This document shows, in pieces, positions 1-62,528 of a DNA stretch of 62,528 nt. The position numbers were made by a program, and so were the translations under genes. Numbering within the stretch: position 1 is the stretch's first letter; every line of letters begins with the position of its first letter. The notes under the pieces were generated by a model that did not search any database, was not told the DNA's origin, and saw only the letters and a program-made list of their open reading frames with translations. The stretch is from positions 1-62,528 of the IMG/VR virus record IMGVR_UViG_3300010885_036529; one strand, 5' to 3'. The DNA comes from a virus.

Positions 1-1
1 A

Positions 2-1096
2 ATTTATGAAACTATAAGTGAAACTGGTCAAGTCTCATACAACAATTTTTTACTCGAACTTTCTTCGGGCACTCTGGATATGAAAGCTTCTTATCTCAGA
101 TACGTACCAGATCCTAATAAGCCTACATCTTTCAACTTACAGGACGTGGTCGGTTACGAATTAGCAATAGCTAAAAATCCTGGAGTAGGACCCGTATACA
201 GACAACCGGGTCACTATAATATTAAATTTGTGGATCTCTTTAAATTTAAAGACCCTTACATACAAGAAATAGTAGAAAATCTATCTCCTACCGTGTACAT
301 GACAAAGGTCTTTGATCTATGTAGATATAAAAATACGCAATTTGACCCAACCTTCCCGTTTTTTGGTCAGATTAGAAACTATTTCTATCATAAAGTAAAC
401 TCTACTAATCCGGGCGCAATTCTGGAATTATCGAGCGACACTTCTTTTAGAAGTTTATATCCTCTAATCGGAGAAGTAGCAATAGACAAGAGAAGTAGAT
501 TCTACATTTTTAGTTCGGCGTGGGACCCTGGATATTTCACTACATTTTTGACGAAGACGAAAAAAACTTTAGCACCTGGAACTCTTTCCTCTATAGAGAG
601 AAAAAGTTTCTTTGGTTCTAAGTATTTGAAAGTTCCTCAAAGCATCATTATTGATACTCTTGATTCTTCAGAATTTTCATATTCTTATGATGCTGAGAAC
701 GGGATCACTATATCAATAGATCTACAGGCTAGATTCACTAGATTCTTCAGAGAAAAGATATACAATTTATTTGTGACATACGTGAATCCTGCATTCACTA
801 ACTTTTCACATAGCGATCTCAACCAATTCATAAATTCATACATACAGAAGAATGTAATTCCTTTGTACATGTTGAAAAATGTGAACATATATCTAAAAGA
901 GACAGCAGGATCTACCGATGATTTTAGTTGGATGGCTAAAACTAACCTAGAGAAATCTCAGGGTGGTCTAGTGATCAATAAGAACTTTGGAATCCAAAAA
1001 CAAAAAGCTGACAACCTAAATTTCGATACAATATATAGAAAGAAGCTAGGGTATTCAATATCAGTAGGAGTCAGCATCAACTTAACAAAGAAATAA
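2..1096 (+). CDS. Virion-region protein of unknown function, 5' truncated
   Basis: The frame is open from base 2, and about 26 codons precede the first ATG at 80 without a stop. The gene therefore most likely begins outside the window and this is its C-terminal 364 residues. The product is rich in aromatic and polar residues, with no transmembrane segment and no motif I recognise. It is followed after only 5 bases by a collagen-like fibre gene and lies in a run of virion genes, so a tail, baseplate or fibre role is an inference from context. If the ATG at 80 were the true start, the product would be 338 residues. Confidence 0.6.
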   Translation: MYETISETGQVSYNNFLLELSSGTLDMKASYLRYVPDPNKPTSFNLQDVVGYELAIAKNPGVGPVYRQPGHYNIKFVDLFKFKDPYIQEIVENLSPTVYMTKVFDLCRYKNTQFDPTFPFFGQIRNYFYHKVNSTNPGAILELSSDTSFRSLYPLIGEVAIDKRSRFYIFSSAWDPGYFTTFLTKTKKTLAPGTLSSIERKSFFGSKYLKVPQSIIIDTLDSSEFSYSYDAENGITISIDLQARFTRFFREKIYNLFVTYVNPAFTNFSHSDLNQFINSYIQKNVIPLYMLKNVNIYLKETAGSTDDFSWMAKTNLEKSQGGLVINKNFGIQKQKADNLNFDTIYRKKLGYSISVGVSINLTKK

Positions 1097-1101
1097 CATA
1101 G

Positions 1102-3768
1102 ATGGCAATCACAATATACGAAATCATTGCATCAGACACCGTCTCTCAATTTGCTGACAAGGTTAATTATAACTTTGATCAGCTCTTGCAGAATGGCGGA
1201 GGGCCTGCTGGACCGCAAGGACCACAAGGACCTTTTGGACCGACTGGACCACAAGGGGTTTCTGGACCTCAAGGGGTTAGAGGCTCTAAATGGTTTCAAG
1301 GAGGTAGCTACCCTACGAGTGGTGTTAGGACTGGAGATCTTTTCTTAGATCTAGCAGGTTTAGTCTATGAATATAACGGATCGGCTTGGGTTTCTACTGG
1401 AATTGACCTTGTAGGAACTGGTACTATTTGGGATGAATTGAACGGTGCTTCTACTAGTATCAGTACTTCTTTGCCTTTTTATCAATTTAGATACGTAAGA
1501 CCTTCTTACGATCTATCGGTTCTTAGTGCAGGCGTCAGTAACGAACAAGCAATATTAATTGGAGGTGCTCCTTATGGAGCAGCTGCTGATCAAGGTATCG
1601 GCGGAACTCCTGGTGATTATGTTTCAGATACATACGCAGCTGATATCACTACTGACAATGCTGCTCTATTCGTTCACGCACCTAAAGAATTAGGAGTAGG
1701 TAAGAATATCATTTTATCAAGAGTACAAGGAGACAGTTCTTCTACGTACAATACTGATATAGTTGGAAACATGAGCTACATTAACTTAGATGTAGCAGAC
1801 GGTATTGAGATTATCGGTCAGAAAAGAGTAACAAATTCTTCTATCTACGGCTCATATCCTAATGGTATCAATATTGCTGCAACTGATGCTCAGACTTATG
1901 TAGGAGCTGGTAGAAATATCACTATTCAAACTTTCAATCCAGTTACAGGATACAGTTCTGGTATATTCGGTTCAGATAATAGTGTCGGCAATATTACTAT
2001 TCATGCACAAGAGTCCACGCTTTCTGGATATGCCGGCGCCGCTCTTACTCTTAAAAAAGGTACCAGTGGTTCTTACGGAGATGCTATCATCGTTTTAGGT
2101 AATTCAGATCCAACTTCTCCAGCGCTCGCAGGAGATTCAACAATATTCATGAAGAATGCCGGAACTAGTTCTGATTTCGTATTCTTATCAGGGAGATCTA
2201 TAGTCACTACTTCAGGTAGAAGTTTTGCTATCAACACACTGGGAACGAGTAATATTTCTCTAGACGTAAAAGGTGGAACACCTAGTTCTCAATTGATATC
2301 AATCAAAAGGAATAATTCAGTAGAAGCATTTGGTCTTTCTACTAGCGGTAGATTAACTCAGGCTTTAGCATTTCCAGCAACTGGTGTAAATTCAACAGAT
2401 GCAACATCTTTAGATTATTACGAAGAAGGTGCTTGGAATCCAGTCTTATCAGTATTCAATCCGAATTCTATTAGCGGTACTTTTGGAACAAGTGGAACAA
2501 GTAATTATTCAGTGAAAAAGGCTAGATATACAAGGGTAGGTAATATGATAACTCTTGACGCAGTCTTTAATATCACGATACCAGGATCTTTAGGTTGTCC
2601 TGGTAGTCCTGATTTTTATCAATCCGGTCTAATAGTCACAGGCTATCCTTATCAACCAGATATCGAACATTCTACTGTTACTTCTTCGGGGGCTAACATT
2701 GAATATGGCATGCCTTTCTACTCGGCAGGAGCTCATAATATCGCAGGAAACTGTTCTACTATTCCTATTGCAGGAACTGTAAAAGCTTCTTTCTATTGTG
2801 CAAGTACCAGTGGTTCAGCGATAGCTTTCTATGTCAATGACGTAAATAACGGTTTCGGCGGACCCTATTATAAGACTATGAGAAGATTAAGCTTCATAGA
2901 TTATCAAGGTTCTACTAACGGTGTTCTTAATTTTTCAGCGACATATCTCATAACAGATACTACTAATGGAAATCCTTGTTCAGCCGCCACTAGTGGAACT
3001 GGAGGCACGGGTGGAACTGGAGGTACAGGCGGTACTAGCGGAACTAGCAATGGAACTGGTTTCTCAGTACTTAAACAATCACAGGCTCCCGCTAGTCCTA
3101 ACTCACTGTATGTAGAAAATACTCCAGATCTAATGACATGGTCTTCAGTTTCTACTCTTACTAGGAGCTTATCAGGTACTAGTGTTTCTACAAGCACTGG
3201 GTTGAATGAATCTGCATATTATAGAGCTACTTTGACAAATAACACATTCGGAACTTCTACTGCATTCCAAGGATTCACTTGGTCAGTAAGTAGCAGTGGA
3301 ACGACAAGTGCTGGTCCTATTGCATCTTCTTATCTCTCTACTGCAGGATCTGGTAATAGTGTAACTTGGTATGCTCCTTCCCCTTGGACTTCAGGTGAAA
3401 GTTATATCTGGGAAGGCCGATTTAGTGTTCTACCATCATTCGTAGAAACAGGTAATACTGGCTACTATCCTAATTATAGAATACAAACTTTCCAAGTAGG
3501 TTCTGGCGTTGAAGCCGGAAATACTTATTGTCTAACAGTATATAGCGTATCGGTATGTTATACAGCTCAATCAGGTGATACTGCCTACGATGTTGCTATG
3601 AACTTGTCAGATAACATAAACAATACGTCTTCAGCAACCTGGAATCAATATGGCTCAGCTCCTACTTGGAGTGCATATTTCCCACCTTCAGCGACACCGC
3701 TCGGGGGAGGAGGAATTGAGGTCACTCTAAACTGGGGTAACTCATTCGGAGCAAGCGTAACAGTATAA
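1102..3768 (+). CDS. Collagen-like tail fibre or adhesin-type virion protein
   Basis: 888 residues. A short N-terminal domain (about 1-32) is followed by a run of Gly-X-Y triplets with GPQ/GPF/GPT units (about residues 33-60), the signature of phage collagen-like trimerisation segments. The rest is Ser/Thr/Gly-rich and beta-predicted, as in long fibre or appendage proteins, with a Gly-Gly-Thr linker repeat near residues 630-650 that separates a C-terminal domain (about 650-888). The C-terminal part may be the receptor-facing module. No enzyme motif is visible. The gene follows a virion-type gene at 5 bases, suggesting co-transcription. A fibre or head-decoration role is inferred from architecture. 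Confidence 0.7.
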   Translation: MAITIYEIIASDTVSQFADKVNYNFDQLLQNGGGPAGPQGPQGPFGPTGPQGVSGPQGVRGSKWFQGGSYPTSGVRTGDLFLDLAGLVYEYNGSAWVSTGIDLVGTGTIWDELNGASTSISTSLPFYQFRYVRPSYDLSVLSAGVSNEQAILIGGAPYGAAADQGIGGTPGDYVSDTYAADITTDNAALFVHAPKELGVGKNIILSRVQGDSSSTYNTDIVGNMSYINLDVADGIEIIGQKRVTNSSIYGSYPNGINIAATDAQTYVGAGRNITIQTFNPVTGYSSGIFGSDNSVGNITIHAQESTLSGYAGAALTLKKGTSGSYGDAIIVLGNSDPTSPALAGDSTIFMKNAGTSSDFVFLSGRSIVTTSGRSFAINTLGTSNISLDVKGGTPSSQLISIKRNNSVEAFGLSTSGRLTQALAFPATGVNSTDATSLDYYEEGAWNPVLSVFNPNSISGTFGTSGTSNYSVKKARYTRVGNMITLDAVFNITIPGSLGCPGSPDFYQSGLIVTGYPYQPDIEHSTVTSSGANIEYGMPFYSAGAHNIAGNCSTIPIAGTVKASFYCASTSGSAIAFYVNDVNNGFGGPYYKTMRRLSFIDYQGSTNGVLNFSATYLITDTTNGNPCSAATSGTGGTGGTGGTGGTSGTSNGTGFSVLKQSQAPASPNSLYVENTPDLMTWSSVSTLTRSLSGTSVSTSTGLNESAYYRATLTNNTFGTSTAFQGFTWSVSSSGTTSAGPIASSYLSTAGSGNSVTWYAPSPWTSGESYIWEGRFSVLPSFVETGNTGYYPNYRIQTFQVGSGVEAGNTYCLTVYSVSVCYTAQSGDTAYDVAMNLSDNINNTSSATWNQYGSAPTWSAYFPPSATPLGGGGIEVTLNWGNSFGASVTV

Positions 3769-3794
3769 AACTTTCACCTTTAAATAAAAACTAA

Positions 3795-4040
3795 ATGACA
3801 CCAGAAGAAAAGAAAAAAGCAAGAGAATTCGTATACACATACAATTCAATGTACTCAAAAATCGATTCAGTTCAGAGAAGAATTGATGATCTGAAAAAAG
3901 AAATGGGACACTTGCAGGATGAAATGCTAAAAGTAAGAGATGACGAAAAAAGCTTCATCAATACTCTTAGACTAATATACGGCACAGAAAAGATCAATGC
4001 AGATTATCTTCTCGAGTGTCTAAAAGAAGAAGTACTATGA
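3795..4040 (+). CDS. Small charged coiled-coil protein
   Basis: 81 residues with heptad-like spacing of hydrophobic residues from about 15 to 60 and no signal peptide or membrane segment. Its stop overlaps the ATG of the next gene (ATGA at 4037-4040), so the two are probably translationally coupled. I do not recognise a family. Position directly before the overlapping membrane/secreted pair suggests it could belong to a lysis or envelope-associated cassette, but that is inference. Confidence 0.6.
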   Translation: MTPEEKKKAREFVYTYNSMYSKIDSVQRRIDDLKKEMGHLQDEMLKVRDDEKSFINTLRLIYGTEKINADYLLECLKEEVL

Positions 4041-4426
4041 TAACATTCAACACAGTTCTAAACTTTGTAAAAGCTCACTTTAAGACAATACTTGCGGTGA
4101 TCTTCGGACTATTTTTATTCTATTGGATCTTGTTTTTCTTGACTCCAAAAGTTCAAATGGATATTGAATCTAAGAAAAAGATCGATTCATTGAACACTTA
4201 CGTAAAAGAGATCGAGAGCGAACAAAAAACTCTAGATACTAAGATCGAAGTTTTTGGTCAAGAGATTACTAAAGTCGAGAATAACATAACTAAAATAAAG
4301 TCTCAGAAAGAGACAATAAGGGAGATATACCATGAAAAAATTACTTCTGTTAACAGTTATACTGATGTTCAGCTTGACAGCTTTTTCGCAAACCGCTACG
4401 GATACAGCAACTACTACCAACGTTAA
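4037..4426 (+). CDS. Membrane-anchored coiled-coil protein, candidate inner-membrane spanin
   Basis: About 129 residues from ATG 4037, preferred over GTG 4016 because it forms an ATGA overlap with the previous stop and has a purine-rich AAAAGAAGAAG upstream. One hydrophobic segment near the N-terminus (roughly residues 14-34, ILAVIFGLFLFYWILFFL) is followed by a long charged helix with coiled-coil character. This N-in single-span plus coiled-coil layout is that of Rz-type i-spanins. The 3' end overlaps, in another frame, the next gene, which encodes a secreted protein, as in Rz/Rz1 pairs. No holin or endolysin is visible nearby. Assignment as spanin is from architecture only. Confidence 0.5.
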   Translation: MITFNTVLNFVKAHFKTILAVIFGLFLFYWILFFLTPKVQMDIESKKKIDSLNTYVKEIESEQKTLDTKIEVFGQEITKVENNITKIKSQKETIREIYHEKITSVNSYTDVQLDSFFANRYGYSNYYQR

Positions 4427-4754
4427 ATGTATCCCGGTTCCTGTTCTTAAGATGATCGTAAAAGATCTGATGATCGGGGATTCTGCAAAAAGTCTATTGA
4501 AGCTCACTGAAGCACAATTGAAAGAGACTGAAAATAAAGTTTCTCTTAAAGACAGCGTCATCAATACGATGAAGATCAAAGAAGTCAACTATAACAAGAT
4601 CATTGACGCAGAAAGGGAAAAATATAAAATTCAAGAAGACTATTCTAAAAGCTTAGAAAAAGCGTTAAGAAGAGAAAAAGTCAAAAATAAATTCACGAAG
4701 ATAATTTCAGGCGGCCTCTTAGCTGCTGCAGGATTCTTTATCATCGCACACTAA
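4332..4754 (+). CDS. Secreted protein with C-terminal hydrophobic tail, candidate spanin partner
   Basis: 140 residues. A clear signal peptide (MKKLLLLTVILMFSLTAFSQ) ends in AFS-Q, a form common in Bacteroidota secreted proteins. A mature coiled-coil-like charged region follows, and a hydrophobic C-terminal segment (ISGGLLAAAGFFIIA, about 124-138). The start lies 95 bases inside the previous gene, in a different frame, with GGGAGATATACC upstream. There is no lipobox cysteine, so if it is an outer-membrane spanin partner it is not a classical Rz1 lipoprotein; the hydrophobic tail could serve as an alternative anchor. A virion or envelope role is equally possible. Confidence 0.55.
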   Translation: MKKLLLLTVILMFSLTAFSQTATDTATTTNVKCIPVPVLKMIVKDLMIGDSAKSLLKLTEAQLKETENKVSLKDSVINTMKIKEVNYNKIIDAEREKYKIQEDYSKSLEKALRREKVKNKFTKIISGGLLAAAGFFIIAH

Positions 4755-4759
4755 CCAAT

Positions 4760-6136
4760 ATGACAAGTTCAAGATTCATACCAATTTATGACGGAGCTCT
4801 CGTAGAATATGTCTATGCGGACCAAGTGTCTCCATTAACATATTCAACGAGTACTCTTCCGATTGAGATTTTGAAGGATGCGTATACTGATAATAGTTTT
4901 CTCTTCAATCCGGGTGCATACAGCAATATTACGGATAACACGAGAAACGTTTCAGCAGTACCCATAGATTCTACTTACAATACATTTGCTTCTTTGACTA
5001 CATCTAGAAGCATTTCTTACAATGATGTAGATCCTAATCTCACTCCTAGCAATCAAGTATTGCAGACATTTTCTCCGGCCTTGAATGTTGTCTATGATAC
5101 CGTAAAAATACACTTTGCGGCTGGCTTTAATTTTGATTCTTTTGACGGATTCATATTCCAAGTAAATTATCAAAGAAGAGATTCTGTAAAATCTTCTCTA
5201 ATGTCTAGAGTCTATTTAAAAACAGATACTCCAAATTTGAATCCTAGACCTTTCATGATAGGTGAAAGACTCTACTCAACTTACATAGAGGTAGCAATAC
5301 CTGCGTTGAAATATATCGTAGATGCATTTTACGCGAATCCTACTTCTACAAATACCCTGGGTTATAAATTGACAGATGGTAAAGGCTTCATCAAGACCAC
5401 TACTATTGATATCAACGTATTTGGAATTTATAAGACCACAAAAGAACAAGGGTTTCCGGTCTATGCAGTTAGAAACTTAAATGCTGTTTCTCTCCCACAA
5501 ACAGATCCTTTCAACTTACTCGTAGCTGTTATTCAACAATCTACAGCAGGAGATTATTTTGAACTCTATGGAGAATATGCAGGGCAAATCTTTGCCAATT
5601 TTATGGCAAGCTTAAATTCTCAGCCTAACGGAAACTGGATAGCAGTACATCAGTTAGATATGAAAGAACAGATAGGAACAAACTTTGTCACTACTGCTTC
5701 TCAAATGATCACACAGTTGGATGATTATGATCTTCCTACAATATACAGACCGGTGGTAATGAACTCATCGGTAGCAGTAAGTTTTACTATCGATTATATC
5801 TTAAGACTTGTAAACCGAGATACTCAAGAGCAAATCATAAGAAATGCTACTCTTACTTCAAGAGACGTTGGGGTCTATGGTAGAAAATTACAAAAAATCT
5901 ATTTGGGAAAAGTTCCTGAAATAGTCAAAGTCTATAACAAAGTAGTAGACGAGAACAAGACACAAATAGTGATTGGTGGTAATACGGTGAATGTTCAGCA
6001 GAACCAGACCGGTCAGGTCGCAGGAACTCCTGTACAAACTCAGGTAGTAATTAACACTGTCTATAGAGATAGATCAACAGTGTTAGCCAAAATATCTCCG
6101 GTCACTCTAACAGTAAATCAAAACGCAGGTGGCTAA
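4760..6136 (+). CDS. Unassigned virion-type protein
   Basis: 458 residues, no signal peptide or membrane segment, composition typical of phage structural proteins (Ser/Thr/Asn/Gln-rich, beta-predicted). The C-terminal 60 residues are low complexity with several Gln/Val/Asn stretches. It starts 5 bases after the previous gene and overlaps the next by 8 bases, indicating an operon with the following two genes and the tail-tube-like gene. I do not recognise a family; a tail or baseplate role is inferred from its neighbours. Confidence 0.6.
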   Translation: MTSSRFIPIYDGALVEYVYADQVSPLTYSTSTLPIEILKDAYTDNSFLFNPGAYSNITDNTRNVSAVPIDSTYNTFASLTTSRSISYNDVDPNLTPSNQVLQTFSPALNVVYDTVKIHFAAGFNFDSFDGFIFQVNYQRRDSVKSSLMSRVYLKTDTPNLNPRPFMIGERLYSTYIEVAIPALKYIVDAFYANPTSTNTLGYKLTDGKGFIKTTTIDINVFGIYKTTKEQGFPVYAVRNLNAVSLPQTDPFNLLVAVIQQSTAGDYFELYGEYAGQIFANFMASLNSQPNGNWIAVHQLDMKEQIGTNFVTTASQMITQLDDYDLPTIYRPVVMNSSVAVSFTIDYILRLVNRDTQEQIIRNATLTSRDVGVYGRKLQKIYLGKVPEIVKVYNKVVDENKTQIVIGGNTVNVQQNQTGQVAGTPVQTQVVINTVYRDRSTVLAKISPVTLTVNQNAGG

Positions 6137-7463
6137 TACAATACAGACGAACACACTTACTACAGTCACTCAGAAGAGCTATACTTATTTAGCTCAATCT
6201 ACGACACCCAATACGCCGGAATATCTTCCTGGTGATGGGACTTTAGTTGTCCCTGATTTTGACAGTTATGTAATGTTCGATTTTTCTCAGAGATTACCTG
6301 ATAATTCTCTAATGGAGACAGATCTTTCTGGAGCTGGTCAGATATATCTCACTTTTATTGATGATCAGAGACAGGTTAAGATACCAGCTCTTCAAAATAT
6401 GGTCAATGTTGATAAGACAATAGGCCAAGCAGTTTTTAAAATATCTGCAGATCAAAGCTCTGCAATATTTCAGTTAAGCAACAGATACTATTTCGTATCT
6501 ACTGCTGTATCGGTAGGTGCAGCTGTGGTGAACGAGACAGTTTTATATTCAGGTGTTTGGGTAAAATCAAATGAACCTGAGAGAGTAACATACTCTGAAA
6601 GATTAAGAATCCTCAATGGCACTCTAAAAGATTCTGATCTTCAAGTGCAGACTTTACAGGCTGCGGTAGATGCTCTAAAACTTAGAAAAACTAATCTGAC
6701 TGAGCGATCAATTCAGCTATCTGCTATAATAACAGATCTTAAAAATCAGATAGGTTCTTCTTCAGAAGAGATCGCGAATATCGAAGCGAAGATAGAAAAA
6801 GAAAAAGAGGTAACTGCGGCTGCAGCCGAAGTCGCAGCAGAAGCAGCAGATGCAGCGAAAAAAGCACAAGAAGAACAAGCAGCCAAAAAATCGAAGAGAA
6901 GAAAAGCAAAGATAGTAGAGAACAAACAGTCACTCAGCTTCTGGGAGAAATTAAGAGGGCTCTTTAAAAATCCTCTATCAGGCATAGTTGCAGTATTGAA
7001 TCCTATTGCCGGTCTTGCTATGGCAGCAGTACAGGGCAAATATAAAGTCAGCTACACTTTAGAACTTGAAGATACGAAAGAGAAAGTAAATGTAAAGAGA
7101 TTTGCTTACATCTATTCTGACACTTCAAGCGTTAACAATTCAAGTGGTAACAATTCTTATATTGATGATTCTTGGTTCTCTATAAAAGACAGTGAAGGTG
7201 GAAGGCCGACTGCAGGCAAAGTCACAATACTCGCTTTGGTCGATAAGAGATTAGATCAATTTGATTCTAAAGATCAATTTAAAACGATGGTCGGAACAGA
7301 TCCAGTAGTCGAACCGGCAGTTGCTTATAATGACAGTAATAAGAGCGCAGCAGCTTTCTATTTAGGAGGCTCTGATTACTATTACTACAAATATGTAACT
7401 TTTGCTAGAGACGTAGATCCACAGAAAAAAATAACCGAGCTAATCGGAGAAGTAGAACTATAA
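6129..7463 (+). CDS. Virion-type protein with beta domain and central coiled coil
   Basis: 444 residues starting at GTG 6129, which overlaps the preceding stop by 8 bases. An N-terminal beta-rich domain (about 40-155) ends in a NETVLYSGVW motif and is followed by a coiled coil (about 160-240), an Ala/Lys-rich helix (about 225-265), a short hydrophobic stretch near 285-310, and a C-terminal domain. The beta domain plus coiled coil matches the layout and motifs of the next gene (xETVxYSGxW), so the two appear to be paralogues. Function unknown; position next to a tail-tube-like gene suggests a tail or baseplate component. Confidence 0.6.
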   Translation: MANTIQTNTLTTVTQKSYTYLAQSTTPNTPEYLPGDGTLVVPDFDSYVMFDFSQRLPDNSLMETDLSGAGQIYLTFIDDQRQVKIPALQNMVNVDKTIGQAVFKISADQSSAIFQLSNRYYFVSTAVSVGAAVVNETVLYSGVWVKSNEPERVTYSERLRILNGTLKDSDLQVQTLQAAVDALKLRKTNLTERSIQLSAIITDLKNQIGSSSEEIANIEAKIEKEKEVTAAAAEVAAEAADAAKKAQEEQAAKKSKRRKAKIVENKQSLSFWEKLRGLFKNPLSGIVAVLNPIAGLAMAAVQGKYKVSYTLELEDTKEKVNVKRFAYIYSDTSSVNNSSGNNSYIDDSWFSIKDSEGGRPTAGKVTILALVDKRLDQFDSKDQFKTMVGTDPVVEPAVAYNDSNKSAAAFYLGGSDYYYYKYVTFARDVDPQKKITELIGEVEL

Positions 7464-7464
7464 T

Positions 7465-8238
7465 ATGAATCAGATACTAGTCAGTCCTTTTGATAATTTC
7501 TTTCTATTTACGATAGAATCCCAGATGAATGGGATGACTGTCGCGACTGATCTATCAATCTACAGAGAAGCGTATCTGACTTTTAAAGACAGCGAAGATT
7601 ACGCGGTGAGAGTAAAATCTTCTCCTCTATTCGGAGTAGATTCTGCTAAGCAGGGACAGCTTCCTTTTACAGTTCTATCTTACGATGCCCAACAGGCTAG
7701 AAAGATAAAACAGAAATCTTTTCTCATATCAGTCATCAGAGATTATCCGGATGGAACTTCAGACGAGACGGTAATCTATTCAGGAACCTGGGACCTATTT
7801 GAAAAGAGTGCAGAACTCGATTATAATGCTCTTTCAGTAGGCGTTGAACAGAAGATCAAAGATGACACTGCTAAAATAGCTTCTCTCACAGCTGAAAAGG
7901 TGACATTAGAAGCTGACATTGCGGCTTTAGAAGCCGAAGTCGCATCTAAAGAATCTGAAAAATCTTCTCTAGAAACTACCCTGAACGCAAATTTAGCAAA
8001 ACTCTCTTCTCTAAAAACTAGCGGTAGAACTATTGATGGGCTTGCTAAACCAGGTCAAGGTCAACAGACTGCAGATAGCCCGGCTAGTGATGTAGTAGAA
8101 ACAGCAGCAAAAGGAAATATAGTTCCTGTTGTCCCAGTGACTAACGGTAGAACTCCTACTGAGGTCATGGCTTTAAAGAGAAGAGGTGTCTATAAAGGCA
8201 TGATAATCAACGAATCAACTAATACTAATTTCAAATAA
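7465..8238 (+). CDS. Virion-type protein, paralogue of the preceding gene product
   Basis: 257 residues. An N-terminal beta-rich domain with an AYLTFKDSEDY segment and a DETVIYSGTW motif is followed by a heptad-repeat coiled coil (about 125-180) and a Pro/Thr-rich tail. The same motifs occur at similar spacing in the preceding protein (IYLTFIDDQR, NETVLYSGVW), which points to a duplication with a longer C-terminal domain in the first copy. The stop overlaps the start of the next gene (TAATG). Function unknown; a tail or baseplate role is inferred. Confidence 0.6.
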   Translation: MNQILVSPFDNFFLFTIESQMNGMTVATDLSIYREAYLTFKDSEDYAVRVKSSPLFGVDSAKQGQLPFTVLSYDAQQARKIKQKSFLISVIRDYPDGTSDETVIYSGTWDLFEKSAELDYNALSVGVEQKIKDDTAKIASLTAEKVTLEADIAALEAEVASKESEKSSLETTLNANLAKLSSLKTSGRTIDGLAKPGQGQQTADSPASDVVETAAKGNIVPVVPVTNGRTPTEVMALKRRGVYKGMIINESTNTNFK

Positions 8239-8792
8239 TGTTACAGAGCGCAAAGAGCAATCAGTTTAGGTTCAACTTCCCGAGGGCTTTCATTCCTCAG
8301 GTTATATCTGATAAGTACTCCAGATACATGAACAGAATTCCAGGGAATATCATCAGTGATCCGTTGGAGCTGATCAATTACTCTGTGCAGTCAGTAACAC
8401 TACCGGGATTTGCATTCGATCCTGTACAACAAGTCGATAACCCTGGTACTAAGAGACAATATAGATCTTCTCTTCCTACTACTGAACTTTTCGCAAAAGA
8501 GCTCAGAATAGGCATGCAACTATTCGATGGTTATTTCAACTATTGGTTAATGTATGAGATTTTCCAATACTATTACGACTTTCAAGAAAAAGGACCTTAT
8601 CTACCAGACGGTTTCAGACTACAAATGATTGACGGAGAAGGTAACATCTTGGTCACTATTAATTTGGACAGAGTGATCTTCCAATCGGTACCAGATCTTA
8701 ACTTGAATTTCTCGACAAATACTCCGGACTTCAAGACTTTTGAAGTGATCTTCGTTTATAATAACCTCAAGATCAACCTAGAATTTCAGTAA
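8238..8792 (+). CDS. Tail-tube-like protein (gp19/gp54 type)
   Basis: 184 residues, close to the 163 of T4 gp19. Segments such as 'INYSVQSVTLPGF' near residue 50 and 'FKTFEVIFVYNNLKI' at the C-terminus follow the pattern of T4-type tube proteins: a hydrophobic beta strand, then a loop, and a final 'TFEVxF' strand. It ends a run of virion genes and overlaps the preceding stop by one base. Which member of the tube fold it is (main tube, or tube-initiator like gp48/gp54) cannot be decided from sequence alone. Confidence 0.5.
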   Translation: MLQSAKSNQFRFNFPRAFIPQVISDKYSRYMNRIPGNIISDPLELINYSVQSVTLPGFAFDPVQQVDNPGTKRQYRSSLPTTELFAKELRIGMQLFDGYFNYWLMYEIFQYYYDFQEKGPYLPDGFRLQMIDGEGNILVTINLDRVIFQSVPDLNLNFSTNTPDFKTFEVIFVYNNLKINLEFQ

Positions 8793-8803
8793 ATATATAG
8801 AAT

Positions 8804-9157
8804 ATGAAAAAAGACATGCAGACCTTTAATGAGTTCATCGGTGAAAAAGAGGACATTGCAGACTTCGAAGCGATAATGAACGAATCTTTCGATCAGAATG
8901 CTATCGATGAAGCAGTAGAAGCTTTCATCAAAAAAGCAAAAGAAGAAGGTTATACCCTAGAACAATTGCAAGAAGAGCTCGCTAACGAAGGATTCATCGG
9001 ATCTATTTTAGGAGGTCTCACTGGCTTTGCTCTAGGCCAATCAGTTGGTAAAATCGTAGCAAACGCGCTAGGAGTCGAAAAAGGACTCTTATACGATCTG
9101 TTCACGAGTAGATTGATCGGAGCTGCTATCGGATATCACTTAGGAAAAAGAATATAA
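8804..9157 (+). CDS. Putative head-internal protein with capsid-targeting N-terminus
   Basis: 117 residues. It begins MKKDMQTFNEFIGEKED, close to T4 capsid-targeting peptides (MKTYQEFIxE type), with a possible prohead-protease site after FIGE. A helical acidic middle is followed by a Gly/Ala-rich hydrophobic segment (about residues 63-85, GFIGSILGGLTGFALGQSVG) and a second near 103-115, resembling membrane-active or glycine-zipper segments. It heads a series of four genes whose products share this N-terminus. Packaging in the capsid and ejection with DNA is inferred; the glycine-zipper part could insert in host membranes. Confidence 0.6.
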   Translation: MKKDMQTFNEFIGEKEDIADFEAIMNESFDQNAIDEAVEAFIKKAKEEGYTLEQLQEELANEGFIGSILGGLTGFALGQSVGKIVANALGVEKGLLYDLFTSRLIGAAIGYHLGKRI

Positions 9158-9171
9158 AAACAAAACATAAA

Positions 9172-10164
9172 ATGAAGAAACACGTTAAACTCTTCGAAGA
9201 GTACATGGACAGCAAAGAAGAATCAATGATCGTAGAATCGTTAGCTTCTCCTATACTTTCTGGCATTCTTAATTTGAGATATGCAGACAATGATCTTTTC
9301 AAGTATTTTTACAACACTGCAAAGATCCAATTGGATAAAGTTCAAGACAGTGATATTATCACAACTACTCCTAATGAAGCTTATAGATGGAAAGGCAACG
9401 GGCTTGTTTTCTACGTTAGCACTAGAGAAAAGGAAAACCCTTATACACCAGAAAAAGCAGGATGGGACTATTCTAGAGTTGCTATCATCCCAGCTAATAC
9501 GCTTTTGGCTATTGCTTCAGGTGATAACAAATTCATGGGAACCAACTGGACTAAATGGGGTGGAAAGACTTTAAGCAAGTTGGATAAAGTTACCCAATAC
9601 AACAGTGGAGTCGGTATTAAAAAACCAGGATCTGGTTGGGACGCAACTGGTCTTTTCAGCGTGAAGAGAATAGCAGAAGTTGCAGATGTTGCTTATATCG
9701 TCGATCTAGATGCACTAAGAGCTACTTACAGTACAACTGGTATTAGATCAGAAAGAAGCACAGCTAGAAGCGGCGCAACTGCGATGATCAGTGATAAAGA
9801 TTTCAAGCAACAGAACATGACTAGATACAAAGAGATCTTAGCTACTAGATACGAGAACGATGGTATCGATCAAGAAGTACAAAGAGCTATTGAAAATGCT
9901 ACATCATTGATAACAGCAGGCATTAGAAAAATGGACACTAACGGTTACGGTGAAATAAGCTTCGGTAAAGGTAAAAGAGGTAATGACATTCGTATGTCGG
10001 ACATTTCTAACTGGATGAGCAATCTAATGAACGATTACGAAAGATACGTAAGATACTCAAACGATTCACACGGGAATGACTATTACGCAAAAGAGAAAAA
10101 GTCTTATGCTCTTTCTATCAAAGAAAAGATTGAAAAGTTCAAAAAGAACGATATCGGTTGGTAA
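9172..10164 (+). CDS. Putative head-internal (injected) protein, 330 aa
   Basis: 330 residues starting MKKHVKLFEEYMDSKEE, the shared capsid-targeting-like sequence. The body (about 30-330) looks like a globular domain, not a simple core protein, with a conserved-looking stretch 'RSERSTARSGATAM' near residue 197. T4 packages ADP-ribosyltransferases (Alt) with such N-termini, but I cannot find a convincing R/STS/ExE set here, so no enzyme is assigned. Second of four tandem genes with the same targeting motif. Confidence 0.55.
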   Translation: MKKHVKLFEEYMDSKEESMIVESLASPILSGILNLRYADNDLFKYFYNTAKIQLDKVQDSDIITTTPNEAYRWKGNGLVFYVSTREKENPYTPEKAGWDYSRVAIIPANTLLAIASGDNKFMGTNWTKWGGKTLSKLDKVTQYNSGVGIKKPGSGWDATGLFSVKRIAEVADVAYIVDLDALRATYSTTGIRSERSTARSGATAMISDKDFKQQNMTRYKEILATRYENDGIDQEVQRAIENATSLITAGIRKMDTNGYGEISFGKGKRGNDIRMSDISNWMSNLMNDYERYVRYSNDSHGNDYYAKEKKSYALSIKEKIEKFKKNDIGW

Positions 10165-10181
10165 TTTAAACTAATATAGAG

Positions 10182-11273
10182 ATGAAACACTTAAAACTAT
10201 TCAATAGCTTCCTTAACGAAGATCTCGAAGAATCTCAAATTTCAAAAGAGATGGTAAAGAAGTTACCAGAAGTAACCCAGAAGAGACTGGCTCAGAACAT
10301 AAAAGGTAATTCTTCATTGAGCAAGATAAATGAAGATTGGGGAAGCTCAGATCAAGGGATAATGAACAAGGCTATCCATAAAGATATGGGTAACCCTTCT
10401 AAATTTCCTTCTCCTTTCGATGATAAATTGAGATCAGCTGCAGCAGACGCAGTAGATTTCTGGTGGGACGAATGGCCAGAATATAAGAGAGACAGAGAAG
10501 GTCTAATCGACAATGCTATCAGAGCTTATTACAGAGCTTACTTCCCTAAAGAATTCGCAGGCTTCACTAAGATGTTCAACGAATCTGTAGTGAACGAACA
10601 GACTCTAATTTTCGATATCTTAGGTCCAGATCTTCAAGGCGTAGGTGATAGCATCAAAGATCTCTTACAGAAGACAACAGATCAAAAATGGATCGCGGCT
10701 CTTAAAGGGATTCAAACAGCTTGGAATAACTTAGAAGACAAGATCTCTAAAGCTGATCAGAAATTAGGAGTCATCACTGAAGGAGTAGTTTCCATCAAAG
10801 GTGGCCGAATCCTGGCTAACAAAGTTCTCAATAAGCTTGTTGATATGGATGTTATTCCAGCCAAAAAGAAGACGACTGATTTGATCGAAGCTCTTGCATC
10901 TCTACTCGCAACTGCATCATTGGATGAATCTCTAGTTAATGAAGACTATTCAAAATTATCATTAAGAGAAAGACAATTATCAGGTGAATTATCACAGGTA
11001 ATTTTTTCATACAAAAACTTAAAGAAAGAAGAAAAGTTAAATGCATTAAATAGTTTAATCTCAAGAGTAGAATCAGGAGATTTATCTGAATCTAAAATTG
11101 ATGAAGCTATGGTACAAGTTGCAGGTAAAAACAAGCCATCTGGAGCTCAAGTACTTGCTATGGTGATAGTCGATCACTTGATGGAAAGAGACTTTTTGAA
11201 GCCAGGTGCAGATAGAATTAAAAAAGAACTCGTAAGAGATCTTCAGAAATTAATCATGGACAGCACATTCTAA
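10182..11273 (+). CDS. Putative head-internal protein, 363 aa
   Basis: 363 residues starting MKHLKLFNSFLNEDLEE. The FLNE tetrapeptide fits the (L/I)xE cleavage rule of T4-type prohead proteases. Further candidate sites occur inside (FNES and VNEQ near 130, LVNED near 250), which may allow multiple processing steps. The remainder is helical and charged with no recognised domain. It is flanked on both sides by genes with the same N-terminal motif. Confidence 0.55.
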   Translation: MKHLKLFNSFLNEDLEESQISKEMVKKLPEVTQKRLAQNIKGNSSLSKINEDWGSSDQGIMNKAIHKDMGNPSKFPSPFDDKLRSAAADAVDFWWDEWPEYKRDREGLIDNAIRAYYRAYFPKEFAGFTKMFNESVVNEQTLIFDILGPDLQGVGDSIKDLLQKTTDQKWIAALKGIQTAWNNLEDKISKADQKLGVITEGVVSIKGGRILANKVLNKLVDMDVIPAKKKTTDLIEALASLLATASLDESLVNEDYSKLSLRERQLSGELSQVIFSYKNLKKEEKLNALNSLISRVESGDLSESKIDEAMVQVAGKNKPSGAQVLAMVIVDHLMERDFLKPGADRIKKELVRDLQKLIMDSTF

Positions 11274-11284
11274 AAATCATAATT

Positions 11285-11641
11285 ATGAAACACATAAAAT
11301 TATTCGAAGACTTCGTAAACGAAGCTCTCTCTTCTAAGAAACCTAACGAAGTTACAACTATTGAATTGGATATGGATTGGGATGATTCCGATCCAGAAGA
11401 AGATAAAGCAGCAAAAGCAGCTTTCAAGAAATTTAATCTTAAAGTAAAAGAGATTAGCATAAAGAGCATTCGATCTCAAATTGCCTATGCATCTCATGAA
11501 ATGACTGGTAAGAAAAAAGACATTCTTGCATATTTACAAAGTGAGTTCTACGAAATGGACGCTGATACTATCAAAGAATACTACCCTGAACTCTTAGAAG
11601 GAAACAATATTATTCACGCGATGATCGCACAAGAAGCTTAA
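11285..11641 (+). CDS. Small putative head-internal protein, 118 aa
   Basis: 118 residues starting MKHIKLFEDFVNEALSSKK, with a VNE/A candidate cleavage site. The acidic middle (DWDDSDPEEDK) and a helical C-terminus show no recognised domain. Last of four tandem genes with this targeting sequence, placed 11 bases after the previous stop. The next gene (RuvC-like) starts 21 bases downstream, so the transcript may continue into it. Confidence 0.55.
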   Translation: MKHIKLFEDFVNEALSSKKPNEVTTIELDMDWDDSDPEEDKAAKAAFKKFNLKVKEISIKSIRSQIAYASHEMTGKKKDILAYLQSEFYEMDADTIKEYYPELLEGNNIIHAMIAQEA

Positions 11642-11662
11642 TCACTCTTAACACTTAACATT

Positions 11663-12292
11663 TTGCACATAGGCATAGACTTTTCAATCAATAGCCCTGG
11701 TATCTGTATCAGGGCTAATTCACTTTCTTTCATAGGGTTCTATAACACGGAAGGAAAGAATTTCAAAAAAGGAGATCCAAGAGATTTCAAAATTCACAGA
11801 GAGATCTCAGCTCTCGAGGGAGTCTCAATACTCAATTTTAATAGAAGGAAGAAACATGAAGACTATTGTATCGATCAAGCTCAAAAGATTGAAGACAGTC
11901 ACACACTAGCGACACTCATTTCATCTCAGATTCCAGAAGGAGCTCCGATCGGTTTAGAGGGATATAGCTACGGTTCTAAAGGGAACTCTTTTATTGATCT
12001 CATCGCATTCAATTCAGTTCTCAGAAACAGACTTTGGGTTGATGGGCACTCTGTCTCGGTCTTTACGCCTTCTCAGGTGAAGACTTGCGCTGGGAAAGGG
12101 AATTTAAACAAGCAGGGGATGTTTCTCGCTTTTGTCGAGAACAAGACAGACGATGAGCTCTTGACTGGAAATGCGTTCTGGAAATATTGTGTTGAGAATC
12201 GGGATTTTGCTTCAGGAGAGATACCGAAGCCGATAGACGATCTAGTAGATGCTTACTGGATCAGCCGAGTGGTCTCACGCTTGAAGTCTTAG
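11663..12292 (+). CDS. RuvC-like Holliday junction resolvase / RNase H-fold nuclease
   Basis: 209 residues from a TTG start. The N-terminus 'HIGIDFSINSPG' gives the first acidic residue of an RNase H-fold nuclease. 'IGLEGYSYGS' near residue 95 supplies the glutamate, and 'PIDDLVDAYWIS' near 195 supplies the C-terminal aspartates. This order is typical of RuvC-type resolvases, and phages of this superfamily use such enzymes or endonuclease VII to resolve recombination and packaging branches. It lies just upstream of the gp32-primase-UvsY-UvsW recombination cluster. TTG is used because no ATG or GTG fits before the conserved strand. Confidence 0.75.
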   Translation: MHIGIDFSINSPGICIRANSLSFIGFYNTEGKNFKKGDPRDFKIHREISALEGVSILNFNRRKKHEDYCIDQAQKIEDSHTLATLISSQIPEGAPIGLEGYSYGSKGNSFIDLIAFNSVLRNRLWVDGHSVSVFTPSQVKTCAGKGNLNKQGMFLAFVENKTDDELLTGNAFWKYCVENRDFASGEIPKPIDDLVDAYWISRVVSRLKS

Positions 12293-12323
12293 AGTCTTAG
12301 TTCACCAACGGCTCCAGTAACCT

Positions 12324-12539
12324 TTATATTGTGCTGCGCGACTTTGTTTCAAAAATCTCGGATTTCTCTGAATTTTTTTTGATAATTTTTTCGTATGCTT
12401 CTTGATAGACATCAAGAGGGACATAATTGCTGATCTTTTGCATAGCGTTTAATGCTTCTTCTCTCACCTCGTCGATGATACCTTTAGTGTAGCACTCTAT
12501 CAAAAGTTCTTCTAGCAATTCAGAATTAGATATGCTCAT
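12324..12539 (-). CDS. Small minus-strand protein of unknown function
   Basis: 71 residues (starts MSISNSELLEELLIEC), acidic and helical, with no recognised domain. It is one of only two convincing genes on the minus strand. Support for it being real comes from its own promoter-like GTTATATAGAGA, 14 bases upstream of its ATG on the minus strand, and from the absence of a plus-strand gene here. The intergenic stretch 12293-12672 holds this gene and the two divergent promoters; nothing else is evident in it. Confidence 0.5.
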   Translation of the reverse strand: MSISNSELLEELLIECYTKGIIDEVREEALNAMQKISNYVPLDVYQEAYEKIIKKNSEKSEIFETKSRSTI

Positions 12540-12553
12540 AACGTATGAATTTT

Positions 12554-12565
12554 TCTCTATATAAC
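12554..12565 (-). promoter_or_regulatory. Late-type promoter element for the minus-strand gene
   Basis: Read on the minus strand, GTTATATAGAGA matches the (G/A)ATATATAGA element found before many plus-strand late genes. It lies 14 bases upstream of the ATG at 12539. Confidence 0.5.
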
Positions 12566-12647
12566 GCGTTGAACGCTTTGTTTCGACGATATTTCACAAA
12601 AAGATTCAAACATTTTACTAACAATCTGAAACTTACTCATCTTTTTC

Positions 12648-12659
12648 AATATATAGACT
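12648..12659 (+). promoter_or_regulatory. Late-type promoter element upstream of gp32
   Basis: CAATATATAGAC matches the recurrent element of this phage. It points towards the gp32 gene, whose ATG is 123 bases downstream, and faces away from the divergent element at 12554-12565. Confidence 0.5.
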
Positions 12660-12782
12660 AAGTAATTTTAAAATGGCAATCAACTGGCATCAAATGGCAA
12701 CCCCGGGAAAAACCAAAGAGATATCAGGCGAGAAGCTCATTAAGAGTTACGAAATCAATTTAAAAACTAAAAGGCAATTAAA
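12660..12782 (+). promoter_or_regulatory. Leader of the gp32-type gene with a possible upstream reading frame
   Basis: About 120 bases separate the promoter-like element from the gp32 ATG. A frame opens at ATG 12673 and would run into the gp32 gene out of frame; beyond 12783 it looks like a shadow. The bases ATGGCAA recur at 12673 (with one change), 12694 and 12783. T4 gp32 represses its own translation through its leader, so a regulatory leader is plausible here; I see no clear pseudoknot by eye. Confidence 0.3.
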
Positions 12783-13727
12783 ATGGCAAAAGAATTTGAC
12801 ATCTTCAACCTCAGCGTCGATGACATCGACAGCTACAAAAGATCAGAAAGCAAAGGCAGTGATCTTTACAAACCAACCGCAGACCAAGGCAAAGACGGGG
12901 TCTACACTTCTCTAGTAAGATTCGTACCGAATCCGAAAAATCCACAAAAATCTATCGTTCGCAAATTCGTCTACTGGTTAGAAGACGGAGAAGGAAAAGG
13001 AGCGTACTACGATTCCCCATCGACTGTCGGTGAGAAATGTCCAGTACAAGACTTATTCTTCAAACTCAGAAACAGTGAATCTGCAGTCGACAAGAAAATG
13101 GCGGAAAAACTAAAACGAAGAGAGATCTATTACTCTCTGGTACAAATTCTCAAAGATCCACAAAATCCTGAAATGGAAGGATCGGTAAAAGTATTCAAAT
13201 ACGGTTATCAGATCAAACAAAAGATCGATGAAGAGTTGAACCCACAATTCGATGAACCTTGTCAAGTATTCGACCTTTTCGAAGGAAAGAATTTTGAATT
13301 AAAGGTTACTAAGAGTGCAGGTTACAACAGTTTCACGGCTTCTAAGTTTCAAGGAAAGAGAACTCCTTTTAACATCGAAGGTTCATTCATGCAGAATACC
13401 GGTGATGATAGAAAGAAGATCATGGAATATCTAAAAGAGGTACCTGAACTCGATTCTTTCGATTTCAAACCTTGGGATGATTCAACCAGAGCATCGGTAG
13501 AAAGAATCCTTGATAACTATCGTTCTCCAGGATCTGCAATTGGTAACATCAGCAAAGGAAGCAGAAAAGAAGAGACTTACTCTACTATTGATGATTTCAA
13601 TTTTGGTGATGATGCTCCAAAACAACCACCAGTTAAAAAGGAAGCTCCTAAAGCTAAGGTAGAAGAAGAAGCTACTGAGGAAGACGGAGACGACTTAAAT
13701 GATTTCTTAAAAGGTCTAGACATCTAA
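12783..13727 (+). CDS. 32: Single-stranded DNA-binding protein, gp32-like
   Basis: 314 residues against 301 in T4. An N-terminal basic/assembly region is followed by an OB-like core with 'VYTSLVRFVPNP' and 'VRKFVYWLED' near residues 40-67, then a strongly acidic C-terminal tail (EEEATEEDGDDLNDFLKGLDI region), which in T4 recruits replication partners. It coats single strands during replication and recombination. Only two cysteines are present (C86, C160), so the His-Cys3 zinc site of T4 gp32 is not preserved. The primase gene follows by 1 base, then UvsY and UvsW. Confidence 0.85.
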   Translation: MAKEFDIFNLSVDDIDSYKRSESKGSDLYKPTADQGKDGVYTSLVRFVPNPKNPQKSIVRKFVYWLEDGEGKGAYYDSPSTVGEKCPVQDLFFKLRNSESAVDKKMAEKLKRREIYYSLVQILKDPQNPEMEGSVKVFKYGYQIKQKIDEELNPQFDEPCQVFDLFEGKNFELKVTKSAGYNSFTASKFQGKRTPFNIEGSFMQNTGDDRKKIMEYLKEVPELDSFDFKPWDDSTRASVERILDNYRSPGSAIGNISKGSRKEETYSTIDDFNFGDDAPKQPPVKKEAPKAKVEEEATEEDGDDLNDFLKGLDI

Positions 13728-13728
13728 T

Positions 13729-14793
13729 ATGCAACTAACTGACAACATAAAGTCAGAGATTGCAGATAGAGTCCAATCTATCCTTCAGAGGAACCACAAA
13801 TCTTCTGAAAAAGCTAGATTGAAACAGATGCATCAAAGATTGAACTTTGCATGTCCTTATTGCGGAGATTCAACCGATGATGACAGAAAAAAGAGGGGCA
13901 ATCTCTATTGGGAGAGCCTCTCTTTTCACTGTTTCAATTGTGGTAAACACAGAGATGCAGATTCTTTTCTTAGAGATTTTGAAGAAGGTTTTGAAGGAGA
14001 GATGAGGATAGAGCTCGTAAAACTCGTAAGAGAGAGAAAGAAGTATGAAGTCGCACAAGGGACTATTAAATTTGATCTCTTCTTGCAAATAGACAATCTC
14101 TCGATACCAAAGGAAGAAATATTCAACTCTCTAAATGTCTATCCGATAAACGAAAGGACCCGGAGAGCACATGCATACCTAAGAAGCAGGATGTTAATTG
14201 GTAACGCAGAACGTTTTGGATTTGATCCAAGAAAAAACATGCTCTATGTTTTCAATTTAGATACTTCAGGTGAAAGAGTCATCGGTTACCAGGTTCGTAA
14301 TCTCGGTGACGGAGATGCAAAATATCTAAGTTATAACATAGAAAGAATGTACAAGAGACTGAACAAGACTCTTGAACTACCTCCAGATAAAATGGATTCT
14401 CTTAATAAAATCTCGATGCTGTTTGGAATTCTCCATCTAGATTTTGCCAGAGATTTCACCGTATTTGAAGGACCTATAGATGCAATGTTCATGAAAAATT
14501 CAATAGGTCTAACAGGAGTAAAAAAGAACATTGACGATTTTGACGAATTAGATTCAGTCAGATACTTCTTCGATAATGATTACGAAGGTAAAAAGAAAAT
14601 CATGGAAAAGATGAAGCTAGGAAAGAGAGGCTTCATGTGGAAGAAATACATAGCTGATAATAGGCTAACCCGACATAAGATAAAAGATCTAAACGATCTG
14701 GTCAAGGTCGGCTACAAAGAAGGAAACATATCGATCATCAACAATATAAATCTATATTTTAGTGATAACCCCAGAGACATAATTTATGTTTAA
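13729..14793 (+). CDS. 61: DNA primase, gp61-like (DnaG family)
   Basis: 354 residues (T4 gp61 342). An N-terminal zinc-binding domain carries C42, C45, C68 and C71 ('CPYCGD' and 'FHCFNCGKH'). The TOPRIM catalytic core shows 'VFEGPIDAMFM' (glutamate) and 'YFFDNDYEGKKK' (DxD-like). The enzyme makes RNA primers for lagging-strand synthesis together with the gp41 helicase encoded at 31473. It starts one base after the gp32 stop and overlaps the next small gene by 8 bases. Confidence 0.9.
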   Translation: MQLTDNIKSEIADRVQSILQRNHKSSEKARLKQMHQRLNFACPYCGDSTDDDRKKRGNLYWESLSFHCFNCGKHRDADSFLRDFEEGFEGEMRIELVKLVRERKKYEVAQGTIKFDLFLQIDNLSIPKEEIFNSLNVYPINERTRRAHAYLRSRMLIGNAERFGFDPRKNMLYVFNLDTSGERVIGYQVRNLGDGDAKYLSYNIERMYKRLNKTLELPPDKMDSLNKISMLFGILHLDFARDFTVFEGPIDAMFMKNSIGLTGVKKNIDDFDELDSVRYFFDNDYEGKKKIMEKMKLGKRGFMWKKYIADNRLTRHKIKDLNDLVKVGYKEGNISIINNINLYFSDNPRDIIYV

Positions 14794-14998
14794 AGAAATA
14801 GAAGTAATGGACGAACTCGATAAATTTTTTGAAGATGACGAAAAAAGCAAGAAGCGTTACAAGATGCTTCTCAGACTTGGTCTCACTGCAGAATATCGAG
14901 GAAAGGAGATCAAGATGGGTGAAGTTAAAAAGAAAGAGATAAAGAAAAAAACAATCAAAATACACCGAAAGGGCAAAGACAACGATAACATATTCTAA
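14786..14998 (+). CDS. Small basic protein between primase and UvsY
   Basis: 70 residues from ATG 14786; ATG 14807 (MDELDKFFEDDEK) is an alternative start. The C-terminal half is lysine-rich (EVKKKEIKKKTIKIHRKGK), suggesting nucleic acid or acidic-partner binding. Its ends overlap both neighbours, so it is embedded in the replication operon. I recognise no family. Confidence 0.55.
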   Translation: MFKEIEVMDELDKFFEDDEKSKKRYKMLLRLGLTAEYRGKEIKMGEVKKKEIKKKTIKIHRKGKDNDNIF

Positions 14999-15444
14999 TG
15001 AGCGAAACAAAAACAGCTGAAGAAAAAATACAAGATCTCGATGACAAGTTAATAGCTGATAGAGAGAAATGGTCAGGCCGGATTTTAGAACTGATTAAAG
15101 GACTAAAGCCGATGGACCAACTCGTTGATTCCCAAGTGAATATGCTTTCTTATCGTCACATGTTGGTAGATCATATCACTGAAATACAGGGTTTGATCTA
15201 TAAGAAGAAATCGATGTACGAAGTAAAATACAAAGAGAAATACATAGAATATAGCACCACAGGAAATTTAAAACTAAATGGAGGAGAAAAAGACAGATTC
15301 GTAAAGGCTGATCTCACGCCTATTCAAAGACAGATATCTCTCCTCGAGTCTCATCTTGATTTTTATCGGGAATGTATCAGAACACTGGATAATTCAGCGT
15401 TCGCAATTAGAAACCGTATAAAACTCGCAGAAGATGATTTTTAA
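14998..15444 (+). CDS. uvsY: UvsY-like recombination mediator
   Basis: 148 residues against 137 in T4 UvsY. The pattern matches T4 UvsY: a helical N-terminus, a central basic 'YKKKSMYEVKYKEKYIEY' segment, a short 'GEKDRFVKADL' linker and a C-terminal helix containing 'FYRECIRTLDNSAFAIRNRIK', comparable to T4 'FCSGALDAIKSRGFAIKH'. UvsY loads UvsX on gp32-covered single strands. Location directly before UvsW repeats the T4 arrangement uvsW/uvsY. Its start overlaps the previous stop by one base. Confidence 0.8.
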   Translation: MSETKTAEEKIQDLDDKLIADREKWSGRILELIKGLKPMDQLVDSQVNMLSYRHMLVDHITEIQGLIYKKKSMYEVKYKEKYIEYSTTGNLKLNGGEKDRFVKADLTPIQRQISLLESHLDFYRECIRTLDNSAFAIRNRIKLAEDDF

Positions 15445-15459
15445 AAAAAGAATAGCTAA

Positions 15460-16968
15460 ATGGAACTAAGACTATCAGAAGATAGAAAGTTTTTAATTAT
15501 AGATGAGTGTACAGAGCTCGAATACGAGCAGATGAGACTTTCATTGACGAAAAGAATCGAAGGATGGAGATTTCATCCCTTGGTAAAAAAGCGTCTCTGG
15601 GACGGTTACATCTCATACATTAAAGGGAATAAGATCCCTTCAGGACTTTGGAAAGAAGTTCTAGACATTGGTCAAGAATATGGATTTGAGATAAAAATGT
15701 CTGGGATAAAAAAGATCTTCGATGAAGATATTAAAGAAGAGGCTTTCACTAAATGGGCTGAAGAATTCTTTGCAAAGCATCCTAAATTCCAACCTAGAGA
15801 TTATCAGATACAAGCAGCTTTTAGAATTTTGAAATATCGTAGATGCTTAGCTGAATTAGCTACATCTGCAGGTAAGACCCTCATCAGTTTTATGGTGATT
15901 GCTTATCTGATTGAAGTTTTGAAGAAGAAAAGAATTCTCTTCATTGTACCTAACGTATCTCTTGTACTCCAAGCGACTGAAGATTTTGATGAGTACAATC
16001 TTAAAGATAGAATACCTCTTAAAGTCCAACAGATATATGCTGGAGCCAAGATCAAGAAGAGCTCTAATATTGTAGTAGGTACTTATCAATCTCTGGTAAA
16101 AAAGCCAGCCGAATATTACGAAGAATTCGATGTGGTGATGGTTGATGAAACCCACAAAGCAAAATCGTTATCGATTAGAACAATACTCGATCAGTGTTGG
16201 CACTGTGATTATAGATTCGGTCTATCAGGTACAATCCCTAAGAAAGGAACTATTGATAGGCTTACTCTCATGGCATGTACTGGACCTCTTATTACTAATG
16301 TCAGTGCAGCATTCTTGCAGGAACAGGGCCACGTTTCTCCTTGTAAAGTTCTCATATTAGAGATGGACTACGCAACTGAAGAACAAAAAGAGAGCTTCTA
16401 TTTCCTATCAAAATCTCCAGAAGATAGAAAGAACTTGTTTAACTTAGAACAGAACTTTATTATTTCTTCTGAAAAGAGAAAGAATTTCATACTCGATGTT
16501 ATCGGTAAAACTAATCACAACAGTCTAGTACTTTTCTATCGAATAGAACAAGGAGAAGCTCTCTACAATGCATTGAGACAGATACCAGGAAAAGAAGTCT
16601 ATTACGTAGATGGAGGTACTGATAAAGACTTTAGAGAGGTCTATAAGAAAAAGATGGAGAAGAACGACAACGTGATACTTGTAGCAAGTTACGGTACATT
16701 CTCGACAGGTATCAGCGTCAAGAGAATACACAATATCTTCTTAACAGAGAGTTTTAAATCAGAAGTCATCATTCGTCAGTCTATCGGTCGTGGTTTGAGA
16801 AAGCACGAGAGCAAAAATATGCTCAATATTGTAGATTTTGTGGATGACATGAGATACACTGGTGATGGTAGAGTTTATAAGAACTATCTCTACCGCCACG
16901 GCGAAGCTAGACGGGAGATCTACACCGAGCAAAAATTCCCATACAGCATAAAAAATGTAAAGTTCTAA
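15460..16968 (+). CDS. uvsW: UvsW-like superfamily 2 helicase
   Basis: 502 residues, matching T4 UvsW in length. The helicase core begins with 'FQPRDYQIQAA' (Q motif-like), followed by Walker A 'ATSAGKT' near residue 135, the DEAH-type box 'VDETHKA' near 228, 'GLSGTIPK' (motif III), and a C-terminal domain with 'FSTGISVKRIHNI' and 'RQSIGRGLRKH' (motif VI arginines). UvsW unwinds R-loops and branched DNA and drives branch migration and origin shut-off in T4. It ends the gp32-gp61-UvsY-UvsW operon; a late-type element follows directly. Confidence 0.9.
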   Translation: MELRLSEDRKFLIIDECTELEYEQMRLSLTKRIEGWRFHPLVKKRLWDGYISYIKGNKIPSGLWKEVLDIGQEYGFEIKMSGIKKIFDEDIKEEAFTKWAEEFFAKHPKFQPRDYQIQAAFRILKYRRCLAELATSAGKTLISFMVIAYLIEVLKKKRILFIVPNVSLVLQATEDFDEYNLKDRIPLKVQQIYAGAKIKKSSNIVVGTYQSLVKKPAEYYEEFDVVMVDETHKAKSLSIRTILDQCWHCDYRFGLSGTIPKKGTIDRLTLMACTGPLITNVSAAFLQEQGHVSPCKVLILEMDYATEEQKESFYFLSKSPEDRKNLFNLEQNFIISSEKRKNFILDVIGKTNHNSLVLFYRIEQGEALYNALRQIPGKEVYYVDGGTDKDFREVYKKKMEKNDNVILVASYGTFSTGISVKRIHNIFLTESFKSEVIIRQSIGRGLRKHESKNMLNIVDFVDDMRYTGDGRVYKNYLYRHGEARREIYTEQKFPYSIKNVKF

Positions 16969-16969
16969 A

Positions 16970-16980
16970 GATATATAGAT
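16970..16980 (+). promoter_or_regulatory. Late-type promoter element
   Basis: GATATATAGAT, beginning 2 bases after the UvsW stop and 39 bases upstream of the ATG at 17009. Confidence 0.6.
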
Positions 16981-17008
16981 CAAATTGTCAAAATTAAAAT
17001 AAAGAGAC

Positions 17009-17788
17009 ATGCAACCAATTCAGAAATTCTCAGACTTTCAGTCAAAGAAAACAGAAGCAGCTCAAGCTATAAAAGAAGCTGATCTTCAAAAAGAGTACGG
17101 AGAAGTATTCACATCACTACTTAAAAAATACGGAGTAAATTCTCCAGCAGATTTAGACGACGCTAAGAAGAAAGAATTCTTCGACGAACTCGGTAATTAT
17201 TACACTGCAGGTGAAGGCCAAACCGACAAAGGCGAAGAACTCGTTAAGAAAGAAGGCGGCGAAGCTCCTGTAAAAGAGGAAGAAGGCGAAGGCGAAGAAG
17301 AAAAAGAAGAAGAAGAAATCGTCGGTAGCATTGCTTCTAGCGTAGGCGAAGAAGAAGAAAAAGAGGAGGAAGAAGCTCCGGCTGAAGAAGCTCCGGCTGA
17401 AGAAGCTCCGGCTGAAGAAGCTCCGGCACATGCAGAGCCAGATGCCGATAATGCAGGCGGTCCTAGCGATCACGATGCTGATAACGCAGAAGAAGACAAA
17501 GAAAAAGAAGACGAAGTAGCTGAAGACGCTGCTGAGGATATCGAAAAAGAAAAAGTAGCTCAAGGAGAACCTGAAACTGCTAAAGGTGAAGTACCTAAGC
17601 AAGAAGATGAAGTTGCTCCAGCTGCAGACGCTAAAGAAGATCCAGAAGCTGGTAAAGCTGCAGAACTTGCACCAGATGAAGATACTGCAAAAGACATCGA
17701 AAAAGAAAAAGTAGATTCAGGCAAACCTGAAAAGGTTGTAATGGATTTCGATTCTTTTGTAAAGTCTAACTTTGGACCTAAGAACTAA
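17009..17788 (+). CDS. Highly acidic, repeat-containing protein, putative prohead core component
   Basis: 259 residues, extremely rich in Glu/Asp/Ala/Lys. The N-terminus MQPIQKFSDFQSKKTEA resembles the shared targeting sequence, with K-F-x-D-F at the same position. The middle contains long Glu runs and a PAEEA pentapeptide repeat, and the C-terminus 'VVMDFDSFVKSNFG' is another F-x-x-F segment. Its own promoter element precedes it and a strong terminator follows, so it is a single-gene unit. T4 prohead core peptides such as gp67 are small acidic proteins cleaved by the gp21 protease; a comparable role is inferred here. The reverse-strand reading frame in this region is a codon-bias artefact. 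Confidence 0.6.
   Translation: MQPIQKFSDFQSKKTEAAQAIKEADLQKEYGEVFTSLLKKYGVNSPADLDDAKKKEFFDELGNYYTAGEGQTDKGEELVKKEGGEAPVKEEEGEGEEEKEEEEIVGSIASSVGEEEEKEEEEAPAEEAPAEEAPAEEAPAHAEPDADNAGGPSDHDADNAEEDKEKEDEVAEDAAEDIEKEKVAQGEPETAKGEVPKQEDEVAPAADAKEDPEAGKAAELAPDEDTAKDIEKEKVDSGKPEKVVMDFDSFVKSNFGPKN
17375..17425 (+). repeat. 15-bp tandem repeat encoding PAEEA
   Basis: Three exact copies of GCTCCGGCTGAAGAA (17375, 17390, 17405) and a partial fourth, in frame within the acidic gene. Such repeats expand and contract by slippage. Confidence 0.9.
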
Positions 17789-17819
17789 ACGAAACATTTA
17801 ACAGAATAATTACTAAAAA

Positions 17820-17852
17820 GGGAAAGCTATAAAAAGCTTTCCCTTTCTTTTT
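17820..17852 (+). terminator. Intrinsic terminator after the acidic core-like gene
   Basis: GGGAAAGCT (17820-17828) pairs with AGCTTTCCC (17835-17843), a perfect 9-bp stem with a 6-base loop followed by TTTCTTTTT. The next gene's ATG lies at the end of the T-tract. Confidence 0.9.
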
Positions 17853-18560
17853 ATGTTAAACACAGATCTCAACAAACGAAAACTTAAGTACGACTTTCTC
17901 AAAGATGGGTTTGTCATCATAGATAATTTCTTACAGCAAGAACATGCTGATAGAATCTTCAACCATTTCGATCATGAAATGCCACAATGGTGGTGGTCAG
18001 TAAGCACTAGACCCGCTCCAGATGGAGAGAACAGGATGGACAACTGTTATTATAAAGACGAGAACGCAGATATCATCTCTAAAAAAGAAGCTGCTGCTAA
18101 AGAAGCTTTTTCTAGATCTCAGTTTTCATATATCTTTAGAAGAACTCTTGACGATCATATTGACGGTTGCAACTGTGTAGAATGCCAGTTGAGAAATTAT
18201 CTAACCACACCTGAAGTCCATAAATTTATCGGCTCTATTACAGACATACCAGTTTCTCGTAGTTTTGAGCTCTTTGCTTCTTGGTATAAAGAGGGAGACT
18301 TCCTCTCAATGCACAGCGATGGAGATAACGGACAATTAGGATTTGTCTACAACATCAGTAAAAATTGGCGTCCAGAATGGGGAGGGATGCTGCATTTCTT
18401 GAGACCTGGAGATTCAAATTACGTAGAGAAAGTTGTCTCCCCACGCTATAATGCTCTCGTTCTTTTTGATCTATCGACAACTGCTGGAGCAGACCATTTC
18501 GTTTCTCATGTAAACACTTCACAAGCTAAAAGACTTTCTTTCACAGGTTGGTTCAGTTAG
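17853..18560 (+). CDS. 2-oxoglutarate/Fe(II)-dependent dioxygenase (prolyl hydroxylase type)
   Basis: 235 residues. The double-stranded beta-helix core shows the iron triad H154-x-D156 ('LSMHSDGDNG') and H219 ('HFVSHVN'), with R227 for 2-oxoglutarate ('KRLSFTGWF'). 'YNISKNWRPEWGGMLHFL' is typical of the P4H/Tpa1-like branch. The enzyme couples oxidation of a substrate to decarboxylation of 2-oxoglutarate. Substrate unknown: protein, nucleic acid base or a small molecule are possible. The ATG sits in the T-tract of the preceding terminator, so transcription must read through or start within it. A DNA glycosylase gene follows by about 34 bases. Confidence 0.8.
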   Translation: MLNTDLNKRKLKYDFLKDGFVIIDNFLQQEHADRIFNHFDHEMPQWWWSVSTRPAPDGENRMDNCYYKDENADIISKKEAAAKEAFSRSQFSYIFRRTLDDHIDGCNCVECQLRNYLTTPEVHKFIGSITDIPVSRSFELFASWYKEGDFLSMHSDGDNGQLGFVYNISKNWRPEWGGMLHFLRPGDSNYVEKVVSPRYNALVLFDLSTTAGADHFVSHVNTSQAKRLSFTGWFS

Positions 18561-18594
18561 TATCTCGTTTGATCGAAGATTACTATATTTGACT

Positions 18595-18975
18595 ATGATG
18601 CTACAAGAGATATACAAGTCTGAACCCTGGAAAATGTTGATCGGCTGTATACTTTTAAATCAAACTACCAGAACTCAAGTTGATAAAGTCAGAAGTGAAC
18701 TCTTTGAGAGATGGCCTGATCCTCTAGAAATGGGGAGCGCTGACCCTCTTTCCCTGGCTGAAGTGATCAGACCGCTAGGACTCTATAATAGGAGGGCAAA
18801 AACCCTGATAAAATTCAGTCGGGACTGGACAGATAAAGATTGGAAAGAACCAATCGAATTGCACGGAATCGGCAAATACGCACAAGACTCTTGGGAAATC
18901 TTCCAGAAAAATAACTTTGACGTGGTACCAACAGACAAAGAACTCATCGGCTACCTCAGGAACATGAATAAATAA
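18595..18975 (+). CDS. HhH-GPD DNA glycosylase resembling the MBD4 catalytic domain
   Basis: 126 residues from ATG 18595 (ATG 18598 also possible). 'PWKMLIGCILLNQTT' (11-25), 'IRPLGLYNRRAKTLIKFS' (58-75), the hairpin 'ELHGIGKYAQDSW' (88-100) and the candidate catalytic D114 in 'VPTDKEL' match the order and spacing of MBD4-type glycosylase domains ('LLKPLGLY.. RAK', 'ELHGIGKYGNDS', 'PEDHKL'). No catalytic lysine is seen, so a monofunctional glycosylase acting on T or U mispaired with G is the family expectation. Unusually short, with little beyond the core. Phage substrate is unknown. Confidence 0.75.
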   Translation: MMLQEIYKSEPWKMLIGCILLNQTTRTQVDKVRSELFERWPDPLEMGSADPLSLAEVIRPLGLYNRRAKTLIKFSRDWTDKDWKEPIELHGIGKYAQDSWEIFQKNNFDVVPTDKELIGYLRNMNK

Positions 18976-18980
18976 GAAAT

Positions 18981-20270
18981 ATGATTAGCAACATACCAGA
19001 ATTGGACAAACTGTATCGTGAAAGAGGTGAGAGTTTTCTCAGAGATCTCTTCGATTCTTATGTCATTATCTCTGAAAAGATAAATGCTTCAGATTTCTAT
19101 GTCACTAGAAAAGGAAATTCATTACTATATTTCAAAAAAGGTGAAGAGAGCATCAATCTAATCGATAGGACTCTGGCTCTTTTCTATGAGAAAGGAATTA
19201 GACATTTTGAGAATCTTTCGAATGAGGAGAAAGCACAGATACCAGAAGACTGGTATTTTGGATTTGATTATTTCCCTGGAGAGACTTCAATTTATGGAAA
19301 AGTTCCTCAGTCAGGACTCATCCTCAGTAGGATCTTAATAAAAGCTCCTCAGACTATTAGAACAGTAAAAACAATAGAAGACCCTAGGGTAATTTCAGAA
19401 TGGGCACATAAATTAAAGACTCAAGAAAATCCTCCACTCTTCGCAGGTAAATTAGACGAAGAAAGAAGACAGAAGTTGATCGAATTTTTATCGACTCCTA
19501 AAGATCAACTAGAAGAGATCTTAGGCACTGATTCTTTTTTCAAATATCTTTTTAGTATACTAGACCCTAAAGGCTATTATTTGTATAGACCTCTTCTCTC
19601 AGGAGATGATGCCGCTGTTTTTGATTCTATCATTTTCAAATTTGTGAAGCCAGGTGGAGACAGAATAGTAACGGCTAAAGTCGTAGACCCTTATATGCAT
19701 TCTCTATATACAAAAGAGAAGAGCAAGAAAGGAACTGTCGATTCAGTTTCAATACTTTTATTAGACATTTTAGAATTTTTAGAGACGAACAGTCTTAGAC
19801 CAGAAATGGCAATAGGAGAATTTCCCGATGAGAAATACTTGAATCTCATCTGTTCTCTCTACAACGATTATATGGTAAAGAAAGAACCGGATCTTCAAGG
19901 TTTGGATTTCGAGACTCGTGATTTTGCAAAAGCAGTAGAACATTCTCTAAATATAGATCTCATACCAAATGAAAAGACTAAAGAGATCGTTTCCAGATCT
20001 AAGAACAATGAGAAGATCTTCCAGATCATGCTCAACTGTCTTCGTAGAAAGAGAGACCCAGAAAGAACCAATGATATTCTCACGCCGCTAGTCATTAAAG
20101 ATTTCAACAAGTTGATAGATAAAATCAAGGAGATATCTGAAAAGAAAGAGACTTCAGAGTTCAAGACATTCGGAGACTATCTCAACAACAAAAAGGTTCT
20201 TGAGAATCTTTTCATAGAAGAGAAACCTCTAGAAACCCTAATACCAGAAGAAGTAAAAATAAAACTATAG
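18981..20270 (+). CDS. Unassigned protein with ligase/nucleotidyltransferase-like motif
   Basis: 429 residues. Near residue 31 is 'ISEKINASDFYV', which resembles the motif I region of covalent nucleotidyltransferases (ExKxDGS/NAS), followed by 'LLYFKKG' and 'FGFDYFPGET', as in RNA ligase-like proteins. The C-terminal half is helical with no match. The KxDG lysine register is not certain, so a ligase call is tentative. The gene starts 5 bases after the glycosylase gene and ends directly before a gene with the capsid-targeting motif. Confidence 0.35.
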   Translation: MISNIPELDKLYRERGESFLRDLFDSYVIISEKINASDFYVTRKGNSLLYFKKGEESINLIDRTLALFYEKGIRHFENLSNEEKAQIPEDWYFGFDYFPGETSIYGKVPQSGLILSRILIKAPQTIRTVKTIEDPRVISEWAHKLKTQENPPLFAGKLDEERRQKLIEFLSTPKDQLEEILGTDSFFKYLFSILDPKGYYLYRPLLSGDDAAVFDSIIFKFVKPGGDRIVTAKVVDPYMHSLYTKEKSKKGTVDSVSILLLDILEFLETNSLRPEMAIGEFPDEKYLNLICSLYNDYMVKKEPDLQGLDFETRDFAKAVEHSLNIDLIPNEKTKEIVSRSKNNEKIFQIMLNCLRRKRDPERTNDILTPLVIKDFNKLIDKIKEISEKKETSEFKTFGDYLNNKKVLENLFIEEKPLETLIPEEVKIKL

Positions 20271-21053
20271 ATGAAGCACATCAAACTATTCGAACAATTC
20301 ATCAACGTAAATGAAGGCTTTAAGAATACTAAGGATTTTGAAAAATTCTTAGAAGAGATTGACGGGATGGGAGAATCTCAAATCAAAAAAATCATGGGTA
20401 AAGATTATATCGATACTCCTGGATTCTATGAAGATGAAAAAGAAGACTACGATGGTATTGTAGATTTCATGACATCTAATATGGGTAAATCTGATTTTGA
20501 GAAATTAAAGAAATATTGGGAAACTCACGTATCAGAATCTCTTAACGAAGCCCGTATAGCTATCAAACATGTGTATAGCAATGCACCGGTTAGAAATAAA
20601 GTTCTCGAACTCTTGAAAAATGGCAGAATTAGTGAATCTGATTTCATGGATGCTGTAGCAAAAGCAGGAGCTCCTGGAAAATGGATTCAAAGAAACAGTC
20701 ATTATTTTAAGATCGAAGAAGAGGATGGAGTTAAATTCTATTCTCTTTCTAAGAGCGGATCTATCGTCTCTCAAGCGATGAATGAGAGCGAAAACTTTTC
20801 AAGAGAGCTCGTAGAAATCTACGAAGAATTCGGAGTCGAAGAGAGCCTCATCGTAGATCCTCTCGATATTACTAAAGATGTTTTCTATGTTAATATCAAC
20901 GGAACTACTTACGGTTACGGCCCTAAGAGTGGTGATGTTGAAGAACTAGCTAAAAGCTTCAAAGGAATGTTAAAGTATTCTGCAGGTAAAGCTCTCGCAT
21001 GGTTGAAAAGAAATGCAGATCTAGTATCAGGTAGTAAAAAAGCAGTTAATTAA
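20271..21053 (+). CDS. Putative head-internal protein, 260 aa
   Basis: 260 residues starting MKHIKLFEQFINVNEGF, nearly the same as the start of the 118-residue protein at 11285. A second candidate protease site, SLNE/AR, lies near residue 93 and could separate an acidic pro-region from a C-terminal domain (about 95-260). No recognised domain. It starts directly after the stop of the preceding gene. Confidence 0.55.
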   Translation: MKHIKLFEQFINVNEGFKNTKDFEKFLEEIDGMGESQIKKIMGKDYIDTPGFYEDEKEDYDGIVDFMTSNMGKSDFEKLKKYWETHVSESLNEARIAIKHVYSNAPVRNKVLELLKNGRISESDFMDAVAKAGAPGKWIQRNSHYFKIEEEDGVKFYSLSKSGSIVSQAMNESENFSRELVEIYEEFGVEESLIVDPLDITKDVFYVNINGTTYGYGPKSGDVEELAKSFKGMLKYSAGKALAWLKRNADLVSGSKKAVN

Positions 21054-21054
21054 T

Positions 21055-21945
21055 ATGCCAAGCACTTCAAAATCACAACAAAGACTTATGGCTCAAGCTT
21101 ATGCTCTTAAAAAAGGAGACATAGATGCAGGAGACCTGAACCCAGATTATAGAAAAGAAATAGAAGACGTTGCACAGGGTATGACCCAACAACAGTTGAA
21201 AGATTTTGCTTCTACTAAACATAAAGGATTGCCCGAAAGAGTAAAGAAAACTAACGAAGACGCGATGGCATCCCCGGCTAACGTCAACGGTATGGGCCCT
21301 ATAGCTTTCCCTGGTGACCCAGGAACTTCTGCGAAATTTCCTAGTCAGAAAGCTGGATCTGGAGATATTCCAGCATCCTCTGCTCTAACCAAAAATAAAA
21401 AGAAGAAGAAAGTGGTATTAGTTAAAATGTTCGAAGAGTTCCTTTTTGAAGCTTTCATCGAAGATCCTGCTATCAAGAATAGCATCGGTGATTTCTATGA
21501 ACTTCAAAATGAGATCAAGAAGCTCGAAGCTGAACTCGAAGAAAAGAAATTAGCTTTCAAACAATTTGAAGGTGACATCAAACCGATGATTGACGGAATG
21601 AAAGAAGTTGGAGATAAACTTGCTCAGACTGAAGAGTATGTGATCAAGATATCTCGTTTCGGTGGAGAAAGAAAAGATGCTTCTTATAAAACAGCTTTCG
21701 AAAACGCACTTAGTAAAGTGAACGCAGCCACGAAGAGAGTTCTTGAAGAAGCTTTAGAAGCGAGCAAGAAAGTAACTCAAGTAAAGCACAGCTTTTCAAT
21801 AGACACGATAGTAGCAGAAGCTTCTATTTTCGATAAGATCAAAGGCGCTATCAAATCTGCGATCTCTAAATTACTTGGTATCTTCAAGAAAGAGACTAAG
21901 ACTATTGATGATGCTAATGGCGATCTCAAAAAATTGGCAAAATAA
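21055..21945 (+). CDS. Head-associated protein with DUF3008-like N-terminus
   Basis: 296 residues. Residues 1-62 (starting MPSTSKSQQRLMAQAYALKK, with LKDFASTKHKGLP near 48-60) resemble DUF3008-type phage proteins. Residues 76-106 carry NVxGMGxxxFPGDPG and, after a short gap, FPxQxxGSGDxP, shared with the N-terminal part of the major capsid protein. At 121-137 'VLVKMFEEFLFEAF' looks like an internal copy of the capsid-targeting motif, with a FLFE/A site. A coiled coil (145-185) and a basic amphipathic C-terminus follow. The combination suggests a prohead core or head protein processed after assembly. Confidence 0.6.
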   Translation: MPSTSKSQQRLMAQAYALKKGDIDAGDLNPDYRKEIEDVAQGMTQQQLKDFASTKHKGLPERVKKTNEDAMASPANVNGMGPIAFPGDPGTSAKFPSQKAGSGDIPASSALTKNKKKKKVVLVKMFEEFLFEAFIEDPAIKNSIGDFYELQNEIKKLEAELEEKKLAFKQFEGDIKPMIDGMKEVGDKLAQTEEYVIKISRFGGERKDASYKTAFENALSKVNAATKRVLEEALEASKKVTQVKHSFSIDTIVAEASIFDKIKGAIKSAISKLLGIFKKETKTIDDANGDLKKLAK

Positions 21946-22013
21946 TGAAACGCATCAAATCTATTATTCAATACATTCGTGAAAATTTCACGTTTAAACA
22001 TTATGAATATTAA
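21945..22013 (+). CDS. Possible 22-residue coupled peptide
   Basis: A short frame (MKRIKSIIQYIRENFTFKHY...) starts on the stop of the preceding gene (TAATG) and ends at 22013. It begins like the shared MKxIK motif and contains a 15-bp palindrome (CGTGAAAATTTCACG, 21978-21992). Translational coupling makes expression possible, but nothing proves it. Confidence 0.25.
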   Translation: MKRIKSIIQYIRENFTFKHYEY

Positions 22014-22045
22014 AATCCCCGCTACGGTCTCAGTATCATAGCTCT

Positions 22046-22066
22046 GTTCCTACTGGGAACCTTTTT
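22046..22066 (+). terminator. First of two tandem intrinsic terminators
   Basis: GTTCC (22046-22050) pairs with GGAAC (22056-22060), followed by CTTTTT. A short stem, weaker than the next one. Confidence 0.5.
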
Positions 22067-22095
22067 AAGAGGACTTCAAAAGAGTCCTCTTTTTC
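22067..22095 (+). terminator. Second of two tandem intrinsic terminators
   Basis: AAGAGGACT (22067-22075) pairs with AGTCCTCTT (22083-22091), 9 bp with a 7-base loop, followed by a T-rich tract. It closes the transcription unit of the 17853-22013 genes. Confidence 0.85.
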
Positions 22096-22146
22096 TTTGA
22101 AACAACTTAACTTCGTTCTCTATAATTTATGTAAAGAAAAATATAG

Positions 22147-22614
22147 ATGGCAAATATAGACAACAGCTGCTCACAATTAGAAATTGAAGATTTGTACAGC
22201 CAATCAAAAGACACCCTTGGGGACATTCTTAATCTACAGACAGATACACAGAAAAATGTGTACGGTTATGATTTTGAAGGAATGTCACTAAGAGAAGTGA
22301 TGAATTTTTGGCACATGAATACTCATGCAATGATTGATGAGATTCACGAAGCTACTGACGCATTAGGCGGAATCAAAGACGGTTCAGGCAATGCAATTTG
22401 GAAGAGATGGAAAAAAGACTATCCATCTTTTGCTGATAAGAAATTTTCAGACTTATCAGAATCTGATCAACTAGAATGCAAGTTTGAAATAGTGGACATG
22501 CTTCACTTCTTTATGAACTATGCGACTTCTATCGGAATGACTTCTCAAGAAATGTACAACATGTACATGAGCAAGAACAAAGAGAATAGAGAGAGACAAA
22601 AGAGAGGATATTAA
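22147..22614 (+). CDS. All-alpha dUTP/dCTP pyrophosphatase (gp56 / dimeric dUTPase-like)
   Basis: 155 residues. The metal-binding helices of the all-alpha NTP pyrophosphohydrolase family are visible: 'MIDEIHEATDAL' (E65, E68) and 'CKFEIVDMLHFF' (E114, D117), with 'WKRWKKDY' between them as in dimeric dUTPases. Such enzymes remove dUTP (and dCTP in T4 gp56) from the pool to supply dUMP and keep uracil out of DNA. It heads the nucleotide metabolism and replication block and lies downstream of tandem terminators. AATATAGATG overlaps its start, so a separate promoter is not clear. Confidence 0.75.
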   Translation: MANIDNSCSQLEIEDLYSQSKDTLGDILNLQTDTQKNVYGYDFEGMSLREVMNFWHMNTHAMIDEIHEATDALGGIKDGSGNAIWKRWKKDYPSFADKKFSDLSESDQLECKFEIVDMLHFFMNYATSIGMTSQEMYNMYMSKNKENRERQKRGY

Positions 22615-22650
22615 GAGAAACATTTTGAGGACGAGAGATAAAATAAAGAT

Positions 22651-24063
22651 ATGCTACTTGACGTACAACAGAGAGGGACGAACCTCACCATTTCGTATTA
22701 TGATAAAGACGGAGTCACTAATTACAAGCAATACAAAATAGCCCAAGTTGCAAACTGGGAAGTATGCGAAGAAAAGGACAAGAATAAATCAGATCAATTT
22801 CGCAACTGGGATGGAAGATCTGTAAAGAGAGCAGCATCAAAAAGCTTAGACAAATATTCTCTCATCCAATTTATAGATGAACTTTCTTTCGAAGAGACCG
22901 AAGAGATCTTCGGTTATAATTTACCAAAGACTTATTTTGTCGATATAGAGGTTGAAGTTAAAGACGGATTTCCAGAAGCTGAAAGAGCGGATACTCCGGT
23001 TACTACTATCGCAATTGTAACTCCTAATGCACAAGCCATCGTATTAGCAACAGGAGATCTTCCACAAGATCAACAGCAGAAAATACAAAATGATGTAGAT
23101 GAATACTTCAAAGAAAAAGGAGTAAGATTCAGTTTTGTTTATAAGAAATTTGATTCTGAATACGATCTTCTCTATACTTTCTTTAAGTCTTTCATGTCTA
23201 AGTTTCCGATGGTGACTGGATGGAACTTTATCAATTTTGACTGGAAGTATCTGGTCAATAGAGCATCTAAGTTAGCAATAGATCCAGCGATTGCAAGTCC
23301 AGTCGGAGAACTCTGGGGAAAAGAGAATCTTCCTCTCCATGTTGGAATGATGGACTATCTAGAACTCTATAGAAAATGGGACCGTTCAGATTTCATCAAA
23401 GAGAATTTTACTCTAGATTCTACAGCCGAAGCGGTAGTAGGACTTAAGAAGATCAAGTATAACGGTACAATTCAAGATTTGTACGAGAAAGAATACACAA
23501 AATACGTTTATTATAATGTGGTCGATACTTGTCTTGTATATCTCATCCATCAGAAGTTGAGGACTATGGATATCGCATTGACGATAGCTACAATGTGTCG
23601 AATAGGAATCTACAAAGCAGCAAGTCCGGTCTCAGTGACTGAAGCTATGATCTGTAGAAAGTTTCTAGCTCAGAATAAAGTAATGGCGAGAGACTTTTCT
23701 GGTGATTCTAAAAAAGATTCTCAATACGCTGGAGCTTATGTAAAGTCACCGGTTGTAGGAATGCATCGAGCAGTAGCATGTTTTGACTTTGCTTCTCTAT
23801 ACCCTTCTATCATGAGACAGATTAATATCAGTCCTGAATCGTTCATCAAGAAGATCGATCCAATAGAAGCCCAAAAGGAGAAAGGTCCAGACAAGATCGT
23901 TTCAGTAACTGGAGCAATCTACAAGAAGGAAGATTCGATACTTAAGAACATTCTAACAGAACTCTATACCAATCGTAAGGAATATAAGGGAGAATCTAAG
24001 AAGTATCAAATCGAGGCTGATAATCTTAAAAAAGAAATTGAGAAGCTTAAAAAAGAGATATGA
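22651..24063 (+). CDS. 43: Family B DNA polymerase, N-terminal part (exonuclease and palm motif A)
   Basis: 470 residues. The 3'-5' exonuclease motifs are intact: ExoI 'FVDIEVE' (97-103), ExoII 'GWNFINFDWKY' (190-200) and ExoIII 'YYNVVDTCL' (287-295). Polymerase motif A 'CFDFASLYPSIM' (378-388) is present. The protein stops after a helix 'LYTNRKEYKGESKK' followed by Lys/Glu heptads, which aligns with the first fingers helix of T4-type gp43 ('FNQRKEHKGY' in RB69). Motifs B and C are missing and lie in the gene at 28723, so the polymerase is split at the tip of the fingers. No intein residues are seen at the break. Confidence 0.9.
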   Translation: MLLDVQQRGTNLTISYYDKDGVTNYKQYKIAQVANWEVCEEKDKNKSDQFRNWDGRSVKRAASKSLDKYSLIQFIDELSFEETEEIFGYNLPKTYFVDIEVEVKDGFPEAERADTPVTTIAIVTPNAQAIVLATGDLPQDQQQKIQNDVDEYFKEKGVRFSFVYKKFDSEYDLLYTFFKSFMSKFPMVTGWNFINFDWKYLVNRASKLAIDPAIASPVGELWGKENLPLHVGMMDYLELYRKWDRSDFIKENFTLDSTAEAVVGLKKIKYNGTIQDLYEKEYTKYVYYNVVDTCLVYLIHQKLRTMDIALTIATMCRIGIYKAASPVSVTEAMICRKFLAQNKVMARDFSGDSKKDSQYAGAYVKSPVVGMHRAVACFDFASLYPSIMRQINISPESFIKKIDPIEAQKEKGPDKIVSVTGAIYKKEDSILKNILTELYTNRKEYKGESKKYQIEADNLKKEIEKLKKEI

Positions 24064-24090
24064 TTCTCACTTTCGAAGATGAATACACGA

Positions 24091-24102
24091 AAATATATAG
24101 AA
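24091..24102 (+). promoter_or_regulatory. Late-type promoter element
   Basis: AAATATATAGAA, 44 bases upstream of an intrinsic terminator and about 100 bases upstream of the NrdB start. It may drive a short terminated transcript. Confidence 0.5.
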
Positions 24103-24145
24103 CAAATATGAAGTTATGTGTAACCACATATCAAAGAATACCCTC

Positions 24146-24174
24146 GTCCTCTTCGAAAGATGGAGGACTTTTTT
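24146..24174 (+). terminator. Intrinsic terminator between polymerase part 1 and NrdB
   Basis: GTCCTC (24146-24151) pairs with GAGGAC (24163-24168) followed by six T. An alternative inner pairing CTT/AAG exists. An ATG at 24160 lies within the hairpin and is not a credible start. Confidence 0.8.
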
Positions 24175-24201
24175 ATCGTCGCACAATTAAAAAAAAAGAA
24201 T

Positions 24202-25167
24202 ATGGAGAAAATTCTCATTGAACAACCTAATCGATTCGTGCTCTTTCCGATAGAGCACCAAGACATTTGGCAGATGTACAAAACAGCAGAAGCAAGCTTT
24301 TGGACCGCAGAAGAGGTAGACTTATCTCAAGACTTAGTAGATTGGAGAGAGAAATTGACAGAAGATGAAAAACACTTTGTTAAGCATGTACTCGCTTTCT
24401 TTGCCGCATCTGATGGTATAGTCAATGAAAATTTAGGAGTGAACTTTCTTTCTGAGGTACAATATGCAGAGGCTCGTTGTTTTTATGGATTTCAGATCAT
24501 GATGGAGAACATACATTCAGAAGTGTATTCACTCTTGATTGATACTTACATTACTGATAGTTCAGAAAAAGACTATCTCTTTAACGCACTAGAAACGGTA
24601 CCTGCAGTAGGCAAGAAAGCTGAATGGGCTTTACGTTGGATCAATAGTCCAGAATTCGTAGAAAGACTTATCGCTTTTGCTGCAGTAGAAGGTATTTTCT
24701 TTTCAGGTAGTTTCTGTTCTATCTTCTGGTTGAAGAAAAGAGGATTGATGCCAGGACTTTCTTTTTCAAATGAATTGATTTCAAGAGACGAAGGAATGCA
24801 TACAGATTTTGCATGTCTTCTCTATCGCAACCACATTCAAAACAAATTAAGCAGAGAAAGAATTCTAGAAATTCTAGATTCTGCTTTAACTATTGAAAAA
24901 GAATTCATCACCGAAGCTCTTCCAGTTAGACTCATCGGAATGAATGCTGATCTCATGAAGCAGTATTTAGAATTCGTAACAGACAGACTTTTGGTCTCTC
25001 TAGGCTATGACAAAGAATACGGATCTAAAAATCCATTTGACTTCATGGAAAATATCGCTTTAGAAGGCAAGACTAACTTCTTTGAAAAGAGAGTTGGTGA
25101 ATACCAAAAGTCAGGAGTACTTAACAAGACAACAGATGAGACTTTCTCATTTGACACAGATTTCTAA
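24202..25167 (+). CDS. nrdB: Ribonucleotide reductase class I, small (radical) subunit
   Basis: 321 residues from ATG 24202 ([17 protein letters not shown]), the usual N-terminus of the family; the earlier ATG at 24160 is inside a terminator. Iron ligands and the radical region are visible in '[11 protein letters not shown]', '[22 protein letters not shown]' and '[12 protein letters not shown]'. The C-terminal 'TFSFDTDF' is the tail that docks into the large subunit. With NrdA it converts ribonucleoside diphosphates to deoxyribonucleotides. NrdA follows after 13 bases, so the pair is an operon. Confidence 0.95.
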
Positions 25168-25180
25168 AATAAAAAGAACA

Positions 25181-27598
25181 ATGTACGTAATTAAAAGAGA
25201 CGGAACGAAGGAACTCGTGAAATATGATAAAATCACGAACAGGATTAGAAAACAGACTTATGGTCTAAATACAGACTACGTAGACGCATTAGAAGTAGCT
25301 AAGAAAGTTATCCAAGGAGTTCATGACGGGGTGAGCACGGTTGAATTAGACAATCTAGCAGCAGAGACTTCTGCGAGCATGACTTCTATTCATCCAGATT
25401 ATTCAACTTTGGCCTCAAGAATTGGAGTTACTTCTTTGCATAAGGGAACCAAAAAGTCGTTTTATGAGACAATGAAAGATCTCTATGAGTACGTTGACCC
25501 TAAAACAGGAGAGAATGCTGGTATGATCAGTGATGAAGTTTTTAAATTCATCGAAAAGAATAAAAATGTAATAGAAGAAGCTATCAACTATGATAGAGAT
25601 TTCAATTACGATTATTTTGGCTACAAGACATTAGAAAAAAGTTATCTTTTAAAAACATACGGCAAGCCGATTGAAAGACCTCAACACATGTTGATGAGAG
25701 TATCATGCGGAATCTGGTATGGCAATTTAAAAGAAGCTCTTGAGACTTATGAACTTCTTTCACAAGGTCTTTTTACACATGCTACACCGACATTATTTAA
25801 CGCAGGAACTAAGAAGCCTCAACTGTCTTCTTGTTTCCTATTGATGATGAAAGATGATTCACTAGAAGGGATCTATAAAACATTATCAGACAGTGCAATG
25901 ATCTCGAAAAATGCAGGCGGCATAGGTATTCACATACATAATGTCAGGGCTAAAGGTTCATATATTAAAGGAACAAACGGAACATCTAATGGCCTCATAC
26001 CTATGCTGAAGGTCTTTAACGAAACTGCTAGATATGTAGATCAAGGAGGAGGAAAAAGAAAAGGTTCTATTGCTGTTTATTTAGAACCTTGGCACGCAGA
26101 CGTCATGGATTTCTTAGACCTTAGAAAGAATCACGGTAAAGAAGAGATGAGAGCAAGAGACTTATTCCTAGCACTGTGGATACCAGATCTTTTCATGCAG
26201 AGAGTAGAAAATGACGCAGATTGGACCCTCTTTAGTCCAAGCGAAGCTCCTAATCTTCATGAAAAATACGGACAAGAATTTGAGGAGCTTTACGAAAAAT
26301 ACGAACAAGAAGGCAAAGGTAGAAAGACAATTAAAGCTAGAGAAGTCTGGCAAAAGATACTAGAATCTCAAATTGAGACTGGAACTCCTTATATGTTGTA
26401 TAAAGATGCAGCAAACAAGAAGAACAATCAGAAAAATCTAGGAACTCTTCACGGCAGCAATCTTTGCACTGAGATCATGGAATACACGAGTGCAGACGAG
26501 ACAGCTGTTTGTAATTTAGCTTCTATAGCTCTCCCTAAATATGTTGACTATCCAACAACAAAGAGACAAGACAAGACAAAAAGAAGTTTTAACTATCAGA
26601 GACTTTATGACGTTACTTATCAGATCACAAAGAACTTGAACAAGGTAATTGACGTGAACTACTATCCTATCCCAGAAGCTAAAAATTCTAACATGAGACA
26701 TCGTCCCATTGGAATAGGTGTACAGGGAATGGCTGATCTTTTTGCTATCTTAGGTCTACCTTTTACTTCAGAAGAAGCTAAAAAGATGAACAGAGAGATA
26801 TTTGAAACGATCTATTTTGCATCTCTTACAGCTTCTAAAGATTTAGCTAAAAAAGAAGGAGCTTACGAATCTTATCCAGGAAGTCCTATTTCAGAAGGTA
26901 TTTTCCAATTTGATATGTGGGGAGTAACTCCTACTACGAGATGGGATTGGGATAGCTTACGTAAAGATGTCCTAAAACATGGAGTTAGAAATTCTCTTCT
27001 ATTAGCACCAATGCCAACTGCATCAACTGCACAGATACTCGGTAACAACGAAGCATTTGAAGCTTTTACTTCTAATCTTTATAAGAGAAGAACTTTAGCA
27101 GGAGAATACACAGTGGTTAACAAATATTTAGTAGAAGATCTAATTGAAAAGAATCTTTGGAGCGAAGAAATGAGGTTAAGACTTATTGCAAATAAGGGAT
27201 CAGTCGTAGGGTTAGATCAAATCCCTGCAGAGCTCCAAGAAGTTTACAAGACTGTATGGGAAATGAAGCAAAAGGACATAATTGATATGTCATCAGAGAG
27301 AGGAGCTTTCATTTGTCAAAGTCAAAGCTTGAACCTCTTCATTGAAAACTGTAACCCTGCTAAATTGACATCTGCTCATTTCCATGCATGGAAAAAAGGA
27401 CTAAAAACGGGAATGTATTATTTGAGAACTAAAGCAGCCACAGAAGCTATCGCAGGATTAGGGATCGATATGGATTCTATTAAGAAAGCAACTTTATCAC
27501 ATCCTGCAGACAAACCTGCAGTCGTAGAGCAGAGCATGGATGACGCGCTGGCTTGTTCTTTAGACAATCCTGACGCATGTGAAATGTGTAGTGGATAA
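25181..27598 (+). CDS. nrdA: Ribonucleotide reductase class Ia, large subunit
   Basis: 805 residues from ATG 25181 ([20 protein letters not shown]); a frame opening at 25082 overlaps NrdB and lacks family similarity in its first 33 codons. An N-terminal ATP cone (1-85) suggests allosteric activity control. Active-site residues are visible in 'QLSSCFLL', the finger loop '[10 protein letters not shown]' and '[17 protein letters not shown]'. The C-terminal 'CEMCSG' provides the swinging redox pair. No intein or intron interrupts it. A nearly gene-free 70 bp follows before the Hc1-like gene. Confidence 0.95.
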
Positions 27599-27639
27599 AT
27601 AATTTTCTCAAAACGTTATTCCTTTTCGAAAAAAGGATC

Positions 27640-27647
27640 TAAATTTG
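27640..27647 (+). promoter_or_regulatory. Bacteroidota-type -7 element (TAnnTTTG)
   Basis: TAAATTTG, 25 bases upstream of the Hc1-like gene's ATG. It fits the TAnnTTTG consensus of the Bacteroidota housekeeping sigma factor. A matching -33 TTTG is not clear. Confidence 0.4.
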
Positions 27648-27671
27648 TTTAGAAATTAAAAAATCATCTTT

Positions 27672-27866
27672 ATGACTACATTTGAAAAAATCGAAGAGCT
27701 TGTAAAAGCTACCCAAGAAGACGTAGATAAATTTTACGTTAAAGGAAACAAAGCCGCAGGTACTAGAATTAGAAAAGCAATGCAAGACCTAAAAGGTTTA
27801 GCACAAGAACTCAGACTTGAGGTTCAAAATTCTAAGAAAGAATCAGAAGCAACTGACAAGAAATAG
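27672..27866 (+). CDS. Hc1 / histone H1-like DNA-binding protein
   Basis: 64 residues, Lys-rich. The segment 'FYVKGNKAAGTRIRKAM' with 'LKGLAQELR' (21-48) is the core of the Hc1-type histone H1-like proteins that are widespread in Bacteroidota and Chlamydiae; length is also typical. In bacteria these small proteins bind and compact DNA or modulate transcription. It is a single-gene unit, with a host-type -7 element upstream and an intrinsic terminator downstream, placed between nrdA and the sliding clamp. Probably acquired from a host; possible roles are condensing host or phage DNA or countering host regulation. Confidence 0.8.
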   Translation: MTTFEKIEELVKATQEDVDKFYVKGNKAAGTRIRKAMQDLKGLAQELRLEVQNSKKESEATDKK

Positions 27867-27889
27867 TTTGAATTTTAGTTGTATGTGGA

Positions 27890-27916
27890 AGCCCGGACTT
27901 AGGTTCGGGCTTTTTT
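27890..27916 (+). terminator. Intrinsic terminator after the Hc1-like gene
   Basis: GCCCGGAC (27891-27898) pairs with GTTCGGGC (27903-27910), with one G-U pair and a TTAG loop, followed by six T. Confidence 0.9.
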
Positions 27917-27977
27917 GTGTAAAAAGAATGAAACTCTATGCTCTTTCTCAATAAAATACTAAATTCAAATTAAACAA

Positions 27978-28736
27978 ATGGAACTGAAAATTAAAAAAAT
28001 CAATGGTATCGAATTCCAGACGTTCGTAAAGAAGTTGCTTTCGATTGACAAGTTTATCTTTATGAAGATATCGGCTGATCAAGTCACATCTTCAGTGTAC
28101 CTTCCACAGAAGGATGCGGTAAAGCTTACATCTCTTAAAACATCTGAAATGTTTGAGATAGAAGAACCTGCAAAAGCACCGATCAAGATCTCTTTCTTTA
28201 ACGGTAACAAAGTTATCGATGCTCTTTCTCATTTTGGAGAAGAACTTTCTGCTAAGATTACTTACCAAAAAACAGGAGATGATCTAGTAGCTACAGACTT
28301 TACAATTCAAGATGAGAATTTAAAGATCAATCTTTATTGCGCAGATCCAAGTCTTAACTTTATGGAGATGACAGATGAAGAAATCAAAAGAGCATTCGGC
28401 GCAACTGGAAAAGTTTTCAGCTTTGAACTTCTTACTGTACATGTAGATAAAATGAAGTCTCTCTTCAAATTAGAAGATGACAAAGAACTCTTTAAATTCA
28501 AAGTTTCTGACAAAGGAGTACATGTATCAGGAGAAAGATATGATGCAGTACTTACTCACCAGGTCGAAATACACGATGAGAGCGTAACTGAAGTTAGCAT
28601 CTACAAAAAGTATATTCCGATTCTCGATAAAGAGAACTATAAAGTAGTAGTATGCGAAAATAAAGTTATTTTTAGATCTCTGGACACCAACACTGTTCTT
28701 ACGGTTGCGGTAGCCATAACAGATGATAATGAGTAA
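27978..28736 (+). CDS. 45: Sliding clamp, gp45-like
   Basis: 252 residues (T4 gp45 228). The overall pattern is that of T4-type clamps: N-terminal 'FQTFVKKLLSIDKFIFMKI', 'KISFFNGNKVIDALSHFG' and a repeated beta-alpha layout ending in 'VIFRSLDTNTVLTVAVAI'. As a trimeric ring it tethers polymerase to DNA and, in T4, activates late transcription with gp55 and gp33. It directly precedes, and overlaps by 14 bases, the C-terminal half of the polymerase, so clamp and polymerase part 2 should be co-translated. Confidence 0.75.
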   Translation: MELKIKKINGIEFQTFVKKLLSIDKFIFMKISADQVTSSVYLPQKDAVKLTSLKTSEMFEIEEPAKAPIKISFFNGNKVIDALSHFGEELSAKITYQKTGDDLVATDFTIQDENLKINLYCADPSLNFMEMTDEEIKRAFGATGKVFSFELLTVHVDKMKSLFKLEDDKELFKFKVSDKGVHVSGERYDAVLTHQVEIHDESVTEVSIYKKYIPILDKENYKVVVCENKVIFRSLDTNTVLTVAVAITDDNE

Positions 28737-29871
28737 AAGAGAAAAACTGGCTGAATTACAAGAAAGACTTGCAATAGTAGAATTTGAGGCTCAGAAATAT
28801 TACAACTTTGAACAAGCTGTAAAATTGATGCTAAACTCTATCTACGGAGCATTCGGTAACGAATGGTTCTACTTTTTCAATGTTGATATTGCGGAGACTA
28901 TTACCCTTCAAGGGCAAGACGCAATTCTACATACTGAAAAAATGATTAATAAGTACTTTCAAGAATTCTGGAGTAAAGACAAAGAAGTCCATGCTAAAAT
29001 GGGAATAGAGATCACCGGGCAGGTTAGAAAACCGATGGTCATCTATATTGATACAGATTCATGTTATTTAAGTTTCCAAGAAGTTCTAGAAAATTGTACA
29101 TGGACCGGAAGTGAAAAGGATTTTGTTCTTAAATTGTATGAGTATCGCTTAGCAGATTTTAATGTTAAAGTTCTTGAAAAATACGCAAAAGAGCTAAATG
29201 CAGATAATTTTCTAGATTTTGAACTTGAATCTATCGCCAAGAATGCAATATGGTTGGCGAAGAAAAAATACATGCAAAATATCGTATGGAAAGATCCAAA
29301 TATCCATTACGAGTCTTTAAGCAAAATTAGTGCCAAAGGGTTTGAGATTATTCAATCAAGTACTCCTCTTTTTGCAAGAACAAAACTTAAAGAAGTTCTC
29401 AAATTTATCTTCTCTGTAGAGAAAGTAGAACTTGGTGACATAGTTGCTCTTCTCAAAAAGATCAAAAGAGAATTCAAACTTGCTAACACTGAGCATATTA
29501 CTTTTAACGTTAGAATCAATAACTACAGAAAGTACATCGTCTCAGATTATAAAGATTTTGAAATTGCTTCAGGTTGTCCAATCCATATCAGAGCAGCAGG
29601 GTACTATAATTATTTACTGAATAGCAGTAAACATAAAAATAGGTACAAGACTCTTACAGATGGAGAGAAAGTAAAGTACTACATAAGTAAAGATAAAGCT
29701 TGCAATGTTTTCGCATTTCCCCCTGGAGAATTTCCAATTGAATTCGCTCCAAGCGTAGACCATGATGCACAGTTTGAAAGATGTATGATAGACCCGATCA
29801 ATAGGGTCATTGATGCAATGGGCTTAGGAAAGCTAGACAGAAATTTGGTGTACTCCTCATCAGTTTTCTAG
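28723..29871 (+). CDS. 43: Family B DNA polymerase, C-terminal part (fingers helix, palm motifs B and C, thumb)
   Basis: 382 residues from ATG 28723; ATG 28729 (MSKREKLAELQERLA) is an equally good start. It begins with a charged helix equivalent to the second fingers helix, then motif B 'KLMLNSIYGAFGN' (34-46) and motif C 'IYIDTDSCYL' (107-116), then a thumb domain with 'FEIIQSSTPLFAR' and 'CPIHIRAAGYYNY'. Together with the part at 22651 it makes 852 residues, close to the 898 of T4 gp43. It has no exonuclease domain and no motif A, so it cannot be active alone. The gene overlaps the clamp gene. Confidence 0.9.
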   Translation: MIMSKREKLAELQERLAIVEFEAQKYYNFEQAVKLMLNSIYGAFGNEWFYFFNVDIAETITLQGQDAILHTEKMINKYFQEFWSKDKEVHAKMGIEITGQVRKPMVIYIDTDSCYLSFQEVLENCTWTGSEKDFVLKLYEYRLADFNVKVLEKYAKELNADNFLDFELESIAKNAIWLAKKKYMQNIVWKDPNIHYESLSKISAKGFEIIQSSTPLFARTKLKEVLKFIFSVEKVELGDIVALLKKIKREFKLANTEHITFNVRINNYRKYIVSDYKDFEIASGCPIHIRAAGYYNYLLNSSKHKNRYKTLTDGEKVKYYISKDKACNVFAFPPGEFPIEFAPSVDHDAQFERCMIDPINRVIDAMGLGKLDRNLVYSSSVF

Positions 29872-29918
29872 AATGAAACAAATCTTTAATTTACACTACA
29901 ATAACAAATAAGAAAATT

Positions 29919-31145
29919 ATGTCTAAAGCATTCACATTTGATGACCTAAACAAAGAACTCTCTAAGATCTCTACTTACGGAGATACCTTAGACAAAAGCG
30001 AAGTAAGCACAGTAGATCATTACATCAGTACTGGTAACTACGCTTTGAATGCATCTTTGACAGGGTCAGTATGGGGAGGATTCCCAAATAACAGATCTAT
30101 AGCAATAGCCGGTCCTTCAGGAACCGGTAAAACATATTTGATTCTAAATGCAGTTAGAGAAGCTCAGAAATTGGGTTACTCTATCATCTATTACGATTCA
30201 GAGAACGCGGTGGATAAGAGCCTGGTAGAAAAATTCGGTATCGATCCAGCGAGATTAAGATATGAACCTTGTAACACGGTACAGGAATTTCGCTCCAGCG
30301 TTACAAATCTAACTAAGATGATGTTAGATGCAAAAAAGAAAGGTGCAGAACTCCCAAGAGTCATGGTCATCTTAGATTCTGCAGGTAACTTGGCTACTCA
30401 AAAAGAAATTGATGATGCAGCATCTGGATCAGATAAATCAGATATGACAAGAGCTAGACTTTTAAAATCTACTTTCCGTATCTTGATGACCCAGTTAGGT
30501 ATTTGCAAAGTACCTTTTCTCTTTACCAATCACGTCTATCAAACACAAGATCTTTTCAGTAAGACTGTAGCAGGTGGCGGTACTGGACCAGAATATGCAG
30601 CATCTATCATTTTGTTCTTAAACAAAGCAAAATTGGCAGATGGCAACTCAACAGGAATTATCGTTACTGCAAAGCCAAACAAGAACAGATTTGCTAAACC
30701 AACCCCGGTTAAATTCTGGATTGACTTTAACAAAGGTATGAACCCTTATGTTGGACTTCAAGAGTTTATCAGCTGGGATAATTGTGGAATTCAAAGAGGT
30801 CGATTGATATCTGAAAAAGATTTCGGTAAGCTTGGTGAAAAAGATAAAACTGATTGTAGAAAACATACTTACAAGAATGATAAAGGTGACGATGTAACTG
30901 TTTACTTCCAGCCTTCAGAGACTGCTCGTAAATTGGTAGTAAGACATCTGAATGATACTGTTGATCTAAACATGTTATTCAGACCTGAAATTATCACAAA
31001 AGAAGTACTTGATCTCTTAGATGAAAAAGTCATCAAACCTATGTTCAGCTATGGAGTAGAAGATGATTTTGACGAAGATCAAGATCCAGATAAATTTTCT
31101 AACGCTGACGAAATAGCAGAAGAACTTAGTAAAGAGAATGAATAA
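29919..31145 (+). CDS. uvsX: UvsX recombinase (RecA family)
   Basis: 408 residues (T4 UvsX 391). Walker A 'GPSGTGKT' (65-72), Walker B 'VMVILDSAGNL' near 150 and the L2-like region 'NHVYQTQDLFSKTVAGGGTG' near 205-225 are clear. The C-terminus is acidic. UvsX forms filaments on single strands and drives strand exchange and recombination-dependent replication with UvsY and gp32 encoded at 14998 and 12783. The leader contains CACTACAATAACAAA, similar to that of gp41. It overlaps the next gene by 8 bases. Confidence 0.9.
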   Translation: MSKAFTFDDLNKELSKISTYGDTLDKSEVSTVDHYISTGNYALNASLTGSVWGGFPNNRSIAIAGPSGTGKTYLILNAVREAQKLGYSIIYYDSENAVDKSLVEKFGIDPARLRYEPCNTVQEFRSSVTNLTKMMLDAKKKGAELPRVMVILDSAGNLATQKEIDDAASGSDKSDMTRARLLKSTFRILMTQLGICKVPFLFTNHVYQTQDLFSKTVAGGGTGPEYAASIILFLNKAKLADGNSTGIIVTAKPNKNRFAKPTPVKFWIDFNKGMNPYVGLQEFISWDNCGIQRGRLISEKDFGKLGEKDKTDCRKHTYKNDKGDDVTVYFQPSETARKLVVRHLNDTVDLNMLFRPEIITKEVLDLLDEKVIKPMFSYGVEDDFDEDQDPDKFSNADEIAEELSKENE

Positions 31146-31425
31146 CATCAATTGGAACAAAGTTAAAATAAAGCATGTATTAGGGATAGCCAAAGATCTA
31201 CCAGGCTACCCTGATCAACATGATCTTCTATTTCATATCATAAAAGAATCAGCTGGGAAGAAAGACCCTTCTTACACTGACATACAATTAGCTGCTCAAC
31301 TATCACAAGAAAAAGAGAAGATAAAAAGTCTTCTCTTGATTCTTTCAGAAGAAGGATATTTGAAGATCACTAAAACCACAGATGAAAAGACGATAGTCAA
31401 AGTGACTAAAAATCCTTATTTGTAA
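31138..31425 (+). CDS. Small winged-helix-like protein
   Basis: 95 residues. The C-terminal part 'TDIQLAAQLSQEKEKIKSLLLILSEEGYLKI' (split by about 15 residues from a helical N-terminus) has the helix-turn-helix plus wing pattern of MarR/ArsR-like wHTH domains. Its ATG overlaps the UvsX stop by 8 bases, implying coupled translation. It could be a regulator or a replication accessory factor; I do not recognise a specific family. Confidence 0.55.
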   Translation: MNNINWNKVKIKHVLGIAKDLPGYPDQHDLLFHIIKESAGKKDPSYTDIQLAAQLSQEKEKIKSLLLILSEEGYLKITKTTDEKTIVKVTKNPYL

Positions 31426-31472
31426 ACTTAGTTGATTCTTCCACTATAACAAACAACTTTTAAAATAAAAAC

Positions 31473-32774
31473 ATGGATCGCTACGGTGTAGATTTCGAAA
31501 AGATATTCTTTCTCTATTTTTTAAAGAACCCTATCTTACTAGACAAGGTGTACGAAGGCTTCTTTAAGAATCCTGATATTGATATTTTAGCGAAAGTCTC
31601 TAAGCAGTTCATGGTAAAATTCTCAGAAACTCCTTCTAAAGAGCAATTGAAAATTTTAATCAAAGACATCAAATCAAAGAGACAACTCGATGATGATATA
31701 GTTGAAGCAATCTTCCAAACTGATATTAAAGAATATGACGAAGATTGGCTAAAGAGAACCACTGAAGCATGGGTCAAATGGCAATATTTCGATAAGAAAT
31801 TAATCTCTGTTATCGAGTATGTAAAGTTACAAGATGTAAGCCCTGACAACGTAGAAAATGTAGTTAACCATGCGATAAATCTATTGAATCAAGGTTCTCT
31901 TTCATTCGATGAAAAATTCGGTCTTGATTTCTTCTCACCTGAAGATCACCTTCAATTAGAAGGTCAGAAGATACAATCAGGTTTGACTTTCATTGATAGG
32001 TTAACAAATGGAGGTTACGATCCGAAAGCTCTTATTGTATATGCCGGAGAACAAAACGTCGGTAAATCGATTTGGATGGCCAATGACGCAGCTAATTTTG
32101 TTAGATTGGGTTACAATACAGTATATGTAACTGCAGAGATGGCAGCAGTTAAAGTTTTAAAGAGGATAGGTGCTAACCTTCTAGGAATTCCAATGTCAGA
32201 ATATTCAATCAAGAGCGCAGATAGAGATTTTATGAAGAGAAGACTTGAAAGAATTTCAAACGGTCTTCTACCTCCAGGGAAACTCTTCGTAAAAGAATTT
32301 CCAACCAGCCAAGCAACAGTTCCAGATATCGAGAACTATCTTAAAACTTTAGAAGAAAAGCAAGGCTTTAAATTGAAAGTGATAGTAATTGACTACATCA
32401 ATATTCTCGCCAATTACAGAAATCCAAATAGTGATAATACATATTTGAAGATAAAGCAGATCGCAGAAGATCTAAGAGCTATGGCTGTTAGAAACGATTG
32501 GCTTATCATAACCGCAACTCAGTTAACCAGAGGAGCATGGGATGCTTCAGAGGTAACAATGCAGAACATTGCAGAATCTGCCGGTCTTGCTCATACTGCT
32601 GATATGATGTATGCAATCATTCAAGATCAAATGATGCATGCTGCCAGAGAATATTGGTTGAAAGTTCTTAAGATAAGAGACGGAGAAGGTAAAGGAACTA
32701 AATGCAGATTCACTATCGACTATAACTACATGAAGCTCTCAGAGACTTCAGATATAATTACAAATCAATCATGA
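31473..32774 (+). CDS. 41: Replicative DNA helicase, gp41-like (DnaB family)
   Basis: 433 residues (T4 gp41 475). Walker A 'GEQNVGKS' (192-199), a Walker B region 'KVIVIDYINILAN' near 295-308, and the DnaB-type motif 'ITATQLTRGAW' near 350 followed by 'AESAGLAHTADMMYAI' are present. It unwinds DNA 5'-3' at the fork and partners with the gp61 primase at 13729. The leader contains CACTATAACAAACAAC. The stop overlaps the next gene's start by 4 bases. Confidence 0.9.
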   Translation: MDRYGVDFEKIFFLYFLKNPILLDKVYEGFFKNPDIDILAKVSKQFMVKFSETPSKEQLKILIKDIKSKRQLDDDIVEAIFQTDIKEYDEDWLKRTTEAWVKWQYFDKKLISVIEYVKLQDVSPDNVENVVNHAINLLNQGSLSFDEKFGLDFFSPEDHLQLEGQKIQSGLTFIDRLTNGGYDPKALIVYAGEQNVGKSIWMANDAANFVRLGYNTVYVTAEMAAVKVLKRIGANLLGIPMSEYSIKSADRDFMKRRLERISNGLLPPGKLFVKEFPTSQATVPDIENYLKTLEEKQGFKLKVIVIDYINILANYRNPNSDNTYLKIKQIAEDLRAMAVRNDWLIITATQLTRGAWDASEVTMQNIAESAGLAHTADMMYAIIQDQMMHAAREYWLKVLKIRDGEGKGTKCRFTIDYNYMKLSETSDIITNQS

Positions 32775-33361
32775 TAGAAGAAGAAGAAAAAGAAGATACG
32801 TTTAGAGATGAAGAACTAGAAGAAAGTTCTCAGAATGCTAACATCTTCGAAGAAAAAGAGGAAGCTTATGACGATTCAGATGTCGAAGAGGTGGATGGAG
32901 ATGGCAAACCTCTTAGCCCACTAAAAGTAAAAGTCGATAAAATATTCGATAATACTTATGGTGATATAGAACATGAAAGTTACGCAAGAGTATCATTTAC
33001 TGTTGACAGCAGTTTTCATTCTTACGATAACCCTGAAGAAAAATTACACGAAAGACTTCTCTTCCAACAAATACACAGTTTGATAGAGAACTCTAAGTTC
33101 TCTGTTCATAATTTAATAGATGAAAATCTAAAGCACCGTAAATTAAATAAACTTGAGATGAATGAAGTGTTCGGTTACATTTCATCTAACTTACTAAACA
33201 TTAGAAGAATCGATATATTTTCCCATCTAACAGACTATTTTGATATCGCTCCAGCTAAGTTTTATTCATCTCTTTCGAATAAGTACAAAAATGAATTGAT
33301 CAACGAACTCGACAAGGCTACTAATATCTTGGAGAAAAAGAAGATCAGAAAATTATTTTAA
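32771..33361 (+). CDS. Acidic protein of unknown function after the helicase
   Basis: 196 residues. The first 55 residues are highly acidic (EEEEKED, EEKEEAYDDSDVEEVDGDG), and the rest is a helical domain with 'HERLLFQQIHSLIENSKFS'. Its ATG overlaps the gp41 stop (ATGA). It lies where T4 would place small replication accessory factors, but I see no match to gp59 or other named proteins. Role unknown. Confidence 0.55.
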   Translation: MIEEEEKEDTFRDEELEESSQNANIFEEKEEAYDDSDVEEVDGDGKPLSPLKVKVDKIFDNTYGDIEHESYARVSFTVDSSFHSYDNPEEKLHERLLFQQIHSLIENSKFSVHNLIDENLKHRKLNKLEMNEVFGYISSNLLNIRRIDIFSHLTDYFDIAPAKFYSSLSNKYKNELINELDKATNILEKKKIRKLF

Positions 33362-33362
33362 C

Positions 33363-34937
33363 ATGATGAAGTTTGAAGAACTAACTGAAGAACAGGTTCA
33401 GCAACTGGCTCAGATCTACTGGGACAGAGAAAAAACATACGATGCTCGTATGGCCGAGTTAAGTAAAATTATCGGTAAGTCTGAAAGAACTGTTCAGATA
33501 TGGCTTTCTAAATTAGGTATCAAAGAAAAGTCAGATCAAGAATCTCCACAGCTTATTGAAGCTCGTAAAAGAGTCTTCGATAAAAAGAAAAAGAGATTCA
33601 TTGTTACCTGGGCTCAAAATGACACTCCGGTACATGAGGCTTTTATTTCTAACATTGAAGCATACGCTGAAAAGATAGATGCAAGCATTCACGTAATCGC
33701 AGGTAGATACAAGAATCCAACTTCAATATTCACTGATAAAAATTATGAGACTTGGTCAGATAGAATAGCTCAGTATCTAGATGCTAATCGTCACGAAATC
33801 CATAAACACATGTGGATAATGTCAGACGTTAAAATTCAACCTACTGCGGTAGATCCAATGACTGGGTTACAGGGAATGAGTGGAATCAATTCATGTATTT
33901 TCGGTTCTCCAAAAGTACAACTGGAAATGATTCCTGTCCTTCAAGAGTGCATGCCGAAGATGATGATAACAACCGGAGCATGTACTGAGAAAAACTATAC
34001 AGATTCTAAATCTGGTAAAAAAGGAGAATTTCACCATACTCTAGGATTTGCGATAGTAGAAATAAAAGACAAAGATGTTTTCTTTGCTCGCCAAGTCACT
34101 GCAGACAGTGATGGTAATTTTAACGATCTCTATTACAAGATAGAGTATGACATGAACAAAGGTAAGAGTGTCATCACTGACATATCTTCTCTATCTGCTT
34201 TGATCTTAGGTGATATTCATTATGGCCAACATGACGAAGCTATCATTAAGAGAACTCTTGAATTGATGAAGAAAATCAAACCCGATCACGTAGTTCTACA
34301 TGATGTATTTGATGGACTTTCAATCAACCACCACGAATCCAACGACCCGTTTATTCAATTTAAGAGAGAAGTAGATGGAACTAATTCTCTAAAGACTGAG
34401 ATAGATTCAATGCTCCAGGGCTTAGAATCTTTTAAAGAATATAACGTAACAGTTGTCAGAAGTAATCACGACGATTTCTTAGACCGCTGGTTAAAAAATA
34501 CAGATTGGAGAAAAGCTAACACGATGAAAAATTCCATTGAATACATGGAATACAGTTACTTACTTCTTAGAGGAGAAGCTCCTAACGGAATCATTCCTTA
34601 TCTAATCAACAAGAAGTACCCTAACATGAAAACACTCGGTCGTAACGACAGTTTTGTAGTGAATGGGTGGGAACTTGGTCAACATGGAGATATAGGATCT
34701 AATGGTTCTCGAGGATCTCTTCTTCAGTTCAGAAAATTGAATACTAAAATGGTAGTAGGACACTATCATTCTCCGGGTAGAAAAGATGGAGCTCTTTCAG
34801 TAGGAACTTCAACGAAGCTTAGGGTTAATTACAACATGGGACCGAGCTCTTGGTTGCAATCTCATGTTATCATTCATAGAGACGGAAAGGCTCAGCACAT
34901 TAATTTTGTGAATGGGCAGTTCACAACCTTTAAATAA
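33363..34937 (+). CDS. Metallophosphoesterase with N-terminal helix-turn-helix, T5 A1-like
   Basis: 524 residues. Residues about 10-55 form a helix-turn-helix ('LSKIIGKSERTVQIWLSKL'). The C-terminal half (about 280-500) is a calcineurin-type phosphoesterase with modified motifs: 'LGDIHYGQHD', 'LHDVFDGLSINHHE', 'VRSNHDDFLDRW', 'GQHGDIGSNG' and 'GHYHSPGR'. The motif set and length resemble the T5 A1 protein, a pre-early protein linked to host DNA degradation; I base this on pattern memory, not a search. A nuclease or host-takeover role is inferred. It starts 1 base after the previous stop. Confidence 0.6.
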   Translation: MMKFEELTEEQVQQLAQIYWDREKTYDARMAELSKIIGKSERTVQIWLSKLGIKEKSDQESPQLIEARKRVFDKKKKRFIVTWAQNDTPVHEAFISNIEAYAEKIDASIHVIAGRYKNPTSIFTDKNYETWSDRIAQYLDANRHEIHKHMWIMSDVKIQPTAVDPMTGLQGMSGINSCIFGSPKVQLEMIPVLQECMPKMMITTGACTEKNYTDSKSGKKGEFHHTLGFAIVEIKDKDVFFARQVTADSDGNFNDLYYKIEYDMNKGKSVITDISSLSALILGDIHYGQHDEAIIKRTLELMKKIKPDHVVLHDVFDGLSINHHESNDPFIQFKREVDGTNSLKTEIDSMLQGLESFKEYNVTVVRSNHDDFLDRWLKNTDWRKANTMKNSIEYMEYSYLLLRGEAPNGIIPYLINKKYPNMKTLGRNDSFVVNGWELGQHGDIGSNGSRGSLLQFRKLNTKMVVGHYHSPGRKDGALSVGTSTKLRVNYNMGPSSWLQSHVIIHRDGKAQHINFVNGQFTTFK

Positions 34938-35852
34938 ATGAAGTTTGGAATTTACAAATTAGATCTACCTACTATCTCAGACACTGGCTTTTTCAGAGTA
35001 GATTATACGATAGAAGACAAGGGAGATCAAGAATGTAAATTAGAATTCGAAATATTCGATACTGCTTTCAATTTAAGTTTTTTCAAAATAGAAGTAACAC
35101 CCCCATCTGAGGGGTGTTTTTTCGTTGGTTATGATACAGGTGGCTGGTATGGGATAAAATTTGGATTCAGGATGGTGGTCAAGTGTGACGGAGAAATCAT
35201 ACATGATAGGGTCTATGATTATTGTCCTTTAGCTTGGTTGGATTCTCTAAGAGATAAAACTTGCTGGCTAATAGGAGATTCTCATTGCGATAGTACTTTT
35301 GGTCAAGAGCCGAAGATAGGAGATTTTAATTTCACTAGAATTAGAACCACTTCTCTATCCCTGAACAGATTTCTCAATTCTGACTATCTCAGGTTTCTTA
35401 GAAGATGGCCGATCAAAAGAGAAGACATCATCGTCTTTCATCTAGGTGAAATAGACTTTAGATATGCAATTCACAGATACGTTGAAAAACATGATAAAGA
35501 GACTTTTGATGCATGCAGCGAACTCTTACAGAGATACTTAAAATTTCTTATCGAAACAAGAGCACAGTTTCCCTATACAAGGATAATAGTAACCTCTCCA
35601 GTTCCGCCTATGAGAGATGGATTTTTGAAAGATCTCATATCGGGAACTGAAGAAAATAGGAAGCTTTGTTGGAGTTTATTTGATTACTTCTTTCGAGTTC
35701 ATGAATTTGAGTATCTTGATTGGACTGAAAGTTATAGATTGAATGATAGCATGGTGGACACTTCTAAACTGATGGAAAGAGATCACCACATCGAAAACTA
35801 CGCTGAAGCTCTTGAAGAACTGACTCATAAAATAATAGGCAATGGCAAATAG
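34938..35852 (+). CDS. SGNH/GDSL hydrolase-like protein
   Basis: 304 residues. An N-terminal beta domain (1-105) is followed by an SGNH-type core: block I 'WLIGDSHCDSTF' (110-121) with the candidate nucleophile Ser115, a block III-like 'FHLGEIDFR' near 175, 'IIVTSPVPP' near 217, and a C-terminal 'RDHHIEN' containing the usual Asp/His pair. Such proteins cleave O-acetyl or other esters on glycans or proteins. It is inserted, without gaps, between the metallophosphoesterase and gp47. An intrinsic-terminator-like hairpin lies inside its 5' third (35096-35122). Confidence 0.6.
   Translation: MKFGIYKLDLPTISDTGFFRVDYTIEDKGDQECKLEFEIFDTAFNLSFFKIEVTPPSEGCFFVGYDTGGWYGIKFGFRMVVKCDGEIIHDRVYDYCPLAWLDSLRDKTCWLIGDSHCDSTFGQEPKIGDFNFTRIRTTSLSLNRFLNSDYLRFLRRWPIKREDIIVFHLGEIDFRYAIHRYVEKHDKETFDACSELLQRYLKFLIETRAQFPYTRIIVTSPVPPMRDGFLKDLISGTEENRKLCWSLFDYFFRVHEFEYLDWTESYRLNDSMVDTSKLMERDHHIENYAEALEELTHKIIGNGK
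35096..35122 (+). terminator. Terminator-like hairpin inside the SGNH hydrolase-like gene
   Basis: AACACCCC (35096-35103) pairs with GGGGTGTT (35111-35118), a perfect 8-bp stem with a 7-base loop followed by a T run. It lies about 160 bases inside the coding region. It may attenuate downstream gp47/gp46 transcription, or be a coding coincidence. Confidence 0.55.
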
Positions 35853-36903
35853 AATAATTTTCTCATCGGATTGGCACTTTGGAATAAGATCAAATAATCT
35901 CGAATGGTTTGAGATCGCAAAAGATTATTTCGAGAATTTCTTTCTCCCTTGGCTAGACGATAATGTAAAAGAAGGGGATGTCTTTTATTGTCTAGGCGAT
36001 GTTTTTGATAACAGACAGACGATGAATCTCATGGTAGCCAGTTATGCGATAGATCTATTTGAGAGAATAGGACAAAGACTTCCAGTCTATATTATCGTAG
36101 GTAACCATGACATCTACAGAAAAAATTCAAATGACATCTCATCTGTTGATATTCTTAGACATATTAAGAATGTGACAGTGTACAAAGAACCTGAAGTACA
36201 TACTTTCGGAAAGACCAAATGTCTTTTAATGCCGTGGAGAAGAGATAAAGAGCACGAGAAAGAGACCCTAAACTCTTACAAGAAAATAGACTACGTCTTC
36301 TGTCACTCTGAGGTAAGAGGATTGAGAGTAAACCCAAATCCTTATGTCATTCACGAAGGTGGCAATTCTGTAGAGATCTACGAAGGTTACAAAGGAATGT
36401 ATTCGGGACACATCCACTATTCTCAAAGAAACAAGAACGTGACTTTCGTTGGAAACATCTTCCAAATGACACGTTCAGACAGAAATAACTCGAAAGGTAT
36501 CTGGACTCTAGAACCTGAAAAGGGCGTAGAGACTTTTGTAGAAAATAATCACTCTCCTAAATTCATCAAGTACAGCATCGAATCTCTTTTTGAAAAGACG
36601 ATTGATGAATTAAGAGAAGAGTTCAAAAATAATTTTATCGACATAAAGGTCGATAGAACTACATTTTCAAATTATAACGTAAGTCTCTTACTTAACTTGC
36701 TAGAAGGATCAGCGAGAAGCATACAGACTGAGGTCTTTGAAAGAGATGAAGACTCAGAAAGTGAAATAGAGGAAATGTCAAATGATTACGACATCATGAA
36801 TATTTCAAGAAGATTAATTGATTCTAGTAATTACGACGAAAAAATAAAAGAAAGATTGTTAACATCGGTAGAATCACTCTACCAAAAGGTGAACCAAGAA
36901 TGA
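35842..36903 (+). CDS. 47: gp47-like nuclease subunit (SbcD/Mre11 family)
   Basis: 353 residues (T4 gp47 339). Phosphoesterase motifs are intact: 'FSSDWHFGIR', 'FYCLGDVFDNRQ', 'IIVGNHDIYR', 'YVFCHSEV' and 'MYSGHIHYSQ'. With gp46 it forms the complex that resects ends for recombination-dependent replication and degrades host DNA. It overlaps its neighbours by 11 and 4 bases (ATGA with gp46). Confidence 0.9.
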   Translation: MANRIIFSSDWHFGIRSNNLEWFEIAKDYFENFFLPWLDDNVKEGDVFYCLGDVFDNRQTMNLMVASYAIDLFERIGQRLPVYIIVGNHDIYRKNSNDISSVDILRHIKNVTVYKEPEVHTFGKTKCLLMPWRRDKEHEKETLNSYKKIDYVFCHSEVRGLRVNPNPYVIHEGGNSVEIYEGYKGMYSGHIHYSQRNKNVTFVGNIFQMTRSDRNNSKGIWTLEPEKGVETFVENNHSPKFIKYSIESLFEKTIDELREEFKNNFIDIKVDRTTFSNYNVSLLLNLLEGSARSIQTEVFERDEDSESEIEEMSNDYDIMNISRRLIDSSNYDEKIKERLLTSVESLYQKVNQE

Positions 36904-38567
36904 AAATAAACAGAATAGAATTCCGCAACTTTGCATCCTACGGAAATAAGATCCAGTCTATCGACATGGAATCAGAAGGATGCTTGCATCTAATAACAGG
37001 TAATAATGGGAACGGTAAAAGCACGATAGCAAATATCATTAAGTTCTTATGCTATGGAAAAGTAGATGGGTTCACCAATTCTGATCTTCCCAATAGAATT
37101 AATAAAGAACTTTGGGGTAGAATCTTCTTGGAAGCCAAAGGGAAAAAGATAGAGATAGAAAGAGGATTAGCTCCATCTGTTTTCAAAGTAAAGATTGACG
37201 GAGTAGATTTCGATCAAGCTGGTAAGAATAACGTCCAAGAATATTTAGAAGAAGAACTTTTCGGGATCAATGCTAATGTCTTTAAGAATCTAATCATACT
37301 CTCAATAAATGATTTCAAGTCATTTTTAACGATGTCTCCTGGAGATAAAAAGGCAATTGTCGATAAAATCTTCGGCTTCTCTGTCATCAATCAGATGTTA
37401 GAGATCGTGAAGAGAGAAAAGAGAGAACTTAAATCTAGCATCAAATCTATCGAGGACGAACTTTCAGCAATTACAGATTCAATCGCATCTACTCAAAGGA
37501 AATTAGAAGTACTAGAGAAGAATGCAAAAGAACAAAATGCTGAGAAGATAGAAGAGTTAAAAAAGAAGCTCTTAGAACTCGCGGATAGCAAAAGTAAATT
37601 AGAAGAAGCAAAGAATACGATCAAGAAACAGCAAGGTGATAAAGAGAACAGTTTAAAAGAAGATCGTAAAGCTCTAATTAGCAAAGAATCTAATAAGAGA
37701 AAATTAGAGAAAGAATTAGAGCTTTTTAAAAATGACCAATGCCCTACATGTCATGCAGATCTAAAATCAGATTTTCACCAAGGTCTTAAAGAACAGCTTC
37801 AGAATGAAAAAGATTCTAACGAAGAAGATCTAAAAACGATCAGAGAAAAAGTAACAGGCGTTGAGAATGAGATTAAAGATATCAGAGCAAAAGAGACAAA
37901 AGTAATTACTAAAATATCTGATCTAAACAGTAAGATACAGGGTTTCAAATCTGAGCTTCTTGAATTGGCGAAGAAGATGGACAAAGGAGAGCATAAAGAA
38001 TTCAAATCTCTTATCGAAGAATTCCAACAAAAAGAAAGAAATAAGACTACAGATAAAACAGGACTTACTGCAGAAGAGCATTATGTAGGAATCTTAGAGA
38101 ACATGCTAGGCGACGACGGGATAAAGAACATGGCGATGAAGATGATTCTACCCTCTCTTAATGCTAATATTTCTCAAATGACCAGACGTCTTGGGATACC
38201 TTTTAACATCTCTTTCGATAATAAATTCGATTCTGTCATAACTCATCTAGGAGAAGAGGTCAATCCAAAGACTCTGAGCACGGGAGAGAGAAAGAAAGCT
38301 GACTTTGCGATCATCATGTCCTTGATAAAAATGATGAAAGTTAGATTCCCAACACTGAATGTTCTTTTTTTAGACGAGATTTTCAGTTCGGTGGATGGAG
38401 ACGGAGTCTATCATATTTTAGGAATCTTGTATGAGACTATCAAAGAGACAAAGATGAATGCTTTCGTAATAAACCATACAGTTCTTCCTAGCGAGCTATT
38501 TGATAAGAAAATTGAAATAGCCAAGGTTTCAGGCTTTAGTGAGTTATCCACAGAGGTCATCTCCTGA
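36900..38567 (+). CDS. 46: gp46-like ATPase subunit (SbcC/Rad50 family)
   Basis: 555 residues (T4 gp46 560). Walker A 'GNNGNGKST' (34-42), a central coiled coil split by a zinc-hook 'CPTCHAD' near residue 281, the ABC signature 'LSTGERKKADFA' near 460 and Walker B 'VLFLDEIFSSVDG' near 490 are all present. It partners gp47. About 90 bases follow to the next start with a promoter-like GATAAATAAGAA but no clear terminator. Confidence 0.95.
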   Translation: MKINRIEFRNFASYGNKIQSIDMESEGCLHLITGNNGNGKSTIANIIKFLCYGKVDGFTNSDLPNRINKELWGRIFLEAKGKKIEIERGLAPSVFKVKIDGVDFDQAGKNNVQEYLEEELFGINANVFKNLIILSINDFKSFLTMSPGDKKAIVDKIFGFSVINQMLEIVKREKRELKSSIKSIEDELSAITDSIASTQRKLEVLEKNAKEQNAEKIEELKKKLLELADSKSKLEEAKNTIKKQQGDKENSLKEDRKALISKESNKRKLEKELELFKNDQCPTCHADLKSDFHQGLKEQLQNEKDSNEEDLKTIREKVTGVENEIKDIRAKETKVITKISDLNSKIQGFKSELLELAKKMDKGEHKEFKSLIEEFQQKERNKTTDKTGLTAEEHYVGILENMLGDDGIKNMAMKMILPSLNANISQMTRRLGIPFNISFDNKFDSVITHLGEEVNPKTLSTGERKKADFAIIMSLIKMMKVRFPTLNVLFLDEIFSSVDGDGVYHILGILYETIKETKMNAFVINHTVLPSELFDKKIEIAKVSGFSELSTEVIS

Positions 38568-38632
38568 CCTCGTAAAAGTTGGTATAGTATTACCATATTC
38601 TCATATTCTTTTGTCGCTGCGTTTAAGAGAAT

Positions 38633-38644
38633 GATAAATAAGAA
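38633..38644 (+). promoter_or_regulatory. Possible late promoter variant
   Basis: GATAAATAAGAA, 14 bases upstream of the GTG at 38659, a divergent match to the recurrent element and similar to the T4 late TATAAATA. Confidence 0.4.
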
Positions 38645-38658
38645 AAGAATAGCTATCA

Positions 38659-39624
38659 GTGTCAGCTTATAACGCAGAATTTAACAAGGATCTCTCATAC
38701 TTGAGACATATTATCACAGCTCTATTAAACGAGCTCAACGATAAGATCTATTTCTATAATGTAATAGACGAAGACACCAAGCAGAAAATCGGTGTCCCTT
38801 TCTACTATTCAGTAACTGGTCAAGAAAGATTCTTGCTTGACAATTTTCTTTTTGATAATCTAGCAGAAGGTAAAGCCATCGGAGACTATGAAAAAGTCCC
38901 AAGAGGAGTCATTCAACTGGATTCTTCTACGATAGATTCATCAGCTCTGATCAATAAATTCGTGAGGACGCAGATCATCAGACCCTATAAAGGACAACTG
39001 AAGACTTTCGCTCTCATGACACAGGCGATACCTGTCACTCTTTCTTTTTCAACTACAATTATAGTCAACAATAACATTGAACTTTTCAAAGTCACAGAGG
39101 CTCTGATCTCAAGACTCTACAAGAACAATATTTTCTACGTAGATTATGGCGGATTCCAAGCCCAGTCTAACTTTTCTCTTCCAGAAGATCTAGCTCAAGA
39201 ACAATTATTTGAATATGGTTTCACTGACAGAAAAGAGTACAAGGTGACTTTTACTCTTGAAGTAAAGAGTTTCTTTTACGTATTTGAGAACGACTTACAA
39301 CTCGCAGAAATCCCGATGCAGGTCAGAGAGACTTCAAACAATTCTAAATTGTCAGGAGTCGGTGTTTATAGTGGAGACGGGATATATTTCGGTAACGTCA
39401 TGGAAAGAATTGAAAATACCATAGACGATTACAAAAAAGCACCTTATACCAATGGATCAGTTAGCAACACCGGCTACAATAATTTAGCCGATCCTACTGG
39501 AGGCTTTGCTCCAACGGGCCCGACGTTTTCTGAAACTATCGTGAAACCTGTAACTATAAGCAGTGAGGAATCATCTGACAGCAAAGAGTACAGAAACGCT
39601 AACAATTCTAATCCTCAGACATAG
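38659..39624 (+). CDS. 15: Tail sheath stabiliser / tail completion protein, gp15-like
   Basis: 321 residues from a GTG start (T4 gp15 272). The N-terminal 'LRHIITALLNELNDKIYF' followed by 'GVPFYYSVTGQERFL', and later 'AIPVTLSFSTTIIVNN' and 'LFKVTEALISRLYKNN', follow the layout of T4-type gp15 proteins, which cap the tail tube and sheath and join it to the head. The C-terminal 60 residues are Gly/Ser/Thr-rich and disordered. It starts a late gene block. Identity is inferred from pattern, not a search. Confidence 0.55.
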   Translation: MSAYNAEFNKDLSYLRHIITALLNELNDKIYFYNVIDEDTKQKIGVPFYYSVTGQERFLLDNFLFDNLAEGKAIGDYEKVPRGVIQLDSSTIDSSALINKFVRTQIIRPYKGQLKTFALMTQAIPVTLSFSTTIIVNNNIELFKVTEALISRLYKNNIFYVDYGGFQAQSNFSLPEDLAQEQLFEYGFTDRKEYKVTFTLEVKSFFYVFENDLQLAEIPMQVRETSNNSKLSGVGVYSGDGIYFGNVMERIENTIDDYKKAPYTNGSVSNTGYNNLADPTGGFAPTGPTFSETIVKPVTISSEESSDSKEYRNANNSNPQT

Positions 39625-39630
39625 GGACAA

Positions 39631-39642
39631 GATATATAGAAA
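39631..39642 (+). promoter_or_regulatory. Late-type promoter element
   Basis: GATATATAGAAA, 31 bases (start to start) upstream of ATG 39662. A good match to the consensus. Confidence 0.65.
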
Positions 39643-39661
39643 TAATGAAAATAAGAACCAA

Positions 39662-41425
39662 ATGGGATATCCAGTCTATCTAAACGGTCACTTTCCTAGC
39701 GCAGCAGAAACTGCAGCATCGAAAGACACCTTAACAGTATTAGTCAATGAGTTCAGAAAGAGCGGCAAGACTGATGCGCAAATATTCAGTATCCTCATGG
39801 GTATGGGAATTGCGCCAGAAAAAGTAGCAAACAACCTCCAGGGAATACCGGAGAAACCTGCAACACCTGCCGAAATCGCTACTCAAAATGCAGCTAGAAC
39901 TTTTTTACAAGTACTAAGCGTAGAAGAGAACAATAACACACAAACAAAAAATACAAACATGAAGTTTTCAATCGAGAATCTCAACAAGAAGATTCAAGAA
40001 ACAAAGCTGGCTGTCGAGGAACTCGATGCGGCTAACTCTGGAAAATACGGCTTCTCTGTTAAGAAGATCAAAGAAAGTATTGATGCTTCTCTTGCAGCTT
40101 TAGACGTAGAAAAGGCAGCAAGTCTCCTTAAATCCATCGACACTACAAACAAGTCTCTAGAAGATTCTAACATGAACAAAGCTAGTGCAGAAGCAGAGCT
40201 TTCTAAATTGAAGAAGCAAGCTCTAGCTATCACAGAGAGAAAGAACATTTTCGAAACTGTTAGCGTATTAAGACAAAAGCTTCATGAGCATGCTTGGATC
40301 GAATCAGTAAAAGAACTTTGTCTTCACATCGACGAAATGAAAAATCAAAACAGATTTTCAATGTACTTGATGGAAGCTCTTCACAATATGAGAAATGATA
40401 GATTCAACGCATTCAACGTTAAATCAGTTGAAAAAGTTGAAACCATGATCGAAGAAGGTGAAGATTATATCAGAGAAAACTATTCTGAGTTAAAACCTTT
40501 CTCTTGGTCAATGCCAATTAGAAATGCAGTTGAAAAAATTGCAACTACTCTCAATGAGATGAAAGATACTCAAGCTGGAGCACTTAAGAAAGTATTTAGT
40601 CCAGTTCAAGAGAACGCAGACGGTTCAGTAACTATCGCTCTTTCTGGTAAATTCTATGCAATAACTGAAAGCGGAATCGCTGAAGTGAACGAGTCACAGA
40701 AGCCAGAAATGAGATTCTTAAAGACTTTGGATGCTCTTTCAATCTTCTCTATCGTTGGTGAAGGTACTGCTCCTTTCGCAGGTACAGTATTCAATTACTA
40801 CGGTAAGAGAAATACTTTAAGCATTAATGAAGGCAAGGTATATGTAGGAAGTGCAATTCTAGAAAAACATACACCAGAAGCAATCATGTTTGCTCTACAG
40901 GAAAACACTTTAACTTCTAGCGATGCTGCAGTTAAAGCTGAAAAAATTGCTTTCTTAATTGAATCTTTAGATACTATTAAAGAGATCGATCTTTTCACTT
41001 CTATCATCTCTAAACAGAGACAAGGTATTACCGTAAACATTGCTAAAATGAACGAAAACATTTTCGTTAATAGAATCAATACTGCAATGGGTTGTAACGA
41101 AATGATACAGGTAAAGAGCGCTAAAGTGGCTCAAGAACTCGTAAATGAATTCTTAAACTTCGATATCACTCCAATGGTTCAAGAAATGTTGACCAATGAA
41201 GAGAAGCATGTATTTGATCTTCAAGAGAAGAAAAAATCTCTACAAGAAAGCATCAATACTTTCGAGAACAAGAAGAAAGAAGTAATCGCTGCAATGGGAA
41301 TGAATCCAGAAGCAGAACAACTTAAAGAAGCTTTCTCTATCATAACTAACAATATCGAAACTACGGAAAAGGAACTCCAATCAGTTTATCATCAAATTTC
41401 TGAACTTACAGAAAAAAAAAGATAA
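39662..41425 (+). CDS. Virion-associated coiled-coil protein with probable -1 frameshift extension
   Basis: 587 residues from ATG 39662 (MGYPVYLNGHFPSAAETA), 31 bases downstream of a late promoter element; a frame opening earlier at 39563 lies inside the previous gene. The N-terminal about 95 residues are a small helical domain. An A-rich stretch coding NNTQTKNTN precedes Met100 (ATG 39959), which could be an internal start for a 488-residue form. Coiled coils occur near 105-205 and 520-580. The gene ends in A9 then GATAA; the -1 frame continues openly to 41616. Function unknown; late promoter and neighbours suggest a structural role. Confidence 0.65.
   Translation: MGYPVYLNGHFPSAAETAASKDTLTVLVNEFRKSGKTDAQIFSILMGMGIAPEKVANNLQGIPEKPATPAEIATQNAARTFLQVLSVEENNNTQTKNTNMKFSIENLNKKIQETKLAVEELDAANSGKYGFSVKKIKESIDASLAALDVEKAASLLKSIDTTNKSLEDSNMNKASAEAELSKLKKQALAITERKNIFETVSVLRQKLHEHAWIESVKELCLHIDEMKNQNRFSMYLMEALHNMRNDRFNAFNVKSVEKVETMIEEGEDYIRENYSELKPFSWSMPIRNAVEKIATTLNEMKDTQAGALKKVFSPVQENADGSVTIALSGKFYAITESGIAEVNESQKPEMRFLKTLDALSIFSIVGEGTAPFAGTVFNYYGKRNTLSINEGKVYVGSAILEKHTPEAIMFALQENTLTSSDAAVKAEKIAFLIESLDTIKEIDLFTSIISKQRQGITVNIAKMNENIFVNRINTAMGCNEMIQVKSAKVAQELVNEFLNFDITPMVQEMLTNEEKHVFDLQEKKKSLQESINTFENKKKEVIAAMGMNPEAEQLKEAFSIITNNIETTEKELQSVYHQISELTEKKR
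41412..41420 (+). promoter_or_regulatory. A9 slippery run, candidate -1 ribosomal frameshift site
   Basis: In the zero frame it reads GAA AAA AAA AGA TAA, giving an A AAA AAA heptamer two codons before the stop. A -1 slip joins the open frame to 41616. Confidence 0.55.
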
Positions 41426-41616
41426 ATGAGGCTCTCAATCCTGATGAAGCTTTCGTGATAGTCGCGCAAAACGAGACAAAACTGAAGGCGGGCGATAAAA
41501 TAATAGTCAACGCTAATGAATATGCAAAGTCTTCTGATTCACAGGAGATTTCATACAGAACATTAGAAGGTGACAAAGGAACAATACTAAGACAACACCT
41601 TAAAGCGCAGATCTAA
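41419..41616 (+). CDS. -1 frame extension of the 39662 gene (65 residues)
   Basis: After a -1 slip the frame reads KINEALNPDEAFVIVAQNET... and ends in GTILRQHLKAQI at a stop that directly abuts the gp55-like ATG at 41617. The sequence has beta-strand/turn character (LKAGDKIIVNAN) like a small SH3-type barrel. The only in-frame start codon, GTG 41455, would cut the first strand, so fusion by frameshifting fits better than a separate gene. The fused product would be about 651 residues. A sequencing error in the A9 run, which would make it a plain longer gene, cannot be excluded. Confidence 0.55.
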   Translation, partial: KINEALNPDEAFVIVAQNETKLKAGDKIIVNANEYAKSSDSQEISYRTLEGDKGTILRQHLKAQI

Positions 41617-41994
41617 ATGAAAGCAAAAGTAGAAAAACCCTTTTATGTAAAACCTAAAGAATTTTACGAAGAGATCGTAATTTCGAAGAAACAAGACACC
41701 TTGACTCCTAGAGCCCAGGAAATGATGATAAAAATTGCAAACAAAGCCAATCAAAGGCTTGTTTACAAGAACCCAGAAGATAGAAAGGACTGCATTGCTG
41801 CAGCTTACTTAGATCTTCTAAAATATTGGAGAAGCTTCAATCCAGAAAAAGGAACGAATGCTTTTGCATATTTTACAGAAATAGCGAAAAGAGGGTTCGC
41901 CAAAGGCTGGAACCAAATTCACCCTAAAAAGTACAAAGGTACCATTAGCATGGACAGCCACGGAGACGACTCTGAGGGCATATACAGCATCTAA
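41617..41994 (+). CDS. 55: gp55-like late sigma factor
   Basis: 125 residues (T4 gp55 185). The central segment 'DCIAAAYLDLLKYWRSFNPE' followed by 'NAFAYFTEIAKRGFAKGWNQ' matches the region 2-like helices of gp55 ('IADGIEASIKGLHNFDETK', 'NPHAYITQACFNAFVQRI'). Such factors replace the host sigma on RNA polymerase and read a short -10-type late promoter with the clamp as activator. The likely target here is the recurrent (G/A)ATATATAGA element. It starts directly after the stop of the frameshift extension and overlaps the next gene by one base. Confidence 0.75.
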   Translation: MKAKVEKPFYVKPKEFYEEIVISKKQDTLTPRAQEMMIKIANKANQRLVYKNPEDRKDCIAAAYLDLLKYWRSFNPEKGTNAFAYFTEIAKRGFAKGWNQIHPKKYKGTISMDSHGDDSEGIYSI

Positions 41995-42473
41995 TGAGTA
42001 AGATAAAAAGGGTAAAACCCACCCACAAATCAGGCTTTAAACAAAGCTACTTTGAACCTAAGAATCTCGGCAAGTATGTAGGAGAACTTCCTATTATTTG
42101 CCGATCTTCTTGGGAGAGGAAATTTGCTATCTTTTGTGATACAAATGAAGCAGTCCTCAAATGGAGCTCAGAACCTGCAGAGATTAAATATTACAACGTC
42201 TTAGATAAAAAATTCCACAACTACTACCCAGATTATTTCATCATCATTAAGAGAGGAAATGTAGAAGAGAAGTTTTTAGTGGAAGTGAAACCTTCGGCGC
42301 AACTCAAAAAGCCTGAAGCACCAAAACGCTTAACTGAAAAGGCAGTAGCCTCTTTTAAATACGCTTACAATACTTACGTGACTAATCTCTGTAAGTTAGA
42401 AGCATTGAAAAAGTTTGCAGAAGATAGAAAAATGAAAGTGATGATAATCACTGAAAATAGTAAACTCATCTAA
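41994..42473 (+). CDS. 4: Head completion nuclease-like protein, gp4-like
   Basis: 159 residues (T4 gp4 150). 'CRSSWERKFAIFCDTNEAVLKWSSE' region, 'YYPDYFIII' and 'FLVEVKPSAQ' form the D...ExK-type core of a restriction-like nuclease, as in T4 gp4/gp50. gp4 is needed to complete filled heads before tail joining. It overlaps the gp55-like stop by one base (TAATG) and the next gene in the same way. Confidence 0.8.
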   Translation: MSKIKRVKPTHKSGFKQSYFEPKNLGKYVGELPIICRSSWERKFAIFCDTNEAVLKWSSEPAEIKYYNVLDKKFHNYYPDYFIIIKRGNVEEKFLVEVKPSAQLKKPEAPKRLTEKAVASFKYAYNTYVTNLCKLEALKKFAEDRKMKVMIITENSKLI

Positions 42474-43219
42474 TGCCAAGTACCCCACTCCTCATACATA
42501 TTTACGAAACCCAACGACTTGCTAAAGTCGCGGACTACCTCAAAATAAAGAAGAGGAGAGAAACTTTTATCAAAGAAGCAAAAGGTCATGCTAATGCTTC
42601 TAAGACCGCTATGGATTGGGTAGAAGAAGTTGAAAGCAATAAAAATTCTACAGTCAAAGCATTAAAAGGGACTGATCAATTTGTTCCAGGAAAAATGTAC
42701 ATGTTTGATTATCCGAATCCTCTCTGGCCTAATGAACCTTACGATCAGAAACCTATTGTGATATGTCTAGGCGAAACAGGAAGAGACTCTCGCCGGTTAG
42801 AAGCAGGATTTCAAGGAAAGTTCAACAGAAAGTACATATATGAACCGGGTTACATGATAGGAATCAACATAAACTTCATACCGGAGATAGTTAAACCTAA
42901 TTTTTTGCAGGGATGGTTTGATGCATTTAAACCTCAACTCATACAACAGTTTAGTAGTGAAAACGCGCTGAATGTAAAGAAGCAGAAAGCTTTACAGTTC
43001 AAATATGACGATCTATTCCCTCTAGAAAAAACTTTTTACTTTTCTTATGCTATAAGGATGTATAGCAGGCCACAGATCAAAAAAGCTTACGAATTAACGT
43101 ACGAAAACTGGCATCTGGCTAGCTGTATAATACCGAAATTCTTTAAACATACTAATTTGAACTTAGTGACTGAAGGGTATCGGCAATATATAAGAAATAA
43201 GCGCACAAAATACACATAA
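42473..43219 (+). CDS. Unassigned late protein between gp4 and the portal
   Basis: 248 residues. A basic helical N-terminus precedes a domain with 'PGKMYMFDYPNPLWP', 'KPIVICLGET' and 'YMIGININFIPE', a pattern I associate with conserved virion proteins of T4-like phages, but I cannot name it. In T4 the gene after gp4 is gp53; no convincing gp53 similarity is seen. Overlaps the previous stop by one base. A promoter-like AATATATAAGAAA lies in its 3' end. Confidence 0.55.
   Translation: MPSTPLLIHIYETQRLAKVADYLKIKKRRETFIKEAKGHANASKTAMDWVEEVESNKNSTVKALKGTDQFVPGKMYMFDYPNPLWPNEPYDQKPIVICLGETGRDSRRLEAGFQGKFNRKYIYEPGYMIGININFIPEIVKPNFLQGWFDAFKPQLIQQFSSENALNVKKQKALQFKYDDLFPLEKTFYFSYAIRMYSRPQIKKAYELTYENWHLASCIIPKFFKHTNLNLVTEGYRQYIRNKRTKYT
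43184..43195 (+). promoter_or_regulatory. Possible late promoter variant upstream of the portal gene
   Basis: CAATATATAAGA, 47 bases upstream of the gp20 ATG, within the 3' end of the previous gene. It differs from consensus by TAAG for TAG. Confidence 0.4.
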
Positions 43220-43230
43220 AAAAATAAGAT

Positions 43231-44925
43231 ATGGCCGGATTTTCAGATAGAAGGGGTTCATTGACCAAAGGCAATCCAGTATCGGATGCCCTTAAGCGTC
43301 TAAGCCGTCTAGGTATGAACTATGATGATATGGTCTTGAAAAATTCAAGAGCTGTAGGTTTCACAGAGAACCAGATAGGCTTTGGGACTTTCAACCCGAT
43401 GGGTTCAGATTCAGACGACATGTACTATCTCTTCGCATCTCTGTCTATGACGGACATTTCGAACAAGAAAAATATCTCTTATTTCGATAAGACTTATTTG
43501 AAGAAGAGAGATCAATTAAGAAACTTCGCAGTTCAAGATGAAATTGAGGACATTCTCGATACTGTAACTGATGAAGCTCTAGTATATGATGAGACTAACT
43601 ACTTTGCTTATCCGATCATAAATACATCAGTAAGCAAAGAAGTAAAAGACAATCTCATCGACAGTTACAATAAGATCTACGAATATTTTGGATTCAGTGA
43701 TGGTCAATCAGCATGGAACTATTTCCGTAAATGGTTGGTTGACGGTTACTTGGCATTTGAAATTATTTACGATGATGAACAAAGACACATCATCGGTTTC
43801 AAAGAATTAGATCCGGTATCTTTGATGCCAGCAGTCGATAAAGATTCTGGTAAAAAGATCTGGATTCAATATAAAGGTGGCGGTCCAAAAGAGAGAACCC
43901 TTTTCGATTCTCAGATCATCTATCTCTCATATTCATCAGTTAACTCTCCATCGAGAGTATCTTACGTAGAAAGATTGATCAGATCTTTCAACTTATTAAG
44001 AATCATGGAACACTCCAGAATTATTTGGGCTGTAACGAACTCTAGTTTCAAAATGAAGTTTGTGATTCCTGTAGGTGGTAAGTCAAAGACCAGAGCTAAA
44101 CAGTCTCTAGCCCAATTGATGAATAACTACAGAGAGATAGTTAATTTTGATATGCAATCTGGAGAGATCCAGACGAACGGTAAACCGATGATGCAATTCC
44201 ACAAGGAATATTGGTTACCTTCGAAAGACGGTGAACAACCAGAGATTGAAACTTTAGCGAATGATGGACCGGCTTTATCAGATACAGAAGCATTACAATG
44301 GTTCTCTGATAAATTAAAACTCGCATCTAAAATTCCTTTTAGCCGTTTTGATAAAGATTCTCCTGCAACTTATGAAATGGCTGCAGAAGGCATGGACAAA
44401 GAGGAGATTAAATTTGCCAAGTTCATCAACAGATTGAGATCTATCTTCCAAGAGATCCTAGTAAAGCCACTCTATTTACAGGTATGTTTAGACCATCCTG
44501 AATTAGAAGACGATACAAACTTTAAGGGTAATCTTACGATCAAATACAACAAGGACAACGTCTTTGAAGAATTGAAGCAAATGGAACTTGCTTCGAAGAG
44601 AATAGACTTCATCTCACAAGTTAGAAGCAGTCTTACTGAACAAGACAAGGATATGAACGAAGTACCTTACTTCAGTCTTAACTTCTTGATCAAGAAATAC
44701 GGTGGATTCACTGAAGAAGATTTGAAAAAGAACAGGAGAATGAAAGAAGTTGACGATCTAGTTAAACAAGGCTACGAACAAGGCGATGCAGAAAAAATTG
44801 TGGACGGGGAAGATCCTAAGAAATTTAAGAAAGCTAACGCTGAAACCGATGGCGATTTAGGAATTGATGCTGAAGGGGATGGTGGAGCAGGTGGTTCGGA
44901 AGACATTCCAGGCCTCGAACTCTAA
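43231..44925 (+). CDS. 20: Portal vertex protein, gp20-like
   Basis: 564 residues (T4 gp20 524). 'DEIEDILDTVTDEALVYDE' near 105, 'FRKWLVDGYLAFEIIYDDEQRHI' near 168, 'FKELDPVSLMPAVDK' and 'IIYLSYSSVNSPSRVSYVERLIRSFNLLRIMEHS' region near 230-265 follow T4-type portals closely. The dodecameric ring nucleates prohead assembly and is the channel for DNA packaging by gp17. The C-terminal 40 residues are acidic and Gly-rich. A late promoter for the protease gene follows. Confidence 0.9.
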   Translation: MAGFSDRRGSLTKGNPVSDALKRLSRLGMNYDDMVLKNSRAVGFTENQIGFGTFNPMGSDSDDMYYLFASLSMTDISNKKNISYFDKTYLKKRDQLRNFAVQDEIEDILDTVTDEALVYDETNYFAYPIINTSVSKEVKDNLIDSYNKIYEYFGFSDGQSAWNYFRKWLVDGYLAFEIIYDDEQRHIIGFKELDPVSLMPAVDKDSGKKIWIQYKGGGPKERTLFDSQIIYLSYSSVNSPSRVSYVERLIRSFNLLRIMEHSRIIWAVTNSSFKMKFVIPVGGKSKTRAKQSLAQLMNNYREIVNFDMQSGEIQTNGKPMMQFHKEYWLPSKDGEQPEIETLANDGPALSDTEALQWFSDKLKLASKIPFSRFDKDSPATYEMAAEGMDKEEIKFAKFINRLRSIFQEILVKPLYLQVCLDHPELEDDTNFKGNLTIKYNKDNVFEELKQMELASKRIDFISQVRSSLTEQDKDMNEVPYFSLNFLIKKYGGFTEEDLKKNRRMKEVDDLVKQGYEQGDAEKIVDGEDPKKFKKANAETDGDLGIDAEGDGGAGGSEDIPGLEL

Positions 44926-44943
44926 TTTCCCAATGTAGTATAT

Positions 44944-44955
44944 GATATATAGAAA
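44944..44955 (+). promoter_or_regulatory. Late-type promoter element
   Basis: GATATATAGAAA, 30 bases (start to start) upstream of the prohead protease ATG. Confidence 0.65.
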
Positions 44956-44973
44956 TACAAATTAAGAGACAAA

Positions 44974-46818
44974 ATGTCCAAGAAACTACTTATTCTAGAA
45001 CGTTCTGGAGAAACCTTAGTACATAAAGGTGATGATGACAACATCACACTCGAAGGTACGTTTACCCAGTTCAACATAAAAAACAAAAATGGCAGAATCT
45101 ACGAAGAGAAAGAATTCATGCCTCACCTTAAAGAATTACAAGAAAAGGTGAAAAAAGGCAAGCTTCTCGGAGAACTTGACCACCCTACAAAATTCGATAT
45201 CTCTCTACAAAACGTATCTCACGTTATTGAAGATCTTGAATACGATCCAGCTAAGAAACAGGTTGTCGGTCGCATCAAATTGTTGAATACTGACAAAGGA
45301 AAACAAGCCAAAGCATTAGTAGAAGCCGGTATTCCACTTCACATCTCTTCAAGAGCAGCAGGCAATGTTGGTAGTGACGGTAAAGTAAAAATTCAAAAAC
45401 TCTTCACTTATGATCTTGTAGCAGATCCAGGATTTGCTGCTGCTGAACTTAGAAGAGTGAATGAGTCATTTGGTTTCGGTGATGATGAAGATCTTTTCAT
45501 CTACGAAGTATCAGAAGACAATTCTATAGAGAACCCAATAAATACAAAAAATACACAAGAAACGATGAGCAATCCAAATTTTGTCTCTATCGAGGACTTT
45601 AACAGGTATTCAGAGTACGTAAAACAACAGTTCGAGTCTTTGAAAAATGGTCAAGAATCATCAGAAAAACTTGATAAAGTTGTCGAGTACACTAATCACT
45701 TAGCTGAGAACATGAACAAGCTTTTTGGCTATACTAATTATTTAGCTGAAAACCTAGATAAAAATATCTCTCATGGCGATTATGTCGTAGAAAGCTTAAA
45801 TAGCATCAAAGAATATTGTAACTACCTCGCAGAAAATGTAAGCAAAGGAATTTCTTATTCTGAATATGTTGCTGAACAAGCTAATCAATTAGTAGATTAT
45901 ACTAAATATGTAGCAGAAAAAGTAGACCAAGGTCTTTCTTACTCAGAGTATTTAGCAGAGAATCAAGACAAGATGATTCAATTCTCTAATTACCTAGCTG
46001 AACACCAAAACAACAGCATTGCATACTCTAAGTATCTTGCTGAAAGAATGGACCAAGGCATCAGCTATACCGAATATCTCGCTGAAAACCAAAACAACAT
46101 GATCAAGTACTCAGAGTACATCAAAGAGAATGTTGAAAACCTTGGCAAATACGCTAATTATTTAGCTGAAAACTTAAATGCTGTAAACGAAAAAACTGTA
46201 GAAGAAGCTCCAAAGACAGAAACTCCAGTTACAGATGCTGCTCCTGCTAAAACTCAGGCTCAAGCAATCGAAGAATCAGCAACTGCAACAGTAGCTAAAG
46301 TGGATGCACTTCTTGAATCAGTAAAAACGAAGAAAGAAGAAACCACTAAAGACGAGAAGCATTTCATGAGATTCTTGGACACTACTAAGAGAAACGAATT
46401 TGAATCTCTTAATGAAGGTGTACAAACTCAAATCGTTGAAGCTTTTGCAACTAACAGATACATGTCAGTACAAGATGCTAATAGAATCTGGAACTCATGT
46501 TTCACACCTGCGGCTCCAGCTAAATTAGATTATGTAGCTAATATGCCTGAAAGATACAAATCAATGTATGAGTCTCTAAATGAGTCTCAAAAAGATTCTA
46601 TCAGCAAACAAGCTAAATTGTTTGGCTCATTAGAAACTCAATATCAAATTGATAACTTCTGGCAAACAAGAGATCTTAGACCAAGAAAAGTTGAGATCCA
46701 AAAGATCAATGAAAACGAAGCTCCAGCAGCAATAGTTGAAAATTCTCCAGCAGGAGTACCTCTACAAGTCGTAAATGACGTTAGAGAATCTCTTATAGCA
46801 AGATTCAAAAATATCTAA
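44974..46818 (+). CDS. 21: gp21-like prohead protease fused to a 14-residue-repeat domain
   Basis: 614 residues; T4 gp21 is only 212. Residues 1-197 are the protease, with catalytic His70 in 'LLGELDHPTKF' and Ser125/126 in 'PLHISSRAAGN'. From Met198 the protein continues with a short helix, twelve 14-residue repeats (239-406, consensus YSxYLAExxxxxIx), a Pro/Ala/Thr linker and a helical C-terminal domain (about 445-614). An A-rich leader-like stretch coding NTKNTQET precedes Met198 (ATG 45565), so a separate 417-residue protein may also be made, as with lambda C/Nu3. The protease should cleave scaffold, core and capsid proteins. The repeat part may act as scaffold. Confidence 0.85.
   Translation: MSKKLLILERSGETLVHKGDDDNITLEGTFTQFNIKNKNGRIYEEKEFMPHLKELQEKVKKGKLLGELDHPTKFDISLQNVSHVIEDLEYDPAKKQVVGRIKLLNTDKGKQAKALVEAGIPLHISSRAAGNVGSDGKVKIQKLFTYDLVADPGFAAAELRRVNESFGFGDDEDLFIYEVSEDNSIENPINTKNTQETMSNPNFVSIEDFNRYSEYVKQQFESLKNGQESSEKLDKVVEYTNHLAENMNKLFGYTNYLAENLDKNISHGDYVVESLNSIKEYCNYLAENVSKGISYSEYVAEQANQLVDYTKYVAEKVDQGLSYSEYLAENQDKMIQFSNYLAEHQNNSIAYSKYLAERMDQGISYTEYLAENQNNMIKYSEYIKENVENLGKYANYLAENLNAVNEKTVEEAPKTETPVTDAAPAKTQAQAIEESATATVAKVDALLESVKTKKEETTKDEKHFMRFLDTTKRNEFESLNEGVQTQIVEAFATNRYMSVQDANRIWNSCFTPAAPAKLDYVANMPERYKSMYESLNESQKDSISKQAKLFGSLETQYQIDNFWQTRDLRPRKVEIQKINENEAPAAIVENSPAGVPLQVVNDVRESLIARFKNI
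45688..46191 (+). repeat. Twelve degenerate 42-bp (14-residue) repeats
   Basis: In frame, each unit begins Y/F/H-x-x-Y/H and carries (L/V)AE at positions 5-7 (for example YTNYLAENLDKNIS, YSEYLAENQDKMIQ). Twelve units run without gaps. The 14-residue period equals two heptads, consistent with a coiled coil or a helical solenoid. Confidence 0.9.
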
Positions 46819-46822
46819 TATT

Positions 46823-47434
46823 ATGTTTATAAAAGACTTCGGTTCTTTCTTAAACGAAGCAGAAGGTTACAACGGTAAAGGCATCTTTACCGTTGCTACT
46901 TTGTCTCAAAAGAACTTATTTGTTTGTGAAATATCAGGCCAATTATCTGACGGTGCTTGGGAAAATACAAAGCCTTACGATCATTGGGAACCGTGGAGCA
47001 ACGCTCCAATAAAAGTTGGTTCTAACGTAGGAAGAGATTTCCCAGTTAAGAAAGACGGTTACAATCTAGGTTCTCTTATCCAATACGTAGGAGATAGAAT
47101 GTTAGCGGTAGGCGCAGCTGGCGCAGCAGGTTGGGATCTCGGAGAAAGCAGCTGGACACCAGAACACAGTGCAGTAGAAAATTTCTTCGCTGCTAGCAGC
47201 GTAGCTAATTTAGAAAGAATGACAATTTCTGAAGACTTTGAACAGCACTTTCAAAATTTCCTAGAAAAGAACAAATCTGGATATACTAGCAAGTACGTAC
47301 CTGTAGCAGAAAAGAACAAGAAGAAACTCGAAGATACTTGGAACGCCATTAAATCTGGTAGATACGGTATTAGACAACTCACAAGAGATCTTACTGATAT
47401 TTCAAAGGCGATGAAAATTTACAAGAGAAGTTAA
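46823..47434 (+). CDS. Putative head protein with protease-site N-terminus
   Basis: 203 residues starting MFIKDFGSFLNEAEGYNGKG. FGSFLNEAE is nearly the same as the T4 gp23 maturation site FGSFLTE/AE, so cleavage after FLNE by the gp21-type protease is likely. A compact domain follows with several Trp ('DHWEPWSNAP', 'GWDLGESSWTPEH') and a basic C-terminus. It lies between protease and major capsid genes. A core, vertex or decoration role is possible; no family recognised. Confidence 0.55.
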   Translation: MFIKDFGSFLNEAEGYNGKGIFTVATLSQKNLFVCEISGQLSDGAWENTKPYDHWEPWSNAPIKVGSNVGRDFPVKKDGYNLGSLIQYVGDRMLAVGAAGAAGWDLGESSWTPEHSAVENFFAASSVANLERMTISEDFEQHFQNFLEKNKSGYTSKYVPVAEKNKKKLEDTWNAIKSGRYGIRQLTRDLTDISKAMKIYKRS

Positions 47435-47452
47435 AAAACTCAAATCGAGACA

Positions 47453-47464
47453 TAATATATAGTA
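47453..47464 (+). promoter_or_regulatory. Late-type promoter element for the major capsid gene
   Basis: TAATATATAGTA, about 100 bases upstream of the gp23 ATG, giving an unusually long leader. Confidence 0.6.
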
Positions 47465-47477
47465 AACAATAACCGAT

Positions 47478-47525
47478 CACGTCCTTTACTGCTGAGAAGC
47501 AAAGAGCGGAATAAGATAAAACGTG
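47478..47525 (+). promoter_or_regulatory. Structured 5' leader of the major capsid mRNA
   Basis: CACGT (47478-47482) can pair with ACGTG (47521-47525). Inside, CTTT (47484) pairs with AAAG (47501) and GCT (47491) with AGC (47498), closed by a GAGA tetraloop of the GNRA type with a 3-base bulge. It may stabilise the abundant capsid mRNA. Confidence 0.4.
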
Positions 47526-47553
47526 AAACATAAGCATAAATAAAAAACAAAAA

Positions 47554-49230
47554 ATGCACAATCAATTAATCAATGAAGCAGAAGTTGTAAAGACTTGGGC
47601 TCCTGTGATTGAAGAGGCTACAGGCATTAACGATAAGAGCAAGCTCTCTTGGATGTCTAAGTATTGCCACTTCCATCAACTAAACGAAAACGTGTACAAC
47701 CAAGTTCACCTTAACCCTAACATGAACGTTTACGGTATGGGTGCTGTATCATTCCCTGGCGATCCAGGATTGAACACTGGTTTCCCTACACAAGCATCAG
47801 GTTCTGGTGACAAGCCTTTCAGTTTACTTCCACTTGCAATGCAAGTAGCAGCTCAAACTGTAGGTTTAGACTTAGTTCCAGTTGTTCCAATGAGCGGTCC
47901 ATTAGGCGTTCTTACTTATTTAGACTTCATCTACCAAGGTGGTCGTCTTGATAGTTTGGAAACACCTTTGATGGTTAGAATTGAAGGAGATAAAACTACC
48001 TACACTTCTGGCTATTCTGCATCTTCTTTCGCAGGTAACACAGTTTACTATTTAAGAGATTCAGGAAACACTACACAATACGCATTGACTTTCATCGGTC
48101 TTTCTCGTATTGATGGATGGCCAATTTTCAAAGTGAACGCTTGGGCTTCATCAGCACAGCAACCAAACGGTACTGCAGGCGCAATTACTTTAGCAGCAGC
48201 AGTTGACGCAGGTAAGATCTACACAGCAGCAGCAAGTGGAACTAAAATTGCAGATCTTACTGCAGGTGCAGCTCTTCTTGTTAAAGCTCTTGAAGATCAC
48301 GTAACAGGTTTCTCTGGTCAAGGTCTTGCTGGTTATGGTAACACTGCAAACAATGTAACTTCTAACCAACCTTACTTGAGACAAAATGGTGAAAACACAG
48401 CTGACAATCAGTTAGGTCTTTCATTATTCAACAAGTCAGTTGAAGCTTTCACATACCAAGTTGCTGCAGCAGTAACTAGAGAGCAAGTTCAAGATTTGAA
48501 ACAATTCGGTATCGATGCAGTAGCTCAAGTAGAAGCTGTATTAGTTAATGAATTAACTCAATCTATCAACAAGCTTATCTTAGCTAGATTGTTCGAACTT
48601 GGAGCTACAAACGCGGAAAAAGTTTATACCATCGATGGTACTAACTTGAACCTTTATGTTGCATCTACTTCAACAACAGCTTCTTTACCACTTGGTAACG
48701 ATTGGGAAGGAAACGCAGTAAGTATTTCAACTACTTCTACAGTTCCAACTTCAGGTGATAACGCAGGTACTTTACAAAGAAGAATTCTTTCTAAGATCCT
48801 TGCATCATCTAACTTGATCGCTATCAGAGGTCGTAGAGGTGCAGCTAACTTCGCCGTAACTAACGGACAAGTTGCTTCAGCTTTACAAGATATCGCAGGA
48901 TTCATCACTTATCCTTTGGCTAACACTGTTAACCAAGCAGGTGGTTCTCTTTACCCAGTAGGAGCAGTAGCAGGAGTAACAGTATATGTTGATCCTAACA
49001 TGAGCTGGACTGATACAAGAATCTGCGTAGGTAGAAAAGGTGACGGAAACTCTCCAGGTTTGGTATTCATGCCTTACTTAATGGCAGAAAGCGTACAAAC
49101 AATCGCAGAGCTTACAATGGCTCCTAAGATTGCAGTAAAATCAAGATTCGCTCTTGTAGACGCTGGTTTCTTCCCATTCCTTTATTACTTCACAATGAGA
49201 GTAAGATTTGATAACTATCAAATCATCTAA
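47554..49230 (+). CDS. 23: Major capsid protein precursor, gp23-like
   Basis: 558 residues (T4 gp23 521). 'EVVKTWAPVIEEATGI' near the N-terminus matches the T4 'LLNKWKPLLEGEG' segment, and 'LLPLAMQVAAQTVGLDLVPVVPMSGPLG' region near 91-118 with 'DVGFFPF'-like C-terminal 'ALVDAGFFPFLYYFTMRVRF' is the T4-type HK97-fold capsid. The LINE/AE site at residues 5-8 and another before residue 60 are candidate maturation cleavages. Residues 58-88 share a Gly/Pro-rich motif with the 21055 product. It has its own promoter, long leader and strong terminator, as expected for the most abundant virion protein. Confidence 0.9.
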   Translation: MHNQLINEAEVVKTWAPVIEEATGINDKSKLSWMSKYCHFHQLNENVYNQVHLNPNMNVYGMGAVSFPGDPGLNTGFPTQASGSGDKPFSLLPLAMQVAAQTVGLDLVPVVPMSGPLGVLTYLDFIYQGGRLDSLETPLMVRIEGDKTTYTSGYSASSFAGNTVYYLRDSGNTTQYALTFIGLSRIDGWPIFKVNAWASSAQQPNGTAGAITLAAAVDAGKIYTAAASGTKIADLTAGAALLVKALEDHVTGFSGQGLAGYGNTANNVTSNQPYLRQNGENTADNQLGLSLFNKSVEAFTYQVAAAVTREQVQDLKQFGIDAVAQVEAVLVNELTQSINKLILARLFELGATNAEKVYTIDGTNLNLYVASTSTTASLPLGNDWEGNAVSISTTSTVPTSGDNAGTLQRRILSKILASSNLIAIRGRRGAANFAVTNGQVASALQDIAGFITYPLANTVNQAGGSLYPVGAVAGVTVYVDPNMSWTDTRICVGRKGDGNSPGLVFMPYLMAESVQTIAELTMAPKIAVKSRFALVDAGFFPFLYYFTMRVRFDNYQII

Positions 49231-49257
49231 TCTCTAGAAGATAGGATAATTTAAAAA

Positions 49258-49281
49258 GGGACTCTCCGGAGTCCCTTTTTT
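49258..49281 (+). terminator. Intrinsic terminator after the major capsid gene
   Basis: GGGACTC (49258-49264) pairs with GAGTCCC (49269-49275), 4-base loop, followed by six T. Confidence 0.9.
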
Positions 49282-49290
49282 GTGTTCAAA

Positions 49291-49302
49291 GATATATAGA
49301 AA
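49291..49302 (+). promoter_or_regulatory. Late-type promoter element
   Basis: GATATATAGAAA, 10 bases after the terminator T-tract and 34 bases (start to start) upstream of ATG 49325. Confidence 0.65.
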
Positions 49303-49324
49303 CATAGAACTTAAATACTCTAAC

Positions 49325-50899
49325 ATGAAGAAAATAAAACTACTAGAACAATTTTTAGAAGAACAAAAGATCGAAGAAGGTCTTTTTGACGTCGTCACAA
49401 AAAGCAAAGCTTTCATCAGGAATCCGATTTCAGCTACCAAGATAACCAATAACGGTAAGAAATTAGCACAGGCTCAAGTAGATTCAGCTGCTAATGAATT
49501 AGATTTTGAAAAGCGTAAACTTGCAGCTGACAAAGCAGCAAAAACAAAGATACAGAATCTCCAAAAGAAAGGCGATAAAGAGGGAGCTCAAAAAGTAAAA
49601 GACGATTACGACGATTCTAAAGATGTTCTTAAAGCTGCACACGATCAAAAAGATGATGGTTTGAAAGATAAAGTAAGTAGCATCGATGATAGAATAGACG
49701 ATCTCTCTAAAAAGAATTCTACTCTTCAAGATTTAGCATCTCTCGTAAAGACTGCAGCTAGAGTAAAAAAGAACGAAGTTCTTATTAAAGGAGCAGACGA
49801 AGAAGAGAAGAAGCAATTAAAAATTCAGTTACAGAAAGATACAGAACATATCCAAGATCTTCAAAAAGGTTTTGGTGATTATGAAGGTTCTAAAGACGAT
49901 GAAGGAAAGCCAGAAGATAAAAAAGATGTCAAAGTAGACACTAGTGTTCCTGAAAAACCTGCAGCTACACAGTCATCAGAAAAACCTGCAGCTACACAGT
50001 CATCAGAAAAACCTGCAGCTACGGAAAAACCTCTTACTACCACCGCTGCACCAAAGGATGAAAAACCAGAAGATGCACTTGCTAGAACAAGACAAGACGT
50101 TCAAGATCAGCAAAGAATCATATCAGATCATAATAACAGAATAAAATCTCAAGAAGATAAAATATCTGATCTCAAAGCAGGAAAATATGACAAGAAAAAA
50201 ATAGCAGATCCTCAGGCTGAAATAGTTAAACTTCAAAAGAATATCGAAACTGAAAAAGGTGATCTAGATGTAGCCAAAACTGAATTAGAAGATCTTGTAA
50301 AAGCTTCGCAAGATGCTGAGAAAAAGATGCCTAAGAAAACAGATACTGCAGCAGAGGCTCCTAAAGAACCTGCAGCAGAGGCTCCTAAAGAACCTGCAAC
50401 AGAGGCTCCTAAAGAACCTGCAACAGAGGCTCCTAAAAACCCGGTTGAGAGACCTAGGAAAGAACCTACTGCTGAACCTACAACTTCTAAGATTGATAAA
50501 CTCGAAAAAGATGTAAAAGATGCAGAGGACGAACACAAGAAAATCTTATTAGATCCGAAATATCAAGAAGGTGTTAAGAAAGACAAAGAATTACAAGACA
50601 CTGCAGATGCTGTTGACAAAGAACTTTCAGCTATAGACAAAGAGAAAGATCCTACTGCATACGATGCAAAAATGAAGGAAGTTCAAGCAGCTAATCAGGA
50701 AGTAAAAGATTTCAGAAAGAAATTTTCAGAAGATAATAAGGATCTAGAAGATAAAGCAGATGCAGCAGAAGTAAAAATGAGACAACTCAAAAAGGAACTT
50801 CAAGATGCTAAAGAAGAAGCTGATAAAGCAGCTCCTAAAGAATCAATCACAACACTCAAAAGCTTCAAAGATTTTGTCACAGAGAAAAACAAGTCTTAA
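49325..50899 (+). CDS. Prohead core/scaffold protein, gp22-like
   Basis: 524 residues from ATG 49325, chosen because it follows a promoter at 49291 and gives the targeting sequence MKKIKLLEQFLEEQKIEEG; an ATG at 49280 lies upstream of the promoter. Almost the whole protein is charged coiled coil (Lys/Glu/Asp/Ala) interrupted by two low-complexity repeat segments (EKPAATQSS and PKEPAxEA). This is the character of T4 gp22 and other prohead cores that are degraded by the protease. The C-terminal 'LKSFKDFVTEKNK' is a second F-x-x-F-x-x-E site. In T4 gp22 precedes gp23; here it follows. Confidence 0.6.
   Translation: MKKIKLLEQFLEEQKIEEGLFDVVTKSKAFIRNPISATKITNNGKKLAQAQVDSAANELDFEKRKLAADKAAKTKIQNLQKKGDKEGAQKVKDDYDDSKDVLKAAHDQKDDGLKDKVSSIDDRIDDLSKKNSTLQDLASLVKTAARVKKNEVLIKGADEEEKKQLKIQLQKDTEHIQDLQKGFGDYEGSKDDEGKPEDKKDVKVDTSVPEKPAATQSSEKPAATQSSEKPAATEKPLTTTAAPKDEKPEDALARTRQDVQDQQRIISDHNNRIKSQEDKISDLKAGKYDKKKIADPQAEIVKLQKNIETEKGDLDVAKTELEDLVKASQDAEKKMPKKTDTAAEAPKEPAAEAPKEPATEAPKEPATEAPKNPVERPRKEPTAEPTTSKIDKLEKDVKDAEDEHKKILLDPKYQEGVKKDKELQDTADAVDKELSAIDKEKDPTAYDAKMKEVQAANQEVKDFRKKFSEDNKDLEDKADAAEVKMRQLKKELQDAKEEADKAAPKESITTLKSFKDFVTEKNKS
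49952..50026 (+). repeat. 27-bp tandem repeat encoding EKPAATQSS
   Basis: Two perfect 27-bp units (49952, 49979) and a partial third, in frame in the scaffold-like gene. Confidence 0.9.
50348..50433 (+). repeat. 24-bp tandem repeat encoding (A/T)EAPKEPA
   Basis: Three near-identical 24-bp units from 50348 plus a diverging fourth, in frame in the scaffold-like gene. Confidence 0.85.
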
Positions 50900-51401
50900 G
50901 AGTCCAAAAGTAAGTATCAGAGATTGGGGCAAGGCGCCGAGAAAACACGGCATCTTGCTCAAATTTTTGACACCAGATCAGAAAAGATTCCTTTTCGATA
51001 ACGATCATCTTAAATTCATTTCTAGAAACAAGGAGACTATGGAAGCAGTCTTCCACGTCTTTTTCCAAGAACAGTTGAGAAAAGACGATAGGGCAGCTTT
51101 TAATAACCCTTTTAGTGGTACTTTTACCAACCGTTACCAACTCAATAAAGATGCACAATTAGTAGATTGGGAATGTGCTATTTGCAAGACTGAGATAAAA
51201 TCTAGCATGATAGATTATTCACCTGAAAACTTTCTTTGCGATAAATGCAGGGAGGTTCACACTGGAGCAAAGATAATAGATTCTCGTATCAAGCAAAATT
51301 CACTAAAATTCACAGAGCATTGCAAAGACATGCTCACTCAAGAACAGAGAGATTTTCTAAGATTTTTGAAAATTAATCGAAAGCAAGAGCTTCTTCGATA
51401 G
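50805..51401 (+). CDS. Zinc-ribbon protein of unknown function
   Basis: Up to 198 residues from ATG 50805, which overlaps the scaffold gene by 95 bases in another frame and has AAAAAGGAAC upstream. No later ATG exists before the likely domain, which begins near 'VSIRDWGKAPRKHG' (from about 50910), so the start is uncertain; a TTG further in is possible. Two Cys pairs, 'CAICKTE' and 'CDKCREV', about 29 residues apart, form a zinc ribbon. It overlaps the convergent minus-strand gene by 29 bases. Could be a nucleic-acid-binding or late regulatory factor; unknown. Confidence 0.6.
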   Translation: MLKKKLIKQLLKNQSQHSKASKILSQRKTSLKSPKVSIRDWGKAPRKHGILLKFLTPDQKRFLFDNDHLKFISRNKETMEAVFHVFFQEQLRKDDRAAFNNPFSGTFTNRYQLNKDAQLVDWECAICKTEIKSSMIDYSPENFLCDKCREVHTGAKIIDSRIKQNSLKFTEHCKDMLTQEQRDFLRFLKINRKQELLR

Positions 51402-52236
51402 AGATCTTTTTGAAGCATGTTAGCTTACTGATCTGAGAAGCATTGTAAACTTTTATCTTTCTTTTCTCTAGAGGTTCTACTAGAGAATCGAAGCTAGGAA
51501 CCATTAACCTCTCCATCGTATCAGAATCAGCAGTAGAAACATATCCTTCGTGCCAGTGGGTTTCTTTACCTTTTGTCTGCATATCAAATCCAAGAAGAAC
51601 AATCCTTTTAGCTCCTAAATGATATGCTAAATTGATAGCAGCGTATCCTGAATTTCCGCCGTCTCTGAGACCGTATGACATTGTCTCTAGTCCAGTTTTT
51701 CCAGTATTTAGAAGATTAATGATGTCGCTTCTTTTCGGTTGTGGTCTACATGTGACTTTGATACCTGTAAAATCTTCTATCTCTTTTGGGTACCATTCGA
51801 AGAATCGAGTATCGCTCCAATATAGAACCTGTGCAAATGGAAGATGCAAGAAAGCTTTGTTGACAGCAATGACAGTCTTGTCCTTTAACTGATTAAAATC
51901 AAATTCTTTGAGAGAAGGACCGCCACCCACGATATAAATGGTATCACCGAGAAAGATGGGATCGATGTAAGTATAATTGTCATACTTCCATACGCTAGCG
52001 ATCTTTCGATGTTTTTCGTTTGGTGGTATTGAGGCTCTGCTCTCACGAGTTTCGGCCATTTCTGCTAACTTGTTGACTGCTCTGTCAACCATTGAACTAG
52101 ACTTTGAGGTGATTTCTAGAACTCTTACGGGTCTAGGGTCATCGAAAGTTTTTTGAATTTCTTGAGGACTTACCTTGATAATGTTAGTCCTACTTCTGAC
52201 GATATATTCGCCAGTACCATTTCTCCTTGTTGCCAT
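51373..52236 (-). CDS. DUF115/MptE-like Rossmann-fold protein
   Basis: 287 residues on the minus strand. 'IYIVGGGPSLKEFDF' (about 101-115), 'TVIAVNKAFLHLPFAQVLYWSD', 'GNSGYAAINLAYHLGAKRIVLLGFDM' region are the hallmarks of the DUF115-like family that includes 6-hydroxymethylpterin diphosphokinase MptE-like and glycan-transfer-related proteins common in phages. Substrate unknown; glycan or nucleotide-sugar chemistry is possible. The minus-strand leader carries GGATAAATAGTTAT, a loose match to the late element, 3-16 bases from the ATG. Convergent with the plus-strand zinc-ribbon gene with a 29-base overlap. Confidence 0.7.
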   Translation of the reverse strand: MATRRNGTGEYIVRSRTNIIKVSPQEIQKTFDDPRPVRVLEITSKSSSMVDRAVNKLAEMAETRESRASIPPNEKHRKIASVWKYDNYTYIDPIFLGDTIYIVGGGPSLKEFDFNQLKDKTVIAVNKAFLHLPFAQVLYWSDTRFFEWYPKEIEDFTGIKVTCRPQPKRSDIINLLNTGKTGLETMSYGLRDGGNSGYAAINLAYHLGAKRIVLLGFDMQTKGKETHWHEGYVSTADSDTMERLMVPSFDSLVEPLEKRKIKVYNASQISKLTCFKKISIEEALAFD

Positions 52237-52342
52237 ATAACTATTTATCCCATGTACAAACTGTATGCAGTTGTCATCCAGTGACTTGAAACATAGGAAG
52301 ATTTCCGCATATAAACAATAACAACAACAAAATCAAGACGAA

Positions 52343-53302
52343 GTGAAAGTAGACAATGTCCTTTTTTATGAAAAGTATCGACCAAAGAATCTAGGCGAAT
52401 TAATCGTACCGGGTAGGGTCATGGAGAAACTGAACAAAGGTGTATATCAGCATCTTCTTCTCTATGGGAGTCCGGGAACAGGTAAAACGAGTAGTGCAAA
52501 AGTTCTTGTAAAAGAATTTGGACTTCCGTATTGCTACATTAATGCATCAGTAGATACCAGCGTTGATACAGTAAGAAACAAGATCACAGATTTCTGTGCG
52601 AATAGAAGCATCATGGACGAAGCCGGAAAAATGAAGGTTGTCATCTTAGATGAGATCGACGGAGTATCTGATCAGTTCTTTAAAGCTCTAAGAGCAACGA
52701 TGGATCAGTTTAGTACAAACGCCAGATTTGTGGCTACTTGTAATTACATCAATAAGATTCCAGATCCTATCCAATCTCGTTTCGAGATGATTAATTTTGA
52801 TTTCTCCAAAGAAGAAGAATCAGAATTGATGAAGAGTTACATTCTACGAATCAATCAGATCTGTAAGAATGAAGGGATCTCAATGGAGAAACAGGCGATG
52901 TTAGAATTGGTAAAACGCAAGTTTCCAGATCTTAGAAGCATTCTTACCACGATTCAAGGCTACTATTCTCAAGGTATCACTAACATTACTGTAGCTGATG
53001 TCAAGAAATTTAATAGTGTCTTCAAGGACGTATTCGAACTCGTTTTTAATTCTGTAGATCCTATCAAAAATTATCAGGTCTTAGTTTCTGATTATTCTAA
53101 CCGAGTAGACGATGTCCTAGCTGCATTAGGTTCCGAACTCATAGAATACATTAGGACTGAACAGCCTACTTATGATAGAGCAGTTCCACAAATTATAGTC
53201 ACAGTTGCAAAATATCAATCTATGCGAAGCCAAGTGATCGATCCGATCATCACGATGTTAGCATGTGTATATGAGCTACAGACTATAATTAAAGAGTCAT
53301 AG
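52343..53302 (+). CDS. 44: Clamp loader large subunit, gp44-like AAA+ ATPase
   Basis: 319 residues from GTG 52343, matching T4 gp44 in length. Walker A 'YGSPGTGKTSSAK' (41-53), Walker B 'VVILDEIDGVSDQF' near 93-106, sensor 1 'RFVATCNYINKIP' and the arginine finger 'IQSRFEMINF' are present. It loads the gp45 clamp encoded at 27978 with gp62. The leader ATATAAACAATAACAACAACAAAATC is similar in style to those of UvsX and gp41. The gene is divergent from the DUF115-like gene. Confidence 0.9.
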   Translation: MKVDNVLFYEKYRPKNLGELIVPGRVMEKLNKGVYQHLLLYGSPGTGKTSSAKVLVKEFGLPYCYINASVDTSVDTVRNKITDFCANRSIMDEAGKMKVVILDEIDGVSDQFFKALRATMDQFSTNARFVATCNYINKIPDPIQSRFEMINFDFSKEEESELMKSYILRINQICKNEGISMEKQAMLELVKRKFPDLRSILTTIQGYYSQGITNITVADVKKFNSVFKDVFELVFNSVDPIKNYQVLVSDYSNRVDDVLAALGSELIEYIRTEQPTYDRAVPQIIVTVAKYQSMRSQVIDPIITMLACVYELQTIIKES

Positions 53303-53342
53303 TTTTTGTTTTTGTTGTCGTTCTTTTTAACTAAAATTAAAC

Positions 53343-54557
53343 ATGGCTAAGATAACACTTTTAATAGACGGCAACTATTTTCTTTTTAGAAGTTTTTACG
53401 TATTGCCGAAGACTTCTGGAAAGTCTTTAGATACGAAGAAGGAGATGGATATTTTCGTTAGAAAATTAGCAATCGATTTCACTTCTGAAATGCGCAAGTT
53501 CCGTAACATCGTAGATCAAGTAGTATTCACTGTAGATTCTAAATCTTGGAGAAAAGACTTTTTTCCCGAAGCAGAATATAAAGCAAATAGATCAGAAGAT
53601 TCAAATGTAAACTGGGAAAACTTCCACAAAGTTTCAGAAGAATTCAAATCTATCCTTAAAAAGAAGGGTGTCATACTTCACAAAGTAAATGGAGCAGAAG
53701 GTGACGATTTGATATTTGCATGGTCAGTAAACAGCAATCTCAGAGGTCGATCTACGATTGTCTTTTCTGGTGACAAAGATTTGATACAGTTAGTAAATAA
53801 AAATGCTTCTACTGATGCATTCACTCTCTGGTATGCAAATGCAAACAAGAGACTTGTAACTTATGAAGGCTTTATCGACTGGTTGAAGAGTGAAGATCAG
53901 CAGGTCATGGACATCTTTAACATGCAAAAAAGCATAAGTGGTGATTCTTTCTTAAAGTCTCAACTAAAACAGATCATCAAAGAATCTAAACTTGAGGTAG
54001 AAGAAGTAAATGCCGGAGATTTCGGATTCAAGAAAGTTCTGATGGGAGATGCCGGTGATAACGTGAAGCCTGTTTATTACTATACAGATCTAAATAAGAA
54101 TGGACAAAAAAGAACTTACGGAGTTTCTGAAAAGAAAGCTGAGACAGTTCTTTTAGAATTTCAAAAGAAATACGGAAAATTCAAGGTAGAGTTCCTATAT
54201 GATGAAAGTTATCAGAAACATATCTGTAACCTCTTAATCAAGACTATGTCTGCAACTCGTATGACATACGAACAGATTCATAGAAATTTACAAGACAACA
54301 CAAGTCTTGTCATACTTCATCAAAAATCTATACCTGAACCTATCTACAATCAACTATTTGAACATGTTGAAGGTATGGAGGAGAAACTAATTGGTAATTT
54401 TGATCTCATATCTACAAAAGAGGAATTCTTAAAAGATACTGAATACTTAGATGAAAACTTCAAGACTATATCTTCTGATTTCTTTGATGGAGAGACTGTT
54501 GACAATGACATGTCTTTTATCAAACCGAATAGTAAACCTTCTGACAGTATCTTTTAA
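53343..54557 (+). CDS. rnh: RNase H / 5' nuclease (FEN-like), T4 Rnh-like
   Basis: 404 residues, longer than T4 RNase H (305). Metal-binding acidic residues lie in 'LLIDGNYFLFRSF', 'FTVDSKSWRKDFFPEAEYKANR', 'NGAEGDDLIFAW', 'FSGDKDLIQLV' and 'LMGDAGDNVKPV', the PIN/FEN pattern with the helix-3-turn region. It removes RNA primers from the lagging strand. It sits between gp44 and the gp62-like gene, separating clamp loader subunits that are adjacent in T4. Confidence 0.85.
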   Translation: MAKITLLIDGNYFLFRSFYVLPKTSGKSLDTKKEMDIFVRKLAIDFTSEMRKFRNIVDQVVFTVDSKSWRKDFFPEAEYKANRSEDSNVNWENFHKVSEEFKSILKKKGVILHKVNGAEGDDLIFAWSVNSNLRGRSTIVFSGDKDLIQLVNKNASTDAFTLWYANANKRLVTYEGFIDWLKSEDQQVMDIFNMQKSISGDSFLKSQLKQIIKESKLEVEEVNAGDFGFKKVLMGDAGDNVKPVYYYTDLNKNGQKRTYGVSEKKAETVLLEFQKKYGKFKVEFLYDESYQKHICNLLIKTMSATRMTYEQIHRNLQDNTSLVILHQKSIPEPIYNQLFEHVEGMEEKLIGNFDLISTKEEFLKDTEYLDENFKTISSDFFDGETVDNDMSFIKPNSKPSDSIF

Positions 54558-54569
54558 AATAAATAACTC

Positions 54570-54980
54570 ATGGATTTGTTCGATTATGTAAAGACTATAT
54601 TTAGTCAAGGTAAAGATTTCGAGGAATTGAAAGACTACGCAAAAAAGAAAAACGCTTTTATGCTTAATCGTTTCATGTCGATCCAATATCCAATTCAAGC
54701 TGAAATGTTCAATAAGATGAACATCAATCCAGTGGGAGTTGCAGATTCTTGGAGAAAAGTAGGAATCAGACATAAGAGAACTCCGGGATGGATCTTTACT
54801 AAGACGAAGAAAAAAGCAAAAGAATCTACGTATTCTCCTTCAGATGAAACTCTATCTCTCTATCTGAAAATGAATGAGATAGGAATGAGAGAATACAAAG
54901 ATGCTATGAAATACGATCCTGAAAAGGTAACGGCTGATTTGAAGACTATTCAAAAACAAATAGATGGAAGTGGTAGATAA
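54570..54980 (+). CDS. 62: Clamp loader small subunit, gp62-like
   Basis: 136 residues (T4 gp62 187). The N-terminal 'LFDYVKTIFSQGKDF' followed by 'NAFMLNRFMSIQYPIQAEMFNKMNIN' follows the pattern of gp62 proteins of T4-like phages (short helical start, then 'pFMxNRxLSxxPxxxxxxxxMN'). It lacks some C-terminal length. With gp44 it forms the clamp loader. The location two genes after gp44 supports the call. It overlaps the next gene by 17 bases. Confidence 0.6.
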   Translation: MDLFDYVKTIFSQGKDFEELKDYAKKKNAFMLNRFMSIQYPIQAEMFNKMNINPVGVADSWRKVGIRHKRTPGWIFTKTKKKAKESTYSPSDETLSLYLKMNEIGMREYKDAMKYDPEKVTADLKTIQKQIDGSGR

Positions 54981-55644
54981 TGCAAGACGTTTTGATTTCC
55001 CTTTGGTGATCGAAATGCCTCTTTATACTAAAAATCATGTCGATTCATATCTTTTACAAGATCTGATAGATAATTGTAATGGGATAAAAGACCCGAATAA
55101 CAAGAACGATTTTTACGTATCTGTGGCAGAGATCATGAAGCTATTGAGAAATAAAAAATACTCTAATCTGATAGATTCTTTCTCTAAGACGAAAGACATG
55201 GATTTGATAGCAAATGGGAACTCTGTCTATTTCATCCACAATCTAATCAAGTACTATCACAATTTGACCCTTCTGAAGATCAAACCGATGAAGTCTGAAT
55301 CGGCAATAAGAATAACTGACGACGTGGATGTTTTTTCTTATATGTTCAGAATCTCTTATGGAATTCTCGATTTCTCGAAATATCTGAGTCCTAGTAGATT
55401 GAAGATGCTGAACATGATCTTTCTTGAAAGAGGTTTTCTATCTAATAAGTATCTTCTCAGAAAATCTTATTTTAACGTACCTTCAGATCAGCTGCTGAAC
55501 ATCTTTAGCGTGTACGATCCTGACACCCCTAAAAAAATGGATTTCTTAAATGAAGTCTCAGAAGTCTTGTTTGAGATCATCGATCCTAAGATCGAGCAAG
55601 ACAATCCGTCTATCCTCGTGAAGACTGATTACAGCTTCCTCTAG
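54964..55644 (+). CDS. Unassigned protein following the gp62-like gene
   Basis: 226 residues, mostly helical with no signal peptide or zinc site. The gene overlaps the previous one by 17 bases and its stop is 28 bases before the next start. I see no firm similarity to gp59 or to baseplate proteins. A helicase-loader, replication or morphogenesis role are all possible. Confidence 0.5.
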   Translation: MEVVDNARRFDFPLVIEMPLYTKNHVDSYLLQDLIDNCNGIKDPNNKNDFYVSVAEIMKLLRNKKYSNLIDSFSKTKDMDLIANGNSVYFIHNLIKYYHNLTLLKIKPMKSESAIRITDDVDVFSYMFRISYGILDFSKYLSPSRLKMLNMIFLERGFLSNKYLLRKSYFNVPSDQLLNIFSVYDPDTPKKMDFLNEVSEVLFEIIDPKIEQDNPSILVKTDYSFL

Positions 55645-55646
55645 CT

Positions 55647-55658
55647 AAATATATAGAC
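55647..55658 (+). promoter_or_regulatory. Late-type promoter element
   Basis: AAATATATAGAC, 26 bases (start to start) upstream of ATG 55673. Confidence 0.65.
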
Positions 55659-55672
55659 AAAGAAAGATCCCT

Positions 55673-57625
55673 ATGGCCGTAAACGGACGTACAGTCGATG
55701 CCCTCGGCGATTCAATAGTTATTTCGCTAGTCTCACCTTATCAAAGGGTGAAAAGCGTGACGGGTTTTATCGATCATGTCATCGGTGAGGACACATTAAA
55801 CTATTTCGACAAAGAATTTAGATGGTCTACTGATAACGTGACCTATTCAGATTATCAAGAATTAAACAATACAAATCTACAAGCTTTAGTTCTCAATCCA
55901 AATAACCCTTTTTGGATTCAATATCGATACACAGTAGCTGCGATAGAATTCGGCCACGAAATGACATTTGAATCGATATCTTTAGAGGTGCTAACCGAAC
56001 AGGGGACCTTAGTAATGGTTCCACAGTATGAATGCTGTGACGGTGACGCTAACGTATGTAATAATTTAGTGATTGAATGTTGCCCTGACAGAGTCTGGAA
56101 TCCTTACAATATTGGAGCAGGCGTTAGAACTTATCAAACTTTAAGCCAAGTAGTTTCGAACATCTTTGGTTTCTGTGTACAATATTATAAGACTGAAGCA
56201 GATCAGAGAAGCCGAGATGTCATCTTAAAAGAATATAGTCTCTTCAACGTAATGGAAGAAGGGGACGTGAAAATATTGGTCCCAGATAACGCATTACCGA
56301 CTAGAGAGATTTCTTTCAATCCACTCGGAATGGACTATGCTCTCGATACTTTCGAGATTCATGTAGTAAAGACTGAATTTGAAAAGATTTTCGGAAGAGG
56401 CACTCGTCCTTCACAAGGCGACTATCTTTATTTTCCTATCATGAGGAAAATGTATGAGGTCAATAGTATTGCAAATCCTGACGACTTCATGTATTCTGCT
56501 AGTTACTGGAGAGTAGGTCTTGTAAATTATCAAGAGAGAACAAATTTTGCTTTTGAAGACGTAAACATCGAAGAAGAAGTTCATGACTTAATCTCTAGCG
56601 TAGAGACTAAATTTGGAGAAGAGGCGATGGCCGAAGAAGTTCAAGCAGCTAAACCGAATGAATATAGAAGAGTAGGAACGGGCTCTAACGATTATATCAG
56701 AAGAGTTTTAAATAAGAGACTATCGATAAAAGAAGAGAAGCTCTACAATAACTGGACGATAGTAGCTAAAAACTATTACGATCTATCGACAGTAGATGCG
56801 AGATCAGAAGCTCTTACTTACAGATATGAATATGGAATTCAATCAACTGAAGACAGAGCAATTAATTTTTGGTTCAGACCTAGATTTTTGAAGCCTATTT
56901 TCGCTAACATGCAAATAAGCAATTTAGCTGCATCTACTGTAAATGGAGAAGTTGTAGTAACTACTGTACAAACTCCTTCTCTTTCAGTAGGAGATATTGT
57001 AGTTCTTACAGGAACCGTAGATTATGATGGAGCATCAGAAGTCTTAGAAGTTACCGATGGAGATTTTACAATCAGTAGAGATTTCATCGGAGCTGGATTG
57101 AGACAGAATCCAAAAGCTTTCAAAGAAGAGAGCTGTAAATTCATGGTCTATGATTCAGATACAGAAGATTATTTTCATATCAGCTATTCTCAAGACTTTT
57201 TCGTGATCAAAATAGTAGATCAATATTTCTATTTCGATCTTAGAGGAAAAGCCCTTTTATTAAAAGACAGATATTACGCAGTAGTAATTAACATGTCAAA
57301 TACTTTCGATCAATTGAGTCTTTTCTTATGGGAATCTCAATCTCAGACGGGTTTGAACGATCCTACTAAAACTGCAGAGCTGAACAACATCTTCACTCAG
57401 ACTATAATTCTTTCCTCAAAAATAGAATTACCAGACGGGCATAGATGGAGAATACTAGGCTGTAATATGCATCTAACAAATTTAAGAATTTTCGTAAAGC
57501 CTATCGAGATAGATCAGCAATCACTGATATTGTCTCAATATGTTGTCGATGATAATCAATTGGCTGATGTGATAGACAATGCGTCGCCTCAATTAAGATT
57601 AGCAACAGTTTCTAATCCAAGATAA
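55673..57625 (+). CDS. Putative neck/head-tail connector protein with C-terminal lectin-like domain
   Basis: 650 residues. The middle segment 'FEKIFGRGTRPSQGDYLYF' with 'RKMYEVNSIANPDDFMYS' and 'YWRVGLVNYQERT' has the pattern I associate with T4-type neck (gp14-like) proteins. Position immediately before gp16/gp17/gp18 also matches the T4 order gp13-gp14-(gp15)-gp16-gp17-gp18. The C-terminal about 280 residues are beta-rich and end like a concanavalin/LamG-type domain ('GHRWRILGCNMHLTNLRIF'), so this may be a fusion. An alternative is a baseplate wedge protein (gp8 type). Confidence 0.45.
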   Translation: MAVNGRTVDALGDSIVISLVSPYQRVKSVTGFIDHVIGEDTLNYFDKEFRWSTDNVTYSDYQELNNTNLQALVLNPNNPFWIQYRYTVAAIEFGHEMTFESISLEVLTEQGTLVMVPQYECCDGDANVCNNLVIECCPDRVWNPYNIGAGVRTYQTLSQVVSNIFGFCVQYYKTEADQRSRDVILKEYSLFNVMEEGDVKILVPDNALPTREISFNPLGMDYALDTFEIHVVKTEFEKIFGRGTRPSQGDYLYFPIMRKMYEVNSIANPDDFMYSASYWRVGLVNYQERTNFAFEDVNIEEEVHDLISSVETKFGEEAMAEEVQAAKPNEYRRVGTGSNDYIRRVLNKRLSIKEEKLYNNWTIVAKNYYDLSTVDARSEALTYRYEYGIQSTEDRAINFWFRPRFLKPIFANMQISNLAASTVNGEVVVTTVQTPSLSVGDIVVLTGTVDYDGASEVLEVTDGDFTISRDFIGAGLRQNPKAFKEESCKFMVYDSDTEDYFHISYSQDFFVIKIVDQYFYFDLRGKALLLKDRYYAVVINMSNTFDQLSLFLWESQSQTGLNDPTKTAELNNIFTQTIILSSKIELPDGHRWRILGCNMHLTNLRIFVKPIEIDQQSLILSQYVVDDNQLADVIDNASPQLRLATVSNPR

Positions 57626-57642
57626 AGTTTCATTTTTTAACA

Positions 57643-57670
57643 TGAGATATAAATGTAAATAGATATCTCA
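57643..57670 (+). repeat. 8-bp inverted repeat upstream of the terminase small subunit gene
   Basis: TGAGATAT (57643-57650) and ATATCTCA (57663-57670) flank 12 bases, 13 bases before the ATG at 57683. It could be an operator or a translational control hairpin; no T-tract follows. Confidence 0.4.
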
Positions 57671-57682
57671 ATTCAGAACAAT

Positions 57683-58435
57683 ATGTCAAAGAAAAATTTA
57701 AGGAATAGCATAAGCGAACTCCTAGACGATGATCTACCGGATGAGGTAAACATCCCAGATGAAGATCTAGATGATATAGCAAGTCATAGGACTCCAGTTA
57801 CTTCGTATGAAACGATGAAAAATGGAGCTTATGCAAAAGCTAAAAGAGTGATGGACGGACTTCTCAAACTATATCTTTCTCAAGAGATAATAGAAGAACA
57901 AGAGTACATCAAAGCGAGAGTAGAACTTGACAAGATGTCATTAGGTGCTCTCATCTTTCAAATGGAAACTGCAGAAAGAGCGATCATCACAATGTTGGAT
58001 AACATCGACAGCGGTGAAATGCACCCTAGAATGTTTGAGGTCTTAGGAGGTCTACAAAAAACTCTTTTGGATATCGTCAAGAGCCAGACAATGTATCTCA
58101 TGGCTTCAGAAGAGAATATGAAAAAACTGAGCCGAGATATTGATGTCTATAAACCTCAATACAAAGCTATTGCTGCAGAAAAAACGAGCAGCGGAGGAAT
58201 GATTAGCGCTAGAGGTACTAAAGAATTAATGAGAAGCATCCAAACGGATATAAAAGAAGCTGAGGATGTTACTTCTGAGAGTGTAGAAGAAAAACCACAG
58301 AGAGATCTATTAGAATACGATCCTCCTTTTGAAAGCGCTAAGATAAAAAGAGTCGGAGAAGAAGAATTTACAGATGACGAAGAAGATTTCGGAGATGAAA
58401 ACTTCAACGACGACGATAACGAATTTGGACTATAA
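57683..58435 (+). CDS. 16: Terminase small subunit, gp16-like
   Basis: 250 residues (T4 gp16 164). The central helices 'MDGLLKLYLSQEIIEEQEY' and 'HPRMFEVLGGLQKTLLDIVKSQ' match the T4 gp16 pattern ('PRAFEVxGQLxKT'). The N- and C-terminal arms are acidic and longer than in T4. gp16 recognises concatemeric DNA and stimulates gp17. Its stop overlaps the gp17 start (TAATG). Confidence 0.75.
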   Translation: MSKKNLRNSISELLDDDLPDEVNIPDEDLDDIASHRTPVTSYETMKNGAYAKAKRVMDGLLKLYLSQEIIEEQEYIKARVELDKMSLGALIFQMETAERAIITMLDNIDSGEMHPRMFEVLGGLQKTLLDIVKSQTMYLMASEENMKKLSRDIDVYKPQYKAIAAEKTSSGGMISARGTKELMRSIQTDIKEAEDVTSESVEEKPQRDLLEYDPPFESAKIKRVGEEEFTDDEEDFGDENFNDDDNEFGL

Positions 58436-60255
58436 TGCCAGCACAGTATAAACCCAGTGAAGTAGAGATCAACATTCCAAAAAATGATGCGGAGGATAGG
58501 ATCTCGTGGAGCACGGAGAAAGTTGAACAGCTCATGTTGTCAATGGACGAAGGCTATAAAATAAAAGGAGGATCTCCTTTTTATGAAGGTAACCCTACTT
58601 TAAGAAAGGGAAATATTCTTTTCGATTACACCCTTCATGAAATGGAAGAGATCAAAAAATGTGCAGCGGATATTTGCTATTTTGCAAATCATTACTGTAC
58701 TGTAATGACAGATGAAGGTCTACAAACAATTCAGCTCAGGGACTATCAATATGAAATGCTAGAACATTTTAAAGCTAATAGATTTTCTATCTGTTTAGCA
58801 AGTCGTCAGATAGGTAAGACTATATGTTCTTCAATTTTTATTGCCTGGTACGTCCTCTTTAACTTTGATAGGAATGCCCTAGTTCTTTCTAACAAAGGAG
58901 CAACTACAAGAGAGATCATCGACAAAGCTAAAGTCATTCTTGATAATCTACCGTTCTTTATGAAGCCGGGTATTGTTAAGAACGACGTCTTTAATATGAA
59001 ATTCGACAATGGATGTCGTATCATAGGCCAAAGTACTACAAAGAAAGCAGCGATCGGTTTTACTATCCACTTGCTATTCATGGATGAGTTTGCGCACATT
59101 CACTCAAGTTTCTTGGATACTTTCTATGAGAACGTTTATCCAACAATCTCGTCATCCAAAGTCTCGAAGGTTATTATCACAAGTACTCCTAACGGATTCA
59201 ATAAATTCTATGACATTTACAGAACTGCTGTACAGGGTAGAAGTGAATATGCAGCGTTTAGAGTTGATTGGTGGCAAGTACCAGGAAGAGACGAAGCATG
59301 GATGCTTCGAGAAATCGCGAATCTGGGATCTGAAGAAGCTTTCAATAGACAATATGGAAACCAATTCATAGCGAGCTCTAATCTCTTATTAGGACCAGAA
59401 TCCATCAAGAGACTTCAGAAAAAACAAAAGACTTTTGTACATCACGATTTTTACGAATTGGATGACATAGAAGTTAATTATAGAGAGCTCTTATGGGATC
59501 CCGATTACAACATAGAAAACCTAGACGAAGACGGTAAATATTGGGTGTTCTCTGTAGATTTGGCAGAAGGTAATGGCGGAGATTATTCAGTGATCAATAT
59601 CTTTGCAGTAGAACCGATGGAACCTGCAGATATTAAGAAAATAAAAACACCTGGGAGCTTCATGGAATTCTTCGGTCTTAGACAAGTCGGAGTCTTTAGA
59701 AGTAACCAACATAGCATAGAAGATTTCAGTAAAATTTTATACACTCTTTCAATAGACATTTTTAATAACGAAAACGTGAAGATGGTTATTGAATGGAACA
59801 TGTTCGGATCAGAATTGATCAGACGTCTCCAGACTATATTCCCTTCAAGAAATGACTTTGACGAAGAAATGGTTGTGAAATTCAAGCACAGAAATGACGC
59901 CAGAACTGCAAGTTTTGGACTAAGGTTAAAATCTGACAATAAAGCAATATTCTGCCAGAATTTCAAGAAATACATAAATGTAGGAAGAGTAATGATAACT
60001 AACAAAGAAACGATAGAAGAGTGCATAAGCTTTGGTAAGACACCTAGCGGTAACTATCAAGGGCAACTTGGTAATGACGATCTAGTGATGTCGAGTATTA
60101 ACGTCACTGAATTTTTCCACACGACGGACTTTTCGGACTTCGTCGAAGAAAAATTTGATCTAATAGATACCAATATGCAAAAATTCATGGATGATGCCCT
60201 TTCTAAGTCGAAAGATGAAGGGAATCTCTATTTTGACATTTATGATCTCGTCTAA
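58435..60255 (+). CDS. 17: Terminase large subunit, gp17-like
   Basis: 606 residues (T4 gp17 610). 'IQLRDYQYEMLEHF' precedes Walker A 'SRQIGKTICSS' (123-133), Walker B with catalytic Glu 'LLFMDEFAHI' near 217, and 'ITSTPNGFNKFYD' (motif III). The C-terminal nuclease has 'FSVDLAEGNGGDYSVINIF' near 365, 'VIEWNMFGSEL' and 'GNDDLVMSSINVTEF'. It pumps DNA into the prohead through the gp20 portal. It forms an operon with gp16. Confidence 0.95.
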   Translation: MPAQYKPSEVEINIPKNDAEDRISWSTEKVEQLMLSMDEGYKIKGGSPFYEGNPTLRKGNILFDYTLHEMEEIKKCAADICYFANHYCTVMTDEGLQTIQLRDYQYEMLEHFKANRFSICLASRQIGKTICSSIFIAWYVLFNFDRNALVLSNKGATTREIIDKAKVILDNLPFFMKPGIVKNDVFNMKFDNGCRIIGQSTTKKAAIGFTIHLLFMDEFAHIHSSFLDTFYENVYPTISSSKVSKVIITSTPNGFNKFYDIYRTAVQGRSEYAAFRVDWWQVPGRDEAWMLREIANLGSEEAFNRQYGNQFIASSNLLLGPESIKRLQKKQKTFVHHDFYELDDIEVNYRELLWDPDYNIENLDEDGKYWVFSVDLAEGNGGDYSVINIFAVEPMEPADIKKIKTPGSFMEFFGLRQVGVFRSNQHSIEDFSKILYTLSIDIFNNENVKMVIEWNMFGSELIRRLQTIFPSRNDFDEEMVVKFKHRNDARTASFGLRLKSDNKAIFCQNFKKYINVGRVMITNKETIEECISFGKTPSGNYQGQLGNDDLVMSSINVTEFFHTTDFSDFVEEKFDLIDTNMQKFMDDALSKSKDEGNLYFDIYDLV

Positions 60256-60284
60256 CAAACTTTGAAAGTTCTTACTGTAACTAA

Positions 60285-60296
60285 GATATATAGAAA
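60285..60296 (+). promoter_or_regulatory. Late-type promoter element for the tail sheath gene
   Basis: GATATATAGAAA, 24 bases (start to start) upstream of ATG 60309. Confidence 0.65.
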
Positions 60297-60308
60297 AAAA
60301 TTAAGAAA

Positions 60309-62528
60309 ATGGCATTGAGTCCTCAAATAGCAGCTTTCAGATCGGCTGGCGTTTACAGATTGGAATTCGATAAGAGTCAAACTGTAGCAATCCCCGCCGA
60401 GCAACTGAGACTCGTCATTGGTTTCTCTAGAAAGGGACCTTTCAACACACCGGTATTTTGCCCAGACACTGCATTCTTTAAAGCGGTATTCGGCGACATT
60501 AACAGAGTCGACGAAAGAAAAGGCAGCTTCTTCCACAGAAGCGCATTAGCGGCACTTGAAAGAGGTCCTATCCTAGCGTTAAACCTTTGGAGATTAAACA
60601 ACGCAATAGACGGAAGTGGAGACTACGATGAATCGTATCTCTTCAGTACGAGCTCAACAGAAGCCAACCAAGGGTTGACTAATCAAGCGCTCTATTCCGG
60701 CTACTTCAACCAGGATAAATTCTGGTTCCCAAGCACTGATGCTTTCCTTACGAACATCGGAGCTGACGACAACGCACCTTTTAACGATCTTTTTAACCTA
60801 GTCAACATAGGAACGAAGCAAGTTACGGTATTAGTAAGAAAGGCAGCACCTGAAAATGTTAAAGGCTTTCAAATAAAAGCTCAAGACTGGTATGGTGCAG
60901 CAAACGTACCTTCTTTCTTAAACGGAGAGAGTTTCATTTCAGACTTCATGGTAGACGTCCTTCTTTATGCTGGTAACTACGGTGGAGATCCAACAGCGAC
61001 TTTCCCTTATGAAAGATTCACATCAGATCCTACCTTCGCTAAGTATTTCGATAAGCAGCAAGGTCTGAAAAGAAAAGTTTCGGTAACAGATACATCAGAC
61101 ACCTATGTAGAGCAATTCAACAACTTATCACAAGTAAGTTTAGTAGCTGCTTACACTGGATGCATGATCCCTGGCTTTACTGATCTTAACGGTAACAACC
61201 TTTTCATCGAAGACATGATCAACGCAGATACTCCTTCAACTGGCTTATTCTGTGCAGTAAATAAAGCGATGTTTGACTTAGGTGAACTTATTGATGGTGT
61301 AGATAAAGGATTAGACTTAATCGGTCACGAACTTGAAAGAGTAAATCCAAAAACTATCGATTTCTTATCTTATCAAGCAACTATTGCATCAGATTTAGAT
61401 TATGCAGGAGATTCTGCTTCTTATAGAAGCGTAAGTTTTACAGGAGTTACAGTTACCCATAATACTAATGGTGATTGGGATCTATTGGCTTCTGTTTCAA
61501 GTGCATCAGCAGCTTACAATGTATTTAAAAATCTCAAAGCAAATGCAACAGGAGTTGTAGGAGACTTTTTGATCAATGAGGCTGGAACTGAAGCAATCCC
61601 AGTAATCGATGTAACTGTTACTACTAGTTACGTATTAGTTACTATCTCTGGTTCTGGAATTTCTACTGATCCTTTCGTAGGAACTACAAGCTTAAAATAT
61701 CTTAAAGCTGCAGATCTTAATTTCGTAGCTCAAAAAGATGGTAACACTGGTACTATTATCTGTGGACCTTCTTCAGATCTATACACTGATATTTCTAACG
61801 GTGTTCTAACCGATGGAGACAAAGCAGTTTTTGGAGCAACTATTGGTGGTTCTCAAATCTTATACTTAGATTTCAACCCATCAACAAGTAGCTACATCTA
61901 CCACGATATAGCAGGCGTTCCTACATCAATCGTAATCTCTGATAGCACTTATGATATTCCAACGTTTATCATAAACGCTTTCGCAGATGCAGATTTCCAA
62001 GATCTAATTACAACAGATGCAGATTTTGGTATCAACCAATCAGGTTACTATTTCTTCGATACTACAGATACAGCATACGCTCAAGGAGTTTTAGGAGTTC
62101 AATCTTACAAAGGTTCTTTGAACGAAACTGTAGATGTATTAGAATATAGTGGTACACCTGGATCTTCTCTAGCAGCTAATGAAGTGATCGTATCAGCAGA
62201 TGCATCACCTTACGTAGCAGTAGGAAAATATCTTATCCAATCAACAGGTTCTGCTACAACACCTTCAAGACTTACTTACATCAAAGAAGTAATTGGAATC
62301 TCTAATTACACACCTGGTGTAGATGCTCTTAAGATTGTTTGTGAAGGACAAATCTTGATTAGAACTATCAACTCTGTAGATACAGTAGAAGCATACACTG
62401 CAATTACTGAATGGGTTGATTACTACAGCCTGTTTACACTTGATGGTTTTGAACTTGGATCTTATAACCTTCCAAACGGAACCAACGATCAACAAAACAA
62501 TATCTTATATGATACATTGTCTGGAACT
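60309..62528 (+). CDS. 18: Tail sheath protein, gp18-like, 3' truncated by the window
   Basis: 740 residues with no stop before the window ends. The N-terminus MALSPQIAAFRSAGVYRLEF continues into 'VIGFSRKGPFNTPVF' and 'RGPILALNLWRLN', the N-terminal domain of T4-type sheath proteins ('GxxxGPxNxPV'). A Gly/Ser/Thr-rich beta region after about residue 360 may be a surface insertion domain. T4 gp18 has 659 residues, so this one is already longer. It polymerises around the tail tube and contracts at infection. Position after gp17 is the T4 order. Confidence 0.85.
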   Translation, partial: MALSPQIAAFRSAGVYRLEFDKSQTVAIPAEQLRLVIGFSRKGPFNTPVFCPDTAFFKAVFGDINRVDERKGSFFHRSALAALERGPILALNLWRLNNAIDGSGDYDESYLFSTSSTEANQGLTNQALYSGYFNQDKFWFPSTDAFLTNIGADDNAPFNDLFNLVNIGTKQVTVLVRKAAPENVKGFQIKAQDWYGAANVPSFLNGESFISDFMVDVLLYAGNYGGDPTATFPYERFTSDPTFAKYFDKQQGLKRKVSVTDTSDTYVEQFNNLSQVSLVAAYTGCMIPGFTDLNGNNLFIEDMINADTPSTGLFCAVNKAMFDLGELIDGVDKGLDLIGHELERVNPKTIDFLSYQATIASDLDYAGDSASYRSVSFTGVTVTHNTNGDWDLLASVSSASAAYNVFKNLKANATGVVGDFLINEAGTEAIPVIDVTVTTSYVLVTISGSGISTDPFVGTTSLKYLKAADLNFVAQKDGNTGTIICGPSSDLYTDISNGVLTDGDKAVFGATIGGSQILYLDFNPSTSSYIYHDIAGVPTSIVISDSTYDIPTFIINAFADADFQDLITTDADFGINQSGYYFFDTTDTAYAQGVLGVQSYKGSLNETVDVLEYSGTPGSSLAANEVIVSADASPYVAVGKYLIQSTGSATTPSRLTYIKEVIGISNYTPGVDALKIVCEGQILIRTINSVDTVEAYTAITEWVDYYSLFTLDGFELGSYNLPNGTNDQQNNILYDTLSGT

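Follow-up and report, generated by a model that had tools for sequence, protein, structure and literature searches.

The locus and its two reading frames

The window, by which we mean the whole stretch of 62,528 bases analysed here, is a record from the T4-like huge-phage group, and its portal protein shares 65% identity with the one encoded by the metagenomic phage LR756500.1 (462 kb). The gene under study, called gene A here, sits in a late cluster with genes for a gp15-like protein, gp55, head completion, end protection, portal and protease, the head gene encoding a head closure (completion) protein and the end-protection gene a DNA end protector. The features around gene A are collected in Table 1.

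Table 1. Features at and around gene A in the window.
Feature	Position	Strand	Basis or remark
gp47/gp46-like recombination genes	35842–38567		Named from their own sequences
gp15-like tail sheath stabiliser	38659–39624		Weak Pfam match
Gene A, zero frame, short form, 587 aa	39662–41425	+	ATG at 39662; homologues; AlphaFold2 model
A9 slippery run (GA AAA AAA AA in the zero frame)	41412–41420	+	Exactly nine A; A9/A10 in 32 contigs
Zero-frame stop TAA, one codon past the run	41423–41425	+	Out-of-frame lineages all stop 1–3 codons past the run
−1 frame extension, 65 codons (41419–41613) plus TAA, SH3-like	41419–41616	+	Purifying selection, alignment, model, Foldseek
gp55-like late sigma factor	41617–41994	+	PHROG 234, E 2.8e-12

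The zero frame of gene A ends GAA AAA AAA AGA TAA, just after a predicted C-terminal helical hairpin, and within the A9 run the heptamer A_AAA_AAA lies in phase at 41413–41419. The −1 frame is open from 41404 to 41616 without an ATG and its TAA (41614–41616) adjoins the ATG of gp55 at 41617. A slip from the zero frame into the −1 frame at the run would give a product of 651 residues (...LTE-KKK-INEALN...LKAQI), among whose predicted tryptic peptides is INEALNPDEAFVIVAQNETK. The Rfam search returned no match. Only two runs of nine or more A are found in the 62.5 kb of the window, at 41412–41420 and at 24189–24197.

The second of these runs lies 5 nt 5′ of an ATG at 24202, the likely start of nrdB, and A-rich leaders ahead of an ATG also occur in L023 (2026 and 7261) and L027 (4805); together they fit A-rich initiation regions. 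In the same part of the window a family B DNA polymerase is apparently split over two open reading frames, the first (22651–24063, 470 aa) of exonuclease type and the second (28720–29871) containing the palm with YIDTDS at 29044. Between them lie nrdB- and nrdA-like genes (24160–27598) and one more open reading frame; the names of the polymerase parts and of the genes between them were given by eye.

For gene A itself no family match and no significant fold match in the PDB was found. A model made with AlphaFold2 without the extension is of modest confidence (pLDDT 73, pTM 0.36) and predicts a helical N-terminal half, two beta regions and the C-terminal helical hairpin (residues 503–586). For the extension the model shows a barrel of five strands and one short helix (pLDDT 88.7, pTM 0.73), the predicted strands beginning at about 41446. 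The best PDB matches in Foldseek were SH3 domains, with a probability of 1.00 and TM scores mostly of 0.55–0.67, the best E-value being 0.018 and none below 0.001. A match to Pfam SH3_13 fell under the curated cut-off (18 of 41 bits) and serves as a hint only. From the model, the extension is predicted with good confidence to be an SH3-like barrel, a fold call from which no family follows.

A preliminary description of this DNA had read the zero frame as ending at the A9 run, followed by a −1 frame without an ATG whose stop adjoins the start of a gp55-like gene, and had proposed a 65-residue C-terminal extension ahead of the late sigma factor. Frames and coordinates were borne out, the match to PHROG 234 supports the gp55-like identity, and the compact beta domain that it had suggested agrees with the predicted barrel.

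The junction in relatives

The same junction carries A9 or A10 in relatives as distant as about 25% identity and none of the 32 contigs, 26 out of frame and six in frame (the L077 clade), has a shorter run. Counting the window, A9 is present in 27 and A10 in four of 31 contigs, and L123 adds one A9. As all 32 have A9 or A10, a sequencing error or a single fused frame does not agree with them. The out-of-frame state occurs in six lineage groups, the direction of the shift being −1 in all six. The preliminary description had looked to relatives for conservation of the run and of the −1 frame, and both were found, the −1 frame being under purifying selection.

The closest relatives, L002, L003, L004 and L005, are 83, 79, 71 and 71% identical to the window in gene A; their runs are of 9, 10, 9 and 9 A, with the stop one codon on and an open −1 frame of 65 codons. 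Near-copies from other metagenomes (L006, L007, L010 and L016) have A9 as well. In the window clade the dN/dS of the −1 frame is about 0.2 (nearest five) and changes at positions 1, 2 and 3 of its codons number 106, 105 and 268. Further away, L023 (37% identity) and L024/L052 (34%) have A9 and a homologous extension, with zero frames ending AGC TAA and AGT TGA respectively.

While the extension alone as query retrieved no relatives in the first viral scan, an alignment query did find them; a search of genome contigs gave no relative. A profile search brought in three further groups. In L092–L098 the junction reads ACA AAA AAA AAC TCT TAA and the extension has 64 codons, in L106/L107/L050 the run is A10 and the extension has 162–166 codons, and in L111/L112/L123 the run is A9 and the extension has 209 codons, a later stretch of which resembles the extension of the window by eye. 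In the L106- and L111-type groups the run interrupts a different KOW/SH3-like stretch, which by eye is completed by the first part of the −1 frame. The dN/dS of the −1 frame in these three groups is 0.15–0.33, save for one very close pair with few changes (0.65). With A9 or A10 at the homologous junction and a −1 frame under purifying selection, a chance origin of the junction is excluded. Reassignment of the TAG stop in L111 was also considered and rejected, as a zero frame read through it would soon hit a TAA. A second A9 is present inside the −1 extension of L106 (5068–5076) and L050 (3691–3699), about 200 nt past the first run; its flanking codons differ between the two, and L111 has an extension-type domain there instead.

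The window-type, in-frame, L092–L098-type and separate versions of the extension form one alignable family. L077–L083 encode the domain in the zero frame and nevertheless retain A9 at the same junction (GAA AAA AAA ACT AAA); the −1 frame gives KKN followed by a stop, and the +1 frame is closed a few codons further on. We infer from these frames that both forms could be reached by slipping here too, the long form being the default and the slip truncating it. Retention of the run in this reversed arrangement suggests that selection there acts on having both forms and not just on having the domain. The extension is homologous to the C-terminal domains of this clade and also to those fused in frame without a run of nine in L075, L026, L076 and L108 (L029 is arranged like L075, and the alignment of L075/L029 to gene A has statistics identical to that of LR756500.1), as well as to a separate gene with its own ATG in L100, an arrangement found in L021/L022 too. 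The fused relatives show that two forms are therefore not always required.

The domain is absent from L008/L009, L028/L091, L030, L044 and L084–L089. As L008/L009, with neither run nor extension, fall inside the clade of the window on the tree, some phages can do without the arrangement. L027, L100, L102, L103 and L105 end in another in-frame domain (VAGQEYTVKGTTGYVFQGEADGSYMFNQKD in L100, for example); domains thus seem to be exchanged at the C-terminus in the gene A family. A tree built on the gene A core requires four changes for the out-of-frame state and five for the run, and an origin of either in one clade is rejected by the AU test; the tree is unrooted with long branches and fits several gains or an ancestral state with losses. 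Gene A was unrecognisable in the structural cluster of Tenacibaculum phage PTm1. The homologue in Lak phages has about 1,686 aa (code 15), and no run of eight or more A was found in or just after the gene. In L114 and L115 (Prevotella phages Lak-B5 and Lak-C1) it is thus about threefold longer than usual, and KOW/SH3-like stretches were recognised by eye towards its end.

How the two forms may be made

Conservation of the run, of the frames and of selection on the −1 frame across lineages leads us to propose two C-terminal isoforms produced by conserved −1 recoding. That gene A is subject to programmed −1 recoding, whichever machine slips, is very probable on these comparisons. Reading in the zero frame would give the short form, ending right after the helical hairpin, while in a share of the product the register would shift at the A9 run into the −1 frame and so add the SH3-like domain. 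No start codon in the −1 frame is consistent across lineages. Both forms are presumably made, with slipping as the route, and the mixture itself may be what is selected, for instance for a mixed-subunit assembly or so that a minority of subunits carries a binding domain.

The preliminary description attributed the shift to the ribosome. It also took the product for a virion protein, although gene A gave no family or fold match, and the long form for the minority; either may hold. Its −1 recoding with a conserved run stands; the ribosome as the slipping machine does not stand in the same way, since slippage by RNA polymerase fits at least equally. We see an even chance of slippage by RNA polymerase at the run, with one A added to the transcript, and hold this slightly likelier than a ribosomal slip; a small remainder falls to neither. 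Transcriptional slippage needs a homopolymer of about nine or more, and every run has 9 or 10; nine is also the length at which selection against runs shows in many genomes (Baranov et al., PMC1088944). Lineages differ in whether the first A of the run occupies codon position 2 or 3. It is because the runs are always of at least nine, their register varies and a shared stimulator was not found that we lean to transcriptional slippage.

A strictly ribosomal −1 frameshift, by tandem slippage of tRNA-Lys on A_AAA_AAA, is a serious possibility to which we give somewhat less than an even chance. The heptamer that the preliminary description had pointed out is in phase in the window and in every run of each lineage, the zero-frame stop is close to the run, and the direction is −1 in all out-of-frame lineages; a constant direction of shift among orthologues has been taken as a ribosomal sign (Antonov et al., PMC3711429). 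The heptamer needs only seven A, however, and in all lineages the runs are 1–3 bases longer than a ribosomal slip would require. AAG would interrupt the run and is common in these genes (AAA makes up 51–65% of the Lys codons in eight of them), yet neither Lys codon of the site is ever AAG. The 30 nt upstream of the run contain no SD-like element, and downstream folding in the window clade equals that of shuffled sequences (z about 0), though hairpins in L023 and L024 begin some 20–37 nt downstream of the run. Such stimulators, a downstream structure or an upstream SD-like element, are usual but not obligatory for −1 ribosomal frameshifting.

It is very improbable that the extension is instead a small gene of its own, with translation beginning at a non-canonical start or through termination and reinitiation at the run. 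The domain does have its own ATG in L100/L021/L022, L004/L005 and L024/L052 show a TTG after the run, and in L023 there is an ATG nine codons into the frame, but the codon at the would-be start varies by lineage (ATA, ATA, TTA, TTG, CTA, TTG or CTC) and L003, L092–L098, L106, L050 and L111 have no ATG, GTG or TTG within the first 20 codons. It would also leave the conservation of A9 unexplained, including that in the in-frame clade. Phase variation, in which slippage during replication would toggle fused and truncated alleles, is a shade less credible still: DNA polymerase does slip on poly-A and such a switch is known elsewhere (PMC3711429), but no in-frame allele was seen among the 26 out-of-frame contigs, and the L077 clade, with six in-frame contigs, has A9 throughout. 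The in-frame fusions in L075, L026, L076 and L108 might suggest a homopolymer miscall or a recent frameshift in a once-fused gene, which we regard as scarcely conceivable given the agreement among contigs from many metagenomes and given that stops beside the run and a selected −1 frame, across lineages of high synonymous divergence, leave no room for an event that is recent or due to chance.

Possible link to gp55 and comparison with known systems

The stop of the long form lies −1 to +8 nt from the ATG of gp55 in all out-of-frame lineages tested, whereas relatives that lack such a shift have 11 to 1,401 nt there. With the stop at the gp55 start, ribosomes finishing the long form would be brought to the late sigma factor gene for its translation. 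That the slip acts as a dosage valve, its rate helping to set the synthesis of the late sigma factor and tying it to the output of gene A, is an idea that we hold rather unlikely. As overlaps between genes are frequent in the genome of the window, the coupling is offered as a hypothesis only. Strong hairpins followed by UUUUUG are found inside the extension of L023 (3810–3880, z −6.8) and L024 (3848–3890, z −5.5) and, placed between gene A and gp55 with their U-rich stretch, are intrinsic-terminator-like. Terminator-like hairpins, identified by eye, also follow gene A in L028, L030 and L044, which have no extension.

Both the addition of C-terminal beta domains to phage proteins by recoding (PMC5009743) and A9 slippage in dnaX (PMC1088944) are already known. 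Frameshifts add Ig-like C-terminal domains to head or tail proteins in phages T3 and Lactobacillus A2, and are described in the coat and tail genes of Listeria phage PSA (PMC5009743). As is proposed for gene A, a single gene there yields two proteins that differ by a beta domain at the C-terminus, and both in-frame and out-of-frame versions exist among phages (PMC5009743). Gene A differs in its SH3-like domain, in a carrier of unassigned function, in the 9–10 A with no stimulator found, and in that the run is kept even where the domain is fused in frame. In Thermus thermophilus dnaX, transcriptional slippage occurs on A9, the templated frame giving the long product and slipped RNA the short one through a nearby stop (PMC1088944). 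L077–L083 would resemble this, having A9 near the C-terminal part and a slip that shortens, whereas window-type genes have the opposite polarity, the slip extending the product, and belong to a phage rather than encoding a polymerase subunit, RNA slippage being one candidate mechanism for them.

In lambda gpG/gpGT and its phage counterparts a −1 shift near the 3′ end adds a domain from the next frame, and the ratio of the products matters for assembly (PMC5009743). Gene A shares a −1 shift near its 3′ end that adds a domain, but the gene, slip sequence and domain are different and a tail chaperone role is without support. In Shigella spa13, slippage gives a C-terminal extension that ends over the start of the next gene and affects its expression (PMC5009743). 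The end of the extension meets the start of the next gene in gene A also, though spa13 is a type III secretion gene and the coupling to gp55 in the window is only inferred. A limited search of full-text literature found no report of gene A, of such an addition of an SH3-like domain or of its occurrence in huge phages, which is weak evidence of absence.

Judged from the sequence comparisons, the recoding of gene A is real and conserved over great distances, and the way its architecture changes is unusual. For this uncharacterised family of genes in huge T4-like phages it predicts two products, and in all out-of-frame lineages the extension domain would escape gene callers. The relatives offer a natural series, in which the slip extends, the slip truncates, or the domain is fused, is encoded as a separate gene or is absent, so that the value of having two forms would be testable.

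Follow-up and report, generated by a model that had tools for sequence, protein, structure and literature searches.

Introduction

The prohead protease and scaffold genes of bacteriophage lambda, C and Nu3, are nested, the scaffold being read from an in-frame internal start, and C is an S49-type protease. To our knowledge, protease/scaffold nesting of the lambda kind is not known for T4-type phages, and a search of the open-licence literature brought up no description of a nested start at this position for such phages. In the herpesviruses, UL26 and UL26.5 overlap in frame and have a common 3' end, giving a protease-scaffold fusion and the scaffold alone, with a release site between the two parts (PMC4498786). 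In T4, the cuts made by the protease gp21 fall after L/I-X-E, and gp22 is broken down into multiple fragments (PMC9026906).

Here we analysed a 62,528-nucleotide stretch of viral DNA (IMG/VR record IMGVR_UViG_3300010885_036529, hereafter the window). A reading made from the letters alone (the sequence-only reading) had proposed a nested protease/scaffold arrangement with an internal start at Met198. The proposal is supported by conservation of this Met, by a synonymous bias towards A and by a model of gene starts, and we consider it likely that T4-like giant phages, including one of 735 kb, carry a nested protease/scaffold gene whose two products share a 3' end.

A gp21-type protease fused to a repeat-bearing C part

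An intact open reading frame of 614 aa on the + strand encodes a protease domain followed by a second region, the C part. The features of its first part are as follows (arrows mark proposed cuts).

44974-46818, + strand: long product, protease-scaffold fusion, 614 aa; fusion kept in 61 representatives below 85% identity
44974-45468, + strand: protease domain, residues 1-165, T4 gp21 (S77) type, by Pfam, PHROG and Foldseek
45181-45183, + strand: His70, aligned with T4 gp21 His85 (motif LDHP / LNHP); invariant in alignment A1 (26 relatives)
45346-45348, + strand: Ser125, aligned with T4 gp21 Ser140 (motif SSRAA / SSRGL); invariant in alignment A1 (26 relatives)
45457-45468, + strand: VNE↓S, putative site of self-release where the protease core ends
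45499-45510, + strand: IYE↓V, second putative site of self-release, within the linker

Residues 17-133 match Pfam Peptidase_S77 (E 1.4e-14; 54.5 bits against a gathering score of 27), residues 17-252 match PHROG 207, head maturation protease (E 1.8e-37), and the top PDB fold match of the predicted model is T4 gp21 (5jbl; Foldseek E 5.7e-10, prob 1.00). The two gp21 residues with which His70 and Ser125 align, His85 and Ser140, are catalytic. Sequence and predicted fold identify the N-terminal part as a prohead protease of the T4 gp21 type, for which cleavage after L/I-x-E is predicted. The first 197 residues had been equated with a whole gp21; the gp21-type assignment stands, whereas 'whole' was loose, since the protease core extends only to about residue 165, from where a variable linker of ~32 residues leads on to the domain junction. 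V162, N163 and E164 of the first putative release site are invariant in alignment A1 (26 relatives), and T4 gp21 has ITE↓S placed after its own core; in the second, I176 is conserved in 20/24 and E178 in 18/24 representatives.

The C part consists of a short variable linker, twelve repeats, a second linker and a helical C-terminal domain.

45688-46191, + strand: twelve gap-free 14-residue repeats of YxxY[LIV]xE type, residues 239-406, predicted helix
46357-46683, + strand: conserved helical C-terminal domain, residues ~462-570 (~110 residues), by AF2

Exactly twelve gap-free repeats of 14 residues were found, as had been claimed, with units beginning at residues 239, 253, ... 393 and [LIV]xE at unit positions 5-7 in 12/12. 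Comparison shows the same period throughout the family, in which [LIVM]xE sites are most often 14 residues apart (517 intervals). The description of the 417 residues as a helical region dominated by repeats holds for the presence of the repeats but not for their share, as they fill 168 of the 417 residues and the remainder is linker and C-terminal domain, the latter having gone unmentioned in the sequence-only reading. The structure prediction called for by the sequence-only reading returned a helix for the repeats, although at low confidence, and the full-length model is poor over them. The C-terminal domain is better modelled (AF2 mean pLDDT 81 over residues 432-614), and a structure search with it gave no PDB match below E 1. 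The repeat unit YSEYLAE↓N may resemble the targeting peptide of T4 internal proteins.

Two variants of the repeat region were observed. In the subclade L033-L038 the helical middle is still repeat-like, with WT..IAK-type units replacing Y..YLAE; the LAE triplet is missing from these repeats, and cleavage-like [LVM]xE triplets lie at other places. One contig (L142, 5030-5032) has an in-frame stop within the repeats, past which the frame is open, reflecting either an error or a mutation.

The fusion in relatives

IMG/VR contigs contain the same fusion, the last scan giving at least 562 relatives, and it is also carried by genomes of uncultured giant phages (462-735 kb). Removal of sequences that were at least 85% identical left 61 representatives, and in 61/61 the protease and the C part are fused in one frame with a common 3' end; none of the 61 has split protease and scaffold genes, an arrangement seen only in PAU, outside the family. 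Homologues of the C-terminal domain were also found in Tenacibaculum phage PTm1, in Prevotella Lak phages and in Sphingomonas phage PAU. The fusions of PTm1 and of the Lak phages differ in the middle region, and no internal start comparable to the junction Met with its leader was found in them. A fusion can thus work without a nested start, since these have none at the junction. The search for separate homologues of the C-terminal part, which had been suggested as a check, was answered by PAU, where this domain lies apart from the protease gene and directly 5' of the major capsid protein (MCP) gene.

In the PAU record (L048, 8306-9333), gp155 ends at an A9 run; were the frame to slip by one base there, gp155 would continue into an unannotated ORF that encodes the scaffold C-terminal domain. 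This run may be a sequencing error or a programmed frameshift, and gp155, not gp152, may be the PAU scaffold. In Flavobacterium phage MaF61 (L049, 5908-10122) a 1404-aa 'putative prohead scaffold' starts with a gp21-like protease and represents a far longer protease fusion. The host of the window phage is likely to belong to the Bacteroidetes, the phylum to which phages that may or may not be of this family, described as having a 'prohead core scaffolding and protease' gene close to those for MCP and portal, have been assigned (PMC9723584).

Neighbouring genes and a putative late-promoter motif

The fusion gene lies among head genes.

43231-44925, + strand: portal protein, T4 gp20 type, upstream neighbour (Pfam Portal_T4 7.2e-74)
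44945-44953, + strand: ATATATAGA, putative late-promoter motif, 20 nt 5' of the protease ATG
46823-47434, + strand: 203-aa protein with a capsid-targeting-like N-terminus (MFIKDFGSFLNE↓A), present only in close relatives; putative role
47554-49230, + strand: MCP, T4 gp23 type (Pfam Gp23 6.4e-35)
47680-47688, + strand: LNE↓N, likely MCP propeptide cleavage site, of the motif type found in the repeats
1031, 8793, 12649, 16971, 24093, 39632, 44945, 49292, 55649 and 60286, + strand: copies of ATATATAGA

The MCP site aligns in relatives as LNE/LYE/INE. The motif ATATATAGA occurs 10 times in the window against 1.2 expected, always on the + strand and in several cases directly 5' of a gene start, and is probably the phage's own late promoter.

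Two further observations concern the window. N-termini such as MKHLKLFNSFLNE, MKHIKLFEDFVNEA and MFIKDFGSFLNEA (window positions 8804, 10182, 11285, 46823 and 49325, + strand) resemble T4 capsid-targeting sequences cut after L/I/V-x-E, and the proteins that bear them are candidates for packing in the head. A lone reverse-strand gene among the head genes (51373-52236, - strand) matches PHROG 4603 (alpha-2,3-sialyltransferase, E 2.5e-42).

A probable internal start at the domain junction

45565-45567, + strand: internal start codon, Met198, in-frame ATG (Met conservation, leader, start model)
45565-46818, + strand: proposed short product, scaffold alone, 417 aa (Met conservation, start model, cleavage motifs)
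45537-45564, + strand: A-rich leader of the internal start (A content)

The ATG at 45565 is indeed in frame, encodes Met198 and lies at the domain junction. A Met lies no more than 3 residues from the aligned junction in 35/36 sequences of the first sets and in 25/25 of a set fetched after the hypothesis had been formed, or 60/61 overall, the exception being L077. Relatives lacking Met198 and the leader had been named in advance as grounds for abandoning the proposal; when they were looked for, 60 of 61 proved to keep the Met, and the A bias of the leader was kept as well. The window protein has nine other internal Mets; for one of them a counterpart within 3 residues exists in 19/24 representatives, but for each of the remaining eight in only 2-8 of 24. 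The linker near the junction is barely alignable: in columns 188-203, the Met excepted, none exceeds 15/24. In the giant-phage group, the junction Met alone is weaker evidence, because the linker there is conserved as protein (NDLFNM).

The A content of the 20 nt before the Met198 ATG is 0.65 against a gene mean of 0.39, a value unmatched by any other in-frame ATG. The A-rich 20-mer that had been placed immediately before the ATG is present, but it lies at 45537-45556, 8 nt before the start codon. Across the 21 representatives outside the giant-phage group, mean A in the 20 nt upstream of the junction is 0.68 against a column mean of 0.40, which ranks 1/588 columns, and with amino acids held constant the choice of A-richer synonymous codons peaks at columns 195-204 in the same sequences. 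In the later set of 25, the mean z at the junction is 2.0 (column sd 0.42), and columns 191-202 are the twelve highest. Neither chance nor composition accounts for the A-rich leader, both having been rejected with the codon-controlled test and the independent set. In the giant-phage group upstream A is only moderately raised (rank 31/570), and the synonymous A bias ranks 3/570. In addition, the window and L002 have AATAAATAYAAAAA in common in different reading frames (NTKNT and NKYKNT), and its retention across a frame change points to selection on the nucleic acid.

We then scored start sites with a weight matrix over positions -20 to -1, trained only on the MCP, portal and protease starts of 46 representatives. 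Junction ATGs of the training genomes have a mean of +2.2 bits and 14 giant-phage junctions from genomes outside the training set one of +2.1 bits, compared with -8.2 bits for 366 other in-frame internal ATGs; the sequences scored are related, so that P values are not to be taken literally, and the use of representatives and of the later set serves as the safeguard. The window junction ATG scores +2.96 bits and the next best window ATG -3.7, and the junction is the top-scoring internal ATG in 51/60. True gene starts score higher (6.6) than junctions; the junction site may be weaker, or the difference may follow from the exclusion of stop codons. A Shine-Dalgarno-like motif precedes 3/45 window genes, and A is enriched at -3 and -14 to -11. 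Initiation in Flavobacterium johnsoniae follows this pattern: ribosome profiling found it to be promoted by A at -3, -6, -12 and -13, and Shine-Dalgarno sequences are absent from the phylum (PMC6847099). As far as comparison of sequences can show, the internal start and its leader are under selection, and from this we infer that a short, scaffold-only protein is made from Met198.

A short product could also arise from its own internal late promoter, as in the case of herpesvirus UL26.5, instead of by internal initiation on the long mRNA. TAAATA-like stretches that resemble the T4 late promoter TATAAATA do occur 20-28 nt before the ATG in the window and in L002, L006, L012, L013 and L040, but many relatives have no TATA-like stretch at the junction and no copy of the phage's own repeated motif, ATATATAGA, is found at the internal start. 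A junction promoter was rejected on the latter ground, and we hold this origin of the short product to be unlikely.

Quite unlikely, in our estimate, is a second alternative, that only the full-length fusion is made and that it frees the scaffold by cutting itself at VNE↓S or IYE↓V, in the manner of phage P2 gpO-like fusions, with the Met and the A-rich stretch being relics of an old fusion or features of a K/N/E/T-rich linker. The near-universal VNE↓S site and the existence of PTm1 and Lak fusions without a junction start would fit such a route, and a K/N/E-rich linker is A-rich through composition. A relic, however, would decay over divergence to ~30% identity, yet the Met is found in 60/61; nor does composition account for an A bias that persists among synonymous codons, or for AATAAATAYAAAAA being kept across the frame change. 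Initiation at Met198 on the long mRNA is the reading that we prefer.

The C part as a probable scaffold

In the non-repeat C part, L/I-x-E occurs at 2.27-fold the shuffled expectation, and neighbouring spacings are not raised in the same way. The corresponding value is 2.53-fold for nine T4-type gp22s, 0.66 for portal and 1.25 for MCP. Within the repeats the enrichment is 2.70-fold, but periodicity alone also raises the counts of ExL and LxK; the shuffle test of the repeats is therefore weak and was set aside in favour of the non-repeat part. Cleavage-motif enrichment is thus established by comparison, and the C part appears to behave as a scaffold cleaved by a gp21-type protease. A profile comparison (hhalign) of the C part with the nine gp22s gave a probability of 1.6%, and homology to T4-type gp22 was rejected; since none was found, our claim is that the C part works like gp22, not that it is gp22.

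The MCP gene starts no more than 200 nt past the fusion stop in 43/59 relatives, and because it follows the fusion directly in most of them there is no room between the two for another scaffold gene. A scaffold role is thus backed by position, by the cleavage motif and by the PAU arrangement. That the C part is a different core or internal protein, brought along with the protease, and that a separate unrecognised gene encodes the true scaffold, is very improbable: its lack of sequence homology to gp22 and the labelling of a different gene, gp152, as scaffolding in the PAU record speak for it, but the lack of space before the MCP gene, a cleavage-site density that matches that of gp22 and a PAU counterpart directly before the MCP speak against it.

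Proposed mechanism

We propose that one late gene gives rise to two proteins. In the full-length product, the gp21-type protease and the scaffold of the prohead core would form one covalent chain. Initiation at Met198, behind an A-rich, weakly structured leader of the Bacteroidetes kind without a Shine-Dalgarno sequence, would give the scaffold alone, probably in excess. The scaffold tail of the long form would bring the protease into the core at a fixed dose and position. Once the prohead is complete, the protease would release itself at VNE↓S and IYE↓V and cut the scaffold after L/I/V-x-E, each 14-residue repeat being cut once, and the core would exit as small peptides, making space for DNA. 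In this scheme the short protein itself, its excess, its scaffold function and the cleavages are what we infer.

A more far-reaching version is possible but doubtful: Bacteroidetes-type T4-like giant phages, including the 735-kb one, would combine a herpesvirus-style nested gene with a self-destructing scaffold of tandem 14-residue units, each of them containing one protease site, resembling a T4 capsid-targeting peptide and doubling as docking and cutting unit.

Comparison with known systems

The locus resembles T4 genes 21 and 22 in its protease family, catalytic motifs, place between portal and MCP, and helical, E-rich scaffold dense in L/I-x-E. It differs in that T4 has genes 67, 68, 21 and 22 between portal and MCP, 21 and 22 being separate. 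T4 gene 21 does have an internal start, but it lies within the protease and gives a shorter protease. In lambda, as proposed here, the scaffold is the C-terminal part of the protease protein and an in-frame internal start yields it alone, whereas the S49-type protease of lambda is unrelated to that of the fusion, as are the sequences.

The proposed nested layout is also that of UL26/UL26.5, and the proteases fold distantly alike (weak Foldseek hits); the herpesviruses, however, are eukaryotic viruses with an unrelated scaffold sequence, and a separate promoter is unsupported in most relatives of the window phage. The PTm1 'prohead core scaffolding protein and protease' and the Lak proteins have the same domain order and a homologous C-terminal domain, but differ in the middle region and in having no junction Met with a leader. 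PAU has a homologous protease (gp151) and, in the region after gp155, a homologous C-terminal domain adjoining the MCP gene; unlike in the window, its protease and scaffold are separate, and the domain joins gp155 only via the one-base slip in the A9 run.

A nested layout would offer a simple explanation of how the protease of a giant phage is dosed and positioned. Standard annotation missed a highly conserved second start, and the main scaffold of these phages is therefore likely to be absent from databases. Nested protease/scaffold genes were previously known from lambda-like phages and herpesviruses; here they appear, under clear selection, in a wide T4-type giant-phage family, and the separate genes 21 and 22 of T4 would be only one among the T4-type solutions.
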